From contig JAFSAO010000021.1 of assembly GCA_017440935.1 (NCBI GenBank), forward strand, positions 1 through 64,000: DNA of 64,000 bases, read 5' to 3'. Position 1 is the stretch's first letter. The number at the start of each line of letters is the position of its first letter. The DNA comes from Opitutales bacterium. Its GTDB lineage: Bacteria > Verrucomicrobiota > Verrucomicrobiia > Opitutales > UBA953. Positions 1-64,000 of the stretch are shown here, one piece after another. The position numbers and the translations under genes are program-made. The notes beneath the pieces are model-generated. The model was not told where the DNA came from. It saw only the letters and a program-made list of their open reading frames with translations, and made no database searches.

Positions 1-1
1 G

Positions 2-256
2 GCGACGAATCAAAATGCGTTCCCGCGTCTCGGCGACATCAATATTTCGTGGCGCGGGCGGATGGATTCGTCGTTCCTTCCCGAGGAAGAAACAGCCGAA
101 TCGCTAATCATCTTCATTCGCGGGACGACGGTGGTCTGCGTCCGTTCCGAGCGCACAGATTCTTCCGCGCTCCCGCTCGCTCGTCTTTTGGACAAACAGC
201 TCGTCGACGGCATCGCCCCAGAACCCGACGAATTTTACCTTCCGTCCACGTTTTAA
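2..256 (+). CDS. 3' end of an unidentified gene (partial)
   Basis: An open frame runs in from the left edge and stops with TAA at 254-256, giving about 84 residues (start missing). The sequence is acidic and mixed and ends in DEFYLPSTF. I recognise no domain or catalytic motif. It lies 23 bases upstream of the propeller gene on the same strand, so the two may be co-transcribed. A competing frame through this stretch continues into the propeller gene, but its predicted N-terminus is Arg-rich and unlike a real protein, whereas this frame reads like a normal C-terminus. Confidence 0.55.
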   Translation, partial: ATNQNAFPRLGDINISWRGRMDSSFLPEEETAESLIIFIRGTTVVCVRSERTDSSALPLARLLDKQLVDGIAPEPDEFYLPSTF

Positions 257-279
257 AATCTCAAATCATACTTGCTCTT

Positions 280-2697
280 ATGTTTTTTCACTTCTCAAAA
301 ATATTTTCGTTTATCGGGATTTTCCTGTCGGCTCATGTGTTTGTTTTGGCGTCCGTGTGGGAATCGGCATTTCCGGAGGCTTTGCAGAAGAAATTCCCGG
401 CGCAATTCGTTTTGGCGCTTGAGCGCGGGAACGACGGCGAAATCTGGATTGCGACCGAGCGGCAAGGTCTTTTCCGCATGAAAAAAGAAAACGGAGAGTG
501 GGCGTGGAAACGCGTTCCCGCCGCGCCGGGTTTTCCCGAAACGGAGCATTTCTACGCACTTTGCCGCGACAAGTTCGGTCGCATTTGGACGGGAACGGAT
601 CGTTGCGGTATCGCAATTTTTGACGGGAAACGTTGGCAAACATTTAATCGCGGGAACGGTTTTCCCGGCGCACGCATTTTCGAAATCGCATGCTCGAAGG
701 TGCGCGGAGACATCGCCGTGGCGCATGATTCCGGGCTTTCCGTATGTTCCGGAAAAACAGGAAAGTGGAAGCACTTCTCCGTGCTTTCCGGGTTGCCGTC
801 GAATCAACCGTCGAGTGTTTCTTTTGCGGCGGACGGCACGCTCTGGGCGGGCTTCCGGTGCGGCGGCCTCGCTTCGGCATCTCCGAAAAACTTTTACGCG
901 AAATGGGAAACGGTTTCCGCACCGTGGAGTTTCGGCGGAAAAAATAACGTGCTGTTTCCTGTGTCCGCCACGGGAACGGGAATTCCGTCCAATTTCGTGA
1001 ATCGGGTTTGTGCGTTCGGGGAAAATCGAGTGGCGTGCGCGACGGTTTTCGGTCTCGGATTTTCCGGCGGGAACGTCGAGGGCTGGCGTTTTTTACGCGG
1101 TGCGGATTTTCCGAAAAAAGCGGAATTGCTTATCAACGGAAAGCCGGAAAACCTTGAACTCCCCGATGCCGAAACGAAGAAAAAGCTTTTGCCGGAAGAT
1201 TTTTTGACGTATCTGAAACCAACGGCGGACGGGCTGTGGGCGGGAACGCGGCGTTGCGGTTTGGTCTTGCTCGATCCCGAAAACGGGTTTTCGCCGAAGC
1301 CGCGCGACGGGCTCGACGCACGGCAACTCGACGGCGTTTGGGTGCGCTCCGTTTTGCCTATCGGCGGGGAAACTCTGCTTGTCGCAACCTACGGGAACGG
1401 GTTGAAAGCCATTCGCGGAAAGGGCGACGGCGTTCCCGAAATTTTGAAAAACGAAAGTGAAAAAGCCCCGCCGTTGGATTTTTCCCCGATTTCGGAAGAT
1501 GAGGTTGAAGCCATCCGGGCGCGTTTGGAAAAAGAACCGAAACTGCCGACAGACAAGCCGTGGGCGGTTTTTCTCGGAGATGATTGGGAAACGCGCGGCA
1601 ACTGGTGCGAGCGCTACGGACAACGCAGCGCAAAACTCTGTGCGGTTTATGTGCCTTCGCCGGAATGTACGCACACGTTCGATTTTGAGTATTTCGTGAA
1701 AGGCGGTATCGGGAAAAGTGCACGTCCGGACGCGCTGAGGCATTGGATTCATTGGATTAATAAATTGGACAACGAAAACGTGCTGTTCGACCCGGAAAGC
1801 TATATGCGCGAAGAAGCGGAATGGGATGATCACGGCGAGGTTTACGCCTACGAGCAGGAAGGCCCGGACGTTTGGGCGTATGTAAAACTTCCTGCGGGAT
1901 CACAGCTCGTTTCACTGTATTTTTATTGCCCGAATCCGGAAGCGCCGCGTTCGAAATATCGGGATTTCCCGATAGAGGTGCGTTTTCAGGAAGACAATAA
2001 TACCGACGGCGAAGTGCTTGCGCGGGCGCGGGTTTCGGACTTTGCCGGGAGCGGTGTTTACAAAAATTTTGCGGTGCATAGTAGCGCCGGCGGATTTTTC
2101 GCGTTTCGTGTTTGCCGGAACCATTCGTTCAATACGATTTTGAACGGCGTTTTTACGAGTCGCCTGCGGGAACCGCTTCTCGATGACCTGAGGCTTCTAA
2201 TGGCATACAGTGCTTATGCGGATAAATCGCTTGTGCCGCGCCCGCCGCCGCTCGACGGTATTTCCCTCGATGAAATTCCTCCGACGGCTCTTTCCCTTTG
2301 GCGAACGGCGGCGCAGTTTGAGGATTGCGCTCTCGGGTTGAAAGTCCGGCAGGTTTTGCGAAATCATGCCTATATCCGGGCAAAAAAAGAGAATGCGCCG
2401 GAGGTCCTTTTAGAGAATTGGCGTTGGGCTATCGGGCATTGGACAAAATCCGACAAAGAAAAATTCATGGCGCGGATGAAAGAATGTTGGGATACGCGAC
2501 AGGAAAAAGAGATAATCGCGAACAGCGCGGATTGGTATCCGTATAGCCCGAACGTTCTTCCGTTTACGAAAGACGAGCTTATTCAAATGAACATTCTTAA
2601 AATTGACTGGAAGCAGTATCGCCCGGGCGGAAAACCGGAAATTTCAGTCGAGGCAATGAAGGAAAAACTCAAAAAGCTCCGGGAGGAAAAAACGTGA
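280..2697 (+). CDS. Secreted beta-propeller protein of unknown function
   Basis: The product is 805 residues from ATG 280. I chose this start because it puts a hydrophobic signal peptide (residues 1-25, ending VLAS) at the N-terminus; the frame is open further upstream, but that extension is Arg-rich and overlaps the preceding gene. The N-terminal half carries repeats of the two-component-regulator-propeller type, with W-x-G/A-T signatures near residues 52-62 (IWIATERQGLF), 99 (IWTGTDRCG), 185 (LWAGFRCGG) and 316 (LWAGTRRCGL). Such blades usually form seven-bladed sensor domains, but no histidine kinase or output domain follows. The C-terminal half is mixed alpha/beta and I do not recognise it. 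Likely exported; the ligand is unknown. Confidence 0.75.
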   Translation: MFFHFSKIFSFIGIFLSAHVFVLASVWESAFPEALQKKFPAQFVLALERGNDGEIWIATERQGLFRMKKENGEWAWKRVPAAPGFPETEHFYALCRDKFGRIWTGTDRCGIAIFDGKRWQTFNRGNGFPGARIFEIACSKVRGDIAVAHDSGLSVCSGKTGKWKHFSVLSGLPSNQPSSVSFAADGTLWAGFRCGGLASASPKNFYAKWETVSAPWSFGGKNNVLFPVSATGTGIPSNFVNRVCAFGENRVACATVFGLGFSGGNVEGWRFLRGADFPKKAELLINGKPENLELPDAETKKKLLPEDFLTYLKPTADGLWAGTRRCGLVLLDPENGFSPKPRDGLDARQLDGVWVRSVLPIGGETLLVATYGNGLKAIRGKGDGVPEILKNESEKAPPLDFSPISEDEVEAIRARLEKEPKLPTDKPWAVFLGDDWETRGNWCERYGQRSAKLCAVYVPSPECTHTFDFEYFVKGGIGKSARPDALRHWIHWINKLDNENVLFDPESYMREEAEWDDHGEVYAYEQEGPDVWAYVKLPAGSQLVSLYFYCPNPEAPRSKYRDFPIEVRFQEDNNTDGEVLARARVSDFAGSGVYKNFAVHSSAGGFFAFRVCRNHSFNTILNGVFTSRLREPLLDDLRLLMAYSAYADKSLVPRPPPLDGISLDEIPPTALSLWRTAAQFEDCALGLKVRQVLRNHAYIRAKKENAPEVLLENWRWAIGHWTKSDKEKFMARMKECWDTRQEKEIIANSADWYPYSPNVLPFTKDELIQMNILKIDWKQYRPGGKPEISVEAMKEKLKKLREEKT

Positions 2698-2738
2698 GCG
2701 GACGACGATCGGTAATGCGTGTTCAAAGGTTTTGAATT

Positions 2739-2758
2739 GCGTTCCCGCGCGGGAACGC
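2739..2758. repeat. Perfect 20-bp palindrome of two inverted CGGGAACG words
   Basis: GCGTTCCCGC is followed directly by GCGGGAACGC in the gap between the propeller gene and the aldolase gene. No T-run follows, so it is a poor intrinsic terminator as it stands. It is the tightest inverted pair of the repeated word. Confidence 0.9.
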
Positions 2759-2795
2759 GTTCAATTGCCGAACATTTTCAACGAAAGACAAAACT

Positions 2796-3791
2796 ATGGT
2801 ATCCTATAAAGAACTCGGTTTGGTGAACACGAAGGAATTGTTCAAGAAGGCTCACGAAGGCCACTACGCGATTCCGGCGTTTAACTTCAACAACATGGAA
2901 CAGATGCAGGCGATCATTCAGGCTTGCGTCGAAACCAAGTCCCCGGTGATCCTTCAGGTCTCCAGCGGCGCGCGCAAATACGCGAATCAGACGCTTCTTC
3001 GCTACATGGCGCAGGGCGCTTGCGAATACGCGAAGGAACTCGGCTTCGATGTTCCCGTCGTCCTCCACCTCGACCACGGCGATTCTTTTGAACTTTGCAA
3101 ATCCTGCATCGAATACGGCTTCTCCTCCGTCATGATCGACGGTTCTTCGCTCCCGTTTGAAAAGAACGTGGAACTCGCCGCTAAGGTCGTTGAATACGCG
3201 CACAAATACGACGTTACGGTCGAAGGCGAACTCGGAGTTCTCGCGGGTATCGAAGACGAAGTTCAGCACGAACACTCCAACTACACGCAACCGGAAGAAG
3301 TTGAATCTTTCGTGAAGCAGACGGGTGTTGACTCTCTCGCAATTTCCATCGGCACCTCGCACGGCGCTTACAAGTTCACGCCGGAACAGTGCACGGTTGA
3401 TCCGGCAACGGGTCTCCTCGTTCCGCCGCCGCTGCGCTTCGACATTCTCGAAGAAGTCGAAAAACGCATTCCGGGCTTCCCGATCGTTCTCCACGGTTCT
3501 TCTTCCGTTCCGCAGGAATATGTCAAGATCATCAACGAAAACGGCGGCGCGCTCAAGGCGGCGGTCGGTATTCCGGAAGAACAGCTCCGCAAGGCGGCTT
3601 CTCTCGGCGTTGACAAGATCAACATCGACTCCGACGGACGTCTCGCGATGACGGCGGCTGTTCGCCAGGTCTTCACGCAGAAGCCGGCTGAATTCGACCC
3701 GCGCAAGTATCTCGGTCCGGCTCGCGACGAGCTCAAGAAGCTCTATATGCACAAGATCAACAACGTTCTCGGCTCCGCCGGAAAAGCGTAA
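2796..3791 (+). CDS. fba: Class II fructose-bisphosphate aldolase
   Basis: This cytoplasmic zinc enzyme cleaves fructose 1,6-bisphosphate to glyceraldehyde 3-phosphate and dihydroxyacetone phosphate in glycolysis, and runs in reverse in gluconeogenesis. The 331 residues match the usual family length. Visible motifs are HLDHGD at about residues 90-95 (zinc and catalytic region), the HEHSNYT segment near 158, GTSHGAYK near 186 (zinc His and phosphate binding) and VLHGSSS near 231. The start MVSYKELGL is typical of the family. The gene stands alone between a palindrome and a strong terminator. It contains no copy of the CGGGAACG word, unlike most neighbours, which may reflect codon constraint in a highly expressed gene. 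Confidence 0.97.
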   Translation: MVSYKELGLVNTKELFKKAHEGHYAIPAFNFNNMEQMQAIIQACVETKSPVILQVSSGARKYANQTLLRYMAQGACEYAKELGFDVPVVLHLDHGDSFELCKSCIEYGFSSVMIDGSSLPFEKNVELAAKVVEYAHKYDVTVEGELGVLAGIEDEVQHEHSNYTQPEEVESFVKQTGVDSLAISIGTSHGAYKFTPEQCTVDPATGLLVPPPLRFDILEEVEKRIPGFPIVLHGSSSVPQEYVKIINENGGALKAAVGIPEEQLRKAASLGVDKINIDSDGRLAMTAAVRQVFTQKPAEFDPRKYLGPARDELKKLYMHKINNVLGSAGKA

Positions 3792-3800
3792 TCTTGAAAA

Positions 3801-3830
3801 AGAGCTTAAAGATTAAGGCTTAAAGCTTAA
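3801..3830. repeat. A/T-rich stutter sequence (copy 1)
   Basis: The segment is built from overlapping variants of GCTTAAAGATTAAG. It shares the 19-base string TAAAGATTAAGGCTTAAAG with the reverse complement of 53062-53099. No function is visible. Confidence 0.7.
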
Positions 3831-3874
3831 AAAAAAGCGTTCCCGTGGAATCATCACGGGAACGCTTTTTTTTT
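3831..3874. terminator. Bidirectional terminator from an inverted word pair
   Basis: Stem AAGCGTTCCCGTG / CACGGGAACGCTT has a 7-base loop and is flanked by A-run and T-run on the two sides, so it can end both fba (+) and cydB (-). Each arm is a copy of the repeated CGGGAACG word. Confidence 0.92.
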
Positions 3875-3907
3875 GTAGCCGGAAAAGTCTTCTGTCGGTT
3901 CGCCGGC

Positions 3908-4963
3908 TTAGTAGCTGTGTTCGTCGATTTCGGTTTTCTTGGAAAATGCGCGATAGACGAGCACGTGATAGAGAGCGACGAGCGGAATTCCGAGGCAGGC
4001 GATGATGAGCATCGTGATGAGCGTTTTCTTCGATGCGGAATCGTAAATCGTCAGCGAATTTCCGGCTTCGGCAAACGTTTTTGTATCGGTGCAGAAATCG
4101 CCGATCGCGGGAACGAGGTTCGGGAACATCCCGACGCCGACCGTAAGAATCAGAAGCGCAATCGTCGCCGTCGTCCCGCAAAACGCGAGCTTGAAAGTGC
4201 GGCAACGCAGGAAAATTCCCGTCGCCACCAGCGCGAGGGCGGCGAGCACGGGAACGATGCCGAGTGCTTCGTATTTTTCAAAATTCCACGTTCCCGGGAG
4301 CGGACCGGAAAGCACGACCCACGCCGTGAGCGCGATATAAAAAATCACCGTTGCCGCAAAAATCGCGGGAAGAATCATGTCCGTGCGGAACTGCATCAGA
4401 CCTTGCGTTTTCATACGCAGGAAAAGCGCACCGTGAAGCGAAAGCAGGCAAACGGAAAGCACGCCGGTAAACAACGGGATCGGCTCGAGCAAATTGAACA
4501 AGCCGAGGAAGCCCGCATCAATGTCGCCCGCCGCGTTCACGTGCATTCCCGTGACGAGATTTCCGCATGCCACGCCGAGCAAGAGCGCAATGAGAAAACT
4601 GCAAACGGAAAACACGAGATCCCAAATTTTTCTCCACGCCGCGCCCTCGCATTTACTGCGCACCTCGAGCGAAACCGCGCGGAAAATCAACGCACCGAGC
4701 AAGAGAATCAGCGCGGAATAAAGTCCGCTGAAGACGCCGGCGTAAACGTGCGGGAACGCCGCAAAAAGCGCGCCGCCCGCCGTGAGTAGCCAAACTTCGT
4801 TCCCGTCCCAAACCGGACCGATGGAATTGAGCGCGAGGCGGCGTTCTTCGTCGCTTTTGAAAAAGGGGAGAATAATTCCGACGCCGAGGTCAAAACCGTC
4901 GAGCACCGCATAAGCGATGAAAAGCACGCCGAGCAAACCGAACCAAACTGTATTTAAGTCCAT
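3908..4963 (-). CDS. cydB: Cytochrome bd ubiquinol oxidase subunit II
   Basis: This integral membrane subunit pairs with CydA to oxidise quinol and reduce oxygen to water, with high oxygen affinity. The 351 residues start MDLNTVWFGLLGV and contain family landmarks LDGFDLG (21-27) and GPVWDGNEVWLL (about 49-60), followed by RAVSLEVRSK, with many hydrophobic helices throughout. It lies downstream of cydA on the same strand across a 136-bp gap of repetitive A/T-rich sequence, so the two are probably one transcript, ended by the hairpin at 3831-3874. I see no cydX-like gene or cydCD in the window. An intact bd oxidase suggests respiration or oxygen detoxification at low oxygen. Confidence 0.96.
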   Translation of the reverse strand: MDLNTVWFGLLGVLFIAYAVLDGFDLGVGIILPFFKSDEERRLALNSIGPVWDGNEVWLLTAGGALFAAFPHVYAGVFSGLYSALILLLGALIFRAVSLEVRSKCEGAAWRKIWDLVFSVCSFLIALLLGVACGNLVTGMHVNAAGDIDAGFLGLFNLLEPIPLFTGVLSVCLLSLHGALFLRMKTQGLMQFRTDMILPAIFAATVIFYIALTAWVVLSGPLPGTWNFEKYEALGIVPVLAALALVATGIFLRCRTFKLAFCGTTATIALLILTVGVGMFPNLVPAIGDFCTDTKTFAEAGNSLTIYDSASKKTLITMLIIACLGIPLVALYHVLVYRAFSKKTEIDEHSY

Positions 4964-5099
4964 AGGGAAAATTGATAATAAACGGTTAATAATTGATAGC
5001 TGATGATGAGCTTTTTAATGAATAACGAACAGTGAATAGTGAATAACGCAGAGCTAAGGTTTTTGCCTTCAGCAAAAACTTTGAACAATGAATTATTCT
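4964..5099. repeat. A/T-rich stutter sequence between cydA and cydB
   Basis: The gap is full of near-repeats of GTGAATAGTGAATAACG and their inverse TATTCATTATTCACTG, so it can fold back on itself. Similar strings occur at 27490-27590. No gene or regulatory motif is recognisable. Confidence 0.65.
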
Positions 5100-6452
5100 C
5101 TATTCATTATTCACTGTCAGTTGTTCTGTTTTCGGTCCTGCGGAGATTTTTTTGGTCAGCAGGAAAATGAAGAGGGCAAACATTACGGCGTAAATGAAGC
5201 TGAAGAAAATCAGCGAAAACCAAAGCTGGTCGGCGGTAACGTTGGTAGAAAACGCATCTTTGGTTTTGAGAAGTCCTTGGACAATCCACGGCTGGCGACC
5301 GACTTCCGTGGCGATCCAGCCCATTTGGTTGGCGAATTGCGGCAAGAGCACGGCGGGAACGCAAATCCACAGCCACCAGCGCGTTTCAAAAAGTTTTCCG
5401 CGAAACCAAAGCAGCATTCCGATTGCGGAAATCGCGCTCATTACGATGCCGCAGTAAACCATCCAGTGAAAACCTTGGAACGTGAGTTGAAGCGGCGGAT
5501 GAAGCTCTTCGGGAACGTCGTTTAGCCCGAGCACCTTCGTTTCCGGCGTTACTTCCAAGCCCTTTCCGAGCATGATGCTAACGGCACCGGGAACGGTCAG
5601 TCCGCGCACGGTTTTGGCTTCTTCGTCAACATAGCCGATAATGTGGAATCCGGCGGGTTTGTTTGAATCAAAAATTCCTTCCATTGCCGCGAATTTCACC
5701 GGTTGCATTTTTTCAACCAGCATCGCGCTGGCGTGCCCGGACGCAAATTGCAGGACAATCGCCACCGCAGTAATCGAAAGCGCAACCTTCAGCCCGCGTT
5801 GCGCCACGGGAACGAAGCGGTTTTTCAGCAAATGCCACGCGCTGACGGAAAGCACGAGAAACGCCCCCGTGAGCCATGCCGCGACAAGCACGTGCCAAAG
5901 ACGGTCGATCGTGGACGGATTGAAAACCATCGCCCAAAAATCCGTGATTTCCGCGCGCGTGCCGTTTTCCGTTTCGACAATGTGAAAACCCGCCGGCGTT
6001 TGCATCCACGAATTGGCAACCAAAATCCACAGCGAGCTCAAATGCGCGCCGAGGCAAACCATAATGACGGAAAAATAGTGAAAACCTTCCGAAACTTTAT
6101 TTTTTCCGAAAAGCACAATCCCGAGGAAGCACGATTCCATGAAGAATGCGAAAATCGCTTCCGCCGCGAGCGGACTCCCGAAAATATCGCCGACGTAGCG
6201 CGAGTAGCGCGCCCAGTTCGTGCCGAACTCAAATTCAAGCACGATGCCCGTGGCGACGCCGAAGGCGAAAATCAGCGCAAAAATTTTTGTCCAGTAATCG
6301 GCGAGCGCACGCCATTCCGGAGTTTTAAGTTTGTAGGCGAAGCCTTGAACAACGACCAGAAACACACCCAAGCCGATAGAAAGCGGCGGGAACAAAAAGT
6401 GAAATCCGGCGGTAAAAGCGAATTGAATTCGAGCAAGCAGTTCGGGGTCCAT
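5100..6452 (-). CDS. cydA: Cytochrome bd ubiquinol oxidase subunit I
   Basis: This subunit carries hemes b558, b595 and d and the quinol site. The product has 450 residues. H18 in AGFHFLFPP is the conserved N-terminal heme ligand. EFGTNWARYSRYVGDIFGSP (about 75-95), the MESCFLG segment and the C-terminal GRQPW motif (near 383) are all characteristic. The protein is at the short end of the family, consistent with a short periplasmic Q-loop, which I infer from length. It is the first gene of cydAB. The upstream 720 bp holds no gene and only repeats. The start matches family N-termini (MDPELLARIQFAFTAGFH). Confidence 0.97.
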   Translation of the reverse strand: MDPELLARIQFAFTAGFHFLFPPLSIGLGVFLVVVQGFAYKLKTPEWRALADYWTKIFALIFAFGVATGIVLEFEFGTNWARYSRYVGDIFGSPLAAEAIFAFFMESCFLGIVLFGKNKVSEGFHYFSVIMVCLGAHLSSLWILVANSWMQTPAGFHIVETENGTRAEITDFWAMVFNPSTIDRLWHVLVAAWLTGAFLVLSVSAWHLLKNRFVPVAQRGLKVALSITAVAIVLQFASGHASAMLVEKMQPVKFAAMEGIFDSNKPAGFHIIGYVDEEAKTVRGLTVPGAVSIMLGKGLEVTPETKVLGLNDVPEELHPPLQLTFQGFHWMVYCGIVMSAISAIGMLLWFRGKLFETRWWLWICVPAVLLPQFANQMGWIATEVGRQPWIVQGLLKTKDAFSTNVTADQLWFSLIFFSFIYAVMFALFIFLLTKKISAGPKTEQLTVNNE

Positions 6453-7173
6453 AACGGCAACAGTATTGAAATCATTTCAAATTCGCGCGCAAGCGAAAAA
6501 ACGAATCGAAATTTGCCGTTCCCGTGAGCGTTTTTGTGTTCCCGTGAAATATAAGCTATCCTCGTGCAGAAATTCTCTCACAGAGCCACCAAGCCACGGA
6601 GCTTTTAACGGGAGAAGCGGCACTCCTGCCGCTTCCGTGAGGCGCACGAAGTTTTTAGGAAGCACGGAAAACACCGAAAACGCGGAATTGTTTTTTTTTT
6701 GTTTATCCACAAATTTACACAAATTTCACGAATTTTATCACGGAGGACAGCCGTCTCGGCTGTCCCCTTTGTATATATTTCCTTTTTTTAATTTTAAAAA
6801 GGATCACCCTCTTAAATAAGCACCAACTATCAGGCATCATACTCCAAGCTAAATGCTTTTTGGGGGGATTGATACTTTAAGTTTTGCGCTAAAAAGAGGG
6901 CGCACTCGCGGCGCAATGGAACGGCGGCTCGCTTCGCTCTCCAATGTCAAATAGCGAATTTCGAGTATTGAATAAAATCCCGGGGACAGGCGAGACGCCT
7001 GTCCTCCCATTTTTTTTCGTTCCCGCGAAAAAAAAGTGCTTGCAGAGCCACTTTTTTTTTTGCGAGAATCGGCAACATGAATTGAGCCAGATTGTGATAG
7101 AAGTTTTCTCTCTCTGATTTGTCCCGGTTCTGCAACATTCATCTTTCACTGAAAAATTAACAACTACATCATC
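6453..7173. other. 720-bp intergenic region made of repeat-family fragments
   Basis: No credible gene. It holds in order: a copy of an ~80-bp repeat (6571-6660); phrases of the ACGGAAACACGGA kind (6660-6745); a palindrome with arms GGACAGCCG/CGGCTGTCC (6744-6768); a CACCAACTATCAGGCATC phrase (6818-6850); a segment inverted relative to 8022-8066 (6901-6960); a palindrome GGGGACAGGCG/CGCCTGTCC (6982-7006) followed by a T-run; and the A/T-rich leader of the PEP-CTERM gene. Confidence 0.75.
6571..6660 (+). repeat. Inverted repeat, left copy (outer pair)
   Basis: Nearly identical to the reverse complement of 8328-8400 apart from a 14-bp insertion (AGAGCCACCAAGCC at about 6582-6595) and one or two substitutions. 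It includes an internal hairpin with arms AGCGGCA/TGCCGCT. Confidence 0.88.
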
Positions 7174-7890
7174 ATGAAAAAATATATCACCATCGCGGCT
7201 CTCCTCGCCGCTGGAACAACATTCGCTAACGCGGGAAGTGTTGATACGTCCTCATGGAAAAGTGTGGATTTCACGCTTCTCGGTAATAACGCTGCTGGTT
7301 TCGATACCGACGGGACGGCTTTTACCAACGGACGTGGAGGGTTCGCATCGCTCTCCATTAACGGGGTTTCTTTAACAGAGATTGAGGCTGCTGATTATAG
7401 CTGGAGTCTTTCGTTCAGCCTCTCAAATTCGCCGACAACTTCCGATAAGCTTCTTTTCTCAACTCTTGGGGGAGGGAATGGCTCCGGGTATTGCATCGGG
7501 TTAGAAGAAGTTACTGATGGCGTTTACACCTATGGATTGTCCTTGGGAACGGGAACTTGGTCGAATAAAACGCCTATTATGACTTTGACTGGTGGAGCCT
7601 CCGATGTGATTTCGTTGACTTGGGATGCCCTTAACGAGGAACTTTACTTCTCTGTTGGGGCCGAAGAGAAAAAAGTTGATGAGCCAGATAAAGATTCTGC
7701 ATGTGTCGTAGTTACGACTAACCCGGGTGGAACTAATCCGGATGGATCTATTTTTTGGACTAATGGTGGTAGTGAACAAATAGCGAACATTTCACTTAAG
7801 GCCTCCGCTGTTCCCGAGCCTTCCGCGTTTGGAATGTTGGCTGGCTTGGGTGCGTTGGCGTTGGTTGCCGCGCGTCGCCGCCGCAAATAA
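7174..7890 (+). CDS. Secreted PEP-CTERM protein of unknown function
   Basis: The product has 238 residues. Residues 1-20 are a signal peptide (MKKYITIAALLAAGTTFANA). The C-terminus is a classic PEP-CTERM sorting tail: VPEPS near residue 212, a hydrophobic helix LAGLGALALVAA and then RRRRK. Exosortase recognises such tails and the proteins end up at the surface or in exopolysaccharide. The middle is Gly/Ser/Thr-rich beta sequence resembling a lectin-like jelly roll, but I cannot name a family. It is monocistronic with its own terminator and sits inside two nested inverted repeat pairs. No exosortase gene is in the window. The start is preceded by AACTACATCATC with no Shine-Dalgarno. Confidence 0.85.
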   Translation: MKKYITIAALLAAGTTFANAGSVDTSSWKSVDFTLLGNNAAGFDTDGTAFTNGRGGFASLSINGVSLTEIEAADYSWSLSFSLSNSPTTSDKLLFSTLGGGNGSGYCIGLEEVTDGVYTYGLSLGTGTWSNKTPIMTLTGGASDVISLTWDALNEELYFSVGAEEKKVDEPDKDSACVVVTTNPGGTNPDGSIFWTNGGSEQIANISLKASAVPEPSAFGMLAGLGALALVAARRRRK

Positions 7891-7923
7891 TTTCTGTAAT
7901 ATATTGATTCATAGATTATGGTC

Positions 7924-7962
7924 GGCGTTCCCGCGCTTTGTCGCGGGAACGCTTTTTTTTTT
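7924..7962 (+). terminator. Terminator from an inverted word pair
   Basis: Stem GCGTTCCCGCG / CGCGGGAACGC with a 6-base loop is followed by ten T residues, 34 bases after the PEP-CTERM stop. Both arms are the repeated word. Confidence 0.93.
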
Positions 7963-8455
7963 GAACCACGGAATGCACGGAAATACACGGAATTTTTAAT
8001 TCGGGATTTGCGATTCGGAATTTGAGATTGGCGAGCGTAGCGAGTCCGCCCGTTCCATTGCGCCGCGATTGCGTCGGGGAGCGAATGTGTTCCCGTCGCG
8101 GCGCGTGTCGGTTTTGGCTCTGTCCCCCAAGCTCCGCTCACGTTGTTCGCTTCGCATGGGGTTACGGAAGTGGCACTCCTCCGGAGCTTTTTTCCAAGCG
8201 GCTTTACCGGATAATCAAATGTTGCGAAAGCAATGTGCCTTTGGCGCTTTGGGATTTTCCCGTTCCCAAAAAAAACTGTGCGTTCTTTGCGTTAAAAAAT
8301 TCCGTGTTCTTCCGTGAGTTCCGTGGTTCTAAAAACTTTGTGCGCCTCACGGAAGCGGCAGGAGTGCCGCTTCTCCCGTTAAAAGCTCCGTGAGAGAATT
8401 TGTGTTCCCGCAAAAAAAAACTGCGGGACGGATTTTCCGCAAATCAGGCTCTTCG
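7963..8455. other. 490-bp intergenic region of repeat fragments
   Basis: No credible gene. It contains ACCACGGAATGCACGG phrases (7965-7995), a segment at 8022-8066 inverted relative to 6901-6960 (shared GTTCCATTGCGCCGCGA core), a diverged palindromic fragment near 8168-8195, further CGTGTTCTTCCGTGAGTTCCG phrases and the right copy of the outer inverted repeat (8328-8400). Confidence 0.75.
8328..8400 (-). repeat. Inverted repeat, right copy (outer pair)
   Basis: Reverse complement of 6571-6660 without that copy's 14-bp insertion. Together the two copies flank the PEP-CTERM gene. Confidence 0.88.
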
Positions 8456-9979
8456 TTATTCCCGTGTGGCGCGTAGGCGGTCGGGTTCACTCATGGCGGC
8501 GAGCGCTTTGACGCGCTCCAAATCGAGATTCAGGGCGTCGGCGAGGCGCGTTCCGTAATCTTTATCCGCCAAAAAACAATGTGCGGCGTGGCGGTATTTG
8601 ATGTTTTCCGTGACGGGAGCGATGTCTGCCGCAGTGTTGGAAATGAGCGCGCGTTTTTTGTCTTCCGGCATGAGCCGATAGAGCGCTCCCGGCTGGTAAA
8701 AGCAGTTGTCCGTCGCGTCGTCATACGGGCTGTGGTGGTCGATGAATCCGTCGGCTTCGGAGCGTGGCGGGCGCACGCGGGCGTTGCCTTCCCACTCGCC
8801 GAAGCTGTTGGGGAAATAGCCTTTTGTCGCTCCGGCGTTCCCGTCGACGCGCATTTGTCCGTCGCGATGGAATGAATGCATGGGGCAACGTGCGCGGTTG
8901 ACGGGAATCTGGTCGTGATTTACGCCGAGGCGGTAACGCTGGGCGTCTCCGTAGGAAAAGAGGCGTCCCTGCAAAAGTTTGTCCGGAGAAAAACCGATTC
9001 CGGGAACGACGTGTGCGGGAGCGAACGCGGCTTGTTCGACATCGGCGAAGTAGTTTTCCGGATTGCGATTGAGTTCGAGCACGCCGACTTCGATGAGCGG
9101 GAATTCCTTGTGGCTCCACGTTTTGGTGATGTCGAAAGGATTTTCTTTGTAATTTTTCGCCTGTTCTTCCGTCATGATTTGGAAAAACAGTTTCCAGCGC
9201 GGAAAGTCTTTTCGTTCGATCGCCTCGAACAAATCCCGCTGGTGGCTTTCGCGATCCCGCGCAATGATTGCCGCCGCTTCCTCGTTGGTCAGATTTTTGA
9301 TTCCCTGTTGCGTGATGAAATGAAATTTTACCCAGGAGCGCGTTCCCGCGGCGTTTACGAGGCTGAACGTGTGGCTGCCGAAACCGTGCATATGGCGATA
9401 ACTTGCGGGAATGCCGCGATCCGACATCACAATCGTTACCTGATGAAGCGCCTCGGGAAGCATTGTCCAAAAATCCCAGTTGTTTTGCGGCGAGCGAAGG
9501 TTGGTTTTCGGGTCGCGTTTGACGGCGTGATTTAAATCGGGAAATTGCAACGGATCGCGAATGAAAAACACCGGCGTGTTGTTCCCGACCAAGTCCCAGT
9601 TGCCTTCTTCGGTGTAAAATTTTATCGCGAAGCCGCGAATGTCGCGCTCGGCATCTGCCGCGCCGCGTTCGCCTGCGACGGTGGAAAAGCGCACGAAAAC
9701 GTCGGTTTGCTTTCCGATTTCGGAAAAAAGTTTGGCGCAGGTGTAGCGCGTAACGTCGTGTGTCGTCGTAAACGTGCCGAATGCGCCGCTTCCTTTGGCG
9801 TGCATACGGCGCTCGGGAATGACTTCGCGGTCGAAGTGCGCGAGTTTTTCCATGAGCCAGACGTCTTGCATCATGACGGGACCGCGCGGGCCGGCGGTTT
9901 GCGAGTTGCGATTGTCGGAGACGGGAGCGCCTACTTCGTTCGTGAGTTTTTCGGGGGAGTTTTCCTTTTTCATCATCAT
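8456..9979 (-). CDS. katA: Heme catalase
   Basis: This enzyme dismutates hydrogen peroxide to water and oxygen. From ATG 9979 it has 507 residues, the usual small-subunit catalase size; the two following ATG codons are equally possible starts. The frame stays open far upstream, but only the part from [18 protein letters not shown] on matches catalases. Visible are catalytic His60 (RRMHAKGSG), Asn133 ([11 protein letters not shown]) and the proximal heme ligand Tyr343 ([10 protein letters not shown]). It is divergent from glnS across a 93-bp intergenic region that must hold both promoters. With cytochrome bd it suggests an oxygen-tolerant lifestyle. Confidence 0.97.
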
Positions 9980-10072
9980 CGTAAAAAGCGTCGCGATTGC
10001 GGGAAATTTTTCAGCGGCAAATTTCTGTTTATTTATCGCGGGAACGTGATTATTCTTTTCCCCTTTCATGCT

Positions 10073-11755
10073 ATGAGCGAAGAAACCATTTCTCCTGAAA
10101 CGCCGGCGGTCAATCGCCACTTCATTCGTCAAATCATCGACAACGACCTCGCCGCGGGAACGGTCAAAAGCATCGTTACGCGTTTCCCGCCCGAGCCGAA
10201 CGGCTACCTGCACATCGGGCACGCGAAGGCGATTTGCCTCGACTTCGGCATGGCGAAGGAATACGGCGGGAAATGCCATTTGCGCATGGACGACACGAAC
10301 CCGACGCGCGAAGACGTCGAATACGTCGAATCCATTCAGGAGGACGTGCGTTGGCTCGGTTTCGATTGGGGCGAAAATTATTTTCACGCCTCGGATTATT
10401 TCGACAAAATTTACGATTACGCGATTCAGCTGATCAAGCTCGGCAAAGCCTACGTTTGTCACCTTTCCGCCGAGGAATGGAAGGATTATCGCGGCGTTCC
10501 CGACAAGCCCGGAAAAGCTTCGCCGTGGCGGGAACGCTCCATCGAGGAAAACCTCGAAGAATTTGCCAAAATGACGCGCGGCGAATACGACGAAGGCGCG
10601 GCAACGCTACGCGCGAAAGTCGATATGTTTTCGCCGAACATGCACATGCGCGATCCCGTGATTTACCGCGTGCGCAAAGTCTCCCATCACAACACGGGCG
10701 ACAAATGGTGCGTTTATCCGATGTATGATTTTGCGCACCCGCTCGAAGACGCGATTGAAGGCGTGACGCACTCAATTTGCACGCTCGAATTTGAAGTGCA
10801 TCGCCCGTTTTACGATTGGGTAATCAACACGCTGAACACGCCTGCGAAGCCGCATCAATACGAATTTGCACGCCTGAACCTGACTTACACGATGATGAGC
10901 AAGCGCCGCCTGCTCGAACTCGTGCAGGAAAATCTCGTCAACGGCTGGGACGACCCGCGCATGCCCACGGTTTGCGGGCTGCGCCGCCGCGGCTACACGC
11001 CGGAATCCATTCGCAATTTCTGCGAAATTATCGGTGTGACGAAATACAATTCGCTCACGGATGTCGCCTTGCTCGAACACACCGTGCGCGCTGATTTGAA
11101 CAAAACCTCGCCGCGCGCGATGGCGGTGATGAATCCGGTCAAAGTCGTCATCGACAATTATCCGGAAAACCAAGTCGAAGAACTCGTCGCCGTGAACAAT
11201 CCCGAAGACGAAGCGGCGGGAACGCGCATCGTGCCGTTTTCGCGCGAAATTTTCATCGAACGCGAAGACTTTATGGAAGACGCGCCGAAGAAATTTTTCC
11301 GCCTCACGCCGGGGCGCGAAGTGCGTCTGCGCTGGGCTTACGTCGTCAAATGCGTTTCCTGCGAAAAGGACGCGGACGGGAACGTCTCCGTCATTCACTG
11401 CACTTACGACCCGGAAACGCGCGGCGGGAACACGCCCGACGGACGCAAAATCAAGGCGACGATTCACTGGGTTTCCGCAACGCACGCCAAGCCCGTCGAA
11501 GTGCGCCTCTACGATCGCCTTTTCACGAAAGAAGAGCCGGCGGACGTTCCCGAAGGCGGCGACTGGCGCGACAATCTGAACCCGAACTCGCTCACCGTGG
11601 CGACCGCGCTCGTTGAACCCTCGCTCTTGGATGTTCCCGCCGGCGCGCGTTTCCAGTTTGAGCGCATCGGCTATTTCTGCGCCGACCCGGATTCCAAGCC
11701 CGGCGCGCCCGTCTTTAATCGCACCGTAACGCTCAAGGATTCCAAAAAATTTTAG
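10073..11755 (+). CDS. glnS: Glutaminyl-tRNA synthetase
   Basis: This class I synthetase charges tRNA-Gln with glutamine. The 560 residues contain the class I signature [16 protein letters not shown] (about 39-54) and the KMSKS equivalent MMSKRRL (about 274-280), followed by a two-barrel anticodon-binding domain ending [15 protein letters not shown]. Start [22 protein letters not shown] fits the family; the open frame upstream overlaps the catalase promoter region. Having GlnRS implies direct charging rather than reliance only on GatCAB transamidation. It is divergent from katA and probably monocistronic. Confidence 0.97.
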
Positions 11756-11894
11756 AAAATTGAAGTAACCTGAGACCGGAAATCGGCATCGTGCTTTTGA
11801 ATAATTAGGAAGAAAACGAATTTCTCATTACTCATTTCTAATTAAAGCCGAAGGGTTCCAGTTTAATTTTAACCTCAACAAAACTATAGCTATT

Positions 11895-12968
11895 ATGAAT
11901 ACAAAAAAAATTCTCTTCCTCACCTCGGCGGCTCTGATTTCCGTTGCGGCGTTCGCGGATGTCGTCAAATGCAAAGACGGTTCCGTCTATGTCGGAAAGA
12001 TCGAAAGCATTTCCGGCGGCGTGATTACCGTGGCGACCGACAGCGCGGGAACGGCAAGCGTTTCGCAGAGCGAAGTCGTTTCGATTTCGACGGAAAATCC
12101 GCTTTTCGTGCGGACACCCGATAAAAACACCGTGCGCGGAAAAATCGTTCCCGCAGAAGACGGGCGCGTGAAACTCGACGGCGGAAGCCTCACTGCGGAC
12201 CTCGAGATTTCCCAGCTTCAAATGTCCTGGCAGGACGGCGAACTTTCCCCCGAAGAAAAACAGCTTGCCAGCAAATGGTCCTACTCGGTCGGAGCATCAC
12301 TCCTCGGAAAAACCGGAAACACGGAAAGCCTGACCGCCGGCGTTTCCGCCGAAGCCGTTCGCACGACGTCCGACGATACGTTGAAGTTCTACGCCAACTA
12401 TAACTACGGCAAAACAAAAGACACCACGGGAGCGAAAGATTGGTCGAAATCCGCTGACGATTTGCACTGCGGATTGGACTACGAACACAACATTTCCGTG
12501 AGAGCGTTCTGGTATGCGCGTGAGGATCTCGGTTTTGACCGCGTGAAAAATATCCGCTTCCTTTCGACCTCCGCCGCAGGTTTGGGCTACAAATTCATTG
12601 ACGAGGACGACTGGCATTTCTCGCTTCGTTCCGGTCTTTCTTACCGCTACGAAACCTACAAGGATTACATGCACGACGGCAACTGGGACAATCCCGACGA
12701 CACGTCCGCGCTCGGTATGGACTTCGGGCTTCACCACGATTACGCGTGGAGCTGGGGCAAAATCGTGACGGATATTTCCTACACGCCGGCGTTTGAAGAT
12801 TTCTTCGGCGATTACGTCGCCACGCACGAAACTTACCTCGATTTCAAAGTCGACGGAATCGACAACATGGACATTCGCATCGGTATGAAAAACGAATACC
12901 GCTCCGAAACCACCGCCGCCGACCACCTCGATACGACCTACTACGCGAAAGTCGTTTTCAACTGGTAA
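11895..12968 (+). CDS. DUF481 outer-membrane beta-barrel protein
   Basis: The product has 357 residues with a cleavable signal peptide (MNTKKILFLTSAALISVAAFA). Residues 22-110 form a small beta-rich domain beginning DVVKCKDGSVYVGKI. Residues about 130-357 are a DUF481-type barrel with alternating amphipathic strands (KTGNTESLT, YANYNYGKTK), ending in an aromatic residue (VVFNW) as outer-membrane proteins do. Function in the family is unknown; YdiY-like proteins are salt- or stress-induced in enterobacteria. It is flanked by a stutter sequence upstream and a strong terminator downstream, so it is monocistronic. There is no Shine-Dalgarno before the start. Confidence 0.85.
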   Translation: MNTKKILFLTSAALISVAAFADVVKCKDGSVYVGKIESISGGVITVATDSAGTASVSQSEVVSISTENPLFVRTPDKNTVRGKIVPAEDGRVKLDGGSLTADLEISQLQMSWQDGELSPEEKQLASKWSYSVGASLLGKTGNTESLTAGVSAEAVRTTSDDTLKFYANYNYGKTKDTTGAKDWSKSADDLHCGLDYEHNISVRAFWYAREDLGFDRVKNIRFLSTSAAGLGYKFIDEDDWHFSLRSGLSYRYETYKDYMHDGNWDNPDDTSALGMDFGLHHDYAWSWGKIVTDISYTPAFEDFFGDYVATHETYLDFKVDGIDNMDIRIGMKNEYRSETTAADHLDTTYYAKVVFNW

Positions 12969-12990
12969 GAACCGCTTCGCCGGTTATCAA

Positions 12991-13029
12991 AGCGTTCCCG
13001 CGGAATTTCCCTGCGGGAACGCTCTTTTT
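12991..13029 (+). terminator. Terminator from an inverted word pair
   Basis: Stem AGCGTTCCCGC / GCGGGAACGCT has an 11-base loop and tail CTTTTTG, 22 bases after the DUF481 gene stop. Confidence 0.9.
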
Positions 13030-13144
13030 GAGGGGAAGGTTACAGACGTGATCGCGATTGTCGTTTCCGGAATCGTAGGATTTTCATAAAAAACTTGAAA
13101 GTTCGGGCAGGGTGTCTGATGTTTGTTTGAGCCTCTTTGAACCC

Positions 13145-13720
13145 ATGCTTGATTTAGGATTACAGGAATTTAAAAAATTTTCTTTGCCCGAGGAAATCGC
13201 GGGCGAAAAAATCGTCGCCCGGCGGCGCACGCACGCACACGATGCCGAGCTTTTCGCGATGATAGATCGTTCCCGTGAGCATTTGCGCCGCTTTCTGTTT
13301 TGGATCGACGGCACGGGAACGCCGGATGACGTTCGCGTCGTTACCGATATTTTTTCGGAAAATTGGGACGCACAAAAATCCTTTGAATACGTTTTCTTCG
13401 ATAAAATTTCCGGAAAAATGGTCGGAGCCGGCGGCGTGCACACGATCTCGCACATGAACCGCATGGCGGAGTTCGGCTACTATTTGGACAAAGATGCTTG
13501 CGGGAACGGCTACGCGACGGAATTTGTCCTTCTTTTGGAACGGGAACTTTTTTCTCACGGGATTCACCGCTGCGTCATAGAGTGCGATGCGGAAAATCTC
13601 GCTTCCGCCGCCGTCGCCAAGCGGCTCGGCTACACGTTTGAGGGGAAATTGCGCGATGCAAAACTCGCCTACGGTTCTTACCGCGACGGGCTTGTTTTCT
13701 CCAAACTCGAAAATGAATGA
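13145..13720 (+). CDS. GNAT-family N-acetyltransferase (RimJ/RimL type)
   Basis: The product has 191 residues from ATG 13145; a GTG at 13112 would add 11 residues. Layout follows RimJ/RimL enzymes: a basic N-terminal strand (KIVARRR), a central GGVHTI strand, the acetyl-CoA loop region around DKDACGNGYATE and a C-terminal IECDAENLASAAVAKRLGYTFEG segment, the family's hallmark. It probably acetylates an N-terminal amine or small molecule; the substrate cannot be read. Its TGA overlaps the ATG of the next gene (ATGA), so translation is coupled and it starts a four-gene operon with the SAHH-like gene, mtaD-like gene and esterase. Confidence 0.85.
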   Translation: MLDLGLQEFKKFSLPEEIAGEKIVARRRTHAHDAELFAMIDRSREHLRRFLFWIDGTGTPDDVRVVTDIFSENWDAQKSFEYVFFDKISGKMVGAGGVHTISHMNRMAEFGYYLDKDACGNGYATEFVLLLERELFSHGIHRCVIECDAENLASAAVAKRLGYTFEGKLRDAKLAYGSYRDGLVFSKLENE

Positions 13721-14793
13721 AACCCGATTTCTCCATGAAAAAAATTAACGAAATTCTCGCCGCCGCTTACACCGAACAGGATTTCCCGGCGGCATTCCAC
13801 CAGACGAAACTTTGGGCAAAAACGCGTCCGCTCGAGGGTTTGACGGTCATTGAAGCCTCGCCGATTTTTCGCAACACCATGACGAAATACCGCGCGCTTG
13901 TCGCTGCGGGAGCGCGCCTCATTATCGGGATTCGCGACGGAATTATTTACGATGCCGCCGTCGTGGAACTCATGCGCGAGGCGGGTTTCCGGATTGTGCG
14001 CTGGGACGATACGCCGTTTGAAGTCGATTTGATTTTGGACAACGCCGGCGGATTTTCCGCATGGAAACCGCGACTCGGTTTTGCGGAACTGACACGCTCC
14101 GGTTACGAAAAATACAAAAATTCGGACAAACCCGTGTTTCTCGCCGACGGCGGCCGCATCAAGCGCATCGAAACGTTCCTCGGAACGGGCGAAAGTTTTT
14201 ACCGCGCGATGGCTCAACGCGGCTACGCGGATTGGGCGGGCAAAAAACTCGTGATTTTCGGAAGCGGAAAAGTTGGTTCCGGATTGATTTTTTACGCGAA
14301 ACAAAAGGGCGCTTACGTCGTTTCCGTGACCGACCCTGCGAGCGTTTCCGAAAAAACGCGGGAACGCATTGACGAGCTCGTCGATTTTCGCGACACCGCG
14401 AAAACAGCGCAAGTTGTCGCCGATGCGTTTGCCGCCGTTACCGCGACGGGAATTTGCGGCGCGCTCGACCGCGACGGCGTTCCCGAAGCACTCGTTGCTT
14501 CGTCCGCGCTTCTCGCGAACATGGGCGTGGAGGACGAATTCGGTCCGCGCGTTCCCGCAGAGCGTGTGCTCGGCGAAAAACGCTCGCTGAACTTTTTCCT
14601 CGAAGAACCGACACACCTGAAATACATCGACGCAACGTTAGCTCTGCACAGTGCGGGCGCGGTTTATTTGGCGCAAAACGCGGGGAAACTTCCGAGCGGA
14701 ATTATTTTGCCGCCGGCGGACATCGAAGACGAAATTTTGCGCATCACACGGGAACGCGGTTGCATCGCCGAAGAAATGGATTTTCTGAATTAG
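13717..14793 (+). CDS. S-adenosylhomocysteine hydrolase-like NAD-binding protein
   Basis: The product has 358 residues, shorter than true adenosylhomocysteinase (about 430-470). The N-terminal part has SAHH-like strands (FRNTMTKYRALVAAGARLIIG and DLILDNAGG), followed by a Rossmann NAD site GSGKVGSG at about 182-190. I see no canonical substrate-loop signatures of the main family, so it is a distant paralog. The next gene is an MtaD-type deaminase. In Methanocaldococcus a deaminase of that family turns SAH into S-inosylhomocysteine, which an SAHH paralog then cleaves; a similar pair here is an inference. Start MKPDFSMKK overlaps the acetyltransferase stop; a second ATG lies six codons in. Confidence 0.65.
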   Translation: MKPDFSMKKINEILAAAYTEQDFPAAFHQTKLWAKTRPLEGLTVIEASPIFRNTMTKYRALVAAGARLIIGIRDGIIYDAAVVELMREAGFRIVRWDDTPFEVDLILDNAGGFSAWKPRLGFAELTRSGYEKYKNSDKPVFLADGGRIKRIETFLGTGESFYRAMAQRGYADWAGKKLVIFGSGKVGSGLIFYAKQKGAYVVSVTDPASVSEKTRERIDELVDFRDTAKTAQVVADAFAAVTATGICGALDRDGVPEALVASSALLANMGVEDEFGPRVPAERVLGEKRSLNFFLEEPTHLKYIDATLALHSAGAVYLAQNAGKLPSGIILPPADIEDEILRITRERGCIAEEMDFLN

Positions 14794-14806
14794 CAGGAGG
14801 GAAAAA

Positions 14807-14886
14807 GAATCAGAAATGAGAAATTAGGAATTAGAAAATGAGGTAAAAACAGTTCCTTATTTCTAATTTCTCATTCCTAATTTTTC
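14807..14886. repeat. Inverted A/T-rich stutter sequence
   Basis: GAAATGAGAAATTAGGAATTAG is mirrored by CTAATTTCTCATTCCTAATT, so the 80-bp stretch can form a long hairpin. A related phrase is at 11808-11845. It separates the SAHH-like gene from the deaminase gene. Confidence 0.75.
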
Positions 14887-14893
14887 AAAAATC

Positions 14894-16159
14894 ATGCCAA
14901 AAATACTTTTCAAAAATGTGCTTCTGGGCGGCTCGGAAACGGACATTTTCGTTGCCGGAAACCGTTTTGAGAAAATTGCGCCGGAGATTGTCGTTCCCGC
15001 GGCGGAAGCGGCGAGCGTTGAAATCGTTCCCGCGAAAAACCTTGCGGTTTTCCCGTCGTTTTGCAACGCGCATACGCACGCCGCGATGACGCTTTTGCGC
15101 GGCTACGCGGACGACATGGAGCTTTTCACTTGGTTGAACGGGCATATTTGGCCGTTTGAAGCCAAACTTTCCGCGCGCGATATTTACGAAGGTTCGCGTC
15201 TCGCAATTCTCGAAATGATTCGCTCGGGAACGACATTTTTCAACGATATGTATTTCGAGAGCGCCGAAACCGTGCGCGCGGCGCGGGAACTCGGCATTCG
15301 CACCTGTGTCGGCATGACCGTCACGAATTTTACGGGCGAAGAAAAAATCGAAAAAATGTTTGCACAGCTCAAAGCGTTGCCGCAGGGCGGGGCGGTCGGC
15401 GACGACGGGCTGGTGCGTTTCGCCGTTGCGCCGCACGCGGTTTACACCGTGAGCGAAAAACTTTGGTTGCGCTGTGCCGAGCTTGCGCGGGAACGCGGCG
15501 TGTTGCTTCACATTCATCTTTCGGAAACCAAGAAAGAAGTGGCGGATTGCATTGCCGAACACGGCGTTTCGCCCGTGCGCTGGCTGGATTCTCTCGGCGT
15601 GCTCGGCGAAAACGTCGTCGCGGCGCACGTCGTTCACGTTGACGACGAAGAAATTGAAATCTTGCGGGAACGCGGCGTGACGGTGGCGCATAATCCCGTT
15701 TCCAACATGAAACTTGCGTCGGGTATTTTCCGCGCGGAGGCGTTTTCGCGTATCGGTGCGAAAATTGCGCTCGGCACCGACGGCGCGGCGTCCAACAACA
15801 ATCTCGATATGCGCGAGGAAATGAAATTTGCTGCGTTGTTGGCAAAAGTCGGCGGGAATCCGGAAGCCGTTCCCGCGAGCGAGGTGCTTTCGTGGGCGAC
15901 GCGCGGCGGATTCCGCGCCTTCGGCATCGATGCCGGGGAAATCTCCGAGGGGAAACTTGCCGACGCGGTTTTTGTCGACTTGAACAACGAGCGGATGTTC
16001 CCGAGCCACAATCCGCTTTCCAACTGGGTTTATTCGGCGGATTCCCGCGCGGTGCGCCATGTGATATGCGACGGGAAATTCGTGATGCGCGACGGCATCG
16101 TTCCCGCCGAAGAAGAAATTCTCTCTGCCGTGCGCAGTTTACCTTTATTGAAAAAATGA
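14894..16159 (+). CDS. mtaD: MtaD-type adenosine-derivative deaminase (amidohydrolase)
   Basis: The product has 421 residues of the amidohydrolase superfamily and probably deaminates S-adenosylhomocysteine, methylthioadenosine or 5'-deoxyadenosine. Metal and catalytic residues are visible: NAHTHAAM at about 57-64, HIHLSETKKE near 205 and GTDGAASNNNLDM near 294. The N-terminal beta-sandwich (ILFKNVLLGG) and C-terminal SGKLADAVFVD-like segment (SEGKLADAVFVD) complete the fold. It follows the SAHH-like gene and its stop overlaps the esterase start (ATGA). The exact substrate is not certain from sequence; members with HTHAAM and SNNNLDM are normally annotated as MTA/SAH deaminase. Confidence 0.88.
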   Translation: MPKILFKNVLLGGSETDIFVAGNRFEKIAPEIVVPAAEAASVEIVPAKNLAVFPSFCNAHTHAAMTLLRGYADDMELFTWLNGHIWPFEAKLSARDIYEGSRLAILEMIRSGTTFFNDMYFESAETVRAARELGIRTCVGMTVTNFTGEEKIEKMFAQLKALPQGGAVGDDGLVRFAVAPHAVYTVSEKLWLRCAELARERGVLLHIHLSETKKEVADCIAEHGVSPVRWLDSLGVLGENVVAAHVVHVDDEEIEILRERGVTVAHNPVSNMKLASGIFRAEAFSRIGAKIALGTDGAASNNNLDMREEMKFAALLAKVGGNPEAVPASEVLSWATRGGFRAFGIDAGEISEGKLADAVFVDLNNERMFPSHNPLSNWVYSADSRAVRHVICDGKFVMRDGIVPAEEEILSAVRSLPLLKK

Positions 16160-16881
16160 AAAACGTTTCCGTTTCCGAGTCCGTTTTTGAAAATTGCCGT
16201 GTCGTTTCGGCTTTGCCGGAAAATCCCTGCGGCGTGCTGGTTTGGTTTCACGGCGGAGGTTGGACGGTGCCGCTCGGCGAAGATTCAATCGCGTGGGGAC
16301 GCGAACTCGCCGCCGCGACAAACTTCGCCGTTTATATGCCGGATTATCCGCTCGCGAGAAAATTTTCCTGCGACGAAATCGATGCATGGAGCAGAGTGTA
16401 TTGGAAAAATATTTACGAAAATTGCGCGGCGACGGGAACGTCGCTTTTTCTCGGCGGGGATTCTGCGGGCGCACAAATCGCACTTTCCGTTTTGCCGGCG
16501 GGAACGCCGAAAAAATCTGCATTCGTTTATGCCGTGACTACGCTCGTCCCAGACCGGGAAAGCGCTTCGTGGCGTTCGTATGAAAAATCGTGGACGCTTT
16601 CGCCGCGCCTCATGGAATATTTTTACAAAGCATATTGCCCCGATTCGGAAAAGCGCAGGGAACACTCGCCGCTCGAAGTTTTGAGCGAAATCCCGCCGAC
16701 CCTGCTCGTTACGGCTGCGGACGATGTTCTCGCCGATCAGCAAACCGCATTTGCGAAAAAATTTAACGCCGAGCAGATCGTTTACGAAGGCGCAAAACAC
16801 GTTTTTCTTTCGCGTCCGGACGGAGCGGAATTCCGCTCCCGTGCGCTGCACGACATCGCGGCTTTTTTCGCGGAGAGCTGA
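16156..16881 (+). CDS. Alpha/beta-hydrolase esterase, HSL-like
   Basis: The product has 241 residues. The oxyanion motif HGGGW at about 31-35 and the nucleophile elbow GGDSAGAQ near 100-107 define the hormone-sensitive-lipase type of carboxylesterase. A likely catalytic Asp is in TAADDVLADQ and His in GAKHVF near 213. No signal peptide, so cytoplasmic. ATG 16156 overlaps the deaminase stop, showing translational coupling; its role with the nucleoside genes is unclear and it may be only co-transcribed. It converges with radC with nine bases between stops. Confidence 0.85.
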   Translation: MKNVSVSESVFENCRVVSALPENPCGVLVWFHGGGWTVPLGEDSIAWGRELAAATNFAVYMPDYPLARKFSCDEIDAWSRVYWKNIYENCAATGTSLFLGGDSAGAQIALSVLPAGTPKKSAFVYAVTTLVPDRESASWRSYEKSWTLSPRLMEYFYKAYCPDSEKRREHSPLEVLSEIPPTLLVTAADDVLADQQTAFAKKFNAEQIVYEGAKHVFLSRPDGAEFRSRALHDIAAFFAES

Positions 16882-16890
16882 CTTGCTGAA

Positions 16891-17628
16891 TCAGAGCATT
16901 CCCGCGTCGGCAAAGGAAAAGTAGCCGTGCGTGTGCGGCGGAATGTTGCGCCGCCCGATAATGACGTGGTCGAGCAGGCGGATTTCAAAAATTTTGCAGG
17001 CTTCGGCGAGCGATTTCGTGATACGAATGTCGCTTGAAGAGGGCGAAGAATCGCCGCTCGGGTGATTGTGGACGAGGACGAGCGCGGAGGCGTTCGCGCG
17101 AATGGCGGGTCGCAGAAAATCGCGCGGGTGAAATGCGGACGCGCTTGCCGTTCCCGCAGTGATTTCCTCAAAACGAATTACGCGGTTTTTGGCATCCGCA
17201 CAAAGCACCCAGCATTTTTCACGGTCGAGCGGGAGTGCTTTGCGTTCAAAAAATTTAAAAATATCTTCCGAGGAGGAGAGCGGCGCGGAAAACTCTTTGC
17301 GTTCTTCGATACGGCGCCCGATTTCAAATGCGGCAACAAGCGCGCAGGCGCGGCGCCACGAGAGACCGAGCGCAAGGAAATCGGAAAGTTCCCAGCGCGA
17401 AATTTGGAAGAGCGAGCCTGTGGCTGTGTTTAAAACTTTGCGGGCGGCTTCTTCCGGTCCGTTTTTTGCTGCCGTTCCCGTTTCGAGCAAAACGGCGAGA
17501 AGTTCATCGTCGCAGAGACAACGCGCCCCGCGGCGCTCGAGGCGCTCGCGGGGGCGGAGATCGTCGGTTGGACTTTGGGTGTCCAAAGGGCGGAGTTTTG
17601 GCGTTATTTTTTCGCGTCGCAGGCGCAA
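16891..17628 (-). CDS. radC: RadC/UPF0758 family JAMM-domain protein
   Basis: The product has about 245 residues from a TTG at 17628. No good ATG lies close to the conserved beginning (DDLRPRERLERRGARCL), and upstream the frame is Arg-rich and overlaps glgC. The N-terminal helix-hairpin-helix region (DDELLAVLLETG) precedes a JAB/JAMM metalloprotease-like domain with HNHPSGDSSPSSSD near residue 188, the zinc motif H-x-H-x10-D. Despite the name, a role in DNA repair is not established for this family. It overlaps the 3' end of glgC by 25 bp on the same strand, suggesting coupled expression. Confidence 0.88.
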   Translation of the reverse strand: MRLRREKITPKLRPLDTQSPTDDLRPRERLERRGARCLCDDELLAVLLETGTAAKNGPEEAARKVLNTATGSLFQISRWELSDFLALGLSWRRACALVAAFEIGRRIEERKEFSAPLSSSEDIFKFFERKALPLDREKCWVLCADAKNRVIRFEEITAGTASASAFHPRDFLRPAIRANASALVLVHNHPSGDSSPSSSDIRITKSLAEACKIFEIRLLDHVIIGRRNIPPHTHGYFSFADAGML

Positions 17629-18923
17629 TCGCAGGTGATTTTGCCGAGGACCGTTCCCGCGGGAACGACTGCGTCTTTTTTGACGATGAGCACGCCGTCG
17701 CGGACGCAAATCCCGTCATTTTCCCATCCGTCTTCAATGCCGTGCGGGGAAAGTTTGCAACCTTCGCCGATGCGGGCGTTTTTGTCGATGATGGTGTCTT
17801 CGATGATGCAGTTTTCGCCGACGCCGATGGAAATCTGACCGGATTCCTTGTTCGCGATGATTTCTTCAATCGTTTCGTAAACGTCTGCGCCCATCATGAC
17901 AACGTTTTTAAGTTTTGCGTTGTTGACGACGGAGCGGATTCCGATGACGCAACGTTGGAGCTTGGCGTTGGAAAGGATTGCACCTTCGGCGCAGATGACG
18001 CGATCGAATACGCAGGAATTAACCTTCGCTGCCGGGAGCAGGCGGTCGTGCGTGTAAATCGGATCCTGCTCGTCGAAGAAATCAAACGGCGGAACGGGAT
18101 CGGTGAGCGCAAGATTGGTTTCCCAGAATGCGCGGACGGTTCCGATGTCTTCCCAGTAATTGTCGAAAACGTGCGCGACGAGTTTGTGCGTGCCGAGAAG
18201 CCCCGGAATAACTTCCTTGCCGAAGTCTTTCATATCGTTGGCGAGGCATTCCTTGATGAACTTTGCGCTGAAAACGTAAATACCCATCGAGGCGAGGCAG
18301 TATTCCGTGTCGGTTTTGTCCGAAAGGTTTGCGCGGAGCTTGCCGCCGATGACGAGCGAGTCGATAACTTTCGGATCTTTCGGTTTTTCGACGAATTCGG
18401 AAATTTCGCTGTCTTCCGTGACGCGCATGACGCCGAGCCCGGTTACTTCGGATTTCGGCATTGCTTTAGCGGCGATGGTAACGGCTGCGTTTTGCTCCAG
18501 GTGCTGGAGAATCATCGGGCGGAAGTCCATGCGGAAGAGCTGGTCGCCGGAGAGAATGAGAACGAGGTCTTCGTCCTTCATTGCGAAGTGTTGGAGGTTG
18601 TGGCGCACGGCGTCTGCGGTGCCCTGATACCAGGATTCGCTTTCCATGCTTTGTTCCGCTGCGAGAATGTCTACGCAACCGCGACCGAAGACGTCGAGCT
18701 TGTATGTGCGCTGGATGTGGTGGTGAAGCGATGCGGTGTTGAACTGCGTGAGGATGTAAATATTGTTGAATCCGGAATTGAGACAGTTGCTGATCGGGAT
18801 GTCGATGAGGCGATATTTGCCCGCGAGCGGAACCGCCGGCTTGCAACGTGCCGCCGTAAGCGGATAAAGACGGGTGCCGCGACCGCCGCCCATGATAACG
18901 CAGATAACTTTAGGGGATGCCAT
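17604..18923 (-). CDS. glgC: Glucose-1-phosphate adenylyltransferase
   Basis: This enzyme makes ADP-glucose from glucose 1-phosphate and ATP, the committed step of glycogen synthesis. The 439 residues carry the nucleotide-binding motif MGGGRGTRLYPLT (about 11-23), KPAVPLAGKYRLIDIPISN (28-46), a SGDQLFRMD motif near 124 and a C-terminal left-handed beta-helix (hexapeptide repeats such as IIEDTIIDKNARIGEGCKL). Length and motifs are those of an active subunit. Start MASPKVICVIMGGG. No other glg gene lies in the window; radC follows with overlap. Apart from two words near its 3' end, it lacks the repeated CGGGAACG word. Confidence 0.97.
   Translation of the reverse strand: MASPKVICVIMGGGRGTRLYPLTAARCKPAVPLAGKYRLIDIPISNCLNSGFNNIYILTQFNTASLHHHIQRTYKLDVFGRGCVDILAAEQSMESESWYQGTADAVRHNLQHFAMKDEDLVLILSGDQLFRMDFRPMILQHLEQNAAVTIAAKAMPKSEVTGLGVMRVTEDSEISEFVEKPKDPKVIDSLVIGGKLRANLSDKTDTEYCLASMGIYVFSAKFIKECLANDMKDFGKEVIPGLLGTHKLVAHVFDNYWEDIGTVRAFWETNLALTDPVPPFDFFDEQDPIYTHDRLLPAAKVNSCVFDRVICAEGAILSNAKLQRCVIGIRSVVNNAKLKNVVMMGADVYETIEEIIANKESGQISIGVGENCIIEDTIIDKNARIGEGCKLSPHGIEDGWENDGICVRDGVLIVKKDAVVPAGTVLGKITCDCACDAKK
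17652..17667. repeat. Word-pair palindrome inside the glgC coding end
   Basis: CGTTCCCG is followed directly by CGGGAACG within the last 20 codons of glgC. It is the coding-sequence equivalent of the intergenic inverted pairs and there is no T-run. Confidence 0.9.
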
Positions 18924-19102
18924 AATTGTATCGAGATTTGGTATGGTTTAGAGGGTTTATTGATTAAAATAGGGGAATTGCAATGCCCGATGTGTCGGTT
19001 TTTTTCTTCTTTTGCGACGAGACACACACGAGCGGACAATGAAAAAAAATTGTAAGCGGAAAGCGTTCCCGCGCAAGAAAAAACTCCGGCGCGGGGCGGT
19101 TG

Positions 19103-19130
19103 TTGACGCGTTTCGGAAAAACTTCATAAT
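19103..19130 (+). promoter_or_regulatory. Candidate sigma-70-type promoter of the hexosaminidase gene
   Basis: TTGACG (19103-19108), a 16-base spacer and CATAAT (19125-19130) are followed by the ATG only nine bases later. Transcription would begin within a few bases of the start codon, so the mRNA may be leaderless. This is prediction from sequence only. Confidence 0.5.
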
Positions 19131-19139
19131 CGTTCGGCA

Positions 19140-20933
19140 ATGAAAAATCGCAATCCTCTCTGTTCGGTGTTTTTCAAAATCTTTTTCCTCGTTGTGTTGA
19201 GTTTTTCCGTGTTCGCGGGAACGCTTGAGGCGAAGCCCGAGGCAAAATCCCGCTCCCGCGCGGGAACGGCGGAGCATACGATAATTCCGAAGCCGGAGAG
19301 CTACGTCGCCAAACGCGGAAAATTCGTTTTTCACCCGGAAACGCTGATCGTTTACGTCGGGAAAGACGCCAAGCGCGTGGCGCAATATTTTTCTAAGGAA
19401 ATAGCAACGGCGACAGGGATGAAGCTAAAAGTGGCGGAAAAAGGTGTCGGGAAAACTACCGTGCGTTTGGAATTGAAAAAGACCGCGAAAACAGGGGACG
19501 AAGGCTACCTTCTCGATATTTCGACATCGCGTATCAGCATCGTCGCGAAAACGCCCGCGGGGCTCTTCTACGGTTTGCAGACCGTGCGTCAAATGATGCC
19601 GCCGCAGATTTATTCCCGCGTTCCCGTGAAGGAAAAAATTTCTTGGAGCCTGCCGTGCGCAAAAATTACGGACGAACCGCGTTTTGCGTGGCGCGGGGCA
19701 AACGTCGATTGCGCGCGGCATTTCTTCTCCAAAGAAGCCATCATGCGTTTTATCGATACGATTTCGTGGCACAAGTTGAATCGCTTCCACTGGCACCTGA
19801 CGGAAGACCAGGGCTGGCGCATCGAAATCAAAAAATATCCGCGCCTTACCGAAGTCGGGGCGTGGCGTGCGAATTTGCTCGTTCGCGAAAATCCGGAATT
19901 TGTCAAAGAGGATTCTCCGCACTGGAACAAGGACGGGAAATACGGCGGATTTTATTCACAAAAAGACATTCGCGAAATCGTCAAATACGCGCGGGAACGC
20001 TTTGTGACCATTGTTCCCGAAATTGAAATTCCCGGGCACTCTTCGGCGGCGCTACTTGCGTATCCGGAGTTTTCCTGCGACGGGCGCCCGCCCGGAGGTT
20101 TGCCGCTCGGCGGAGGCGTTTTCGGCAAGGTTTATTGCCCCGGAAAAGAAAAGACGTTTACGTTCCTGACGGAAATTTTCGAGGAAGTGCTCGAGCTTTT
20201 CCCCGGCGAATACGTCCACATCGGCGGCGACGAATGTCCGAAGGGCGCGTGGGAAAAATGCGCCGATTGTCAAAAAAGGATTAAGGACGAAAATCTGCTC
20301 GCCGCAAACGGGCATTCCGCTGAGGAACGGTTGCAGAGCTACACGCTTTCGCGCATTCAGAAATTTCTCGAATCGAAAGGGAAAAAAGTCATCGGTTGGG
20401 ACGAAATCGTCGAAGGCGGCATTCCCGAAGGTTGCACCGTGATGCACTGGCGCGAATACACCGACCCGAAAATCGCGCCGCGCGCCGGGCACGACCTCAT
20501 CGTCGCTACGCGCCCGCGCTGTTACTACAACTGGGCATACAGTAAGGAGGACAAACCGTTCGTGCTTTCTCAGGGCGGCGTGATGCCGATGAAGCAGGCG
20601 TGGGATTTTGACCCGGTCCCGAAAGGGCTTACCGAAGAGGAGCAAAAACACGTGCTCGGCGTGCAGGCCTGTTTTTGGGGAGAAAAAACGCCGAACGAAC
20701 AGGTTCTCGAATTTCACTACTTCCCGCGTTTGAGCGCGATGAGCGAAAACGCTTGGGGTAACCGTGAAAACAGAAGTTATGAAGACTTTTTGCGTCGCGT
20801 AAAAATTCAGCAAAAGCGCTACATCTTTGCCGGCGTAAACGCGCGTCCGTCAGCGGAAGATCCGCTCCCTTCCGGCTACAAAGTTTGGGAAAAATACAAA
20901 CTCCCCGCCTCCGCCAAAAAACGCGGAAAGTAG
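19140..20933 (+). CDS. Secreted beta-N-acetylhexosaminidase, GH20
   Basis: The enzyme removes terminal N-acetylglucosamine or N-acetylgalactosamine from glycans, acting outside the cytoplasm. It has 597 residues: signal peptide at residues 1-30, an N-terminal GH20b-like domain beginning HTIIPKPESY, then the catalytic barrel with WRGANVDCARHFF, LNRFHWHLTEDQGWR and the catalytic pair D364-E365 in HIGGDECPKGAW. Substrate-assisted catalysis by the Asp-Glu pair is family knowledge. Monocistronic. Together with the GH29 fucosidase at 54.6 kb it points to mucin- or milk-type glycans as food. It was possibly transcribed leaderless from the promoter just upstream. Confidence 0.95.
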   Translation: MKNRNPLCSVFFKIFFLVVLSFSVFAGTLEAKPEAKSRSRAGTAEHTIIPKPESYVAKRGKFVFHPETLIVYVGKDAKRVAQYFSKEIATATGMKLKVAEKGVGKTTVRLELKKTAKTGDEGYLLDISTSRISIVAKTPAGLFYGLQTVRQMMPPQIYSRVPVKEKISWSLPCAKITDEPRFAWRGANVDCARHFFSKEAIMRFIDTISWHKLNRFHWHLTEDQGWRIEIKKYPRLTEVGAWRANLLVRENPEFVKEDSPHWNKDGKYGGFYSQKDIREIVKYARERFVTIVPEIEIPGHSSAALLAYPEFSCDGRPPGGLPLGGGVFGKVYCPGKEKTFTFLTEIFEEVLELFPGEYVHIGGDECPKGAWEKCADCQKRIKDENLLAANGHSAEERLQSYTLSRIQKFLESKGKKVIGWDEIVEGGIPEGCTVMHWREYTDPKIAPRAGHDLIVATRPRCYYNWAYSKEDKPFVLSQGGVMPMKQAWDFDPVPKGLTEEEQKHVLGVQACFWGEKTPNEQVLEFHYFPRLSAMSENAWGNRENRSYEDFLRRVKIQQKRYIFAGVNARPSAEDPLPSGYKVWEKYKLPASAKKRGK

Positions 20934-20989
20934 TAAAAAAGACGTTCCCGCAGCAAGAGAAAGCAACACAGAGGTTCCGCTCCCGCGTC

Positions 20990-22576
20990 ATGGCAAAAAA
21001 TCAAATTAAGACAAAAAGTATCGAAGAAGCGCTTTGGGAATCTGCGAACAAGCTGCGCGGATCCGTCGAACCGTCCGAGTATAAGCACGTCGTGCTGAGT
21101 TTGATCTTTCTAAAATATGCCGACGACCGTTTTGTCGAACGACGGGAAGAACTGATCGCCGACGGCAAAGGCGCGTTTGTCGATCAGGCGGTCTTTTACA
21201 ACGCGAAAAATGTCTTTTTTCTCGGCGAAACCTCGCGCTGGCGTTTCATTATGGAAAACGCCAAGCAGAACGACATCGCCGTCAAAATCGATGCCGCTCT
21301 CGCCGCGATCGAAAAAGAAAATCCCGCGCTCAAAGGTGCGCTCCCGAGCAATTATTACTCCGGGCTCGGACTCGATCGCACAAAGCTCGCAGCGCTTCTC
21401 GACGAAATCAACAAAATCGACACGCTCAAAGACCGGGAGAACGATCTCATCGGACGCGTTTACGAATATTTCCTTTCCAAATTTGCTATCGCGGAAGGCA
21501 AGGGCAAAGGCGAATTTTACACGCCGAAAAGCATCGTCAATCTCATCGCGGAAATGATTCAGCCTTATCGCGGGAAAATCTACGACCCGTGTTGCGGTTC
21601 CGGCGGAATGTTCGTCCAAAGTATGAAATTCATCGAGGCTCACCACGGGAACAAGCGCGATATTTCCGTTTACGGGCAGGAATACACCAACACAACTTAC
21701 AAACTCGCCAAAATGAATCTCGCCATTCGCGGGATCGCCAACAATCTCGGAGAATCTGCCGCCGACACTTTCCACAACGACCGCCACAAATCCCTCAAAG
21801 CGGATTTCATCATGGCAAATCCGCCCTTTAATCAAAAGGCTTGGCGTGCCGATAACGAACTCCGCGACGACCCGCGCTGGACAGGCTACGATATCCCGCC
21901 TACAAGCAACGCCAACTACGCTTGGATTCTCAACATCGTTTCCAAACTTTCCGCCGACGGAACCGCCGGCTTCCTCCTCGCCAACGGAGCCCTCTCCGGA
22001 GACGGGACCGAGCTCGCCATTCGCCGACGCCTGCTCGAAAACCGCCTCGTCGAAGCCATCGTCATTCTTCCGCGCAACATGTTTTATTCGACGGACATCA
22101 GCGTTACGCTTTGGATTTTGGCGGGCAACCGCAAGGCGCGCACCGTCGTCCAAAACGGCGAAACCGTCAAATACCGTTCCCGCGAAAACGAGGTCCTCTT
22201 CGTGGATTTGCGCCAATGGGGCGAACCTTTTGAGAAAAAATATATCCGCTTCTCACCGGAAGACATTTCCCGCATCGCCGAAAATTTCCACAACTGGCAG
22301 CGCGAAGGACACGAAAAAACTTACAAAAACGTTCCCGAATATTGCTATTCCGCCACGCTCGAAGAAATCGAAGCCAAAGGCTGGTCGCTCGTGCCGAGCA
22401 AATACATCGAGTTCGTCAATCGCGATGAATCCGTGGATTTCGACACAAAAATGCGCGAGCTCCAAGCCGAGATGTCCGAATTGCTCGCCGAGGAAGCGCG
22501 TTCCCGCGAAGAAGTGCTCAGCCTCTTCAAAAACCTCGGCTACGAAATTAAGCTGCAGGCTATTTACGGAAAGTAA
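20990..22576 (+). CDS. hsdM: Type I restriction-modification methyltransferase subunit
   Basis: HsdM methylates adenine in the target and joins HsdS and HsdR in the complex. From ATG 20990 the product has 528 residues. An HsdM N-terminal helical domain (IEEALWESANKLRGSVEPSEYK, written here in part) precedes the methylase core with GEFYTPKSIV (about 174), the AdoMet motif DPCCGSGGMF (about 199-208) and catalytic NPPF (near 277). The C-terminal helices (VDFDTKMRELQAEMSELL) contact HsdS. The frame is open upstream, but the chosen start follows the previous gene by 56 bp and matches family N-termini. It is first in the restriction island; only three CGGGAACG words lie in it. Confidence 0.96.
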   Translation: MAKNQIKTKSIEEALWESANKLRGSVEPSEYKHVVLSLIFLKYADDRFVERREELIADGKGAFVDQAVFYNAKNVFFLGETSRWRFIMENAKQNDIAVKIDAALAAIEKENPALKGALPSNYYSGLGLDRTKLAALLDEINKIDTLKDRENDLIGRVYEYFLSKFAIAEGKGKGEFYTPKSIVNLIAEMIQPYRGKIYDPCCGSGGMFVQSMKFIEAHHGNKRDISVYGQEYTNTTYKLAKMNLAIRGIANNLGESAADTFHNDRHKSLKADFIMANPPFNQKAWRADNELRDDPRWTGYDIPPTSNANYAWILNIVSKLSADGTAGFLLANGALSGDGTELAIRRRLLENRLVEAIVILPRNMFYSTDISVTLWILAGNRKARTVVQNGETVKYRSRENEVLFVDLRQWGEPFEKKYIRFSPEDISRIAENFHNWQREGHEKTYKNVPEYCYSATLEEIEAKGWSLVPSKYIEFVNRDESVDFDTKMRELQAEMSELLAEEARSREEVLSLFKNLGYEIKLQAIYGK

Positions 22577-22653
22577 AATAAGGAGTCGTCTTATTTTAGT
22601 TTCAGCCCCAAAAGTAAAATAACGCGACGAAAATTGAAACTTTACTCACGGAA

Positions 22654-23820
22654 ATGCCCGAAAACTCTCTGATGAATAAAATCCACTACAAACGCCTCGG
22701 CGATTACATCCGCGAAGTCGATTCCCGTAACCGCGATTTGACGGTAACGCGCTTGCTCGGCGTCAGTATTTCCAAAGAATTTATGCCGTCCATCGCCAAC
22801 ACGATCGGGACGGATATGTCGTCATACAAAATCGTTACGCGGGAACAATTTGCTTATGGTCCGGTTACTTCCCGTAATGGCGATAAGGTTTCAATTGCCT
22901 TACTTTCAGATGACGTTCCCGCGATTATTTCTCAGGCGTACACGGTTTTCGAGGTTGTCGATAAAACGAAACTTCTTCCCGAATATCTGATGATGTGGTT
23001 TCGTCGCCCGGAATTTGATCGTTACGCTCGCTACCACTCCCACGGGAGCGCGCGGGAAGTTTTTGGCTGGGAGGAAATGTGCGACGTTCGTCTGCCGATT
23101 CCGCCGATTTCCCGCCAACGCGAAATCGTTGCCGAATACGAAACACTTACGCGCCGCATCCGCCTCAACGAACGCCTCATCTCCACCCTCGAATCCGCCG
23201 CCCAAACCCTCTACCGCCGCACCTTCGTGGACAACATCGACCCCACCCACCTTCCCCCCGGCTGGCGCACAGGAAGCCTCTCCGAAATCGCGGAAATCAA
23301 TCCAAAGCTTTCAATCAAGAAAGGCGAAGAAGTTTCCTTTGTTGAAATGGATGCTTTGCCGACAAAAGGATTTTTTATTCAAGAAATTCAACGAAGAGAT
23401 TTTTCCGGCGGAGCGAAATTCCAAAATGGGGACGTTTTATTTGCTCGAATAACGCCCTGTATGGAAAACGGGAAAGTGGCAGTTGTTTCAGAAATTCCTC
23501 AAAACGAAGTGGCTTTTGGATCTACTGAATTCATCGTTTTGCGGGGACGTTCTTTTAGTCTGTCTTCTTTCCTCGCGACACTTGTCCGAAGTGAAGAATT
23601 TCGCAGCTATGCGAAATCCCACATGAAAGGAACGGACGGGCGGCAACGTGTTGACTCCTCTGCGCTGGAGGTTTACAAAATTACAATTCCGCCGGGCGAT
23701 GAGTTGAAGCTTTTGGAACGCAAGCTTTCGTCTCTCGTTGGACTTTCCTTAACCTACATGCGCGAAAACAAAACTTTAACAAAAATCCAAAACCTACTTT
23801 TAGCAAAAATCGGGGAGTAA
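22654..23820 (+). CDS. hsdS: Type I restriction-modification specificity subunit
   Basis: HsdS recognises the two halves of the bipartite DNA target. The product has 388 residues with two target-recognition domains: TRD1 about residues 10-155, ending in the conserved IPPISRQREIVAEYETL helix (about 145-165), and TRD2 from PPGWRTGSLSEIAEINPKL to the end. The C-terminal helix LERKLSSLVGL...KIQNLLLAKI closes the circular layout. A second possible start is six codons in (MNKIHY). Base composition changes sharply: the central conserved segment near 23150-23275 is C-rich while TRD2 is more A/T-rich, as expected if domains were swapped. The target cannot be predicted. Confidence 0.93.
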   Translation: MPENSLMNKIHYKRLGDYIREVDSRNRDLTVTRLLGVSISKEFMPSIANTIGTDMSSYKIVTREQFAYGPVTSRNGDKVSIALLSDDVPAIISQAYTVFEVVDKTKLLPEYLMMWFRRPEFDRYARYHSHGSAREVFGWEEMCDVRLPIPPISRQREIVAEYETLTRRIRLNERLISTLESAAQTLYRRTFVDNIDPTHLPPGWRTGSLSEIAEINPKLSIKKGEEVSFVEMDALPTKGFFIQEIQRRDFSGGAKFQNGDVLFARITPCMENGKVAVVSEIPQNEVAFGSTEFIVLRGRSFSLSSFLATLVRSEEFRSYAKSHMKGTDGRQRVDSSALEVYKITIPPGDELKLLERKLSSLVGLSLTYMRENKTLTKIQNLLLAKIGE

Positions 23821-23824
23821 AAAG

Positions 23825-25399
23825 ATGAAATTAAAATCACTATCAATTGAAAATTTTAGAAGTTATGCTGAAAAAATTACTGTTAATTTTTCAGATTTTA
23901 CTGCACTCGTTGGAAGAAATGACGCAGGGAAATCGTCCATACTAGAAGCTCTTCACATATTCTTTTATGGCGGAGGCGCAAAGTCGTTAGTGCGGCTAGA
24001 TAAGAGTGACCTTAATAAAAGCGTAGAAAATAATAAAATAATTATTTCTGCTATTTTTGATGATTTGCCCGAAGAGATAAGTATAGACGATAGCAATAAA
24101 ACGACATTGAAAGGCGAGTATTTGTTAAATTCTCAAGGGGAACTAGAAGTAGTAAAGATTTTCGAGGTGGGCGCTTCTGTGAAAACTAGCGTACGAATTC
24201 GAGCTCTTCATCCGACGAATGACGCCTGTGGTAATTTGTTGCAGAAAAGGCAAACAGAACTTTTAAGCATTGTTGACCGTCTGAATATTCCGTGTGGGGA
24301 TAAAAGAAAAAATGCAGAGATGCGAGCTGCTATTTGGAGTCACTTTAACGACAATTTGAATCTAGAAGAGGTTGAGGTGGATATTGCCTCAAAAGATGGA
24401 GATATTAAGTCCATTTGGGAAAAGTTGCAGTTGTATCTTCCCCAGTATTCGTTGTTTCAGTCAGATCGAAAAAATAGCGTTGAAGACAGTGAAGTGCAAG
24501 ATCCTCTTAAAGATTCTGTACGGCGAATATTAAAGGCACCTGATATTCAAAAAGCATTGTCTGATATTGCGACAAGGGTTAAGTCTCAGTTGGAGAGTGT
24601 TGCAGAAAAAACGATGTTGAAGCTTGAAGAATTGAATCCAGACGTTGCAGCTTCATTGAAACCTGATGTTCCTGATGCAAAATGGGCAGACGCATTTAAA
24701 GGTATCTCAATAACAGGAGAGGATGAAATACCTGTGGATAAGCGTGGAAGTGGTGTTCGTCGCTTAGTCCTGTTGAGTTTTTTTCAAGCAGAAGCTGAGC
24801 GTCGGTTGTCGGAAAATGATAATTCGAATATAATTTATGCGATAGAGGAACCTGAAACATCTCAGCATAAGGATCATCAAGAACGCCTTATAAAGGCGTT
24901 AAAAGCATTGTCGGAGAATACAGGAACACAGGTGATCATAACAACTCATAGTGGTCATATCGTTAAACGACTACGGTTTGAGGATATTCGACTTATTTCC
25001 TATAAGGATGGAGTCAAAAAAGTGACAGATATAGGAGAGAAAGCTCTTTCGTATTTGTCATTAAACGAGGTAAATTACTTGGCCTTCGGGGATGTAACAG
25101 AGGAGTATCATAACGATCTCTATGGTTATATGCAGTCCAAAGCAATTGAAGAGGACGCTAAATATGGAGAGGAAAAATATTTCGAAGAGTGGCTTGCTCG
25201 GCAGGGGGTGAAGAAAGAAAAGTCGTGGACTCGTTGTAAAAATGGTGAAATAAAACAGCCGTACGCATGTTCATTGCAAACATACATAAGGAATTCTATT
25301 CATCATCCGGAAAATAGGTGTAATACTCAATATTCTACAGAAGAGCTTTTGAATTCTATAACGGAAATGCGAAGAATTATTCAGGAAAAGAAATTGTAG
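23825..25399 (+). CDS. SMC-like AAA ATPase with HEPN-like C-terminal motif
   Basis: The product has 524 residues. Walker A GRNDAGKSS (30-38) follows IENFRSY, and an ABC-type signature region GSGVRRLVLLSFF (about 307-320), Walker B IIYAIEEPET (about 336-345) and THSGH near 374 complete an OLD/RecF-like ATPase. No TOPRIM nuclease domain follows. Instead the last 100 residues are helical and contain R489-N490-S-I-H-H494, which fits the HEPN ribonuclease pattern R-N-x3-H; that reading is inference. The gene is clearly more A/T-rich than its neighbours and has no CGGGAACG word. It begins four bases after hsdS. A defence (abortive-infection) role is plausible but not shown. Confidence 0.8.
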   Translation: MKLKSLSIENFRSYAEKITVNFSDFTALVGRNDAGKSSILEALHIFFYGGGAKSLVRLDKSDLNKSVENNKIIISAIFDDLPEEISIDDSNKTTLKGEYLLNSQGELEVVKIFEVGASVKTSVRIRALHPTNDACGNLLQKRQTELLSIVDRLNIPCGDKRKNAEMRAAIWSHFNDNLNLEEVEVDIASKDGDIKSIWEKLQLYLPQYSLFQSDRKNSVEDSEVQDPLKDSVRRILKAPDIQKALSDIATRVKSQLESVAEKTMLKLEELNPDVAASLKPDVPDAKWADAFKGISITGEDEIPVDKRGSGVRRLVLLSFFQAEAERRLSENDNSNIIYAIEEPETSQHKDHQERLIKALKALSENTGTQVIITTHSGHIVKRLRFEDIRLISYKDGVKKVTDIGEKALSYLSLNEVNYLAFGDVTEEYHNDLYGYMQSKAIEEDAKYGEEKYFEEWLARQGVKKEKSWTRCKNGEIKQPYACSLQTYIRNSIHHPENRCNTQYSTEELLNSITEMRRIIQEKKL

Positions 25400-25406
25400 T
25401 GTTAAA

Positions 25407-25874
25407 ATGACCTACCTTTGGAAATACACGCCGCGTGAGGTGGCGGATTTAGTGAGACTGCCGAAGCGTTCCCGCGAGGGATTGGTTTTGGGATTTAAGA
25501 AGAAGCGGGAGGCGACGCAGGAGATTTACACGAGTTTGGCGGGAACGGAGCAGACGTTGCCGCCGATGGATTACAGTGTTGGCGGGAATCCTCAGGAAAC
25601 GGACTCTTTTCATGCTGCGTTGCTACTGGAAAAGAAGCGTGTGCGCGGAATTGATTTTTCTCCGATTGAGAAAAAGAAGTTTTACAAAACACGTATTCCC
25701 GAAGGGTGGCATGAAAATGTGATTGATTGGAAAAAGCCGACGGATGACGAGGAGCACAACAAGCACGTTCCGCTCCCGGGTTTTGAAAATGAGTTCGTCG
25801 ATCTACAGGGATTTCACTATGCCTGTGCCCGACGTTGGAATATTGAACTTGAAACTGAAGATACGCTTCTCTGA
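25407..25874 (+). CDS. Conserved-looking 155-residue protein of unknown function
   Basis: I do not recognise this protein. It is acidic/basic mixed, without signal peptide or membrane segment, beginning MTYLWKYTPREVADLVRLPK and ending in IELETEDTLL. There are few cysteines and no HNH, Toprim or zinc pattern. It starts seven bases after the ATPase and ends five bases before the next gene, so it is part of the same operon. Its GC content and two copies of the repeated word match the host genome, unlike the ATPase, so it was probably not acquired in the same event. It might be a partner of the ATPase or of the DUF1828-like protein. Confidence 0.65.
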   Translation: MTYLWKYTPREVADLVRLPKRSREGLVLGFKKKREATQEIYTSLAGTEQTLPPMDYSVGGNPQETDSFHAALLLEKKRVRGIDFSPIEKKKFYKTRIPEGWHENVIDWKKPTDDEEHNKHVPLPGFENEFVDLQGFHYACARRWNIELETEDTLL

Positions 25875-25879
25875 AAATC

Positions 25880-26671
25880 ATGGGCGCAAAAACTTTCAAT
25901 TTGAATGAGACGGATTTGCGGGCGGGAATGTCCGCATTTTGGAATGAATCGCTGTCGGTAAAGCCGTATGGCGGCGGGCTTTGCTGGACGATGCCGGTGA
26001 TGATGCCGGACGGCGTTCAAGTCGTGCTTCGCGCGAAGGAGATAACGCCGGGCAAGGTCATTTTGAGTGACGGCGGCGATACGTTGAGTTGGCTTACGAT
26101 GCGCGGATTGCAGGCGGAAAATGGCGGCTTCATCGAAGAATTATTGCAGGAGCGTTGTGAATTTTTCGGATTTAGGATTCGTGGGGCATCTTTGGAGAAA
26201 GTGCTTTCGTTACCGCTTCCCCCGGAAGAGATTCAAATTTTCGCAGAAGGCTTGGCTTCTGTGGCGCATTTGATTTACCGTCAGGACCGCGTTGTACAGG
26301 AAGATTCCGTTGCTGTAGCGCAGATCGAGGGCGCTCTTTACGCAAATAAAGTGAAGTTTGTCCGCAGAAAGGAAATTCCCATTTCGCAAAAACGAAGGGT
26401 GAGTGTCGATTTTTATTTTGAGGCGGCGGAGCGGGAACGCATTATCAAAACGTTCGATCAGAAGAGTCGTCAGCTGGATGTTGTGGACTTGTGGGCACGG
26501 CGCTGGTCTCTGCTGAAAAAGTCACATGAGCGTATGGATATGGCGATGGTTTATGATGAGCGTGTTTTTCAGGCCGTGGGTGAGGTGAGGGAGCTTGCCG
26601 AGGAGCTTTCGGTTCCTTGTGTACCTGCCCAACGAGTGGAAGATTTGGGGGATTTTCTGCATGCAGCGTAG
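25880..26671 (+). CDS. DUF1828/DUF1829-like protein
   Basis: The product has 263 residues. The N-terminal part has the pattern of DUF1828 domains: a strand-rich segment followed by VILSDGGDTLSWLTMRGL (about residues 53-71), then helical residues. The C-terminal half (from about 150) has a beta core RRVSVDFYFEAAERERIIKTFD, similar to DUF1829. Proteins of this type are often found near phage or defence genes, and biochemical function is unknown. It sits in the restriction island five bases after the 155-residue gene and is followed by a terminator-like hairpin, so the first transcript of the island may end here. Confidence 0.6.
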   Translation: MGAKTFNLNETDLRAGMSAFWNESLSVKPYGGGLCWTMPVMMPDGVQVVLRAKEITPGKVILSDGGDTLSWLTMRGLQAENGGFIEELLQERCEFFGFRIRGASLEKVLSLPLPPEEIQIFAEGLASVAHLIYRQDRVVQEDSVAVAQIEGALYANKVKFVRRKEIPISQKRRVSVDFYFEAAERERIIKTFDQKSRQLDVVDLWARRWSLLKKSHERMDMAMVYDERVFQAVGEVRELAEELSVPCVPAQRVEDLGDFLHAA

Positions 26672-26720
26672 GGGGAGCGGAAAAAATGGGAGGAACGGGA
26701 AGATGGGATGAGGGCGGGGA

Positions 26721-26746
26721 CGCGGGATGTTCCCGCGGTTTTTTTT
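26721..26746 (+). terminator. Terminator after the DUF1828-like gene
   Basis: Stem CGCGGGA / TCCCGCG with a TGT loop is followed by eight T residues. The arms are an imperfect version of the repeated word. The 50 bases before it are a G-rich run with four GGG tracts (26688-26714). Confidence 0.75.
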
Positions 26747-26806
26747 GAGAAAGGTTTGTTTTTTTTCTACTCGCAAAGTGGGAAATCGGATTGAAGAATA
26801 GTTCTC

Positions 26807-27420
26807 ATGTCCGAGCTCGAAAAATCGTCCCGTTCTTCTCGTTCTTCCCGCCCCGGAGTGAAACAAATCCTCAGTTACAAGCCCTATGAAAAACTTCTTT
26901 CCTATCAGCGATCGAATTCCGTGTATTTAGCGACGGTGAAATTTACGCAACGCTTCCTCAAGCGCGGCGACCGCACCATCGACCAAATGATTCAGGCGCG
27001 CGCAGCGGCAAGCAAAACATCGTAGAAGGCTCGATGGCGGGAGCGGGCAGTAAGCAATCCGAGCTTTTTCTGACGAATGTTGCCCGCGCGAGCCTTGCGG
27101 AGCTTCTCGAAGATTACAAAGATTTTCTCAACGTTCACGGGTACGCGGGGTGGGATATCGATTCCCGAGAATCGAGATTCGTGCGCGGACTTTGCCGCAA
27201 AAACAACGGCAGTTACGAAAACTATCGCGAATTTATCGAAACGCGTCCGGCGAACGTGGTCGCCAACATCATTATTGTGCTTATTCACGAAACAGGCTTT
27301 CTGCTGGATAAACAAGTGTCGGCACTCGAAGAAAAATTTCTCGAAGACGGCGGTTTGAAAGAAAAGATGTCGCGCATGCGTATTGAAGCACGAAAAATGG
27401 GAGGGAAGAGAGGAAAGTAA
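26807..27420 (+). pseudogene. Four-helix-bundle suffix protein, split by a frameshift
   Basis: Two frames together make one protein of about 204 residues. The first (26807-27025) gives the N-terminal part including KPYEKLLSYQRSNSVYLATVKF and GDRTIDQMIQA; the second continues SGKQNIVEGSMAGAGSKQSELFLTNVARASLAEL (cited in parts) to 27420. The junction is the dinucleotide run GCGCGCGC at 26996-27003; removing one GC joins Q-A-R to S-G-K-Q-N in frame. Four-helix-bundle suffix proteins related to the 23S rRNA intervening-sequence family often sit in type I restriction loci. This copy may be dead, phase-variable by GC slippage, or a sequencing error. The second frame has an internal ATG at 27034. 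Confidence 0.8.
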
Positions 27421-27489
27421 TGGGAAGAGTGGGAAGGTGCGTAGATCGCAATGCCGGGTGCTTGGCGGGAGCGGGAAGCAAGATTTTAA

Positions 27490-27590
27490 CGAATAATTAA
27501 TAGTGAATGATTATTACTTTCGTTTTGTAGCGCAACACTCACAAAGCGTTATTTGTTATTCACTATTCATTGTTCACTAAAAATCCCCTT
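27490..27590. repeat. A/T-rich stutter sequence upstream of fic
   Basis: Contains GAATAATTAATAGTGAATGATT and the mirrored TTATTCACTATTCATTGTTCAC, the same phrases as at 4964-5099. No function is recognisable; it may include the fic promoter. Confidence 0.6.
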
Positions 27591-27632
27591 TATTCTCGCG
27601 TTCCCGCGGCTTTTCGGACACAATGGAAGCCG

Positions 27633-28901
27633 ATGGATTTCGAAGAATATCTGCGGGAAGACGAGGCGAAATTTTCTAATTTCGACGAGTATCTTCGCGT
27701 GAGCGAACCGCATACGCGGGAACGTGCTTCCGCATGGAAAACGGCTATCGGCTTGCAAGCTGTGGACGGGCTTCACGTTTCCGAATACCTGAAGGAAACG
27801 GCGTTGCGCCACATCGAAGGCGAAATTTCTATCGACGACGCGCGGGACTTAGTGTGCGGCTACTACCAAACGCGAACAGCGCGGCTTCCCGACGAAGCGG
27901 AGGCGCAGGAGGCGGACAAAGTTGCCGTCAACATCACAAAACTGCTCAGCGAAAAATCGTTTTCGTTCAGCGTTCCCGGATTTATCGCGACGCATCGCCG
28001 CATTTTTGAAGGCGTGTTTGACCACGCGGGAACGCTTCGTCCGTTCGACATCACGAAAAAAGAATGGGTGCTACGCGGCGACACGGTGCTATATGTCAGT
28101 TGCGAGGAACTCGTGCGGACGCTGGAATACGACATCGTGCAGGAGCGGAAATTTTCCTATGCGGGGCTGAATATGAACGAAACGATTATCCACCTCGCGA
28201 AATTCGTTTCCGGCTTGTGGCAGATTCATCCTTTTTGCGAAGGAAACACGCGAACGACGGCGATTTTTATCATAAAATATTTGTGCTCTATCGGATTCGA
28301 GGCGGACAACACTTTGTTTGAACGGCATTCGTGGTATTTCCGCAACGCGCTCGTTCGCGCCAATTATCGCAACGTGAAAAAAGGCATCACGCCGAATTTT
28401 GAATTTTTAATCCGCTTCTTCCGGAACTTACTTGTGGGAGAGAAAAACGAACTGAGAAATCGCCACCTGCTCATCAACGCTCCCGTCGAATGGGGAACGC
28501 CCATAACTTCCCCCGCAAGTCCGGCAACAAGTTCCCCCTCAACTTGCCCCGCAAGTTTCGAGAGTTCCCCCACAAGTTGCGCCGTAACTCCCCCCGCAAC
28601 ATCCCCGGTAAGCTCTAAAAACGCCCCCGCAAGTTCGAGCGCCGCTTGGGGAGGGCTTAGCGAAAACGTCCGCCGCTTTGTTTTAGCGACGGGAACGAAC
28701 GCGCTTTCCGTAAAAGAGGTGATGGCGGCAGTCGGCTTGAAAGATCGCAAAAACTTTATCGAATACACGTTAAGTCCGGCGCTCAAATCCGGTGTGGCGG
28801 TGCCGCTTTATCCGGACAAACCGCATCACCCCCGCCAAAAATACCGCCTGACGGTCAAGGGGCTGGCTCTCTTTAACGAAAATAAAACCTCCGAAAACTA
28901 A
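27633..28901 (+). CDS. fic: Fic-domain protein (likely AMP transferase) in the restriction locus
   Basis: Fic enzymes transfer AMP or similar groups to target proteins. From ATG 27633 the product has 422 residues; a TTG 21 codons upstream is possible. The N-terminal helix pair LKETALRHIEGEISIDDARDL resembles VbhA-type antitoxin segments fused to Fic. The Fic core motif HPFCEGNTRT lies at residues 199-208 with intact His199 and Arg207. A Ser/Thr/Pro-rich linker of about 50 residues (DNA 28507-28640, with repeated CAAGTT phrases) leads to a winged-helix-like C-terminal domain (ALSVKEVMAAVGLKDRKNF). Its TAA overlaps the hsdR ATG, so it is co-translated with hsdR. Confidence 0.92.
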   Translation: MDFEEYLREDEAKFSNFDEYLRVSEPHTRERASAWKTAIGLQAVDGLHVSEYLKETALRHIEGEISIDDARDLVCGYYQTRTARLPDEAEAQEADKVAVNITKLLSEKSFSFSVPGFIATHRRIFEGVFDHAGTLRPFDITKKEWVLRGDTVLYVSCEELVRTLEYDIVQERKFSYAGLNMNETIIHLAKFVSGLWQIHPFCEGNTRTTAIFIIKYLCSIGFEADNTLFERHSWYFRNALVRANYRNVKKGITPNFEFLIRFFRNLLVGEKNELRNRHLLINAPVEWGTPITSPASPATSSPSTCPASFESSPTSCAVTPPATSPVSSKNAPASSSAAWGGLSENVRRFVLATGTNALSVKEVMAAVGLKDRKNFIEYTLSPALKSGVAVPLYPDKPHHPRQKYRLTVKGLALFNENKTSEN

Positions 28902-31900
28902 TGGCGCACTTTGACGAACACACGCTTGAAATGGCGATAATGGAGCTTTTCCGTGCGGAAGGCTACGATTACGTTTGCGGGAACGAGATTGTGCGCGACG
29001 CAGGCGACGTCCTTTTGCGGGATGATTTTCGGGCGTATTTGCGGGAACGCTACGCATCGGACGGGATTACGCCGACGGAAATCGAGCGCGCTTTGGCACT
29101 ACTTTCCGCAGATGTGGGAACGTCGCTTTACGAAAACAACGCCAAAACGTATCGTCTCATCACGGAGGGTTTTTCGCTGAAGCGGGACGATGCTTCGCGT
29201 CCGAATCTATATATTGAGCCGATTGATTTCAGCGGGAACGGTGTTTCGGGTAATTTATTCAAAATCGTCAACCAGTTTGAAATTAAAGGGACGGAAACGC
29301 GCGTTCCCGACGGGATCGTTTTTGTCAACGGCTTGCCGATGACGGTTTTGGAATTCAAGAGCGCCGTGCGGGAAGATGCGACGATCGCGGATGCATTTAC
29401 GCAACTGACGGTGCGCTATCGGCGGGATATCCCGGAGTTGTTCAAGTATAACGCATTTGTCGTTATCAGCGACGGCGTGAACAGTAAATACGGCTCGCTT
29501 TTTACCCCATATGATTTTTTCTACGCATGGAATAAGGCAGAGCCCGGCGACCGGGCGGCGGACGGAATCGCCTCGCTGAAAACGATGGTGCGCGGGCTGT
29601 TTCGCAAGGAGCGTTTGCTCCGCGTGATAAAGGATTTTGTCTTCCTGCCGGATTCGTCGAAAAAAGAGCTGAAGGTCGTGTGCCGCTATCCGCAGTTTTT
29701 TGCGACGCACAAGCTTTTCGCAAATATTCTTGAGCATTCCAAAATGCGGCTTGGCGGCGACGGGAAGGGCGGTACCTATTTCGGCGCAACGGGTTGCGGG
29801 AAAAGCTACACAATGCTTTTTCTGACGCGGATGCTGATGCGTTCCCGCGAGTTTGCGAGTCCGACCGTTATTTTGATTACGGACCGAACGGATTTGGACG
29901 CACAACTTTCCGACCAGTTCGGTAACGCGAAACAATTCATCGGTGACGAATGTGTCGTTTCGGTGGAAAGCCGTGCGAAATTGCGGGAGCTCCTTGCCGG
30001 ACGCACCAGCGGCGGAGTTTTTCTGACGACGATTCACAAATTCACCGAAGACACGCAGTTGCTTTCCGACCGGGCAAACATTATTTGCATTTCGGATGAA
30101 GCTCACCGTTCGCAAACCAATCTCGCACAGCAGGTGCGACGTGAGGCGGACGGCGTGCGGCGCAGTTACGGTTTTGCAAAATATTTGCACGATTCGTTCC
30201 CGAATGCGACTTATGTCGGCTTCACGGGAACGCCGATTGACGAGACAATACGCGTTTTCGGCGATGTCGTGGATGCGTACACGATGACGGAATCCGTTGC
30301 GGACGGTATTACACGCCGGATCGTTTATGAAGGACGCGCTGCGCGTGTGATACTCGATAATGCTAAGCTTCGCGAAATCGAGGAATACTATCGAACATGC
30401 GAGGAGGAAGGTGCCAATCCGTATCAGATTGAGTCCAGCAAACGAGCCGTAACGCAGATGGAGCGTATCTTGGGCGATCCCGACCGTTTGCGGGCGGTTG
30501 CGGAAGATTTTATTGGGCATTACGAAAACCGCCTCGCGGAAGGCGCGACGGTGAAGGGTAAGGCGATGATTGTTTGTGCCAATCGCACCATTGCGTATGA
30601 TTTGTATAAGAAGATTGTTGCGTTGCGTCCCGAGTGGGCGGAAGTTTCCTCGGGCGGGAACGCGGAAAATACGCTATGCTTCGGGCGCGCACATCTGATG
30701 GCGGCTGAGTCTGAGGCACCTTATGGGAACGCGCCGAAACCGTGCGAGAAAATTAAGCTCGTTATGACGCGGAGCAAAGACGATGAGCCCGCTCTTTACA
30801 ATTTGCTCGGAAACGACGAGGACCGCAAAAACCTTGATAAATTATTCAAGGAACCGGACTCCGATTTTAAAATCGCAATTGTCGTCGATATGTGGATAAC
30901 GGGCTTTGACGCACCGTGCCTCGATACGATGTATATCGACAAACCGTTGCAAATGCACACGCTCGTGCAAACAATTTCCCGTGTAAATCGCGTTTTCCCC
31001 GGAAAAGAAAAGGGCTTGGTTGTCGATTATTTCGGCATTAAAAACAGCATGGACCAGGCGTTGAAAAAATACGCAACGGGAGAAATCACCGGGGATTCCG
31101 TCGAAACGGTGGAAAAATCCGTTGCGTTGGTAAAGGACGAACTCGATATCCTTCGCAGAATGTTTGCGAAATGTGATTATTCTTTGTTTACGACGGGAAC
31201 GCCTTTGGAACAACTCGAATGTCTGAATCGCGGAGCTGAATTTGCACAAGAAACCAAGGAGCGCGAAACCCTTTTCATGGGGCACGTGAAAAAATTGAAG
31301 TCGGCATTCAACCTCTGTGGCGGGAACGAGGATTTTTCGGATGCCGACCGCGAAGATATTCATTATTTCTGCGGTGTGCGGGCGATTATCGCGAAACTTT
31401 CCCGCGGGAATGCGCCCGATACGGAGCAGATGAACCTGCGTGTGGCGGCGATGGTTGAAGAGGCAATCCGGTCCGAGGGCGTTGAAGAAATTATTCAGGT
31501 CGGAAGCGGTAATGAAACGCTCGACGTGTTGAGTGCGGATTACATGACTCGTTTGGCGAAATTGCCGTTCCCGAATACGAAAATCAAACTGATGGAACGT
31601 CTTTTAAAGACGGTAATTTCGGAGTTTCAAAAAGTGAACAAAATGAAAGGCGTCGATTTTTCAAAGCGACTCAATGATTTGGTCGCGCGGTATAATGATC
31701 GGAGCGACAACGCCGTTTTGGCGGAAGAAGTGCTTTCTGAAGTCGCTGACCAAATGGCGACACTTCTGCATGAAATCAACACCGAGAAAAAATCTTTTAA
31801 AGACTTGGGTATTTCTTATGAGGAAAAAGCTTTTTACGATATTTTGAAGGCCATCGCGAAGAAGTTCGGTTTCGATTATCCGGAGGAAAAACTCGTCGTG

Positions 31901-32098
31901 CTTTCTGCGGAAATTAAGAAAATTGTGGACGACAAAGCCCGCTACACCGACTGGGCTCAACGGGAAGATATGAAGGCCGCTCTGAAAATGGATTTGATTC
32001 TTGTTCTTGCCGAACACGGCTATCCGCCCGTCCCGCAAGACGAAGTTTTCAAAGAAATCTTCGAGCAAGCCGAAAATTTTAAGAAATATAACGGGTAA
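28901..32098 (+). CDS. hsdR: Type I restriction endonuclease subunit (motor and nuclease)
   Basis: HsdR translocates DNA and cuts unmethylated DNA. The 1065 residues match the family. The N-terminal PD-(D/E)xK nuclease is visible as PDGIVFVNGLPMTVLEFKS (about 136-154). Helicase motifs follow: Walker A FGATGCGKSY (about 294-303), SDEAHRS (near 398), GFTGTP (about 440) and the C-terminal motor motif QTISRVNR. The C-terminal helical part (RDELDILRRMF-like and LNDLVARYND) contacts the methylase. It carries 13 copies of the CGGGAACG word, a normal density, so this end of the island looks native or long resident. The start overlaps the fic stop. Confidence 0.96.
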   Translation: MAHFDEHTLEMAIMELFRAEGYDYVCGNEIVRDAGDVLLRDDFRAYLRERYASDGITPTEIERALALLSADVGTSLYENNAKTYRLITEGFSLKRDDASRPNLYIEPIDFSGNGVSGNLFKIVNQFEIKGTETRVPDGIVFVNGLPMTVLEFKSAVREDATIADAFTQLTVRYRRDIPELFKYNAFVVISDGVNSKYGSLFTPYDFFYAWNKAEPGDRAADGIASLKTMVRGLFRKERLLRVIKDFVFLPDSSKKELKVVCRYPQFFATHKLFANILEHSKMRLGGDGKGGTYFGATGCGKSYTMLFLTRMLMRSREFASPTVILITDRTDLDAQLSDQFGNAKQFIGDECVVSVESRAKLRELLAGRTSGGVFLTTIHKFTEDTQLLSDRANIICISDEAHRSQTNLAQQVRREADGVRRSYGFAKYLHDSFPNATYVGFTGTPIDETIRVFGDVVDAYTMTESVADGITRRIVYEGRAARVILDNAKLREIEEYYRTCEEEGANPYQIESSKRAVTQMERILGDPDRLRAVAEDFIGHYENRLAEGATVKGKAMIVCANRTIAYDLYKKIVALRPEWAEVSSGGNAENTLCFGRAHLMAAESEAPYGNAPKPCEKIKLVMTRSKDDEPALYNLLGNDEDRKNLDKLFKEPDSDFKIAIVVDMWITGFDAPCLDTMYIDKPLQMHTLVQTISRVNRVFPGKEKGLVVDYFGIKNSMDQALKKYATGEITGDSVETVEKSVALVKDELDILRRMFAKCDYSLFTTGTPLEQLECLNRGAEFAQETKERETLFMGHVKKLKSAFNLCGGNEDFSDADREDIHYFCGVRAIIAKLSRGNAPDTEQMNLRVAAMVEEAIRSEGVEEIIQVGSGNETLDVLSADYMTRLAKLPFPNTKIKLMERLLKTVISEFQKVNKMKGVDFSKRLNDLVARYNDRSDNAVLAEEVLSEVADQMATLLHEINTEKKSFKDLGISYEEKAFYDILKAIAKKFGFDYPEEKLVVLSAEIKKIVDDKARYTDWAQREDMKAALKMDLILVLAEHGYPPVPQDEVFKEIFEQAENFKKYNG

Positions 32099-32130
32099 TT
32101 TTAGAGATTATTTTTACAGGAGAAAAAACG

Positions 32131-32463
32131 ATGTTTCCGAAAATTGAAATTGCGCACAGCGTTGCCGGCGGGAACGGCGACACCGTCAAAAAACATCTGC
32201 TTACGGCGGAGGAATTGAATGATAAGACTCGGATGTTTGCCGAAATTACGCTCGCTCCCGGGTGTTCCATCGGCTACCACGAGCATCGCGGCGAAAGCGA
32301 AACTTACTACATTCTCTCCGGCACGGGAACGTATAACGACAACGGAGAAATTCGTTCCGTTGCACCCGGCGACGTGACGTTTACGCCGAGCGGAAAAGGG
32401 CACGGGCTCGAAAATACGGGAACGGGCAATCTCGTTTTTATCGCTCTCATTCTCCGCGACTGA
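32131..32463 (+). CDS. Small cupin-domain protein
   Basis: The product has 110 residues forming a single beta-barrel. Cupin motif 1 is YHEHRGESETYYILSGTGTY (about 51-70, His52 and His54 and Glu58 as metal ligands), motif 2 the PGDVTFTPSGKGHGLENTG stretch with His near residue 92. Such small cupins bind a metal or sugar nucleotide; the function is unknown. A rare clear Shine-Dalgarno (AGGAG) precedes the ATG by eight bases. It lies 32 bases after hsdR but with its own initiation signal, so a separate function is possible. A terminator lies beyond its stop, inside the convergent ACP gene. Confidence 0.85.
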   Translation: MFPKIEIAHSVAGGNGDTVKKHLLTAEELNDKTRMFAEITLAPGCSIGYHEHRGESETYYILSGTGTYNDNGEIRSVAPGDVTFTPSGKGHGLENTGTGNLVFIALILRD

Positions 32464-32482
32464 GAGCGGAGGTTCTCGGATT

Positions 32483-32713
32483 TTACAGCTTTGCCGCAAG
32501 CTGTTTTTTTACCGTATCCAAGTCCTGCATAGCGGCAATTTCTTCCGGCTCAAACGCGACATCGAATTCCGCTTCCAACGCGAGAATCAGATTCAGGTGA
32601 TTTACGGAATCCCACGCTTCGCAATTTTTTTGCGAAAGCCCGGCGGGAACGGCGTCGATACCGAGCGTCGATTTAAAAACGGTTTCAAGACGTATTGAAA
32701 TAGCGTTACTCAT
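32483..32713 (-). CDS. Acyl carrier protein
   Basis: The product has 76 residues with the 4'-phosphopantetheine site Ser36 in AWDSVNHLNLI and an acidic recognition helix (EFDVAFEPEEIAAM). It carries acyl intermediates as thioesters. It is the last gene of the seven-gene acyl operon and its start overlaps the FkbH-like gene stop by 8 bp. FkbH-like proteins typically load a glyceryl unit onto a dedicated ACP encoded beside them, so this is the likely acceptor. It is unlike the housekeeping fatty-acid ACP sequence (which has DSLDTVE). Confidence 0.9.
   Translation of the reverse strand: MSNAISIRLETVFKSTLGIDAVPAGLSQKNCEAWDSVNHLNLILALEAEFDVAFEPEEIAAMQDLDTVKKQLAAKL
32485..32510 (+). terminator. 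Intrinsic terminator embedded in the end of the ACP gene
   Basis: On the + strand ACAGCTT / AAGCTGT with loop TGCCGC is followed by seven T residues and would end transcription of hsdR-cupin. The same bases code for the last residues of the convergent ACP. Confidence 0.7.
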
Positions 32714-34265
32714 GAGACAAAAATTTGTAAGCGGGGGAAATCTCTAATTCGCCGCACGTTCGCAAGTCGAGCCGGAAACGCGTCCCCGCTACATCTTCAC
32801 ACACGAATCCGAACGAGGGAAGAAAATCTTTGCAGGGCGCATTTTTTGCTGTCGGCAAATATTCCGCAAAAACGGTTTCTACGCCGCGTTCCCGCAAAAC
32901 ACAAAGAATTCTTTGAGCGAATGCGGTTTCAATGCCGCGTCCGAGTGCCCGGCAACTCAGCATAAAATTTTCGATGCGGGCGATTTTTTTGTCTGCGGAA
33001 AATGAGATTTCCGATTCGCCGACAATGCCGAGATCTCCGATTTTATCCGCAACGGAAAGCGAGAAAACCGCGTTCCCGCAGGCAAGAAAATCGCGCAATT
33101 CCGTTTCCGTGCGCCGCCGTGTTGTCAAATTAAACTGGTTCGTCTTCTGCGTGAGTTGCGCCAGTCTCGGCAACGAAAAATCGTCGGCAGGCGCGACAAG
33201 AAGGCGGATTTCCAGCGAGGCAATGTAATCTTCGAGCGAAGAAAAATTCCTCGCGGCTTCGCTACGCGCGGCGGCATCGCGGTATTGTTGCGTTTTTGAC
33301 AAATCCTCGGCGGTCAATTTTTCGCAACGGAAAAATTCATCGACGAGTTTTTCAAAAAACGCGGGAAGCTCGTAGGCGTGGCGCGGAAATTCCGGTGTCG
33401 CGACAATGCCTCCGAACGCCACTGCAACGCGCTCGCGTTCCCGCGCCTCATTGTCGACGAACACAAGCGAATCCAAGCCGATATTGAGCTCGGCGGCGAT
33501 TTGGCGAATATTTTCCGCCTTATCATTCCAATTGACGCGCCACGCGGAAATGTGTTCCCGCCGCAAAATCATCGCGGGGTGTTTTTCAAAAACTTCACAC
33601 ACGTCCGCATCATTATTCTTGGAACAAATCGCGAGAATAATTCCGCTTTCGGCGAGCTCGACGCATTTTTTTTGAAAAAACGCAAAAGCGTTTCCGGGAA
33701 AATCCCCGCCGATTTTAAGCGCGGAAAATCCGTCTTCTCCGAGCGTTCCGCCCCAAAGCGTGTCGTCGCAATCAAGGACGATACATTTTTTTCGGACAGC
33801 GGGAACGCGCGGCGGAACTTTTTCTGCTCGTTTTTTGGCGGGAGAAAACGGCATTTGTGCGAGAAACCACATGCGCCAGTCGGTTGCGAAATCCGGAGCT
33901 TCGCGCAAGAGCGCATTTTCGCGTTCCCGAGCAATTTTTTCGAGTTCGGCGTTATAAAAATGAATCGCATCACGTAAGCGCGTGTCTGCCAGAACAAGAG
34001 GCGGATTTTGCGGGAACGCGAGGCGTGTCAGCTCAAGCCTTTTGTCTGCGGGGACGCGCGGCAAGACAAGGCGTAATTTTTGCAAAAAATCGTCAACGAG
34101 CGGCTGCCCGTCTTTCGGAGAAACATCCGGCGGAAGCGTGTAAAACCAGCAAATTTTTTCCTCATTTTCGGGAACGCGTGAAATGTCTCCGTAGCCGGAA
34201 AACTCCGTTTCTTCGCGTGGAAAAAACGGCTCAAGCGTCGCGTTCCTGAAAACAAAAAGTTTCAC
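32706..34265 (-). CDS. FkbH-like HAD-IIIC protein (glyceryl-ACP synthase type)
   Basis: The product has 519 residues. The HAD motif CIVLDCDDTLWGG has Asp165 and Asp167, with the family form of DxD. Further motifs are SKNNDADVCEVF, VFVDNEAREREr-like (LVFVDNEARERE) and the FkbH landmark TQKTNQFNLTTRR. The C-terminal part (about 380-519) looks like a GNAT fold. Known FkbH proteins take 1,3-bisphosphoglycerate, dephosphorylate it and load glyceryl onto an ACP in tetronate and methoxymalonate pathways. The N-terminal 150 residues may be a degenerate SGNH-like domain. It overlaps the VOC gene and the ACP gene at its two ends, so it is translationally coupled. Confidence 0.88.
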   Translation of the reverse strand: MKLFVFRNATLEPFFPREETEFSGYGDISRVPENEEKICWFYTLPPDVSPKDGQPLVDDFLQKLRLVLPRVPADKRLELTRLAFPQNPPLVLADTRLRDAIHFYNAELEKIARERENALLREAPDFATDWRMWFLAQMPFSPAKKRAEKVPPRVPAVRKKCIVLDCDDTLWGGTLGEDGFSALKIGGDFPGNAFAFFQKKCVELAESGIILAICSKNNDADVCEVFEKHPAMILRREHISAWRVNWNDKAENIRQIAAELNIGLDSLVFVDNEARERERVAVAFGGIVATPEFPRHAYELPAFFEKLVDEFFRCEKLTAEDLSKTQQYRDAAARSEAARNFSSLEDYIASLEIRLLVAPADDFSLPRLAQLTQKTNQFNLTTRRRTETELRDFLACGNAVFSLSVADKIGDLGIVGESEISFSADKKIARIENFMLSCRALGRGIETAFAQRILCVLRERGVETVFAEYLPTAKNAPCKDFLPSFGFVCEDVAGTRFRLDLRTCGELEISPAYKFLSHE

Positions 34266-34678
34266 GATTTTTCTTCCAATAGCTCAATGAGTCCGGCTTC
34301 TTTCGAGTATAGAAACGCGACGCGTGCATTCCCGCAGGCGACGGCGGGAACGGGCGGTTTTACAAGAAGCCATCGTTCTTTGCGCAGGTCGGAAATCGTT
34401 TGGTCAATATCGGAAACTGCGTAACAAACGTGGTAAACTTCCGGTTCTCCGCCGCTTTTCTTCAAGATGTCAGAAACGGGAGACCTCTCGTCGGCAGGTG
34501 CGAGTAGCTCTGCGCGTAATTCGTCCGGTTTTTCCGCAAAGCAAATGTTTACGTTTTGGAGAGGATCAAAAACCGGCGTTGTGCAAAGATAGCCGTTTTC
34601 CCGATATACCTCGGCGGCGCTTTCAATGTCGGCGACGGCTACGCCGATGTGATGAATTTTAAAATCGGAAATGTTCAT
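34262..34678 (-). CDS. VOC (glyoxalase/bleomycin-resistance) superfamily protein
   Basis: The product has 138 residues with two beta-alpha-beta-beta-beta modules. HHIGVAVADIESAAEVY opens the first and VYHVCYAVSDIDQTISDL the second; the metal-binding His (HHIG and YHVCY) and Glu (LIELLEE) are present in the pattern of methylmalonyl-CoA epimerases and related enzymes. In this operon an epimerase or lyase step on an ACP- or CoA-bound intermediate is plausible. It overlaps the FkbH-like gene stop by 4 bp and begins 7 bp after the ketosynthase. Substrate unknown. Confidence 0.82.
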   Translation of the reverse strand: MNISDFKIHHIGVAVADIESAAEVYRENGYLCTTPVFDPLQNVNICFAEKPDELRAELLAPADERSPVSDILKKSGGEPEVYHVCYAVSDIDQTISDLRKERWLLVKPPVPAVACGNARVAFLYSKEAGLIELLEEKS

Positions 34679-34684
34679 TAGCCG

Positions 34685-35749
34685 TTATTCTCCAAATGTG
34701 ACGGGAGCGGAAATGTTTGTCGAAGCGAGCGAAAGCGTTGCGGCGCCCCAGGAAAGACCGGCACCGAATCCGCAGATGAAAACGCGTTCCCGTGCGGAGA
34801 GATTTTTCCCGCATTCGGAAATCGTGAGCGGAATGGAGGCGGAACTCGTATTTCCGTATTTGTCGAGTGAATACAGGATTTTTTCGGAGGGAATTTTCAT
34901 GCGTGCCGCAAGAAAATCGGTCATCATTTTGTTCGCTTGATGAAAGACGATGCCGTCCGCTTCGCTTGGCGAAAATCCCGCAAATTCCGCGGTTTCTTTC
35001 ATGACGGCGGGAACGCTGCGAATCGCAAAGTTAAAAACATCCATTCCGTTCATGAAAACTTCGCAGGCGGAACGAATATTTCCTTCGTTGTCCGCTTCCT
35101 CTGAGAGCGTTTCCGCAGAAGCGGGAACGCGGCAGCCGCCGGCGGGAATTTTTACGGAATCTTCGCCGTTCCCGTCTGTTTTCAGAACGAAACAGGTTTC
35201 CCCGAAATCCTCGGATTTTTCAATGATTGTTGCCGTTCCCGCGTCGCCGTAGAGTGGCGCGTTCACGCGGTCGCGCGGATTGACGATTTTGGAAAAGGTT
35301 TCTCCGTCGAGCAAAAGCACACGGCGAACCGTCGGCAAATTTGCGTAGGCAAAAGCGGAGGAAAGCGCGTAGACGTAGCCGGAACAACCGAGCGACAAAT
35401 CCATTGCCGCGCAGTTTTTTGAGAGTCCGAGTCTCTGTTGGAGTATCGGAGCCGTCGCGGGAATTTTAAAATCGCCGGTTTGGCTCATGAAAAGCAAAAC
35501 GTCGATGCTTTCTCGGGGAAGGTCGGGATTGTCTGAAAAGAGTTTTTCGGCGGCGGCGAAGCATAGGTCCGACGCGCAAACGTTTGGCGGCACAATCCGT
35601 TTTTCTCGAATGCCGATTGCATTAATGGTTTTTCCGATTTCTTCTGCGGGAACGAGATTTTTTAAGGTCTCTTCATTGCGCGAAATTTCTGCGGGAACGC
35701 AAGCGGAGAGGGCGCGGATGCCGATGCCGTTGAAGCGAAAATTTGCCAT
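34685..35749 (-). CDS. 3-oxoacyl-ACP synthase III-like enzyme
   Basis: The product has 354 residues of the thiolase fold, forming carbon-carbon (or carbon-oxygen) bonds between acyl groups. The full catalytic triad is visible: Cys122 in LGCSGYVYAL, His270 in VFHQANKMM and Asn300 in YGNTSSASIPL. It is longer than fatty-acid FabH (about 317) and the context is secondary metabolism. In tetronate clusters a FabH-like enzyme joins a glyceryl-ACP to an acyl chain, which matches the FkbH-like gene and ACPs here; this assignment is inference. Seven bases separate it from the VOC gene and 13 from the SDR gene. Confidence 0.92.
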   Translation of the reverse strand: MANFRFNGIGIRALSACVPAEISRNEETLKNLVPAEEIGKTINAIGIREKRIVPPNVCASDLCFAAAEKLFSDNPDLPRESIDVLLFMSQTGDFKIPATAPILQQRLGLSKNCAAMDLSLGCSGYVYALSSAFAYANLPTVRRVLLLDGETFSKIVNPRDRVNAPLYGDAGTATIIEKSEDFGETCFVLKTDGNGEDSVKIPAGGCRVPASAETLSEEADNEGNIRSACEVFMNGMDVFNFAIRSVPAVMKETAEFAGFSPSEADGIVFHQANKMMTDFLAARMKIPSEKILYSLDKYGNTSSASIPLTISECGKNLSARERVFICGFGAGLSWGAATLSLASTNISAPVTFGE

Positions 35750-35762
35750 AGAAAATTGTCTT

Positions 35763-36527
35763 TTAGCGCAATGTCAGCCCGCCGTCGATGACGAGTTCCG
35801 TTCCCGTGGTCCATGCCGCCGCGTCGGAGAGGAGATAGACCGCGGCGTAGGCGATTTCTTCCGGTTTCCCATAGCGCCGGAGCGGGTAGTTTTTTTGCGC
35901 GTCTTCGTTGAGTTGCGCTTCGCTCAACCCGATGCTTGCGTGGATGGGCGTTTCCACCGCTCCCGGGCAGATGCAGTTAACGCGCGTTTTTTGGTAAGCG
36001 AGTTCGAGCGCCATCGCTTTTGCCGCACCGCAGAGCGCGGCTTTGGAAAGTGCGTATGCGGTTTGCCCGACTGAAGTAATGCGCGTTCCCGCGACTGAAG
36101 AAACAAAAACGATTGAGGCTCCGTCGCGAACGGTTCCGTTTTTCAGCAAACGCCGTGTCAGTTCAATCGGCGCGAGCGTGTTAACGCTCAAAAGTTTTTC
36201 GAGAACTTGGGGCGGGGCAAACGGGAACGGGCGCAACTTTGAAATTCCGGCGCAGTGAACGATGCCGTCGTAGGGCGTGGGAGAGGCTCCGAGAAGGTTT
36301 TCAAAATCTTTCTCGTCGGACAAATCCGCAACGCATTTCGCCGTAAACGCACCGAGCGGGCGCGGAAGCATTTGAAAAGTTTCTTCAAGGCGTGGTTCGT
36401 CGCGTCCGGTGATGACGACGGAGGCGCCCGCTTCGGCGCAGGCGACGGCGCAAGCGCGCCCGATTCCCGACGACGCACCCGTCACCAAAATGACTTTACC
36501 TTCAAGCGAAAACGGATTTTTTGCCAT
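35763..36527 (-). CDS. Short-chain dehydrogenase/reductase (FabG-like)
   Basis: The product has 254 residues with NAD(P)-binding TGASSGIG (16-23), structural NNAG equivalent HCAG, and catalytic Ser143/144, Tyr158 and Lys162 (YALSK). The end DGGLTLR is family-typical. It is a classical SDR that likely reduces a 3-oxoacyl-ACP or a polar group made by the neighbouring ketosynthase. It is the third gene of the acyl operon. Confidence 0.93.
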   Translation of the reverse strand: MAKNPFSLEGKVILVTGASSGIGRACAVACAEAGASVVITGRDEPRLEETFQMLPRPLGAFTAKCVADLSDEKDFENLLGASPTPYDGIVHCAGISKLRPFPFAPPQVLEKLLSVNTLAPIELTRRLLKNGTVRDGASIVFVSSVAGTRITSVGQTAYALSKAALCGAAKAMALELAYQKTRVNCICPGAVETPIHASIGLSEAQLNEDAQKNYPLRRYGKPEEIAYAAVYLLSDAAAWTTGTELVIDGGLTLR

Positions 36528-36540
36528 GGCGGAAGCGTTT

Positions 36541-36771
36541 TTAGCGGTTGCGTTCTACGGCGCTGAAAAGATCTCCGAGCGTTTCAGCGTTGCGGATGTC
36601 GTCTCCTTTGAGGAGCACGTCGCATTCGTCTTCGACAAGCGCCATGAGCGAAAGCGCGAGAAGGGAGCTCCACTCGGGAAGTTCCTTGAACTTTGTTGCT
36701 TCGGAGAGCGTTCCCGCGGGTGTTTGAGTTAAGAGCGCAGAAAATATTTCAATGAAATTTTGAGACGTCAT
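36541..36771 (-). CDS. Second acyl-carrier-protein-like gene
   Basis: The product has 76 residues with the helical layout of an ACP. The phosphopantetheine region reads PEWSSLLALSLM, where Ser36 would be the attachment site but the usual preceding Asp is a Ser. An acidic helix (DECDVLLKGDDIRNAE) follows as in ACPs. Two distinct ACPs in one small operon suggests separate loading of two building blocks. It lies 2 bp from the acetyltransferase gene and 13 bp from the SDR gene. The altered DSL motif lowers certainty that it is phosphopantetheinylated. Confidence 0.75.
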   Translation of the reverse strand: MTSQNFIEIFSALLTQTPAGTLSEATKFKELPEWSSLLALSLMALVEDECDVLLKGDDIRNAETLGDLFSAVERNR

Positions 36772-36773
36772 TT

Positions 36774-37415
36774 TTAAATATCAAAAAGAGTTGCGGGATT
36801 GCCGATGTAGGTTTTTCCGTTTTTCGGCGTGCGGACGAGGACGCTATTCGCGCCGAGCGTTACATCGTCGCCGAGCGAGACTCCCTGAAGAACAACGGAG
36901 GAAACGCCGAAGAAATTGCGGTTTCCCGCAGTAATATTTCCGGAGATACGGACGCTGGGATTAAACATATTGAAATCACCGATTTTTGAATCGTGCCCGA
37001 TGTAAATTTGCGTGTTGAACAGGTTGAAGTTGCCGAGTTCGACATCGCACGAAATCACCGACTGGTGAGAAATGAGGTTTCCCCTGCCGAGGCGGAGTGT
37101 GGCGGGATCCATGATGCGTGCCGTCGGTGCGATAATGTTCGGAAACGTGATGTTCGGATTGGAAATTTTTCCGGAAAGCGCCTCGATTGTTTTCGGCGCT
37201 GCGATCGCAAAAATAAGAGCGAGTTCTCCGTTCCACGCATTCAGCGCGTCCATGTTGCCGAGAATTTGTCCCTGATTGTTGCGTGTTCCCGCGGGAGCAC
37301 CGTCGTCGAAAAAACCGACGAAATCCCAAGTGGGGGCAATTTCGTTGATTTCTCGAAGTAGGCAAGCAGTTTCTCGTCCGAATCCGCCTGCGCCGTAAAT
37401 GGCGATGCGTTTCAT
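36774..37415 (-). CDS. NeuD/PglD-type sugar O-acyltransferase
   Basis: The product has 213 residues from ATG 37415; the frame extends 20 codons upstream but the conserved start is MKRIAIYGAGGFGRE. The N-terminal Rossmann-like part (IYGAGGFGRE) precedes a left-handed beta-helix of hexapeptide repeats (GRGNLISHQSVISCDVELGN, IGHDSKIGDFNMFNPSV, cited in part), ending in the acyl-CoA loop IGNPATLFD. Family members acetylate amino sugars or sialic acids for surface glycans. As first gene of the acyl operon, it suggests a glycan or glycolipid modification as the product; alternatively it may transfer the ACP-made acyl group. Confidence 0.85.
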   Translation of the reverse strand: MKRIAIYGAGGFGRETACLLREINEIAPTWDFVGFFDDGAPAGTRNNQGQILGNMDALNAWNGELALIFAIAAPKTIEALSGKISNPNITFPNIIAPTARIMDPATLRLGRGNLISHQSVISCDVELGNFNLFNTQIYIGHDSKIGDFNMFNPSVRISGNITAGNRNFFGVSSVVLQGVSLGDDVTLGANSVLVRTPKNGKTYIGNPATLFDI

Positions 37416-37499
37416 AATCAGAAAATTTTGCCGTTCCCGCTTCCTTTTATCAAGGACGGAATATTTCGGGGACAAGCGAGAGTTGCGCGAGCTTCGTCC

Positions 37500-38489
37500 T
37501 TACGCACGTTTTTTGCGGGAACGCCGGGATGCGGCAAACGCCAACGCGAACGTTCCCGCGATAAGCCCGAACGCCGACGGCTCCGGAATTGCCATAATCG
37601 CGTTAATTTGGTCGGCGTATTGGGAAAGGTCGGCGAAGTAGGTGGCGCAGACAGAATTTTCTGTTTCTTTGTAGCCAACGGTTGTTGCCGTTTCCGAGTT
37701 CCCGCCGATACCGATTAGCGTTCCCACAAGTAACCATTCCCCGTTTTGGTAAACGAAAACTCCGCTTCCGGAATCGTATTGCGTGGCTTGAAAGCTTGTC
37801 TCCTTGTTCGAGAAAACTTCAGCGTAGCATTCGGTGGTTCCGGACGTATTTACGGGAACGGTAGCTACTGTCGAAACGGTGCCGTTTTCGTCGGCTACGG
37901 AAATGTTGTTTCTCTTAAATTCCGCCCATTGTTTTTCGCGTGTTCCCGTGGTGTAGGCTGATCCGATTGCAGTCGATTTCCCGGTTCCCACGGAGTAAAG
38001 ATTGGTCGAGGTCGTCAGCGTTCCCGTGTAAATATCTATATTACCGAGGGAATCCAAAAATTCGGAGGTTTCTGTATTTACGGATACTGAATAAATTTTG
38101 AGATCTGCAGTGCCGATTCTCCAATTTTTGTTTGCAGTAAGATTGTAGGTTGAACCGTCTGTCGTCGTGATGGACATGGAGTGCATTCCGACATGATTTG
38201 CTGTCAGGATCAGGTGAGACCCGTCGGCAGCTCGTCCGAGGTATGTTGCCGTTCCTCCGTCATCCGCAATCCAAACCGTGCGATTCCAAATTTCGGAAAT
38301 ATCTGTTGTGGCGGTGGAATAGTCGGTATTGTGGGTTTCTTTAACCGATGTTGAAAACCCGAAAAATTTTTCTTCGTAAATCGACGCCACCATCGCATTT
38401 GCGGCGGGAACGGCGGAAAAGGCGAGCGCGAGCGTTCCCGCGAGGGCGAAAAATCGGGAGGGGAAGAAAAAGTTGCAACGATGTTCCAT
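37500..38489 (-). CDS. Secreted trypsin-like serine protease with PEP-CTERM tail
   Basis: The product has 329 residues: signal peptide to about residue 32 (ending PAANA), then a chymotrypsin-fold domain with putative triad His99 (LTANHVG), Asp129 (GTADLKIY) and Ser240 (YDSGSGVFVY). The C-terminus is a PEP-CTERM tail: IPEPS (301-305), a hydrophobic helix and RRSRKKRA. The exosortase system is expected to anchor or process the tail. The triad is read from motifs, not from alignment. It is divergent from nuoE. A second PEP-CTERM protein in the window shows that the organism uses this sorting pathway. Confidence 0.87.
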   Translation of the reverse strand: MEHRCNFFFPSRFFALAGTLALAFSAVPAANAMVASIYEEKFFGFSTSVKETHNTDYSTATTDISEIWNRTVWIADDGGTATYLGRAADGSHLILTANHVGMHSMSITTTDGSTYNLTANKNWRIGTADLKIYSVSVNTETSEFLDSLGNIDIYTGTLTTSTNLYSVGTGKSTAIGSAYTTGTREKQWAEFKRNNISVADENGTVSTVATVPVNTSGTTECYAEVFSNKETSFQATQYDSGSGVFVYQNGEWLLVGTLIGIGGNSETATTVGYKETENSVCATYFADLSQYADQINAIMAIPEPSAFGLIAGTFALAFAASRRSRKKRA

Positions 38490-38621
38490 GAAGTTTCCTC
38501 ATAAAATCTTTTTTCCGACAAAAATTCCATAAAATTTTAGCGTGCGAATTGCGGGATTTTCGTGATAGACTCCCAAGAAATCGGAATCCATTTCAACAAC
38601 GCTTTTTAGAAAACCTTTTTT

Positions 38622-39212
38622 ATGAATACCAATATCGGTTCGGAAAGTGCGAATTGTGAAGCGCTTGCGGCGGCAACGGGCTTGAAGCCGGAAACGCTTG
38701 CCAAGGCGGACAAAATCGTCGCGAAATATCCTCAAAAACGTAGCGCCACGCTTCCGCTTTTGCACATTGCGCAGGAAGAACTCGGCTATGTTACCGACGC
38801 GGCGATGAAATGGATTGCGGCGAAGCTCGAAATCGAACCGATTAACGTTTACGAAGTGGTTACGTTTTACCCGATGTTCCGCCTGAATCCTATCGGGAAA
38901 CGCCACGTCAAGGTTTGCCGCACGCTTTCCTGTGCGCTGCGCGGGAGCTACAAAACGATGGAAGCGCTCGAAGCGGAATTCGGTTGCAAGCGCGGTGAAA
39001 CGAGTGCGGACGGGAACGTTACGCTGGAATTTGTCGAATGTCTCGCGTGTTGCGGCACGGGACCGGTCGTCCAAGTCGACCATCTGCTTTATGAAAAAGT
39101 GACCCCGGAAAGCGTTCCCGCGCTCGCGGAAAAAATTCGCGCTTCACTCACGGATCCCGACTACGGCAAAAAGGCTCCGACCTTCGGCGACCGCACGGAA
39201 TGGCTCGGATAA
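38622..39212 (+). CDS. nuoE: NADH-quinone oxidoreductase subunit E-like protein
   Basis: The product has 196 residues and binds one [2Fe-2S] cluster through Cys99, Cys104 (CRTLSC), Cys140 and Cys144 (ECLACC). The helix-rich N-terminus with LPLLHIAQEELGYV is typical. In complex I or NADH-dependent hydrogenases this subunit passes electrons from NuoF. It is followed 50 bp later by nuoF. nuoG and other subunits are not in this cluster. Confidence 0.95.
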   Translation: MNTNIGSESANCEALAAATGLKPETLAKADKIVAKYPQKRSATLPLLHIAQEELGYVTDAAMKWIAAKLEIEPINVYEVVTFYPMFRLNPIGKRHVKVCRTLSCALRGSYKTMEALEAEFGCKRGETSADGNVTLEFVECLACCGTGPVVQVDHLLYEKVTPESVPALAEKIRASLTDPDYGKKAPTFGDRTEWLG

Positions 39213-39262
39213 AATCCGGACCGGAAAAACAGGAAAAGTTTAACCGCAAAATTTTTTAGAGC

Positions 39263-40639
39263 ATGAAAGAAAATCTTCCTCTCCACGCAAAGGAAACGCT
39301 CATCGTTTACAAGCGCGTTAAAAATCCGGATTTCAAGCCGGATATCGATTCCTACATCGCCGCCGGCGGTTACGAAACGCTGAAAAAAGCGATGAAGGCG
39401 GGCGATCCCGCAGCGCTTTGCTCCGAAGTCGAAAAGGCGGGAATCAAAGGGCGCGGCGGTGCAGGCTTTCCTGCGGGCATGAAGTGGAAATTTCTCGACC
39501 GCAAATCCGGCAAGCCGATTTACTTCGTCGTCAACGCTGACGAATCCGAGCCGGGAACGCACAAAGACCGCTGGGTGATTTACTACGATCCGCATCAGCT
39601 CATCGAAGGCATCGTGCTTTGCTCTTACGCAACGCAGGCGAAGCAGGCGTTTATTTTCATTCGCGGAGAATTTATCCACGGCGCGCAGATTTTGGAAAAA
39701 GCCATCGAGGAGGCGCGCGCGAAAAATTTGGTCGGCGACAATATTCTCGGGAGCGGTTTTTCGCTCGAAATCGTCGTTCATCGCGGCGCGGGAGCGTATG
39801 TTTGCGGTGAAGAAACCGGCTTGCTCGAAGCACTCGAAGGCAAGCGCGGTCAGCCGCGCATTAAGCCGCCTTACTTCCCGGCGGTGCTCGGTCTTTACAA
39901 TTGCCCGACGGTTGTCAACAACGTCGAAACCGTTTGCCAATGCTTGAACGCCATCGAAATGGGCGGCGAGAAATACGCGGCAATCGGCGCGAAAGGCGAC
40001 GCGGGAACGCGCATCATGAACGTTTCCGGCTTGGTCGCAAAACCGGGAATTTTCGAAATCGCTTCCGGCTCCGTAACGGTCGGCGAACTGCTCAACGATA
40101 TGTGCGGCGGTCCGCTTCCGGGGCGCAAATTCAAGGCGATTATTCCGGGCGGCTCTTCGATGAAACCGCTTCGTTTCGACGAAAAATACAAAATCAAAGA
40201 CGCCGACGGGAACGAAAAGGAAGTTTTCTTGGAAGACGTTCCGCTCGACGCGGCAAGCCTCATGGCGTGCGGTTCTTCCATCGGAACGGGCGGCATGATT
40301 GTTTTTGACGATTCCGTCGAAATGATTCAGGCGCTCGCGAACTTGAACGCATTTTACAAACACGAATCCTGCGGGCAGTGCACGCCTTGCCGCGAAGGTT
40401 CGATGTGGATGGCGCGTATCACGAAACGCATTTGCGACGGGAACGGCTCCGAGGAAGACCTCGACACGCTCAAAGACGTTGCCGACAATATTTGCGGACG
40501 CACGATTTGCGCGCACGGCGAAGGCGAAGCTTGGCCGGTGCAGGGCGGGATCGCGAAATTCCGCGATGAATATGTAGAATCCATTCGCCGTCGCAACAAA
40601 GGCGAGCCGTCGCCGTTTACCGGCTATCCGCTGATTTAA
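39263..40639 (+). CDS. nuoF: NADH-quinone oxidoreductase subunit F
   Basis: The product has 458 residues and holds the NADH and FMN sites and a [4Fe-4S] cluster. Visible are GRGGAGFPAGMKW (about 64-76), the FMN/NADH region AGAYVCGEETGLLEALEGKRGQP, and cluster cysteines in ESCGQCTPCREG (near 367-378) with the fourth in CGRTICAHGEG. It forms a two-gene unit with nuoE and is ended by a hairpin. A unit of only NuoE-NuoF may serve a complex I encoded elsewhere, or a bifurcating hydrogenase or formate dehydrogenase; the window does not decide. Confidence 0.96.
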   Translation: MKENLPLHAKETLIVYKRVKNPDFKPDIDSYIAAGGYETLKKAMKAGDPAALCSEVEKAGIKGRGGAGFPAGMKWKFLDRKSGKPIYFVVNADESEPGTHKDRWVIYYDPHQLIEGIVLCSYATQAKQAFIFIRGEFIHGAQILEKAIEEARAKNLVGDNILGSGFSLEIVVHRGAGAYVCGEETGLLEALEGKRGQPRIKPPYFPAVLGLYNCPTVVNNVETVCQCLNAIEMGGEKYAAIGAKGDAGTRIMNVSGLVAKPGIFEIASGSVTVGELLNDMCGGPLPGRKFKAIIPGGSSMKPLRFDEKYKIKDADGNEKEVFLEDVPLDAASLMACGSSIGTGGMIVFDDSVEMIQALANLNAFYKHESCGQCTPCREGSMWMARITKRICDGNGSEEDLDTLKDVADNICGRTICAHGEGEAWPVQGGIAKFRDEYVESIRRRNKGEPSPFTGYPLI

Positions 40640-40655
40640 TTTTTTTCCGACAAAG

Positions 40656-40690
40656 GGGGAAGCGACACTCTTGTCGCTTCTCCTTTTTTT
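40656..40690 (+). terminator. Terminator after nuoF
   Basis: Stem GGAAGCGACA / TGTCGCTTCTCC is followed by a run of T. The stem belongs to the same GGGAAGCGGCACTC family of repeats seen at 6603-6640 and 8350-8385. Confidence 0.85.
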
Positions 40691-40745
40691 ATTTTATCAA
40701 CAAAAGAAATTGTGCTGAAAACGCTTATACTCTGAGGAATCAATA

Positions 40746-41852
40746 ATGAACAACGAAACTGCATCCGAACTTGAAAAAGAACCTGCGGGAACGCCGCCTG
40801 CGGAAAATACCGAATTGACCTCCGTCCCGCCGAAGAAAAAATGCCGCTGGATTAAGCGCATTCTGATTGCGCTCGGCGTCCTAATTGTGGCGGTCTTGGC
40901 AGTCGTCGCGTTTTTCTTGGGTCCGATTGTTAAATTCGGCGTAAATACTTTCGGTGCATCGTTCCTCGGCGTGGATCAATGCTCTATTCAATCCGCAAAA
41001 ATTTATCCGCTCACGGGGCACGTGCGTTTTGAAAAAATTCTCGTCGGCAAGCCGATTATCGAGAACGGCGCGTTCTCACACGATGTTTTCTCTGTCGATT
41101 TGGTCGATGTTGATGTGGATATGCTTTCGCTCTTTGCGCAGAAAAAAGTGCTCGATCGCTTGGAAATTCTCAACCCGAGCGCAAATTATGAGCAACTTTT
41201 CTCCGGCGTAACCAACGTCGATGTCATTCTGAAAAATGTTATGGGCGAACCGAAGCCCGAAAATGAAGTCGCCGCGGGAACGCCGAGCCAATCCGAAGAA
41301 GCTCCGTCGACTTCGGAAAAACCGGCGGAAGAAATTTTTATCGGTGCCCGTTATTTTGTTATCAAAAATGTGCGTGTTGCCGCTTATCTGCGAGGAATGC
41401 CTGTCGTGTTCCCGCCGATGTCTACGGACTTTAGCCAAGGAATCGGCATGGACGAAAATCTGACGCCGCTTGCTTTCGGAACAAAGGTTGCCGGAAACTT
41501 CATGAGTGTCATCGACTTCTTCCGCAAATCCGTTCTCGGCGACATGGCAAACGCGGCGATGGGCGCTGTTTCTGATGCCGCTGTTATGACCGGAGATGCT
41601 GCAAAAGCCGCCGCCGTAATGACGGGCGATGCCGCAAAAGCTGCTGCCGACGCGACCATGACCGCTGTTTCCGATGCCGCAACACTCACCGGAGATGCGG
41701 CAAAGGCGACAACCGACGCCGCACTCGGCGCCGTTTCTGATGCGGCAACGCTCACAGGCGATGCTGCAAAAGCCACGGCAGACGCTGTAACCGATGCCGC
41801 CGATGCCGTTTTCAACATATTCAAATCCGATAAAAAAGAAGACAAAAAATAA
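40746..41852 (+). CDS. Membrane-anchored AsmA-like protein with apolipoprotein-like repeats
   Basis: The product has 368 residues: a charged 35-residue cytoplasmic tail, one transmembrane helix (about 37-62), a domain resembling the start of AsmA-type proteins (VGVDQCSIQSAKIYPLTGHVRFEKI-like region about 75-160) and a C-terminal alpha-helical tail of 22-residue repeats, AVSDAATLTGDAAKATxDA (residues about 274-355). The repeats have the 11/22 periodicity of apolipoproteins or LEA proteins and predict long amphipathic helices able to lie on lipid. Good Shine-Dalgarno (GAGGAA). It lies alone between two terminators. Function unknown; an envelope lipid role is a guess. Confidence 0.75.
   Translation: MNNETASELEKEPAGTPPAENTELTSVPPKKKCRWIKRILIALGVLIVAVLAVVAFFLGPIVKFGVNTFGASFLGVDQCSIQSAKIYPLTGHVRFEKILVGKPIIENGAFSHDVFSVDLVDVDVDMLSLFAQKKVLDRLEILNPSANYEQLFSGVTNVDVILKNVMGEPKPENEVAAGTPSQSEEAPSTSEKPAEEIFIGARYFVIKNVRVAAYLRGMPVVFPPMSTDFSQGIGMDENLTPLAFGTKVAGNFMSVIDFFRKSVLGDMANAAMGAVSDAAVMTGDAAKAAAVMTGDAAKAAADATMTAVSDAATLTGDAAKATTDAALGAVSDAATLTGDAAKATADAVTDAADAVFNIFKSDKKEDKK
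41565..41810 (+). repeat. Degenerate 66-bp tandem repeats inside the AsmA-like gene
   Basis: About three and a half copies of a unit that encodes the 22-residue repeat AVSDAATLTGDAAKATTDAA, with a shorter first unit. The DNA has many synonymous differences between units, so the repeat is maintained by protein-level selection and not by recent duplication. Confidence 0.8.
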
Positions 41853-41874
41853 AAAAATTACACGGATTTTTTCG

Positions 41875-41914
41875 ATAGCCGACAGGAGGAGCTTCTCCGT
41901 CGGCTATTATTTTT
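41875..41914 (+). terminator. Terminator after the AsmA-like gene
   Basis: Stem ATAGCCGACAGGAG / CTCCGTCGGCTAT with short loop, followed by T-rich sequence. It is embedded in CACGGATT-type repeat phrases (41858-41945). Confidence 0.85.
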
Positions 41915-41957
41915 ATCCGTGAATGTCCGTGTTAATCCGTGGTAGACTGAAACTCGT

Positions 41958-42995
41958 ATGGGAAAATCGGGAACGAGACATGGAAAATGGCAGGCGCTTT
42001 CGTCTGCCGTTTACCGTGCTTTTTCGTGGCGGCGGCTTGGAATTGCGGCGGCACTGACGCTTGCGATTCACGGCGCGATTTACGAGGCGGCACCCAAAAC
42101 GCTGACTCTGCTTGCCCGCAGCATCGTTCCCGCAGAACCGGTAAAAATTTTGCCGAAAGAAATTTTTGAGGAAATTCCGGAAGAACTTTTGCCGGAGGAA
42201 TTTCGCCGCAAGCCGCAATTCGCGCCTGTAAATCCCGAAGCACCCGTTGCGACTCCGAAAACCGAGGAGCACTTTTCTGCTGCCGACCAACGAGCCGCGC
42301 AGGAAAATCCGGATCCCGAATCGCGGGAACGCACGCCGACTCTCGACGGCGAACTCGAAGATTCCCGCGCCGTTTCCGATGTCGCTATTCCGCGCGAACT
42401 TCTTCCTCCCGAGCTCCGCAATCCGCCTGCCGAACCGAATCCGCCCGCTGCCGTTCCCGCGCCCCCGCGTGAAGGTGAATCCGCAAAAAAACAGGGAGTG
42501 GACGTTCCCGCCGTTGCCGCGGGAACGCTCTCAAAAGGCGAAACTCCCGCAAAAAAAGGCGAACAGGGCGACGATTCTGTCCCCGAACCCGCACCGCGTC
42601 CGCAAATCCTTCCTCCGCCCGGACTCAAATCCATCACAATGCGTAGCAATACCGCCGTGAACGAAATCGGAACCTGCTCGCTTGATGCAAAATACAGCGA
42701 GTTCGGCGATTACACGCAGAGAATGCTCGAAGCCATCCAAGCGGCATGGTATATCGCCGTGCAACGATCCGCCATCGTCCAGCCGCGAGCCGTTGTCGTC
42801 ATCGAATATACGCTTAATTCCGATGGCACGGTAGACAACGTCCGTGTCGTTTTCTCGGATGCGTCCGAGCCGGCGACCTACGCTTGCCTCGATGCGGTGA
42901 GTTCCCGCGCGCCTTTCGACCCGTGGCGCGCTGACATGGTCGCCTTCATCGGAAAAAACAGCGAAACTTCCCGTATTTCGTTTTATTACCGCTAA
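41958..42995 (+). CDS. TonB/TolA-like energy transducer
   Basis: The product has 345 residues: an N-terminal basic segment and single transmembrane helix (about 27-45), a long Pro/Glu/Ala-rich linker spanning the periplasm (about 60-230) and a C-terminal TonB-like domain (YTQRMLEAIQAAWYIAVQR, VVVIEYTLNSDGTVDNVRVV, about 255-345). Such proteins transmit proton-motive force to outer-membrane receptors. The usual partners ExbB/ExbD are not in the window. It was preceded by a terminator and repeat phrases and followed by a word palindrome, so it is monocistronic. Distinguishing TonB from TolA is not possible by eye. Confidence 0.8.
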   Translation: MGKSGTRHGKWQALSSAVYRAFSWRRLGIAAALTLAIHGAIYEAAPKTLTLLARSIVPAEPVKILPKEIFEEIPEELLPEEFRRKPQFAPVNPEAPVATPKTEEHFSAADQRAAQENPDPESRERTPTLDGELEDSRAVSDVAIPRELLPPELRNPPAEPNPPAAVPAPPREGESAKKQGVDVPAVAAGTLSKGETPAKKGEQGDDSVPEPAPRPQILPPPGLKSITMRSNTAVNEIGTCSLDAKYSEFGDYTQRMLEAIQAAWYIAVQRSAIVQPRAVVVIEYTLNSDGTVDNVRVVFSDASEPATYACLDAVSSRAPFDPWRADMVAFIGKNSETSRISFYYR

Positions 42996-43001
42996 CCGGT
43001 C

Positions 43002-43017
43002 GCGTTCCCGGGAACGC
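43002..43017. repeat. Word-pair palindrome after the TonB-like gene
   Basis: GCGTTCCCGGGAACGC, a perfect 16-bp palindrome of two overlapping CGGGAACG words, seven bases after the TonB-like stop. No T-run follows. Confidence 0.9.
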
Positions 43018-43151
43018 ACGAAGTTTGTTTGAACCACGGAAAACACGGAATTTTTTTCTTTTTAACACAGAGAAACACAGAGATTTTTATAAAAAACTTT
43101 GTGCTTCCTCGCGTCCTTAGCGAGAGTTTTTTTACGCGCATCCCCAAACAC

Positions 43152-43190
43152 AAAAAAGCGTTCCCGCGAGGAAATCCCCACGGGAACGCC
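43152..43190 (-). terminator. Terminator of thiC from an inverted word pair
   Basis: Read on the minus strand: GCGTTCCCG, a 14-base loop, CGGGAACGC and then six T residues (an A-run at 43152-43157 on the plus strand). Located 30 bases after the thiC stop. Confidence 0.88.
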
Positions 43191-43219
43191 TGTCTTTGGG
43201 ATTGAGCGGAACGGAAAAA

Positions 43220-45046
<1,827 letters not shown>

Positions 45047-45144
45047 TCAAAAGAAATAAGCTCGGACGCAAAAGATTTTCCCGTTAAAAACTCCGTGGCT
45101 CTGCGGCTTTGTGAGAGATTCTGTCGGCGGCGAGTATTGCGGAT

Positions 45145-45181
45145 AAAAAAAAAGACAGGCGCGGGAACGTCTGTCTTTTTT
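45145..45181 (-). terminator. Terminator of the DksA-like gene
   Basis: Stem AGACAG / CTGTCT with A-run and T-run on either side and a loop that itself holds one CGGGAACG word. It lies just downstream of the minus-strand gene ending at 45196. Confidence 0.82.
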
Positions 45182-45195
45182 CTCGGAGGCAAGGT

Positions 45196-46245
45196 TTACT
45201 TGGCTTCGTTTTCCGGATCGGGCTCGGCAGAAGAAGTTTTTTTGCGGTCGGCATCGTCGTCTTCGCTGAAAACAATCGGAACGTCGTTTTCGAGGTCGGT
45301 GACGGAGGCGATGTCGGTCGCAGCGGCGGCGCGGCGGCGGCGAGCGGCGGCGGCGCGTTGTTTTTCCGCTTCGATTTTTCCTTCGATAGAATAGCGCGTG
45401 AAAGGCACGTCGCGCAGGCGTTCTGCCGGAATAGGTTTTCCGGTGATTTCGCAAATGCCGTAAGTTCCTTTTTTCATGCGCTCGATGGCGATGTTGATTT
45501 CGGCGAGTTCCTGCTGTTTTCCGGCGAGCAGGCTCAGCGCGCAATCACGCGTGAACGCTTCGTTGTCGATGTCTGCGGTGTGCTGGCTGTATGAAGCGGA
45601 GAGATCGCCCGTATCTTCCTTGCCCTGACGGCTGAACGCGTTTTGCGAATGTTCGTCGATTTCCTTTTGGATGGCGACTTTGAGCGAAACGAGTTTCTTG
45701 TAATATTTAATCCATTTCGCCGGAATCATTTTTTCCTCGGCGGAAACGCTGTCCTTAGCAAACGGGTTATAGCCGAAAAGCTCATCGAGAGAGACGGCGC
45801 CGACCTTGCGCGGCTTGGCTTTCGGCAGCTCCGTCAGAATCTGGCGCGTAGCGACGGCGGGTTTGACTGCCGTTTGGTCCGCTGTTGCCGGATTGAACAA
45901 ATTGATGTTGTTCGCGCCGCGGCGCAGGAACATGAGTTCGAGCTCCTTCGGCGTGTAGGCGATGAGTCCGCGGCGGCGAGTGATGACTTTCGTTTGGACG
46001 GTTTCCGCGTCGCGGCGAACGACGATGTCCGCAAGCGGATTTTTCGCGGTTTCGGCGACCTTCGCTTTTGCTTTTGCCGCTTTTTTCGGCTTCTCGGCTT
46101 TCGCGGGAACGGCGGTATTTTTCGCCTTCTTTAAGGAAGTTTTTTCGGGCGCAACCTTCTTTTCGGGCGCGCTCTTTTTCGGCGCCGGAGTCGCTTTGGC
46201 GGTCGGCTTTTTCTTGGCAGGAGATTTAGCGGATTTTGTTGCCAT
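45196..46245 (-). CDS. DksA/TraR-like protein with Lys/Ala-rich histone-like N-terminus
   Basis: The product has 349 residues, much longer than DksA (about 150). Residues 1-70 are a Lys/Ala/Pro-rich tail resembling histone H1 or bacterial HU tails (KSPAKKKPTAKATPAPKK). Residues about 200-300 form a coiled-coil and C-terminal zinc-finger-like unit of the DksA family: AEINIAIERMKKGTYGICEITGKPIPAERL. Only one of the four usual cysteines is present (GICEITGKP), so zinc binding is doubtful. The C-terminus is acidic. It could bind RNA polymerase or DNA; a regulatory or nucleoid role is inferred. Start follows a TTTTTCAG leader. Confidence 0.8.
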   Translation of the reverse strand: MATKSAKSPAKKKPTAKATPAPKKSAPEKKVAPEKTSLKKAKNTAVPAKAEKPKKAAKAKAKVAETAKNPLADIVVRRDAETVQTKVITRRRGLIAYTPKELELMFLRRGANNINLFNPATADQTAVKPAVATRQILTELPKAKPRKVGAVSLDELFGYNPFAKDSVSAEEKMIPAKWIKYYKKLVSLKVAIQKEIDEHSQNAFSRQGKEDTGDLSASYSQHTADIDNEAFTRDCALSLLAGKQQELAEINIAIERMKKGTYGICEITGKPIPAERLRDVPFTRYSIEGKIEAEKQRAAAARRRRAAAATDIASVTDLENDVPIVFSEDDDADRKKTSSAEPDPENEAK

Positions 46246-46282
46246 CTGAAAAATTTAAACGGGTTTTACGGAAATTTTCTGA

Positions 46283-49093
46283 TTAAAACTCGGAGGGATA
46301 TTTTTCCTTAAGAGCGTCGCGGCAACGCGCGGAGACTTTGCCGAACGTTCCCGCGTCGACGAGTTCCGGAAGCCAGCGCCACGAGCGCGGACAACGGACG
46401 TAGCCGAGCGTTTCCGCTTTGACGGCTTCGACGGCGAGCGGCGTTCCCGCAGGCGCGTCGGAGAGGCGCACTTCCGAGACGATAAAGGTTTCCGCGAGCA
46501 GGGCGGCGTGCTTTTTCAAAAGCGCGAAAGTCGCGTCGGCGGGATCGCCGGAAATCGTGAGCACGGCTTCGAGCGATTGCCCGATGACTTTCGCAGAGCG
46601 AAGCGCGTCGAGCTTCAGATTCACGTTGTCGAGCGTTTTCAAAAGAGCGTCGAATTCGGCGACTTCCTGCGGGAACGCGAGTTCCGGCGCGAGCGTCGGC
46701 CAATCCTGCAAAAGGATCGAGTCTTTCGCGTATTCGTTTTTCGTTGTGAAGAAGCCCCACGCTTCGTCCGTCGTAAACGGAAGCATCGGCGCGAGCATTT
46801 TCAGATACGCGGTGAAAATCGTGTAAATCGCCGTTTGCGACGAGCGGCGTTCCCGCGAGTTGGCGGCGCAGGTGTAGAGGCGATCTTTGAGAATGTTGTG
46901 ATACGTCGCCGAAAGCGTTTCCACCGTGAACGCGTCGATTGCCGCGTAGGCTTTGTGGAATTCGTAGTTTTCGTAGCATTTGGTGACGTCGGCGAGCAAC
47001 GCAAAGAATTTTCCGAGCGCCCACTTGTCGATCAGCGTCAGTTCCGCAAACGGAACAGCGTCCTTCGCGGGATCGAAATCGTAAAGATTCGAAAGTTGGT
47101 AGCGAATCGTGTTGCGGATGTTGCGGTATTGCGTCGCCGTCGCGTCGAGAATGCCGTCGGAGAGCGGAATATCGTTCTGATAATTTTCCGAAGCGATCCA
47201 GAGGCGCACGATGTCCGCGCCGTATTTGGAAACGTAGCCGTCGGCGGTCTGCGGTTTTCCGTCGGATTTGGAAATCTTCTGGCGCGTGCCTTCGTTGACG
47301 ACGAAGCCGTGCGTGATGACTTTTTTATACGGAGCACAACCGAAGTTGATGACGCTCGTCCACAGCGAAGATTGGAACCAACCGCGGTGCTGGTCGGAGC
47401 CTTCGAGATAAAGATCCGCCGGGAACGCAAGGTCGGAATTGCGTTTCAGAACGGCGGCGCTGGACGAACCGGAGTCGATCCAGACGTCGAGCGTATCCGT
47501 TCCCGCGACGAGTTTTTCCGGAGCTGGCCAATTCGCGGGAACGTCGATGCCTGCGAGCAGTTCCGCCGGAGATTTTTCAAACCAAATATCCGTGCCTTCG
47601 ACGGCGATTTTTTCTGCGATGCCGTTGATGACCTTGGCGTCGAGGAACGCTTCGCGCGTGTCCGCGTCGTAGAACACCGGAATCGGCACGCCCCAGGAGC
47701 GCTGGCGGGAAATACACCAGTCCGGGCGACCTTCGACGGCGGCGCGGATGCGGTTTTCGCCGCTAGCGGGAATCCAGGAAACGTCGCCGATTTGACCGAG
47801 CGCCTTGGCGCGCATTTCGTTTTTGTCGAGCGCGACAAACCATTGGTCCATGGCGCGGAAAATCACCGGCGTTTTCGAGCGCCAGCAATGCGGGTATTGG
47901 TGGTCGATTTTAGCGACTTTTAAAAGTTTTCCCGAGGCTTCGAGCAGTTTTAAAACTTCGATGTTTGCCGGGCATTTGCCGTTTGTATCCAAAACGGAAA
48001 TACCGACGAGCGACGCGGGAACGCGTCCGTCATTGGCGTAAACGCCTTCGTCGTTGACCGGGCAATAAATTTCGATGCCGTAGCGCAGGCAGGTTTGGTA
48101 GTCTTCGAGACCGTGACCGCCGGCGGTGTGAACGCAACCCGTTCCCGCGTCGGTCGTGATGTAATCGGCGCAAACGACGGGCGAAGTGCGATCGCAAATC
48201 GGGTGTTGCGTTTGAATGCCTTCGAGCGTTTTCCCGAGAACTTTCGCGCCGCGAACCGCGCCTTCCAAGCCGCAGTCTGCGACGAATTTTTCCGCGAGAG
48301 CGTCGGCGACGATGTAAATTTTTCCGCCGTGGGAAATTTCGACGTATTCAAGTTCCGGATGCACGGCGACAGCCATGTTCGCGGGAATTGTCCACGGCGT
48401 AGTCGTCCAAATCACGAAATTCTTTTCCGGCGCGTCGATTTGCGAGAACGCGACCCAGATGGACGGCGAGGTGTGGTTTTTGTATTCGATTTCGGCTTCG
48501 GCGAGCGCGGTTTTGCAGGGAATGGACCAGTAAACCGGTTTTTTACTGCGATAGACGAGGTCGAGCTCGACCATGTTCGCAAACGTGCGGATGATGTCGG
48601 CTTCGTAGGCGGGATTTTTCGTTTTGTATTCCGCTGCCCAGTCAGCGAGGATGCCGAGGCGCTTAAACTGTTTGCGTTGTTTTTCGATAAAGCTTTCGGA
48701 GAATTCCGCGCAGGCTTTGCGGATTTCGAGCGGCGTGAGCGTTTTTGCCTTGGCGTGAAGCTCCTTCATCACCTTGTGCTCGATCGGCAAACCGTGGCAG
48801 TCCCAGCCGGGAACGTAGGGGACGCGGTAGCCGCACATCGTTTTGTAGCGCATGATGATGTCCTTGAGGAGCTTGTTGAGCGCGGTGCCGATGTGCACGT
48901 CGCCGTTGGTGAACGGCGGACCGTCGTGGAGAATAAAGGATTTGCCCGTTCCCGCGTTTTTGCTCTGAAGGCGGCTGTAAAGGTCGGTTTCTTCCCAAAA
49001 CGCGATGCGCTTGGGTTCGCGAGCGGTGAGATTTGCTCGCATCGGAAAATCCGTCACGGGAAGGTTTAAGGTGTCTTTAAGTTCCACTGCCAT
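46283..49093 (-). CDS. ileS: Isoleucyl-tRNA synthetase
   Basis: This enzyme charges tRNA-Ile and edits valine. The 936 residues have the HIGH-type motif GDVHIGTALNK (about 64-74), editing domain motifs, WFQSSLWTSV and the KMSKS motif KISKSDGKP (near 604-612). The C-terminal zinc finger that bacterial enzymes normally carry as CxxC...CxxC is reduced to CPRS (C901, S904) and SARC (S921, C924), so only two of four zinc ligands remain. The start MAVELKDTLNLPVTDFPMRANL is typical. No T-box leader is seen upstream; the leader reads TTTTTTCAGACT before the ATG. Confidence 0.97.
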   Translation of the reverse strand: MAVELKDTLNLPVTDFPMRANLTAREPKRIAFWEETDLYSRLQSKNAGTGKSFILHDGPPFTNGDVHIGTALNKLLKDIIMRYKTMCGYRVPYVPGWDCHGLPIEHKVMKELHAKAKTLTPLEIRKACAEFSESFIEKQRKQFKRLGILADWAAEYKTKNPAYEADIIRTFANMVELDLVYRSKKPVYWSIPCKTALAEAEIEYKNHTSPSIWVAFSQIDAPEKNFVIWTTTPWTIPANMAVAVHPELEYVEISHGGKIYIVADALAEKFVADCGLEGAVRGAKVLGKTLEGIQTQHPICDRTSPVVCADYITTDAGTGCVHTAGGHGLEDYQTCLRYGIEIYCPVNDEGVYANDGRVPASLVGISVLDTNGKCPANIEVLKLLEASGKLLKVAKIDHQYPHCWRSKTPVIFRAMDQWFVALDKNEMRAKALGQIGDVSWIPASGENRIRAAVEGRPDWCISRQRSWGVPIPVFYDADTREAFLDAKVINGIAEKIAVEGTDIWFEKSPAELLAGIDVPANWPAPEKLVAGTDTLDVWIDSGSSSAAVLKRNSDLAFPADLYLEGSDQHRGWFQSSLWTSVINFGCAPYKKVITHGFVVNEGTRQKISKSDGKPQTADGYVSKYGADIVRLWIASENYQNDIPLSDGILDATATQYRNIRNTIRYQLSNLYDFDPAKDAVPFAELTLIDKWALGKFFALLADVTKCYENYEFHKAYAAIDAFTVETLSATYHNILKDRLYTCAANSRERRSSQTAIYTIFTAYLKMLAPMLPFTTDEAWGFFTTKNEYAKDSILLQDWPTLAPELAFPQEVAEFDALLKTLDNVNLKLDALRSAKVIGQSLEAVLTISGDPADATFALLKKHAALLAETFIVSEVRLSDAPAGTPLAVEAVKAETLGYVRCPRSWRWLPELVDAGTFGKVSARCRDALKEKYPSEF

Positions 49094-49160
49094 AGTCTGA
49101 AAAAAATAAGATGCAGAAAGAATGTAGATTTTCTGCGTTTAGTCAATCGCGGGAACGGAT

Positions 49161-50159
49161 TCAGTATGGCGCTACAACGGGTTCAAATTCTGCTGAGTTA
49201 AAATCTTTCAACAAAACGGGAGGATGGTCGAGTTCTTTGAGCGGGAGCGCCCACAAACAACCGTTTCGAGCGAAAAGAATGCGTTTCCTCGGGGCGTCGA
49301 AATCAGCCCATTCCCAAGCGGATCCTCCAAGAATTTGCGTTCCCGTCTCATCGACAACGCAGTGTTCATCCCAATAAACGCTGCGTCCGGGTGTATTATT
49401 AAGCCCGCTAAAAAAGCGTTTCTGTAAAATTCGGGAATCGGGAAGTCGCTTTTCAAACAGTGCGTTACAGTGAAGCCGATATCCGAAATCGTCTTTGAGA
49501 ACCCAGCCGTCGCGCACAAGTTTTGCAAAATAAATCGGCGGACATTCTCCGCGTGTGTTCCCGTAGCCGAGTTCCGGAATCGGATCATGCGTTACCGAAA
49601 AATTTCCGCTCTCCAAAACCGGCGGTTCAAACATGAACGTCGGATGGTTTAGCCAAACCTCACGATCGCTCAAAAATGCTCCGCCTCCGTTCCAGCCGCT
49701 TCCGTTCCACCATAAATCAATCGCTTTCAAATACGGTGCCCGGGAAATTGCAGTCCATGTCGGAGCGTTGAAGTCCAACGAATTATGTAATTTTTCAAAT
49801 TCTTTACCGTGTGTTGCCTCAATTTTCTCCTCCGCTTGCCTGCGCAATCCATCCGGTATCCGCCAAAGATCTTCCGTGTTAAACGTTTCTTTGAGTGCTG
49901 CTTGCTTGCGTTGAAAAACGGCATCGTTTCGCCAGTATTTTGCGGCAAAATAAATCAGGTGTTTGCCGTCCGGCGACAAATCGCAACGCAACGCGTAAAT
50001 GCGTCCGCGAAACCATTGACCGAGCGCAAAGGAGTCGTCTTTCAAATTCCAGCCGAAAGTTGCGGCGCTTTTGCTACGTCCGCGCAAAATCACAACGGCT
50101 GTCTTTTTCCTCAAAAGAACGTGCAGGCGCGGCGGAACTACTTTGGTTACTTTCGACAT
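49161..50159 (-). CDS. Conserved hypothetical protein
   Basis: The product has 332 residues and no signal peptide. The N-terminus VVPPRLHVLLRKKTAVVILRGRSK and the block FRGRIYALRCDLSPDGKHLIYFAAK resemble hypothetical proteins I have seen in several phyla; the SPDGKHLIYF unit resembles a TolB/DPP4 propeller blade, and W-rich blades follow. Function is unknown. Beyond it, a similar blade unit (FARNGCLWALPLKEL) is near the C-terminus. It is monocistronic and divergent from hrpB. Confidence 0.72.
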   Translation of the reverse strand: MSKVTKVVPPRLHVLLRKKTAVVILRGRSKSAATFGWNLKDDSFALGQWFRGRIYALRCDLSPDGKHLIYFAAKYWRNDAVFQRKQAALKETFNTEDLWRIPDGLRRQAEEKIEATHGKEFEKLHNSLDFNAPTWTAISRAPYLKAIDLWWNGSGWNGGGAFLSDREVWLNHPTFMFEPPVLESGNFSVTHDPIPELGYGNTRGECPPIYFAKLVRDGWVLKDDFGYRLHCNALFEKRLPDSRILQKRFFSGLNNTPGRSVYWDEHCVVDETGTQILGGSAWEWADFDAPRKRILFARNGCLWALPLKELDHPPVLLKDFNSAEFEPVVAPY

Positions 50160-50377
50160 ATGTTTCGTATCCGATCAGAAATCGTTGCAATCGGATAATA
50201 ACGTCCCGACCTTTTTGAAAAATAGTTTTCCCATGACGGGCGGAGTTTAAATTTTGCTCTATATTTCCGCAAAACAAAAAAAAAAAAAACGGGATTTGCG
50301 TTAACAAAAGAAGGAAATACGGGACAGGAGAATAGATTGAAAAACGCAGATGGGAGGCGTATTTTCCCGCGTTTACA

Positions 50378-53041
50378 ATGCCGAGCGAAGAACGAGCGGG
50401 AAATTTGCCGATTTTTGAACTGCGCGGGCGCCTGAAAGAGGCGTGCGCGCGTTCCCGTCGCATCGTTTTGCAGGCGCCGACGGGTTCGGGAAAATCGACG
50501 CAAATTCCGCAAATGTTGCTCGACGACAGGCTCGTTCCCGCAGGAAAACAAATTGTCGTGCTGCAGCCGCGGCGGTTGCCGACGCGTATGCTCGCGGCGC
50601 GCATCGCGCGGGAACGCGGACAAAATCTTGGCGGAGAAGTCGGTTATCAGATTCGCTTCGACCGCGTGGAATCCGCTGAAACCCGGATTAAATTTGTCAC
50701 GGAAGGCTTGCTTCTGCGTCAGCTTTTGAGCGGAAAAAATTCCGGAGCGGAGAATATCGGTGCCATCGTTTTCGATGAATTTCACGAACGGCATCTTTAC
50801 TCGGATTTGACGCTCGCGTTTGCTCTCGAACTCCAACGCACGACGCGCCCGGACTTACTCATCATCGTGATGTCGGCAACGCTCGACACGGACTCGCTCG
50901 CGTCGTGGCTTTCGCCCTGCGAAACGCTGACGGCGGAAGGGCGCCTCTTCCCGATCGAAATCGAATATTCGGCGGCGGGCGGCGCGACGGGTTTTGCGGG
51001 AACGCAGACGCGCAACGGATTTTTGCCGCGCTACGCGGTTTGGGACCACGCGGCGGCGGCGTTTCGCAAAGCGTTTCACGCCGAGCCGGAGGGCGATTTT
51101 CTCGTTTTCATGCCGGGTGCTTACGAAATTACAAAAACGATCGCGGCAATCGCGGCAACGCCGGAAGGGCGGGAGTGTGCGGTCTTACCGCTTTACGGCG
51201 AACTTTCCGCCGCCGATCAGGATCGCGCCGTTGCGCCCGCGCCGGCGGGAACGCGCAAGGTTGTTGTCGCCACAAACGTTGCGGAAACATCGCTGACGAT
51301 TCCCGGCGTGCGCGTCGTGATTGATTCCGGTTTGGCGCGCATCGCCCGTTACGATCCGCATCGCGGCATCAATATGCTTTTGATAGAAAATATTTCGCAA
51401 AGTTCGGCGGACCAGCGGGCAGGGCGCGCGGGGCGAACGGCGCCGGGACGCTGTGTGCGGCTTTGGGCGCGCGGCGATCAGCAAAACCGCGCCGTGCGCG
51501 ACGTTCCCGAGATTCGGCGCGTCGAACTTTCCGAAACCTTGCTGCTTTTAAAAGCCGGCGGAATCGGTGATTTGGCGGCGTTCCCGTGGTTTGAAAAACC
51601 GGACGCGCACGCGTTGGAAAAATCGCTCGAATTGCTCCACGATCTGGGCGCACTCGATTCTGCGGAAAAACTTACGTCCGTCGGTGCGGCGATGGCGCGT
51701 TTCCCGCTTCACCCGCGTTACGCGCGCATGATGATTGCCGCAAACGAGCTTGGCTGCCTCCGCCAAATCGCGTTTGTCGCGGCGATGGCACAGGGGCGCG
51801 ACGTGATGCTCGATCTCGCCGACCGCCGACGCGACGAAGATCGCGAGGAATTACTCGGCGAAACGGATTCGGACTTTTTTCATCGGCTGACGCTTGTCGG
51901 CATGGCGCGTAAAAAGGATTTTGATTTTGAATTTTGTAAGCGCTGGGGCATTCACGCGGGCGCGGCGCGGCAGGCGGATCGTTTGGCGGCGCAGTTTTTG
52001 AAAATCGCGGAAAATATTTTTTCGCGGGAACGCGGAAGCGAAAAAACGGCGGGCGCGGACAGGGCGGAAACGCCGGAAAATGCGGCGGCGGGTGAAACGC
52101 CCGATGTTTACGAAGCCGTGCGGCGTTGCCTTTTGCTCGGATTCGTTTCGCAGTTGGCTCGGCGCGTCGATGCGGGAACGTTGCGCTGCCGGCTTGTGCA
52201 CGGGCGCGGCGGCGAGTTGCGGCGCGGGAGCGCGGTGCGTCACGCAAAACTTTTGGTCGCGGCGGAAGTGGAGGAAATTCAGACGCGCGGCGAAGTTACG
52301 GTGTTTCTTTCGCTGGCGACTGCGGTCGAGGAAGCGTGGCTTGAAGAATATTTCCCGGAGGATTTTGAAACGCGGGATGCGGTTTCGTTTGATGCGTCGC
52401 AAAAACGCGTGCTGACGCGGCGGGAACGCGTGTTTCGCGGGCTTGTGCTGAGTTCGCGGGAACTGCCCGATGTGGCGAGCGATGCGGCTTCGCGGCTTTT
52501 GGCGGACGAAGTGATTGCCGGACGTCTCGTTTTGGAAAAATGGGACGCGCAAGTCGAAGCGTGGATTAACAAAGTGAATTTTGCCGCCGCGCATTGTCCG
52601 GAACTCGGAATTGCGACGCTCGACGATGAAGGGCGACGCATGCTTATCGAGGAAATTTGTCTCGGCGCGACGGCGTATAAGGACATTCGCGAAAAATCCG
52701 TTTGGAAAACGCTTCGCGGCTGGCTTTCGCGGGAACAGGAGATGGCAATGGACGCGCTTTTGCCGGAATCGGTCGCGCTCCCGCGCAAACGTCATCCTGC
52801 GAAAATCACATACACGGAGGATTGCGAGGCGGTCATCGGTGCGACGGTGCAGGAGCTTTACGATTGCCCGGGAGAGAGGCTGAAAATCTGCGACGGGCGC
52901 GTGCCGCTCATCGTCGAAGTGCAATCGCCCGCGCGGCGCACGGTTCAGCGCACGGCGGATTTGGACGCTTTTTGGAAAACCTCTTACGAACACGTCAAAA
53001 AAGACCTCAAAGGACGCTACCCGAAACACGAATGGCGTTAA
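50378..53041 (+). CDS. hrpB: ATP-dependent RNA helicase HrpB-like
   Basis: The product has 887 residues of the DEAH/RHA helicase group, slightly longer than E. coli HrpB (about 810). Motif I APTGSGKSTQIP (about 33-44), motif II DEFHERH (near 132; HrpB has DEFH), motif III SATLD, motif VI QRAGRAGR and the C-terminal HrpB domain (RHPAKITYTEDCEAVIGATVQELYD, cited in part) are visible. It likely acts on RNA; the biological role in bacteria is poorly known. The insert about 540-600 (ERGSEKTAGADRAETPENAA) is low complexity. No close operon partner. Confidence 0.93.
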   Translation: MPSEERAGNLPIFELRGRLKEACARSRRIVLQAPTGSGKSTQIPQMLLDDRLVPAGKQIVVLQPRRLPTRMLAARIARERGQNLGGEVGYQIRFDRVESAETRIKFVTEGLLLRQLLSGKNSGAENIGAIVFDEFHERHLYSDLTLAFALELQRTTRPDLLIIVMSATLDTDSLASWLSPCETLTAEGRLFPIEIEYSAAGGATGFAGTQTRNGFLPRYAVWDHAAAAFRKAFHAEPEGDFLVFMPGAYEITKTIAAIAATPEGRECAVLPLYGELSAADQDRAVAPAPAGTRKVVVATNVAETSLTIPGVRVVIDSGLARIARYDPHRGINMLLIENISQSSADQRAGRAGRTAPGRCVRLWARGDQQNRAVRDVPEIRRVELSETLLLLKAGGIGDLAAFPWFEKPDAHALEKSLELLHDLGALDSAEKLTSVGAAMARFPLHPRYARMMIAANELGCLRQIAFVAAMAQGRDVMLDLADRRRDEDREELLGETDSDFFHRLTLVGMARKKDFDFEFCKRWGIHAGAARQADRLAAQFLKIAENIFSRERGSEKTAGADRAETPENAAAGETPDVYEAVRRCLLLGFVSQLARRVDAGTLRCRLVHGRGGELRRGSAVRHAKLLVAAEVEEIQTRGEVTVFLSLATAVEEAWLEEYFPEDFETRDAVSFDASQKRVLTRRERVFRGLVLSSRELPDVASDAASRLLADEVIAGRLVLEKWDAQVEAWINKVNFAAAHCPELGIATLDDEGRRMLIEEICLGATAYKDIREKSVWKTLRGWLSREQEMAMDALLPESVALPRKRHPAKITYTEDCEAVIGATVQELYDCPGERLKICDGRVPLIVEVQSPARRTVQRTADLDAFWKTSYEHVKKDLKGRYPKHEWR

Positions 53042-53061
53042 AATCGGCGTCCCCGTGTGCT

Positions 53062-53099
53062 TCCTTTAATCTTTAAGCCTTAATCTTTAATCTTTAGTC
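53062..53099. repeat. A/T-rich stutter sequence (copy 2)
   Basis: Overlapping variants of CTTTAATCTTTAAGCC; the reverse complement shares 19 identical bases with 3801-3830. It lies in the gap just before mpl. Confidence 0.7.
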
Positions 53100-53106
53100 T
53101 TTTCTC

Positions 53107-54537
53107 ATGCACATTTATTTCATGGGGATTTGCGGCACGGCGATGGGAAATGCCGCGTTGCTGATGCGCTCGCTCGGGCACGAAGTTTCCGGTTCGGACA
53201 AAGGAATTTACCCGCCGATGTCGGATATGCTTTTGAATTCCGGCGTAAAAATTTACGACGGTTACAGCGCGGAGCGGCTTTCGTTTATCAATCCGGATTT
53301 GGTCGTCGTCGGGAACGTTGTTTCACGCGGGCATCCGGAGATGGAATGGCTACTCGAATCGCGCGCGCTCGACTACGTTTCGCTTCCGGAATTGTTGCGC
53401 ACGCGCCTTCTGAAAAACCGCCACAACATCGTCGTCGCGGGAACGCACGGCAAGACGACGACTTCGTCGATTGCGGCATTCCTTTTGCGGGAACGCGGCG
53501 AAAATCCCGGCTGGCTCATCGGCGGCGTGCCGCGCGATTTGCCGGGCGGCTCGGCTCCGGGAACGGACGGCGGCGCATTTGTCATTGAAGGCGATGAATA
53601 CGACACGGCGTTTTTCGACAAGCGCAGCAAATTCATTCAATACCTGCCGGAAATTCTTTTGCTGAACAATTTGGAATTTGACCACGCGGACATTTTCCGC
53701 GATTTGCAGGACGTTCAACGCACGTTTTCTCATGTTATCCGCCTCGTTCCGCGCAACGGCTACATCGTGGCGAACGGCGACGACGAAAATATCGCGCCGC
53801 TTCTGGAAAACGTTTCCTGGGCGCCGATTCTGCGCGTCGGCACCGGAGAAAATTGCGATATTCGCATTTTGAATTTCCGCGAAACTTCGGACGGTTCCGA
53901 GTTTGATCTGACGTGGCGCGGGAACGCGTGGGGGCACGTCGCGTGGGCGCAATCCGGCATTTTCAACGCGCGCAACGCGGCAATGGCGGCAACGGCATGC
54001 GCGCTTTACACGGCGACGGACAAGCCGGAATGGGCGTTCCCGCTGGACGGTTTGTCAAAATTTCAAGGCGTGAAGCGGCGGCGGGAAATTCTCGTCGACA
54101 CGCCGTCTCTCGTTGCGATTGAGGATTTCGGGCATCACCCGACGGCGCTCAAACTCACGCTCCAAGCATTGCGGGAACGCTACCCGAATCGCAAACTCAT
54201 CGCCGCGTTTGAACCGCGCAGCAACACCGCCGTGCGCAAACTTTTGCAGGACGCGTTTACGGACGCGCTTGAGAACGCCGATGCCGCGCTGATCGCGCCC
54301 GTGCATCACGCCTCCGGCGGTGCGGAAAAAATGGATACGGCGGAAGTCGCGGCGACGTTGCGTTCCCGCGGCACGGATGCGCGCGCGACGGAAACGACGG
54401 AACAACTGCTTGCCGGCTTGGAAGAACTTGCCGATGCGGCAACGCCGGACGCTCCCGCGCTCGTCGTGTTTTTCTCCAACGGTGCGTTCGGCGGTATCAT
54501 TAAACGCTTTGCGGATTTGCATCGCCCGTTAATCTGA
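53107..54537 (+). CDS. mpl: UDP-N-acetylmuramate:murein tripeptide ligase
   Basis: Mpl recycles cell-wall peptides by joining L-Ala-D-Glu-meso-DAP to UDP-MurNAc. The 476 residues show the Mur-ligase layout: N-terminal MHIYFMGICGTAMGNAALLMRSLGHEVSGSD (cited in part), ATP-binding GTHGKTTTSS (112-121), the central DEYDTAFFDKRSKF motif typical of Mpl, and a C-terminal binding domain. Compared with MurC, the sequence GICGTAMGN and DEYDTAFFDKRSKF identify Mpl. It implies a DAP-type peptidoglycan and recycling. Monocistronic. Confidence 0.93.
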   Translation: MHIYFMGICGTAMGNAALLMRSLGHEVSGSDKGIYPPMSDMLLNSGVKIYDGYSAERLSFINPDLVVVGNVVSRGHPEMEWLLESRALDYVSLPELLRTRLLKNRHNIVVAGTHGKTTTSSIAAFLLRERGENPGWLIGGVPRDLPGGSAPGTDGGAFVIEGDEYDTAFFDKRSKFIQYLPEILLLNNLEFDHADIFRDLQDVQRTFSHVIRLVPRNGYIVANGDDENIAPLLENVSWAPILRVGTGENCDIRILNFRETSDGSEFDLTWRGNAWGHVAWAQSGIFNARNAAMAATACALYTATDKPEWAFPLDGLSKFQGVKRRREILVDTPSLVAIEDFGHHPTALKLTLQALRERYPNRKLIAAFEPRSNTAVRKLLQDAFTDALENADAALIAPVHHASGGAEKMDTAEVAATLRSRGTDARATETTEQLLAGLEELADAATPDAPALVVFFSNGAFGGIIKRFADLHRPLI

Positions 54538-54558
54538 ATTCTTTTTTTCCCGGAAACC

Positions 54559-55899
54559 ATGAACAAATTTACGAAAATTACAATCGGTGTTGCGCTCACG
54601 TTTTTATCGGCGATGAGCGCGGGAACGGCGGCGGAGAACGGGCGCGTTCCCGTAATTGCGGGCGATGAAGATCACGCGCCCGTTTGGGAAACGCGGGACG
54701 AGCGCGATGCACGCATGAAGTGGTGGCGCGATGCGAAGTTCGGCATGTTTATTCACTACGGGCTTTATTCGGGCTTGGGCGGTTTGTGGCGCGGCGTTCC
54801 GGGCGGAACGGAATGGATTCAGAAAAACGTCGAAGTCGATACCGAAACGTATCGCAAGGAAACGCTTCCGCGCCTCAAGCCGCGTGCGAAAATCGCGAAA
54901 GCGTGGGCGGATTTGGCGAAGGAAGCCGGATGCCGCTACGCCGTTTTTACGACGAAGCACCACGAGGGTTTTGCGATGTTTGATTCTGCGGAAACGGATT
55001 ATGATTCGCAGGAAAAATACGGGCGCGATTTCGCGCGGGAATTTGTCGATGCTTTTCGCGGGAACGGTATGCGCATCGGGTTTTATCATTCCGTTATCGA
55101 TTGGGCGCATCCGAAATATGATTACACGATTTGTCCGGATTTGTGTTATCCGAAAAACCAGATTGCGTGGCGCAAAGGTGTTCCCGGGCGAGAAATCGAC
55201 CACTCCGTTTATCTCGATTATCTGAAAAATCAGGTGCGGGAATTGCTCACGAATTACGGAAAAATCGACGTGATTTGGTGGGATTATTCTCAGGGCGCGG
55301 CATCGGGAAAACGCGGTTGGGACGCTCCCGCGCTAATTGAGCTTTGCCGCAAGCTCCAGCCCGGAATCATTATGAACAACCGCCTCTACGCGTATTCCGG
55401 ATTCGACAAAAACACGGACGTGAAACTCGATTTGCGCTGCGGCGACACCATGACGCCGGAAAAGCACGTTCCCGCGAAAGGTTATCCCGACACAGATTGG
55501 GAAACCTGCATGACCGTCGGCGATAAGTGGGGCTTCAACCGCTTTGATACGAATTTTAAATCCGTTGAAACCGTCGTGCGCCAGCTTCAGGAATGCGCGG
55601 CAAAAGGCGGGAATTTGCTTTTGAATATCGGACCGCGGGCGGACGGAAGCATTCCCGACGGTGTGGTGAAAGTTTTTCGCGGTGTCGGCAAATGGCTTCG
55701 CGTCAACGGCGAGGCAATTTACGGAACGCGTCCGTATTTCGGTTTTGAGGGCGTGCTTGCGACGCAGAGCGAAGACGGAAAAAGTATTTACGTTTTTCTG
55801 CCGCCGGCGGGAACGCCGCTTCCGGAAACGCTTCCGGCAGGGGAAATCCTCGGCGGGAACGCCGATGCGCTTTGTCCGGTCTTGAAAATTGAAATTTAG
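54559..55899 (+). CDS. Secreted alpha-L-fucosidase, GH29
   Basis: The enzyme hydrolyses terminal alpha-fucose from glycans. The 446 residues start with a signal peptide (residues 1-25). Family motifs: KWWRDAKFGMFIHYGLYS, FTTKHHEGFAMFDS, GFYHSVIDW and the nucleophile region DVIWWDYSQG, with the likely nucleophile Asp near residue 242. The C-terminal beta-sandwich is short. It pairs in function with the GH20 hexosaminidase and suits mucin use. Its start is 22 bp after mpl, but the functions are unrelated, so co-transcription may be incidental. A hairpin overlaps its stop codon. Confidence 0.94.
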   Translation: MNKFTKITIGVALTFLSAMSAGTAAENGRVPVIAGDEDHAPVWETRDERDARMKWWRDAKFGMFIHYGLYSGLGGLWRGVPGGTEWIQKNVEVDTETYRKETLPRLKPRAKIAKAWADLAKEAGCRYAVFTTKHHEGFAMFDSAETDYDSQEKYGRDFAREFVDAFRGNGMRIGFYHSVIDWAHPKYDYTICPDLCYPKNQIAWRKGVPGREIDHSVYLDYLKNQVRELLTNYGKIDVIWWDYSQGAASGKRGWDAPALIELCRKLQPGIIMNNRLYAYSGFDKNTDVKLDLRCGDTMTPEKHVPAKGYPDTDWETCMTVGDKWGFNRFDTNFKSVETVVRQLQECAAKGGNLLLNIGPRADGSIPDGVVKVFRGVGKWLRVNGEAIYGTRPYFGFEGVLATQSEDGKSIYVFLPPAGTPLPETLPAGEILGGNADALCPVLKIEI

Positions 55900-55924
55900 C
55901 GAAGCGTTGGCTTCGCCAAATTTC
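55891..55924 (+). terminator. Hairpin overlapping the fucosidase stop codon
   Basis: GAAATTTaGCGAAGC and GCTTCGCcAAATTTC pair around a GTTG loop; the TAG stop is inside the left arm. A related hairpin (GAAATTTGCC/GGCAAATTTC) sits at 56109-56131. There is no long T-run, so termination strength is uncertain. The rest of the 275-bp gap to the kinase gene holds TTCGCAATTCGGAATTTG-type repeats and no gene. Confidence 0.6.
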
Positions 55925-56174
55925 AATCAATTGCGAATCCCGAATGATTACCAAGGATGGAAAAAGGAACGTATGGCTACGAGTGATTCTCGGGATTACG
56001 AACAAGAGTTGAAGTTCTTTCCCGCCACGCCGAAGACCGGGAGGTCTTCGTTCTCAATTTTTGACGGCACTTCATTCGCAATTCGGAATTTGAAATTCGA
56101 GATTAATTGAAATTTGCCTGCGGCAAATTTCAATTTGCGGGAACGCGGGAACGCGTCTAACCTCTCGCGCCATT

Positions 56175-57386
56175 ATGGCGGCAAAGAAAAACAGCGGTAG
56201 CGGTCGTCGTGTATCCTCGATCGAACGCATTTTGGGGCGACTCGACGACTTGGATTCCGCAAATTTGACGATTCTGGTGCAACGGCTTGCGCGGGAACGC
56301 GGTTTGTTTGAAATGCTTTTCGATACGATTGACGAGGGTATTCTCGTCATCGATTCGGCGGGAACAATCGAATACTCGAACCGTGCCGGAATGCGCATGA
56401 TCGGCTTGCGCGGGAACGAACCCGGGTCCGCCGTGCTGTGGAAACTCGTTCCTGATTTGGCGCGTTCGCTGGATTTTCTGGAGGACGAAGGTTTGGCTCC
56501 GAACATCGCTCGCGATGCCGAAATTTTTTATCCCGAACACCGTTGGTTGCGCTTGCAAATCAGCCGCATTTCACTCGGCGGTAGTGAGGGCGTTCCCGCA
56601 CGCTTTGTCGTGATCTTGCGTGATATCACGGCGGATCGCGAATCCACCGAGGAAATGATTGAAAGCGAGCGCGTGAACTCGATTTTCACGCTGGCAGCAA
56701 GTGTTGCTCACGAAATCGGAAATCCGCTCAATTCGATGAAAATTCACTTGGAGCTGATTCGCCGCAAACTCGCCAAGCTCGATGTTTCCGAGAAATCTGC
56801 GGGTTCGCTGAAAAATTCCGTCGGAATTTGCCTCGAAGAAATCGCGCGGCTCGACGATATTTTGAAAAACTTTCTCGGCGCAATCCGCCCGCAGAAGCCT
56901 GCGCTCGTGAAAACGAATCTCGTGGAAATAGTAATCGACGTGCTCGGTGTGCAGAAAATCGAACTGGAAAATCGCAACATCCGCTGTTCGATGATTCAGG
57001 CGTGCAAGGAACTTCCCGTCGTTCTCGGCGACGAATCGCAACTCAAGCAACTCATTTTCAATGTTACGAAAAACGCGATGGAAGCCATGCAGGACGGCGG
57101 TAGCATCGCGATCGAGCTCGATTGCGACGACGCGTTTGTTTATTTGCGTGTAAAGGATTCCGGCTGCGGAATCAGCCGCGATGATATTTCCAAAATTTAC
57201 GAACCGTTCTTCACCACGAAAAACAACGGGCACGGGCTGGGCATGATGATTGTCATGCGCATCATGCGGGAACACGGCGGGCAGGTCGGACTCGACAGCA
57301 CGCCCGGAAAAGGCACGACTGTCACCCTTCAATTCCCGAAGCCCGGCGCGCGTGCGCGTATGCTTCCGCCGACGCATAAAGACTAA
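56175..57386 (+). CDS. PAS-containing sensor histidine kinase (orphan)
   Basis: The product has 403 residues with no transmembrane segment, so cytoplasmic. A PAS-like domain occupies about residues 45-150 (FDTIDEGILVIDSAGTIEYSN). The HisKA box is SVAHEIGNPLNSMK with phospho-acceptor His179. The ATPase domain shows the N box (NVTKNAMEAM), G1 box (VKDSGCGIS), the F box (IYEPFFTTK) and G2 (GHGLGMMIV). The sequence resembles NtrB-type kinases. No response regulator is adjacent, so its partner is elsewhere. DUF192 follows four bases after its stop. Confidence 0.93.
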   Translation: MAAKKNSGSGRRVSSIERILGRLDDLDSANLTILVQRLARERGLFEMLFDTIDEGILVIDSAGTIEYSNRAGMRMIGLRGNEPGSAVLWKLVPDLARSLDFLEDEGLAPNIARDAEIFYPEHRWLRLQISRISLGGSEGVPARFVVILRDITADRESTEEMIESERVNSIFTLAASVAHEIGNPLNSMKIHLELIRRKLAKLDVSEKSAGSLKNSVGICLEEIARLDDILKNFLGAIRPQKPALVKTNLVEIVIDVLGVQKIELENRNIRCSMIQACKELPVVLGDESQLKQLIFNVTKNAMEAMQDGGSIAIELDCDDAFVYLRVKDSGCGISRDDISKIYEPFFTTKNNGHGLGMMIVMRIMREHGGQVGLDSTPGKGTTVTLQFPKPGARARMLPPTHKD

Positions 57387-57390
57387 GCCG

Positions 57391-57939
57391 ATGTCTTTTT
57401 TGAAAAAAATATTGGTTTGCACGGCGCTGTTGCTCGGTGTCGGCGCGTGTGCGTTTTTCGTCCGCGAGAACGCCTTCGATGCGTTCGGCGTTCCCGCGCG
57501 GGAATGTAAGAGCTTCGAGGCGGCGTTCCCGCTTACGCTCGGCGGAAAAAAACTTTCCGTCCGTGCGGCGATTACGGAATTGGAGCGCCAGCGGGGCTTG
57601 ACGGGTTGCCGCGGCTTGCCCGAAAATTCCGGCATGATTTTCGTTTATCCGGACGAATCGCGGCGCGGTTTTTGGATGCGCAGCGTTCCCGTGGGTTTGT
57701 CGGTCGGATTTTTTGACGCGAACGGAATTTTGCTCGAAACACACGAGATGCGCGCGAACGATTTGTCCGTAACATCGTCTCGAAGCGAGCGTGTAAAATT
57801 TGTGCTGGAAATGCCGTCGGGCTGGTTCGACGAAAACGGCGTGCGTGCGGGAACGGCGCTTTCGTTGCGGGAACTCGCGGGAATTGTCGGGCAACGCGGA
57901 TTTTCCCCGGAAAAGTTTGAAATTCGCCCGGAAGAATAA
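57391..57939 (+). CDS. DUF192 protein, probable lipoprotein
   Basis: The product has 182 residues. A hydrophobic segment at 5-20 ending LLGVGAC suggests a lipobox, Cys20, or an uncleaved anchor. The DUF192 core is visible: ITELERQRGLTGCRGLPENSGMIFVY (cited in part) and FWMRSVPVGLSVGFFDANG. The frame extends upstream in the kinase gene, but the ATG at 57391 gives the signal-like start. It lies directly behind the kinase gene, probably in one transcript. Function of DUF192 is unknown. Confidence 0.85.
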   Translation: MSFLKKILVCTALLLGVGACAFFVRENAFDAFGVPARECKSFEAAFPLTLGGKKLSVRAAITELERQRGLTGCRGLPENSGMIFVYPDESRRGFWMRSVPVGLSVGFFDANGILLETHEMRANDLSVTSSRSERVKFVLEMPSGWFDENGVRAGTALSLRELAGIVGQRGFSPEKFEIRPEE

Positions 57940-57987
57940 ATTTCCGCTTTACGTTTCCGGGCAAAAAAATCAGCATCAGAGCCTTTC

Positions 57988-58326
57988 ATGAAAACACTTT
58001 TTCAAAAGATCGCAGATCGCGAAATCCCCTCAAAAATGGTTTACGAGGACGATATTTGTTTCGCGATTGAAGACATCAATCCGCAGGCTCCGGTTCACAT
58101 TCTCGTCATTCCCAAACGCGTGATTGCGCGCCTTTCCTCGGCAACGGATTCCGACGCGGGAACGCTCGGGCATTTGCTCGTTGTCGCGGGAAAAGTGGCG
58201 GCGGAACGCGGGCTTTCCGGCGGTTTCCGCACGGTCATCAATTCCGGTCCGGACGCGGGCGAAACGGTTCCGCACTTGCACGTTCACCTCATTGGCGGGC
58301 GTAAACTTGCGTGGCCTCCGGGTTGA
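57988..58326 (+). CDS. hinT: HIT-family nucleotide hydrolase (HinT-like)
   Basis: The product has 112 residues. The histidine triad H96-L-H98-V-H100 (HLHVHLIGG) is intact, with the N-terminal IPSKMVYEDDICFAIEDINPQAPVH region of HinT. It hydrolyses purine phosphoramidates such as adenylyl-lysine. Third in line after the kinase and DUF192 genes. Confidence 0.95.
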   Translation: MKTLFQKIADREIPSKMVYEDDICFAIEDINPQAPVHILVIPKRVIARLSSATDSDAGTLGHLLVVAGKVAAERGLSGGFRTVINSGPDAGETVPHLHVHLIGGRKLAWPPG

Positions 58327-58382
58327 TTTTCCTTTCGCAGATAAATTTTTTCACAACAACGTATTTTTGAAATTCATAAAAA

Positions 58383-58898
58383 ATGGCAACCTCCTTTAAT
58401 CGTAAAAAAACGGTCGGCGCCTTCGGTTCGAGCAAGATTCGCGAAGTCGGCTATCACTATGAAACGCTTCTGAATGAGCGCGCGGAACCGATTCCGGCAG
58501 CTCCGGGCGATCCGAATCGTCCGAATATTGCGAACATGATTATCGAATTTTCCCGCCCCGTGATCGCGCAGGCGGGCGGAAATCACACCGCGATTCGCGG
58601 CGCGATGAACGTGGCGATTCTGCTGTGGAACGCGATTGTTGAAGGCGATGTCGCGATTGCGGCGGCACGCGAAAAACTCTTGGCGCTTCCGGATGCCTCG
58701 CCGGAACAGATTGATGCACTCATCGAATCCCTGCGGGAACGCAAAGATGCGGTTGCGCCCGGCGTGAACCAAGTCGTGCGCAAGTTTAACCTGAACTTCA
58801 CAAAGCACGGCATTTCGTTCAATGTGACGACGGCGCCCGGTTCCAAGGTTGAAGGCGTTGAAAAATCGCCGAACATTGCCGCTCTCGGCGCGAAATAA
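58383..58898 (+). CDS. Hypothetical 171-residue protein
   Basis: I do not recognise this protein. It is soluble, without signal peptide, with a helix-rich middle (HTAIRGAMNVAILLWNAIVEGD and SPEQIDALIESLRERKDAV, cited in part) and a C-terminal segment (NFTKHGISFNVTTAPGSKVEG). A single-domain protein that looks real: normal codon use, normal word density (one copy), an end marked by a strong terminator. It follows hinT with 56 bp between. No motif to suggest enzyme activity. Confidence 0.7.
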   Translation: MATSFNRKKTVGAFGSSKIREVGYHYETLLNERAEPIPAAPGDPNRPNIANMIIEFSRPVIAQAGGNHTAIRGAMNVAILLWNAIVEGDVAIAAAREKLLALPDASPEQIDALIESLRERKDAVAPGVNQVVRKFNLNFTKHGISFNVTTAPGSKVEGVEKSPNIAALGAK

Positions 58899-58930
58899 AA
58901 AAATCCGGAATTCGGGATTTGAAATTAAAA

Positions 58931-58967
58931 AAAAATTAGCGAACGTTTTTCGTTCGCTAATTTTTTT
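58931..58967. terminator. Bidirectional terminator between convergent genes
   Basis: AAATTAGCGAACG and CGTTCGCTAATTT pair around a five-T loop, with an A-run on one side and T-run on the other. It ends the 58383 gene and the minus-strand aguA, overlapping the aguA stop. Confidence 0.92.
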
Positions 58968-59997
58968 ACGCCGGTTGTTGCTGGGAAAGGCAGTGGAAAG
59001 AACCGCCTTCGATGAGAATAATCCGCGAATCCAAGCCGATGATTTTGCGTTGCGGGAACGCGTCGCCGATGATCCCGAGCGCGCGATCGTCGCTGCTTTG
59101 TCCGTAGACGGGAACGATGACGGCATCGTTCAAGATCAGGAAATTCGCGTAGCTCGGCGGCAAGTCGCGCCCGGCGAGCGTGAACGGTTCCGGCATCGGC
59201 AGTTCGAGCACATCGAATTTTCCGCCTTCGGGCGTTTTCAGCGCGCGAAGTTGTTCCAGATTTTGTTTGAGCGGTTCGAAATTCGGGTGCGCGGGATCGC
59301 TTTCGGAAACGGCGAGAATCGCGCGCGGAGCGATAAAGCGAGCGAGGTTGTCGATGTGCCCGTCCGTATCGTCGTTTGCGAGTCCGTTGGAAATCCACAG
59401 AATTTCGTCGATACCGAGTCCGTTTTTGAGAGATTTCTCAAACGCCGCATCATCGCGTCCTTCGGCTCGGTTCGGGTTTTTCTGAACGCATTCCGTCGTG
59501 AGCAAAAGTCCGTCGCCGCTGAGCTCGACGGCACCGCCTTCGAGTTCGAACGGGAACGCAAAGCGTTGCATTCCGAGGGATTTTGCGATGCGTGCGGGAA
59601 TTTCGTTGTCGAGGTTCGCCGTAAATTTTCCGCCCCAGCCGTTGAAAATCCAGTCCGTGAGCGCAACTTCGCCCGTTGTGTCGTTTTTCACGAAAAGCGG
59701 TCCGTGGTCGCGGCACCAAACATCGTTTGCCGGGTGATCGAAGAAGCGAACTACGGATAAATCCGCTTTCGCTTCGTTCAGATATTTGAGCGCCTGTTCG
59801 CGGAGCGTTCCCGCGGCGCAATTCAGACAGACCGGCTCGTGGTGTGAAATCGTCGCCACAAATGCGGCGTATTGCTGGAGAAGCAGCTCGAAATGCCCCG
59901 GCCAGAGCACGGGATTGGTCGGCCAAGTCAGCCAAATTGCCGCCTGTTTTTCCCATTCGGCAGGCATACGGAAACCGAGTTCGCGGGGAGATGTCAT
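58966..59997 (-). CDS. aguA: Agmatine deiminase
   Basis: The enzyme converts agmatine to N-carbamoylputrescine and ammonia. The 343 residues show the family order: MPAEWEKQAAIWLTWP (about 11-26), DVWCRDHGPLFV (about 91-103), NGWGGKF, EGGAVE, DGHIDNLARF and the catalytic Cys336 in GGSFHCLSQQQPA. No partner N-carbamoylputrescine amidase (aguB) lies in the window. It is probably cytoplasmic and supports polyamine synthesis. It could instead be annotated as peptidyl-arginine deiminase-like, but the length and lack of signal fit AguA. Confidence 0.95.
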   Translation of the reverse strand: MTSPRELGFRMPAEWEKQAAIWLTWPTNPVLWPGHFELLLQQYAAFVATISHHEPVCLNCAAGTLREQALKYLNEAKADLSVVRFFDHPANDVWCRDHGPLFVKNDTTGEVALTDWIFNGWGGKFTANLDNEIPARIAKSLGMQRFAFPFELEGGAVELSGDGLLLTTECVQKNPNRAEGRDDAAFEKSLKNGLGIDEILWISNGLANDDTDGHIDNLARFIAPRAILAVSESDPAHPNFEPLKQNLEQLRALKTPEGGKFDVLELPMPEPFTLAGRDLPPSYANFLILNDAVIVPVYGQSSDDRALGIIGDAFPQRKIIGLDSRIILIEGGSFHCLSQQQPA

Positions 59998-60091
59998 TTT
60001 AGTTGAAAATTAAAAGTTTTTTAGCTCCAAGCATCAAATATCAGGAATCAAGCACTTTGCCTGAGGCTCGGAGCTTGATGTCTGGTGCTTT

Positions 60092-60616
60092 TTAGAGCGC
60101 CCAAAGGTAGGATTGGCGATAGACGAGGAGTTTTCCGTCCGGTGCGGTAACGGAAATCTGCCATGCGCTCGGGCGCGCTTTTTTCTTCGCCGTCGGCCAC
60201 GCCTCGCCGGTCAAACCGAGCAGAATTTCCCCGGAAACGGTGCTCGTAAATTCCGGAAGCACGAATTCCGCCGTTTGTTCGCCGACTTTGTCCGGTCGGA
60301 AATAGCGCAACGTCGCCTTGCTTCCGGCGGGAATTTTTTCTCCCGTTTCGAGTCCGAGGACGAAGTAAAGCCCTTCGCGGATTTCCGGATTTGTGCGCAA
60401 AACGCAACTGCAACCGGAATTTTCCCTGTCGGTGAAATATTCCGAAATGCGCTTAAAATCCTGTGCGTCCTTCCACGCGAAAACGGCGTAGGAAATCGGA
60501 ACGGTCGAGCCGTTTGCCGTCGGCGGAGGCGAAGGCGGAACTTGGCAGGAAGTCAAAAAAAGCCAACAGACGGCGAAGAGCACAAGGGTCGTGAGTGTCG
60601 TGAAAATTTTGGTCAT
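60092..60616 (-). CDS. Lipoprotein of unknown function
   Basis: The product has 174 residues from ATG 60616 (five codons after an alternative). A lipoprotein signal ends in LTSC with Cys24, followed by a Pro-rich linker (PPSPPPTANG). The mature part is beta-rich with a Cys pair (GCSC near residue 69) and includes LLGLTGEAWPT and SAWQISVTAPDGKLLVYRQSYLWAL. It is probably anchored in the outer membrane. No family recognised. It lies alone between aguA and the small basic gene. Confidence 0.8.
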   Translation of the reverse strand: MTKIFTTLTTLVLFAVCWLFLTSCQVPPSPPPTANGSTVPISYAVFAWKDAQDFKRISEYFTDRENSGCSCVLRTNPEIREGLYFVLGLETGEKIPAGSKATLRYFRPDKVGEQTAEFVLPEFTSTVSGEILLGLTGEAWPTAKKKARPSAWQISVTAPDGKLLVYRQSYLWAL

Positions 60617-60663
60617 GACGAATGCAAGCATTTGGAGGGAAAATTTGGTCTAAGGAAAAAGGA

Positions 60664-60696
60664 ACGTTCCCGCGCCCGAAACCCGGACGCGGGAAC
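60664..60696 (-). terminator. Terminator of the small basic gene from an inverted word pair
   Basis: CGTTCCCGCG and CGCGGGAACG flank a stem-loop with CCCG/CCGG; on the minus strand the hairpin is followed by a T-rich stretch (CCTTTTTCC). It lies 14 bases past the 36-residue ORF. Confidence 0.82.
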
Positions 60697-60709
60697 GCAC
60701 GAAGCGGAA

Positions 60710-60820
60710 TTATTTGCGCTTCTTCGACGCCGCGATAGCTTCGGCAATACGTTCTTTGCAACGTTTTTGGTAAGCGATACGGCGGCGGCGTTTGTTTTCC
60801 TTATTGTATTGTTTGCCCAT
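60710..60820 (-). CDS. 36-residue highly basic protein
   Basis: An ORF of 36 codons from ATG 60820 to TAA 60710. The sequence begins MGKQYNKENKRRRR and ends ASKKRK, with 16 Lys/Arg in 36 residues. It resembles small ribosome-type basic proteins present in several PVC bacteria, which bind RNA, but I cannot name it. It has its own terminator made of an inverted word pair. The leader AACAAAAATT before the ATG has no Shine-Dalgarno. Likely real because of normal spacing and a matching terminator. Confidence 0.78.
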   Translation of the reverse strand: MGKQYNKENKRRRRIAYQKRCKERIAEAIAASKKRK

Positions 60821-61033
60821 AATTTTTGTTGTTTTGGAGTGATAAAAATAAGCGGGAATTGTGAAAAGGAATCAAATTTCGCCCGCGCTTGCAAGAAGGA
60901 GAAACGACATTTCTGCCGCTCCCGTATGCTGTGCGAAGTTTTGAACTACGAAATACACAGAATCCACGGAAAATTTTTACAAAAAAATCTGCGTATTCCT
61001 GCGTTATCGGAGCACTTTTCCCCTTTCTGTTTT

Positions 61034-61918
61034 TTAACTTTTTCGCGTGGCGAGGGCGCGAACGAGTTCGGTAAGAAATGCGTTGTTCCCGCCGATTTCC
61101 TCGCAGAGCGCAACGGCGCGCGCCGTCAGTTCGTTTGCGTGTTTTCGGGAATTTTCCATGCCGTGCAAACCGGGATAAGTCAGTTTGCGATTGTCCGCAT
61201 CGGCGTGAACGGGTTTGCCCATCGTTTCCGCGTCGCTCGTGAGGTCGAGAAGGTCATCAACGATTTGGAATGCAATTCCCGTGCAATGCCCGATTTCGTG
61301 CGCTTTTTTCAAAAGTTCGGCGTTCCCGCCACAGGCACCGAGGCGGAAGCCCATCGTCAGCGCGGCTTCGAGCAGGGCGGCGGTTTTATTTTCGTGGATA
61401 AAATCGAGGCGTTCCGGGGTGAGTTCTCCGCGCTCGCCGATGGTGTCTTCCACCTGCCCGCCGATGAGACGGCGGGAACCGGCGGCATCGGCAAGGTCGC
61501 GAATCAGCCCGACGGCGATTTCCGGCGTTCCCGCGTAGGCTTCTGCCAGGAGCGCGAATGCGTGCGTGAGCAAGGCATCTCCCGCGAGTAGGGCGAGGTC
61601 TTCGCGGAACTGCTTGTGGCAGCTCGGACGTCCGCGCCGCAAGTCCGAGTTGTCCATGCACGGCAAATCGTCATGGATAAGTGTATACGTGTGCAAACAT
61701 TCAAGCGCAACGCAGGCGGGAAGCGGGTCGAGCGCCGACGGGAACGTTTCGGCGGCGGCGAGCAGGAGTGCCGGGCGGATACGTTTTCCGCCCGCGCAAA
61801 GGCTGTAGCGCATCGCACGGTGAAGTTCCGCCGGGCGGGCGGTTTCCGGCGGAGTCCATTGCAGAATCGCTTTTTCCACGCGCTCGGCGCATTCGCACAT
61901 TTTTTCCGAGAAATTCAT
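61034..61918 (-). CDS. ispA: Farnesyl/geranyl diphosphate synthase
   Basis: The enzyme condenses isopentenyl and allylic diphosphates. The 294 residues carry the first aspartate-rich motif DDLPCMD (D83-D89), GGKRIRP (43-49), ENKTAALLEAA and the second aspartate-rich motif QIVDDLLD (about 215-222). The residues before the first motif (HTYTLIHDDLPCMD) with two residues inserted point to the bacterial FPP-type short-chain length. Length of product chain is not certain. A small intergenic gap separates it from higA. Confidence 0.93.
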   Translation of the reverse strand: MNFSEKMCECAERVEKAILQWTPPETARPAELHRAMRYSLCAGGKRIRPALLLAAAETFPSALDPLPACVALECLHTYTLIHDDLPCMDNSDLRRGRPSCHKQFREDLALLAGDALLTHAFALLAEAYAGTPEIAVGLIRDLADAAGSRRLIGGQVEDTIGERGELTPERLDFIHENKTAALLEAALTMGFRLGACGGNAELLKKAHEIGHCTGIAFQIVDDLLDLTSDAETMGKPVHADADNRKLTYPGLHGMENSRKHANELTARAVALCEEIGGNNAFLTELVRALATRKS

Positions 61919-61949
61919 GGGATTTTTTGGGGAGGAAGTGAAAATTGAT

Positions 61950-62249
61950 TTATGCGGCGGGAACGAGTGGCGTAATTTCTTCCAAATCCGCTTTATTAAT
62001 GGTGTTCATTGTCAACTCGTAGTCGTATCGTGCCTGAAAATTCATCCAAAACTGCGGAGTCATGTTGAGCGCGCGGGCGATACGAATCGCCGTTCCCGCC
62101 GTGATGCTGCGTTTGCCTGCGCAAATGGAGCAAATGGCACTTGCCGGAATTTTGCAGACTCGTGCGAAGCGGTACTGAGAAACTCCGAGTTCATCTAAGA
62201 TCTCTCTTAGATGTTCTCCTGGGTGAATGAGACGGATTTTTTTGCTCAT
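61950..62249 (-). CDS. higA: HigA-family antitoxin (XRE helix-turn-helix)
   Basis: The product has 99 residues with the HigA motif HPGEHLREILDELGVSQYRFAR (cited in part), DNA-binding helices and the C-terminal NMTPQFWMNFQARYDYEL. It normally represses its own operon and neutralises the HigB RNase. Here the upstream toxin gene is reduced to its last codons (62269-62328), so HigA appears to be an orphan. It may still act as a transcriptional regulator. Confidence 0.93.
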   Translation of the reverse strand: MSKKIRLIHPGEHLREILDELGVSQYRFARVCKIPASAICSICAGKRSITAGTAIRIARALNMTPQFWMNFQARYDYELTMNTINKADLEEITPLVPAA

Positions 62250-62268
62250 GAATTTTTTCTACAAATTT

Positions 62269-62328
62269 TTAATGGTAATCGCAGATTTTTACGTCGTAAG
62301 CGTTACCGTTTTCAAAACGAAAAACACA
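62269..62328 (-). pseudogene. higB: Remnant of a higB toxin gene (3' end only)
   Basis: On the minus strand the codons just upstream of higA read CVFRFENGNAYDVKICDYH and stop at 62269. This is the characteristic C-terminus of HigB/RelE-type toxins (RFENGNAYDVxIxDYH). An in-frame TGA sits immediately before it and no start or further toxin sequence is found up to the DUF2851 gene at 62396. The spacing to higA (19 bases to the ATG) is normal for higBA. I infer an internal deletion of the toxin. Confidence 0.8.
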
Positions 62329-62360
62329 TCAATCGCGGAGCTAAAAATGTTTTCGGTATA

Positions 62361-62397
62361 GTTACGCGTCAAGTAATTAATTACGCATTAAGTAATT
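62361..62397. repeat. Two direct 18-bp repeats upstream of the higB remnant
   Basis: GTTACGCGTCAAGTAATT (62361-62378) and ATTACGCATTAAGTAATT (62380-62397) match at 15 of 18 positions. They could be an operator of the higBA promoter region; a -10-like TATACC and -35-like TTGACG occur here but their spacing is unfavourable. Confidence 0.55.
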
Positions 62398-63610
62398 ATT
62401 CTCGCTCCGTTTTGCTGTGGGTGAGGAGAATTTGGAGGAGTGCTTGGAATGAGCCGTTGCAGAGCGGGCGTTCCCGTGAGACGAGGTCCGTCGCTCGGAG
62501 AACGGGAAGCGTTTTGGCGGGAGCGTCGCCAATGAACCAATGGAACCACAGCGGAAACAGATTCACGCCGCGTTTTGCCGCAATCAGCGGAAAAACGGCG
62601 TCGCACATCAGCGTTTCAAATCTCGTCCCTCCGATCGTTCCCGCGAAAATTTCCTCCGCAAAAAATTGCCGGAGTGCGGGAAGTTTTTGCGTTGTGCGAA
62701 ACATTTTGCCGGAAAACGAAAAAAATCCGTTTGTCGGCAAGATTTCGGCGGATTCCGAAATTTTTCTTGTCCACGCAGGATTTTTTTCGAGCAACTTCAA
62801 ATATTGTTCGAGCCGCGCCCGGGGATGATTCGCCGGGCGAACGCCGGAGAGATGCCACGTTCCCGCGTTGGCGTTCAGGAGTGCGTCCGTTCCCGCAAGC
62901 AACATCGCCGAGGGCGAAAATTTCAGTGCGAGGCGCGACATCGGCGGGCGGTTGCGCTTCAGCCCGAGCGTTTCCAGAACCACTTCGTGCAAGGTTTTCT
63001 CCCACGAAGTTCTTTCGAGGCGTTTTTGCATGAAACGCACTTTTTGCGCGTAGCGTTCCCGTGCGCATTTTTCGACGAGAGCATCGCGTTCTGCGGGCGT
63101 TTTTTCGAGGAGAATTTCCAGCGCGGCATCCGCCTCGGCGCGACCTTCCAGCACCGAAATCGCTTCGGACGAAGCGTATTCCTCGACATCGACGGTCAGG
63201 TGCGGAAGCAACAAAAGTGTTTCCATCGTGTTCCCGCGCGCGTTTTTTTCGGAAAAATTTTTCTTCGGCGGAAAAAGCAGGACGTGGAGAACGACGTTGC
63301 CGAATTCCGGATTTTTGTCGTGCCCGTGCGCGAACCAATCTTCCGCGTAAAAGTGAAATTCGATGTCGCCGAGCACGCGTTTGCCGTCGATACGCAGTTC
63401 CGCGTCGAGAAAGTCCGGACCGCCGAGTTTGTTCCACCTGCCGCGCGAGACGATTTCAAGCCGCTTTCCGGAAACCGTGAAAAGCGCGTCTGAGCGGAAT
63501 TCTCCGCGATGCCAAATTTTTTGAAAAACGCGTTCGGAAAGAGTAACGGGACCGAAAAGTCCCTGCACTTCGGCAAAGTGCGCCGGAGGAGTTTGAAGAG
63601 ATTCGGACAT
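62396..63610 (-). CDS. DUF2851 family protein
   Basis: The product has 404 residues. The family's conserved layout is present: VFQKIWHRGEF near 28, a GRWNKLGGPDFLDAELRIDG block (about 57-76), GDIEFHFYAEDWFAHGHDKNPEFGNVVLHVLL (about 81-112, cited in part), and a C-terminal helical part with Trp-rich WFHWFIGD. Function unknown; family members occur in Bacteroidetes and related phyla. It carries five CGGGAACG words in 1.2 kb. The higB remnant and repeats follow its stop at once. Confidence 0.85.
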   Translation of the reverse strand: MSESLQTPPAHFAEVQGLFGPVTLSERVFQKIWHRGEFRSDALFTVSGKRLEIVSRGRWNKLGGPDFLDAELRIDGKRVLGDIEFHFYAEDWFAHGHDKNPEFGNVVLHVLLFPPKKNFSEKNARGNTMETLLLLPHLTVDVEEYASSEAISVLEGRAEADAALEILLEKTPAERDALVEKCARERYAQKVRFMQKRLERTSWEKTLHEVVLETLGLKRNRPPMSRLALKFSPSAMLLAGTDALLNANAGTWHLSGVRPANHPRARLEQYLKLLEKNPAWTRKISESAEILPTNGFFSFSGKMFRTTQKLPALRQFFAEEIFAGTIGGTRFETLMCDAVFPLIAAKRGVNLFPLWFHWFIGDAPAKTLPVLRATDLVSRERPLCNGSFQALLQILLTHSKTERE

Positions 63611-63696
63611 GCTCGCAGTGAAGCCGTTTCGTGCGGGAACGTCGAGCGGATTTTTCTGTTCGCGGGAACGTTCGAAATTCGCTATGCTTCCGAGCC

Positions 63697-64000
63697 ATGA
63701 ACTTGAAAACGCTTATCCTCAAAGCCGCCCTTTATTTTCAAACCCACAGCTTCGCGCGCCGTAGCGTGAGCACAGTTGCTCTTTTGGCAATCCTCTTTTG
63801 CGTAGTGTATTTCGGAAAAATTTACGGTGCGGTTGCGCTGACGACGCTCATTTCCACGCTCGCGCTCTATGAATTTTACAAACTTGCCGAGCATTTCGGC
63901 GGTAAGCCGCGTATCGTGCTCGGGCTTATTCTCGGGACGGTTCTCGTGCCGTTTTTCTTTTACGCGGCGGAAAAAGATCCGGCGGGAACGGAGTTGCGCG
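63697..64000 (+). CDS. cdsA: Phosphatidate cytidylyltransferase, 5' part (partial)
   Basis: The frame begins at ATG 63697 and runs off the right edge (101 residues visible). A basic N-terminus is followed by hydrophobic segments (STVALLAILFCVVYF, ALTTLISTLALYEFYKLAEHFG, LGLILGTVLVPFFFY), the pattern of the CdsA N-terminal membrane region, where ALYEFYKL is conserved. CdsA makes CDP-diacylglycerol, the phospholipid precursor. The C-terminal catalytic signature lies outside the window, so the call rests on the N-terminus. Confidence 0.75.
   Translation, partial: MNLKTLILKAALYFQTHSFARRSVSTVALLAILFCVVYFGKIYGAVALTTLISTLALYEFYKLAEHFGGKPRIVLGLILGTVLVPFFFYAAEKDPAGTELR

Follow-up and report, generated by a model that had tools for sequence, protein, structure and literature searches.

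In a 64,000-nucleotide stretch of a gut Opitutales genome (the window; contig JAFSAO010000021.1), we characterized a compact seven-gene cassette that we interpret as an acyl-ACP assembly line dedicated to a surface-glycan amino sugar, a reading to which we assign a probability of about 0.7. The likely product of the seven genes is a small acyl group derived from glycerol, which would then be attached to that sugar. Gene content, active sites, module co-occurrence, the pgl-type linkage in relatives and the presence of pgl-type genes in the same genome were established directly.

Gene content and active sites of the operon

Seven minus-strand ORFs are transcribed from position 37415 to position 32483, in the order NeuD, ACP1, SDR, KASIII, VOC, FkbH and ACP2, with gaps of 2, 13, 13 and 6 bp followed by overlaps of 4 and 8 bp. 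The tight spacing of the original prediction (gaps of at most 13 bp, or overlaps) was thereby recovered for all ORFs. The features are as follows.

36774..37415, minus strand: NeuD/PglD/VioB-type sugar N-acyltransferase (NeuD), 213 aa, ATG start; TIGR03570
36541..36771, minus strand: ACP1, carrier of the KASIII/SDR module, 76 aa; alignment profile and fold
35763..36527, minus strand: SDR, FabG-like 3-oxoacyl-ACP reductase, 254 aa; adh_short_C2
34685..35749, minus strand: KASIII, accessory FabH-like ketosynthase, 354 aa; PRK09352
34262..34678, minus strand: VOC, methylmalonyl-CoA epimerase-like protein, 138 aa; TIGR03081
32706..34265, minus strand: FkbH protein, 519 aa, GTG start; TIGR01686
32483..32713, minus strand: ACP2, carrier of FkbH, 76 aa, overlapping FkbH by 8 bp; ACP profile
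37425..37453, minus strand: promoter-like site TTGATA-17-CAAAAT, immediately 5' of NeuD, the first gene of the operon; consensus match

The operon is real and not a chance arrangement, with the identical gene order recurring in three congeners (L017, L018 and L020) and in nine Bacteroidales contigs. Unlinked genes in related species would have spoken against the original prediction, and the outcome favors linkage. The consensus match of the promoter-like site is by itself not above chance, and the promoter and terminator scans returned numbers of matches no better than chance. The TTGATAAAA...GGCAAAAT spacing upstream of NeuD is kept, with small changes, in the three congeners and in L194. The cassette is flanked in the window by a cupin together with a Fic/HsdR-like pair, and by nuoE/nuoF-like genes; sugar genes are not adjacent to it.

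Active-site residues are preserved across the cassette enzymes in alignments of homologues. The FkbH protein, the only one in the whole genome, scores 252.5 bits against TIGR01686, over the curated cut-off of 146.65. It consists of an N-terminal domain, a HAD-IIIC phosphatase and a C-terminal GNAT-like domain, and matches structure 3slr and GNAT folds. Asp165 and Asp167 of HAD motif I (DxD(N/D)T), Ser215 of motif II and Lys249 of motif III are invariant in 81 homologues, and Cys438 is likewise invariant among homologues. In motif IV, Asp271 is kept and the second position is Asp in 75/81 and Asn in 6/81, the protein from the window (Asn272) being among the six. This replacement is seen in the Opitutales FkbH proteins and could weaken their phosphatase activity. 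ACP2 matches ACP structures by profile (from 4e-12) and carries Ser36 in 72/72 homologues. The VOC protein reaches 64 bits (2e-17) against the methylmalonyl-CoA epimerase model TIGR03081, below the equivalog cut-off of 114.95; the fold is kept and a candidate metal set of His10, Gln41, His83 and Glu132 is conserved.

Single-protein family searches recognized no family for ACP1 alone. Once an alignment profile was used, ACP1 matched ACP structures; its AlphaFold2 model (pLDDT 93) matches ACPs at TM-scores of 0.7-0.8, and Ser36 is present in 56/56 homologues. The SDR (profile match 8e-56; adh_short_C2 2e-52) has an invariant Ser144-Tyr158-Lys162 set among homologues, and KASIII (PRK09352, 7e-68) retains Cys122-His270-Asn300 in 62/62 homologues. 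A separate canonical FabH is encoded on contig C8 of the same genome. We dropped a role in primary fatty acid synthesis because the genome has this FabH of its own, an above-cut-off FabG match (contig C12) and two FabF-size enzymes.

NeuD matches the full TIGR03570 profile at 149.5 bits (E 9e-44), just under the cut-off of 160.8, which by sequence makes it a family relative that falls beyond the curated limit. Its closest solved structures are 4m9c and VioB (7txp), and the catalytic-type His141 is found in 51/51 homologues. The protein had been labeled an O-acyltransferase, a name that finds no support since it belongs to the NeuD/PglD/VioB family of sugar N-acyltransferases.

Linkage to amino-sugar genes and modularity of the cassette

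The typical neighbors of Bacteroidales cassettes are sugar transferases of the PglC type and aminotransferases of the PglE/PseC type. A PglE-type aminotransferase or a PglC-type sugar transferase is present in 48 of 76 non-Verrucomicrobia contigs, and in 42 of 57 when those with at least 15 kb of sequence are counted. The gene directly before NeuD in the non-Verrucomicrobia contigs is PglC-type in 13, and the PglE-type aminotransferase in 20, of about 43 cases. Thus, the cassette takes the place of pglD. In the genome of the window, contig C4 encodes PglC, PglD, a LegC/PseC-type aminotransferase and a PglH/PglJ-like glycosyltransferase, and PglF-type dehydratases are encoded on contigs C22 and C17. 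The C4 PglC and aminotransferase are a median 62% identical to the pgl-type neighbors of the relatives' cassettes. In 25 of the 37 family genomes that have both, the distance between a KASIII relative and that aminotransferase is 1.6-6.7 kb (within 8 kb) with the two genes on one strand, and NeuD stands between them in the family loci that we read. In a sister species (G015), PglE-PglC-PglD-...-NeuD-ACP1-KASIII-SDR form one run inside a pgl operon, with no FkbH in the cassette. A further congener (G011) has at the same site a NeuD (75%) that is followed by a different acyl module. The pgl-type neighbors in relatives and the pgl cluster in the same genome lend good support to the small acylated surface glycan that was originally suggested. 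The best-scoring model for the C4 aminotransferase is of the LegC/PseC type, and by this sequence match the sugar could therefore be a precursor of nonulosonic acids and not bacillosamine. A PglD is already encoded in the C4 cluster, and the NeuD of the cassette may therefore have a different acceptor.

We counted module co-occurrence over 60 FkbH loci with full flanks; these loci are related to each other, and the counts therefore overstate independence. ACP1 accompanies KASIII in 47/47 loci and is missing in all 13 loci without KASIII, and the SDR is found only in loci having KASIII. ACP2 is present in 59/60 loci, and VOC in 9 of the 13 loci without KASIII. Two loci (L025 and L044) combine FkbH-ACP2 with NeuD in the absence of KASIII, and KASIII directly adjoins VOC-FkbH in many loci. 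At a locus of the Tannerella type (L075), NeuD is replaced by an AAC(3)-like acyltransferase, which suggests that transferase and acceptor vary.

Proposed pathway and alternative readings

We infer a division of labor in which FkbH-ACP2, with VOC, supplies a C3 unit that ACP1-SDR-KASIII extends and reduces; each chemical step set out here is likewise inferred. Both ACPs would be made holo by AcpS. FkbH, acting as phosphatase and acyl transferase, would convert 1,3-bisphosphoglycerate to glyceryl-S-ACP2, the C3 origin of the acyl group being suggested by FkbH family membership. VOC may catalyze a proton shift at the alpha carbon of this alpha-hydroxyacyl thioester, in an epimerase- or glyoxalase-like manner. 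KASIII would then use the C3 unit as primer and condense it with malonyl-ACP1, and reduction of the 3-keto group by the SDR would yield a product such as 3,4,5-trihydroxypentanoyl-ACP1; that this is the exact acyl group is doubtful. NeuD would then acylate the 4-amine of UDP-4-amino-4,6-dideoxy-GlcNAc, supplied by PglF- and PglE-type enzymes encoded elsewhere, and such a UDP-4-amino-4,6-dideoxy sugar is the presumed acceptor in the window's species. A PglC-type enzyme would pass the acylated sugar to undecaprenyl phosphate, and from there it would enter a Pgl-type surface glycan. In a broader and tentative extension, gut bacteria would widely use FkbH-ACP-VOC as a module that loads glyceryl for sugar N-acylation; by itself it would give N-glyceroyl sugars, and with ACP1-SDR-KASIII longer polyhydroxyacyl groups, VOC being a new glyceryl-ACP epimerase or isomerase.

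The operon might instead make two separate acyl groups, with an acetyl-CoA-primed KASIII producing 3-hydroxybutyryl on ACP1 with the SDR, FkbH-ACP2-VOC producing glyceryl, and NeuD or another transferase using each. The sister-species cassette without FkbH and the two FkbH-ACP2 loci with NeuD but without KASIII are consistent with such a split, as are comparable P. syringae genes, which make 3-hydroxybutyryl (PMC3927599). However, the genes form a single operon with a single acyltransferase, a second transferase is not in the operon, and the frequent direct adjacency of KASIII to VOC-FkbH also argues against it; we regard two products as unlikely. We hold it equally improbable that NeuD acts on something other than a 4-amino sugar, such as a glycan hydroxyl, a lipid or a free small molecule. 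The distance of the cassette from sugar genes in the window, the separate PglD and the AAC(3)-like enzyme at the Tannerella-type locus would fit a different acceptor, whereas 4-amino sugars are the substrates of the structurally solved NeuD/PglD/VioB members, and the association with pgl genes, seen both in relatives and in the sister species, points the same way.

A tetronate-like metabolite, the other product originally proposed, would need KASIII to join glyceryl-ACP2 to a beta-ketoacyl-ACP1 and release a tetronate ring. The cassette shares FkbH, a free-standing ACP and a FabH-like enzyme with the glycerate-utilization operon of tetronate pathways (mad7/8/16/17/18; PMC7489565). In contrast to that operon, profile searches found neither an Agg4-type acyltransferase nor an Agg5-type dehydratase in ours, and the relatives sit in glycan clusters. 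The genome yielded no modular PKS, as had been stated for this locus, and just two ketoacyl-synthase matches, both FabF-size (open frames of 431 and 419 aa). A tetronate needs the beta-keto group, which the additional SDR would remove, and NeuD would have no role; both enzymes would be superfluous. We rejected this reading as very improbable. Supply of a hydroxymalonyl- or methoxymalonyl-ACP extender from glyceryl-ACP2 for use by KASIII is the least credible of all, as FkbH and a free-standing ACP form the entry step of that path (PMC7489565) but its two dehydrogenases and O-methyltransferase are missing from the operon.

Known systems and distribution

By analogy, the cassette is best read as working like the R-group cassette of Flavobacterium psychrophilum and the viosamine cassettes of Pseudomonas, with a glyceryl-loading module added. 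KASIII, a reductase, a dedicated ACP and a NeuD/PglD/VioB acyltransferase occur in one run, as in the wfpC-G and vioS-vioR-acp-vioB types. The F. psychrophilum genes wfpC-wfpG, R-group genes in a pgl-type O-antigen locus, are predicted to put 3,5-dihydroxyhexanoyl on UDP-D-Qui2NAc4N (PMC6519341). Like our cassette, they provide ketosynthase activity (there by more than one ketosynthase), a dedicated ACP, a 3-ketoacyl-ACP reductase and a PglD-like acyltransferase, whereas FkbH, a second ACP and VOC are not described there. Our cassette also differs in lying away from 4-amino sugar genes, which lie on another contig of this genome but adjoin the cassette in the sister species and most relatives. 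The Pseudomonas syringae viosamine island and the P. aeruginosa PAK glycosylation island similarly have KASIII (VioS), a reductase (VioR), an ACP and the VioB acyltransferase, and vioR mutants of P. syringae lack 3-hydroxybutyryl-viosamine (PMC3927599). The seven genes of the viosamine island include neither FkbH nor VOC; VioA, VioT and a methyltransferase are its own features, and it serves a flagellin glycan. The bacillosamine pathway of Campylobacter (PglF, PglE, PglD and PglC) is comparable in that NeuD is a PglD-family protein whose relatives stand at the pglD position. PglD of that pathway uses acetyl-CoA as donor, whereas the acyl-ACP donor used here is apparently a product of the cassette itself.

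Sugars with glycerate-derived acyl groups, the group that an FkbH-ACP pair would make, are known from Tannerella forsythia (Pse5Am7Gra; PMC6120980) and Campylobacter (di-O-methylglyceric acid-Pse; PMC3958885). The gene origin of the T. forsythia glyceroyl group was called "elusive" (PMC6120980), and the origin of N-glyceroyl sugars "a major challenge" (PMC6388019). The cassette is a concrete candidate gene set behind such sugars and makes their origin testable. In the open literature searched, this gene set, with FkbH in a glycan or capsule locus, was not described, which is not proof of absence. If our reading holds, surface-sugar decoration in some Verrucomicrobiota and many gut Bacteroidales draws on 1,3-bisphosphoglycerate of central glycolysis, and the exchange of small gene modules at one fixed position would alter the acyl group as a cheap form of surface-antigen variation.

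Across 388 sampled Verrucomicrobiota genomes, full-length matches to the window's FkbH came from its own genus, and plasmid records gave partial matches only (below 40% identity). The nearest full cassettes outside the genus are in gut Bacteroidales, which rules against a Verrucomicrobia-specific class; the earlier description as a new class of cluster in gut Verrucomicrobia thus had the wrong scope. In a phylogenetic tree whose backbone lacks resolution, the genus forms one clade beside, and not inside, a supported Bacteroidales clade.

Gene content of the acyl cassette

The seven genes of the original prediction were all found, on the minus strand, separated by gaps of 2-13 bp or overlapping by 4 and 8 bp.

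37415-32483, minus strand: operon, transcribed in the order NeuD-like acyltransferase, acyl carrier protein 1 (ACP1), FabG-like reductase (SDR), FabH-like ketosynthase (KASIII), epimerase-like protein (VOC), FkbH, acyl carrier protein 2 (ACP2)
37453-37425, minus strand: promoter-like TTGATA-17-CAAAAT, with a similar counterpart 5' of NeuD in four relatives

Family scans backed six of the seven proteins and assigned no family to ACP1. Since the scans gave ACP1 no support, an alignment profile was needed, and this found ACP structures; the structure model of ACP1 has a pLDDT of 93, and its top matches among solved structures are acyl carrier proteins. In FkbH, an N-terminal domain precedes a HAD-IIIC phosphatase domain resembling 3slr, and the C-terminal domain is GNAT-like. 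Alignments of 39-81 homologues per protein revealed that KASIII Cys122/His270/Asn300, the serines of both ACPs, SDR Ser-Tyr-Lys, NeuD His141, VOC His10/Gln41/His83/Glu132, and the HAD motifs and Cys438 of FkbH are intact, except for the second position of HAD motif IV. There, Asn replaces the second Asp in Opitutales FkbH proteins, the sole departure among the residues checked.

The cassette is accessory. FkbH is single copy in this genome, which encodes a canonical FabH (contig C8; 427.8 bits, above the cut-off) and AcpS (contig C20). The genome contains just two further ketoacyl synthases, neither of modular size, and we reject the tetronate reading, one of the two originally offered.

Distribution and exchange of modules

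The cassette is real, conserved and reshuffled. FkbH is present in 7 of the 8 genomes of the genus. A cluster specific to Verrucomicrobia had been suggested, which does not hold, as the same seven-gene order occurs in Bacteroidales contigs. The identical order was found at loci outside the genus (L021, L023, L026, L029, L033, L037, L048, L063, L070) and in the congeners L017, L018 and L020. The nearest full-length FkbH relatives outside the genus are mostly from gut Bacteroidales (40-47% identity across nearly the whole protein), and the FkbH-domain proteins of other Verrucomicrobia mostly align only from around residue 120 onward. A quick FkbH tree, with an unresolved backbone, placed the genus as a single clade near Bacteroidales sequences. 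FkbH-domain proteins, ~40% identical, are also encoded on IMG/VR contigs classed as viral (L147, L148, L149).

We counted module co-occurrence in 60 FkbH loci whose flanks are complete. ACP1 occurs in 47/47 loci with KASIII and 0/13 without, SDR only in loci that have KASIII, ACP2 in 59/60, and VOC in 9 of the 13 without KASIII, although these counts are not independent because the loci are related. Even so, the counts mark out FkbH-ACP2 (often accompanied by VOC) and ACP1-SDR-KASIII as two units, and indicate that VOC probably acts on the FkbH product. VOC enzymes of the epimerase/glyoxalase group carry out proton shifts on acyl thioesters or form alpha-hydroxyacyl thioesters.

The sole congener without FkbH (G011, L194:454-6396) has the same upstream site and a 75% identical NeuD, followed by a different acyl module of two KASIII, two ACPs, an SDR and an AMP ligase-like start, with a glycosyltransferase-like ORF on the opposite strand. 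Thus, NeuD is kept and the acyl module is exchanged. The unit in another genus of the family is FkbH-ACP-GNAT-VOC-formyltransferase-DegT: L102:1-5239 and L103:4154-9956 contain FkbH, VOC, a sugar-formyltransferase-like protein and a DegT aminotransferase, and L102 additionally an ACP and a PseH-like GNAT. A Tannerella relative has an AAC(3)-like acyltransferase located between VOC and FkbH. Across loci, the transferase varies while the FkbH unit, with its putative loading role, is constant.

The window is 98-100% identical to L017 from the second half of NeuD through VOC. Entering FkbH, identity to L017 falls to 70-83% over the first part of the gene; here it is the otherwise more distant L020 that the window matches, at 86-97%. 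These identities indicate that the operon is a mosaic and that FkbH (32706-34265) is recombinant between lineages of the genus, as expected for genes exchanged among congeners.

Linkage to amino-sugar genes and proposed chemistry

Among 76 non-Verrucomicrobia contigs, one DegT aminotransferase family occurs in 43 and one PglC-type sugar transferase family in 17, with at least one of the two on 48. The gene directly 5' of NeuD is PglC-type in 13 and that aminotransferase in 20. In the window's genome, counterparts of both (median 62% identity to the cassette neighbours outside Verrucomicrobia) lie on contig C4. This contig also encodes a PglD-type protein and a PglH/PglJ-like glycosyltransferase; PglF-type dehydratases are on contigs C22 and C17.

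As an independent check on this linkage, we searched 79 genomes of the family with KASIII and with the C4 aminotransferase. Both had matches in 37, and in 25 of these the two genes are <8 kb apart on the same strand, most spaced 1.6-2.5 kb. A NeuD-family gene lies between them in all seven loci read outside the genus. In a sister species (G015, L155:1067-8967), the pgl operon runs on into a built-in NeuD-ACP1-KASIII-SDR, with FkbH absent. In the related genome G013 (L153:5160-6386), a fusion begins as a PglE-type aminotransferase gene and ends as a KASIII gene, and an intact SDR comes next; this looks like the deletion scar of an operon like that of G015. The G015 pgl operon also contains a fused GNAT/PLP-enzyme ORF (L155 5033-6487), and a pgl-cluster ATP-grasp gene in the congener G012 (L152:12348-14106) is apparently broken by stops or a frameshift.

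We infer every chemical step of the proposed pathway. KASIII, ACP1 and SDR would generate a reduced beta-hydroxyacyl-ACP, similar to the acyl cassettes of P. syringae, for which mutant evidence indicates 3-hydroxybutyryl (PMC3927599), and F. psychrophilum, for which 3,5-dihydroxyhexanoyl was predicted from the genes and a known structure (PMC6519341). Joined with the presumed glyceryl-loading unit, the simplest product would be 3,4,5-trihydroxypentanoyl, and NeuD would acylate the 4-amine of a UDP-4-amino-4,6-dideoxy sugar. This would be a new form of acyl-ACP sugar N-acylation, with a putative glyceryl-loading unit added. Its main value is that it offers a candidate, open to testing, for the origin of N-glyceroyl groups, described as elusive for Tannerella forsythia (PMC6120980) and as a major challenge (PMC6388019).

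Flanking genes and a repeated octamer

37500-38489, minus strand: 329-aa protein directly 5' of the operon, with a PEP-CTERM-like tail (IPEPSAFGLIAGTFALAFAASRRSRKKRA)
27570-32463: Fic-domain protein, HsdR-like protein (by reading only) and cupin, 3' of the operon

The 329-aa protein has no Pfam match; it is kept in L018 and was not found at the same place in L017 and L020. At least two of the three 3' genes are at the same place in all three congeners.

The octamer CGGGAACG, the core of GCGGGAACGC, has 214 sites in the window (1-64000) versus 10 expected, in all reading frames and on both strands. Further contigs also have it at ~3 per kb (L117-L120, L017, L018, L020, L098); in other genera it is nearly absent, and in the stretches of the congeners G014 and G016 it is scarce. 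The octamer resembles a DNA-uptake or HIP1-like repeated word.
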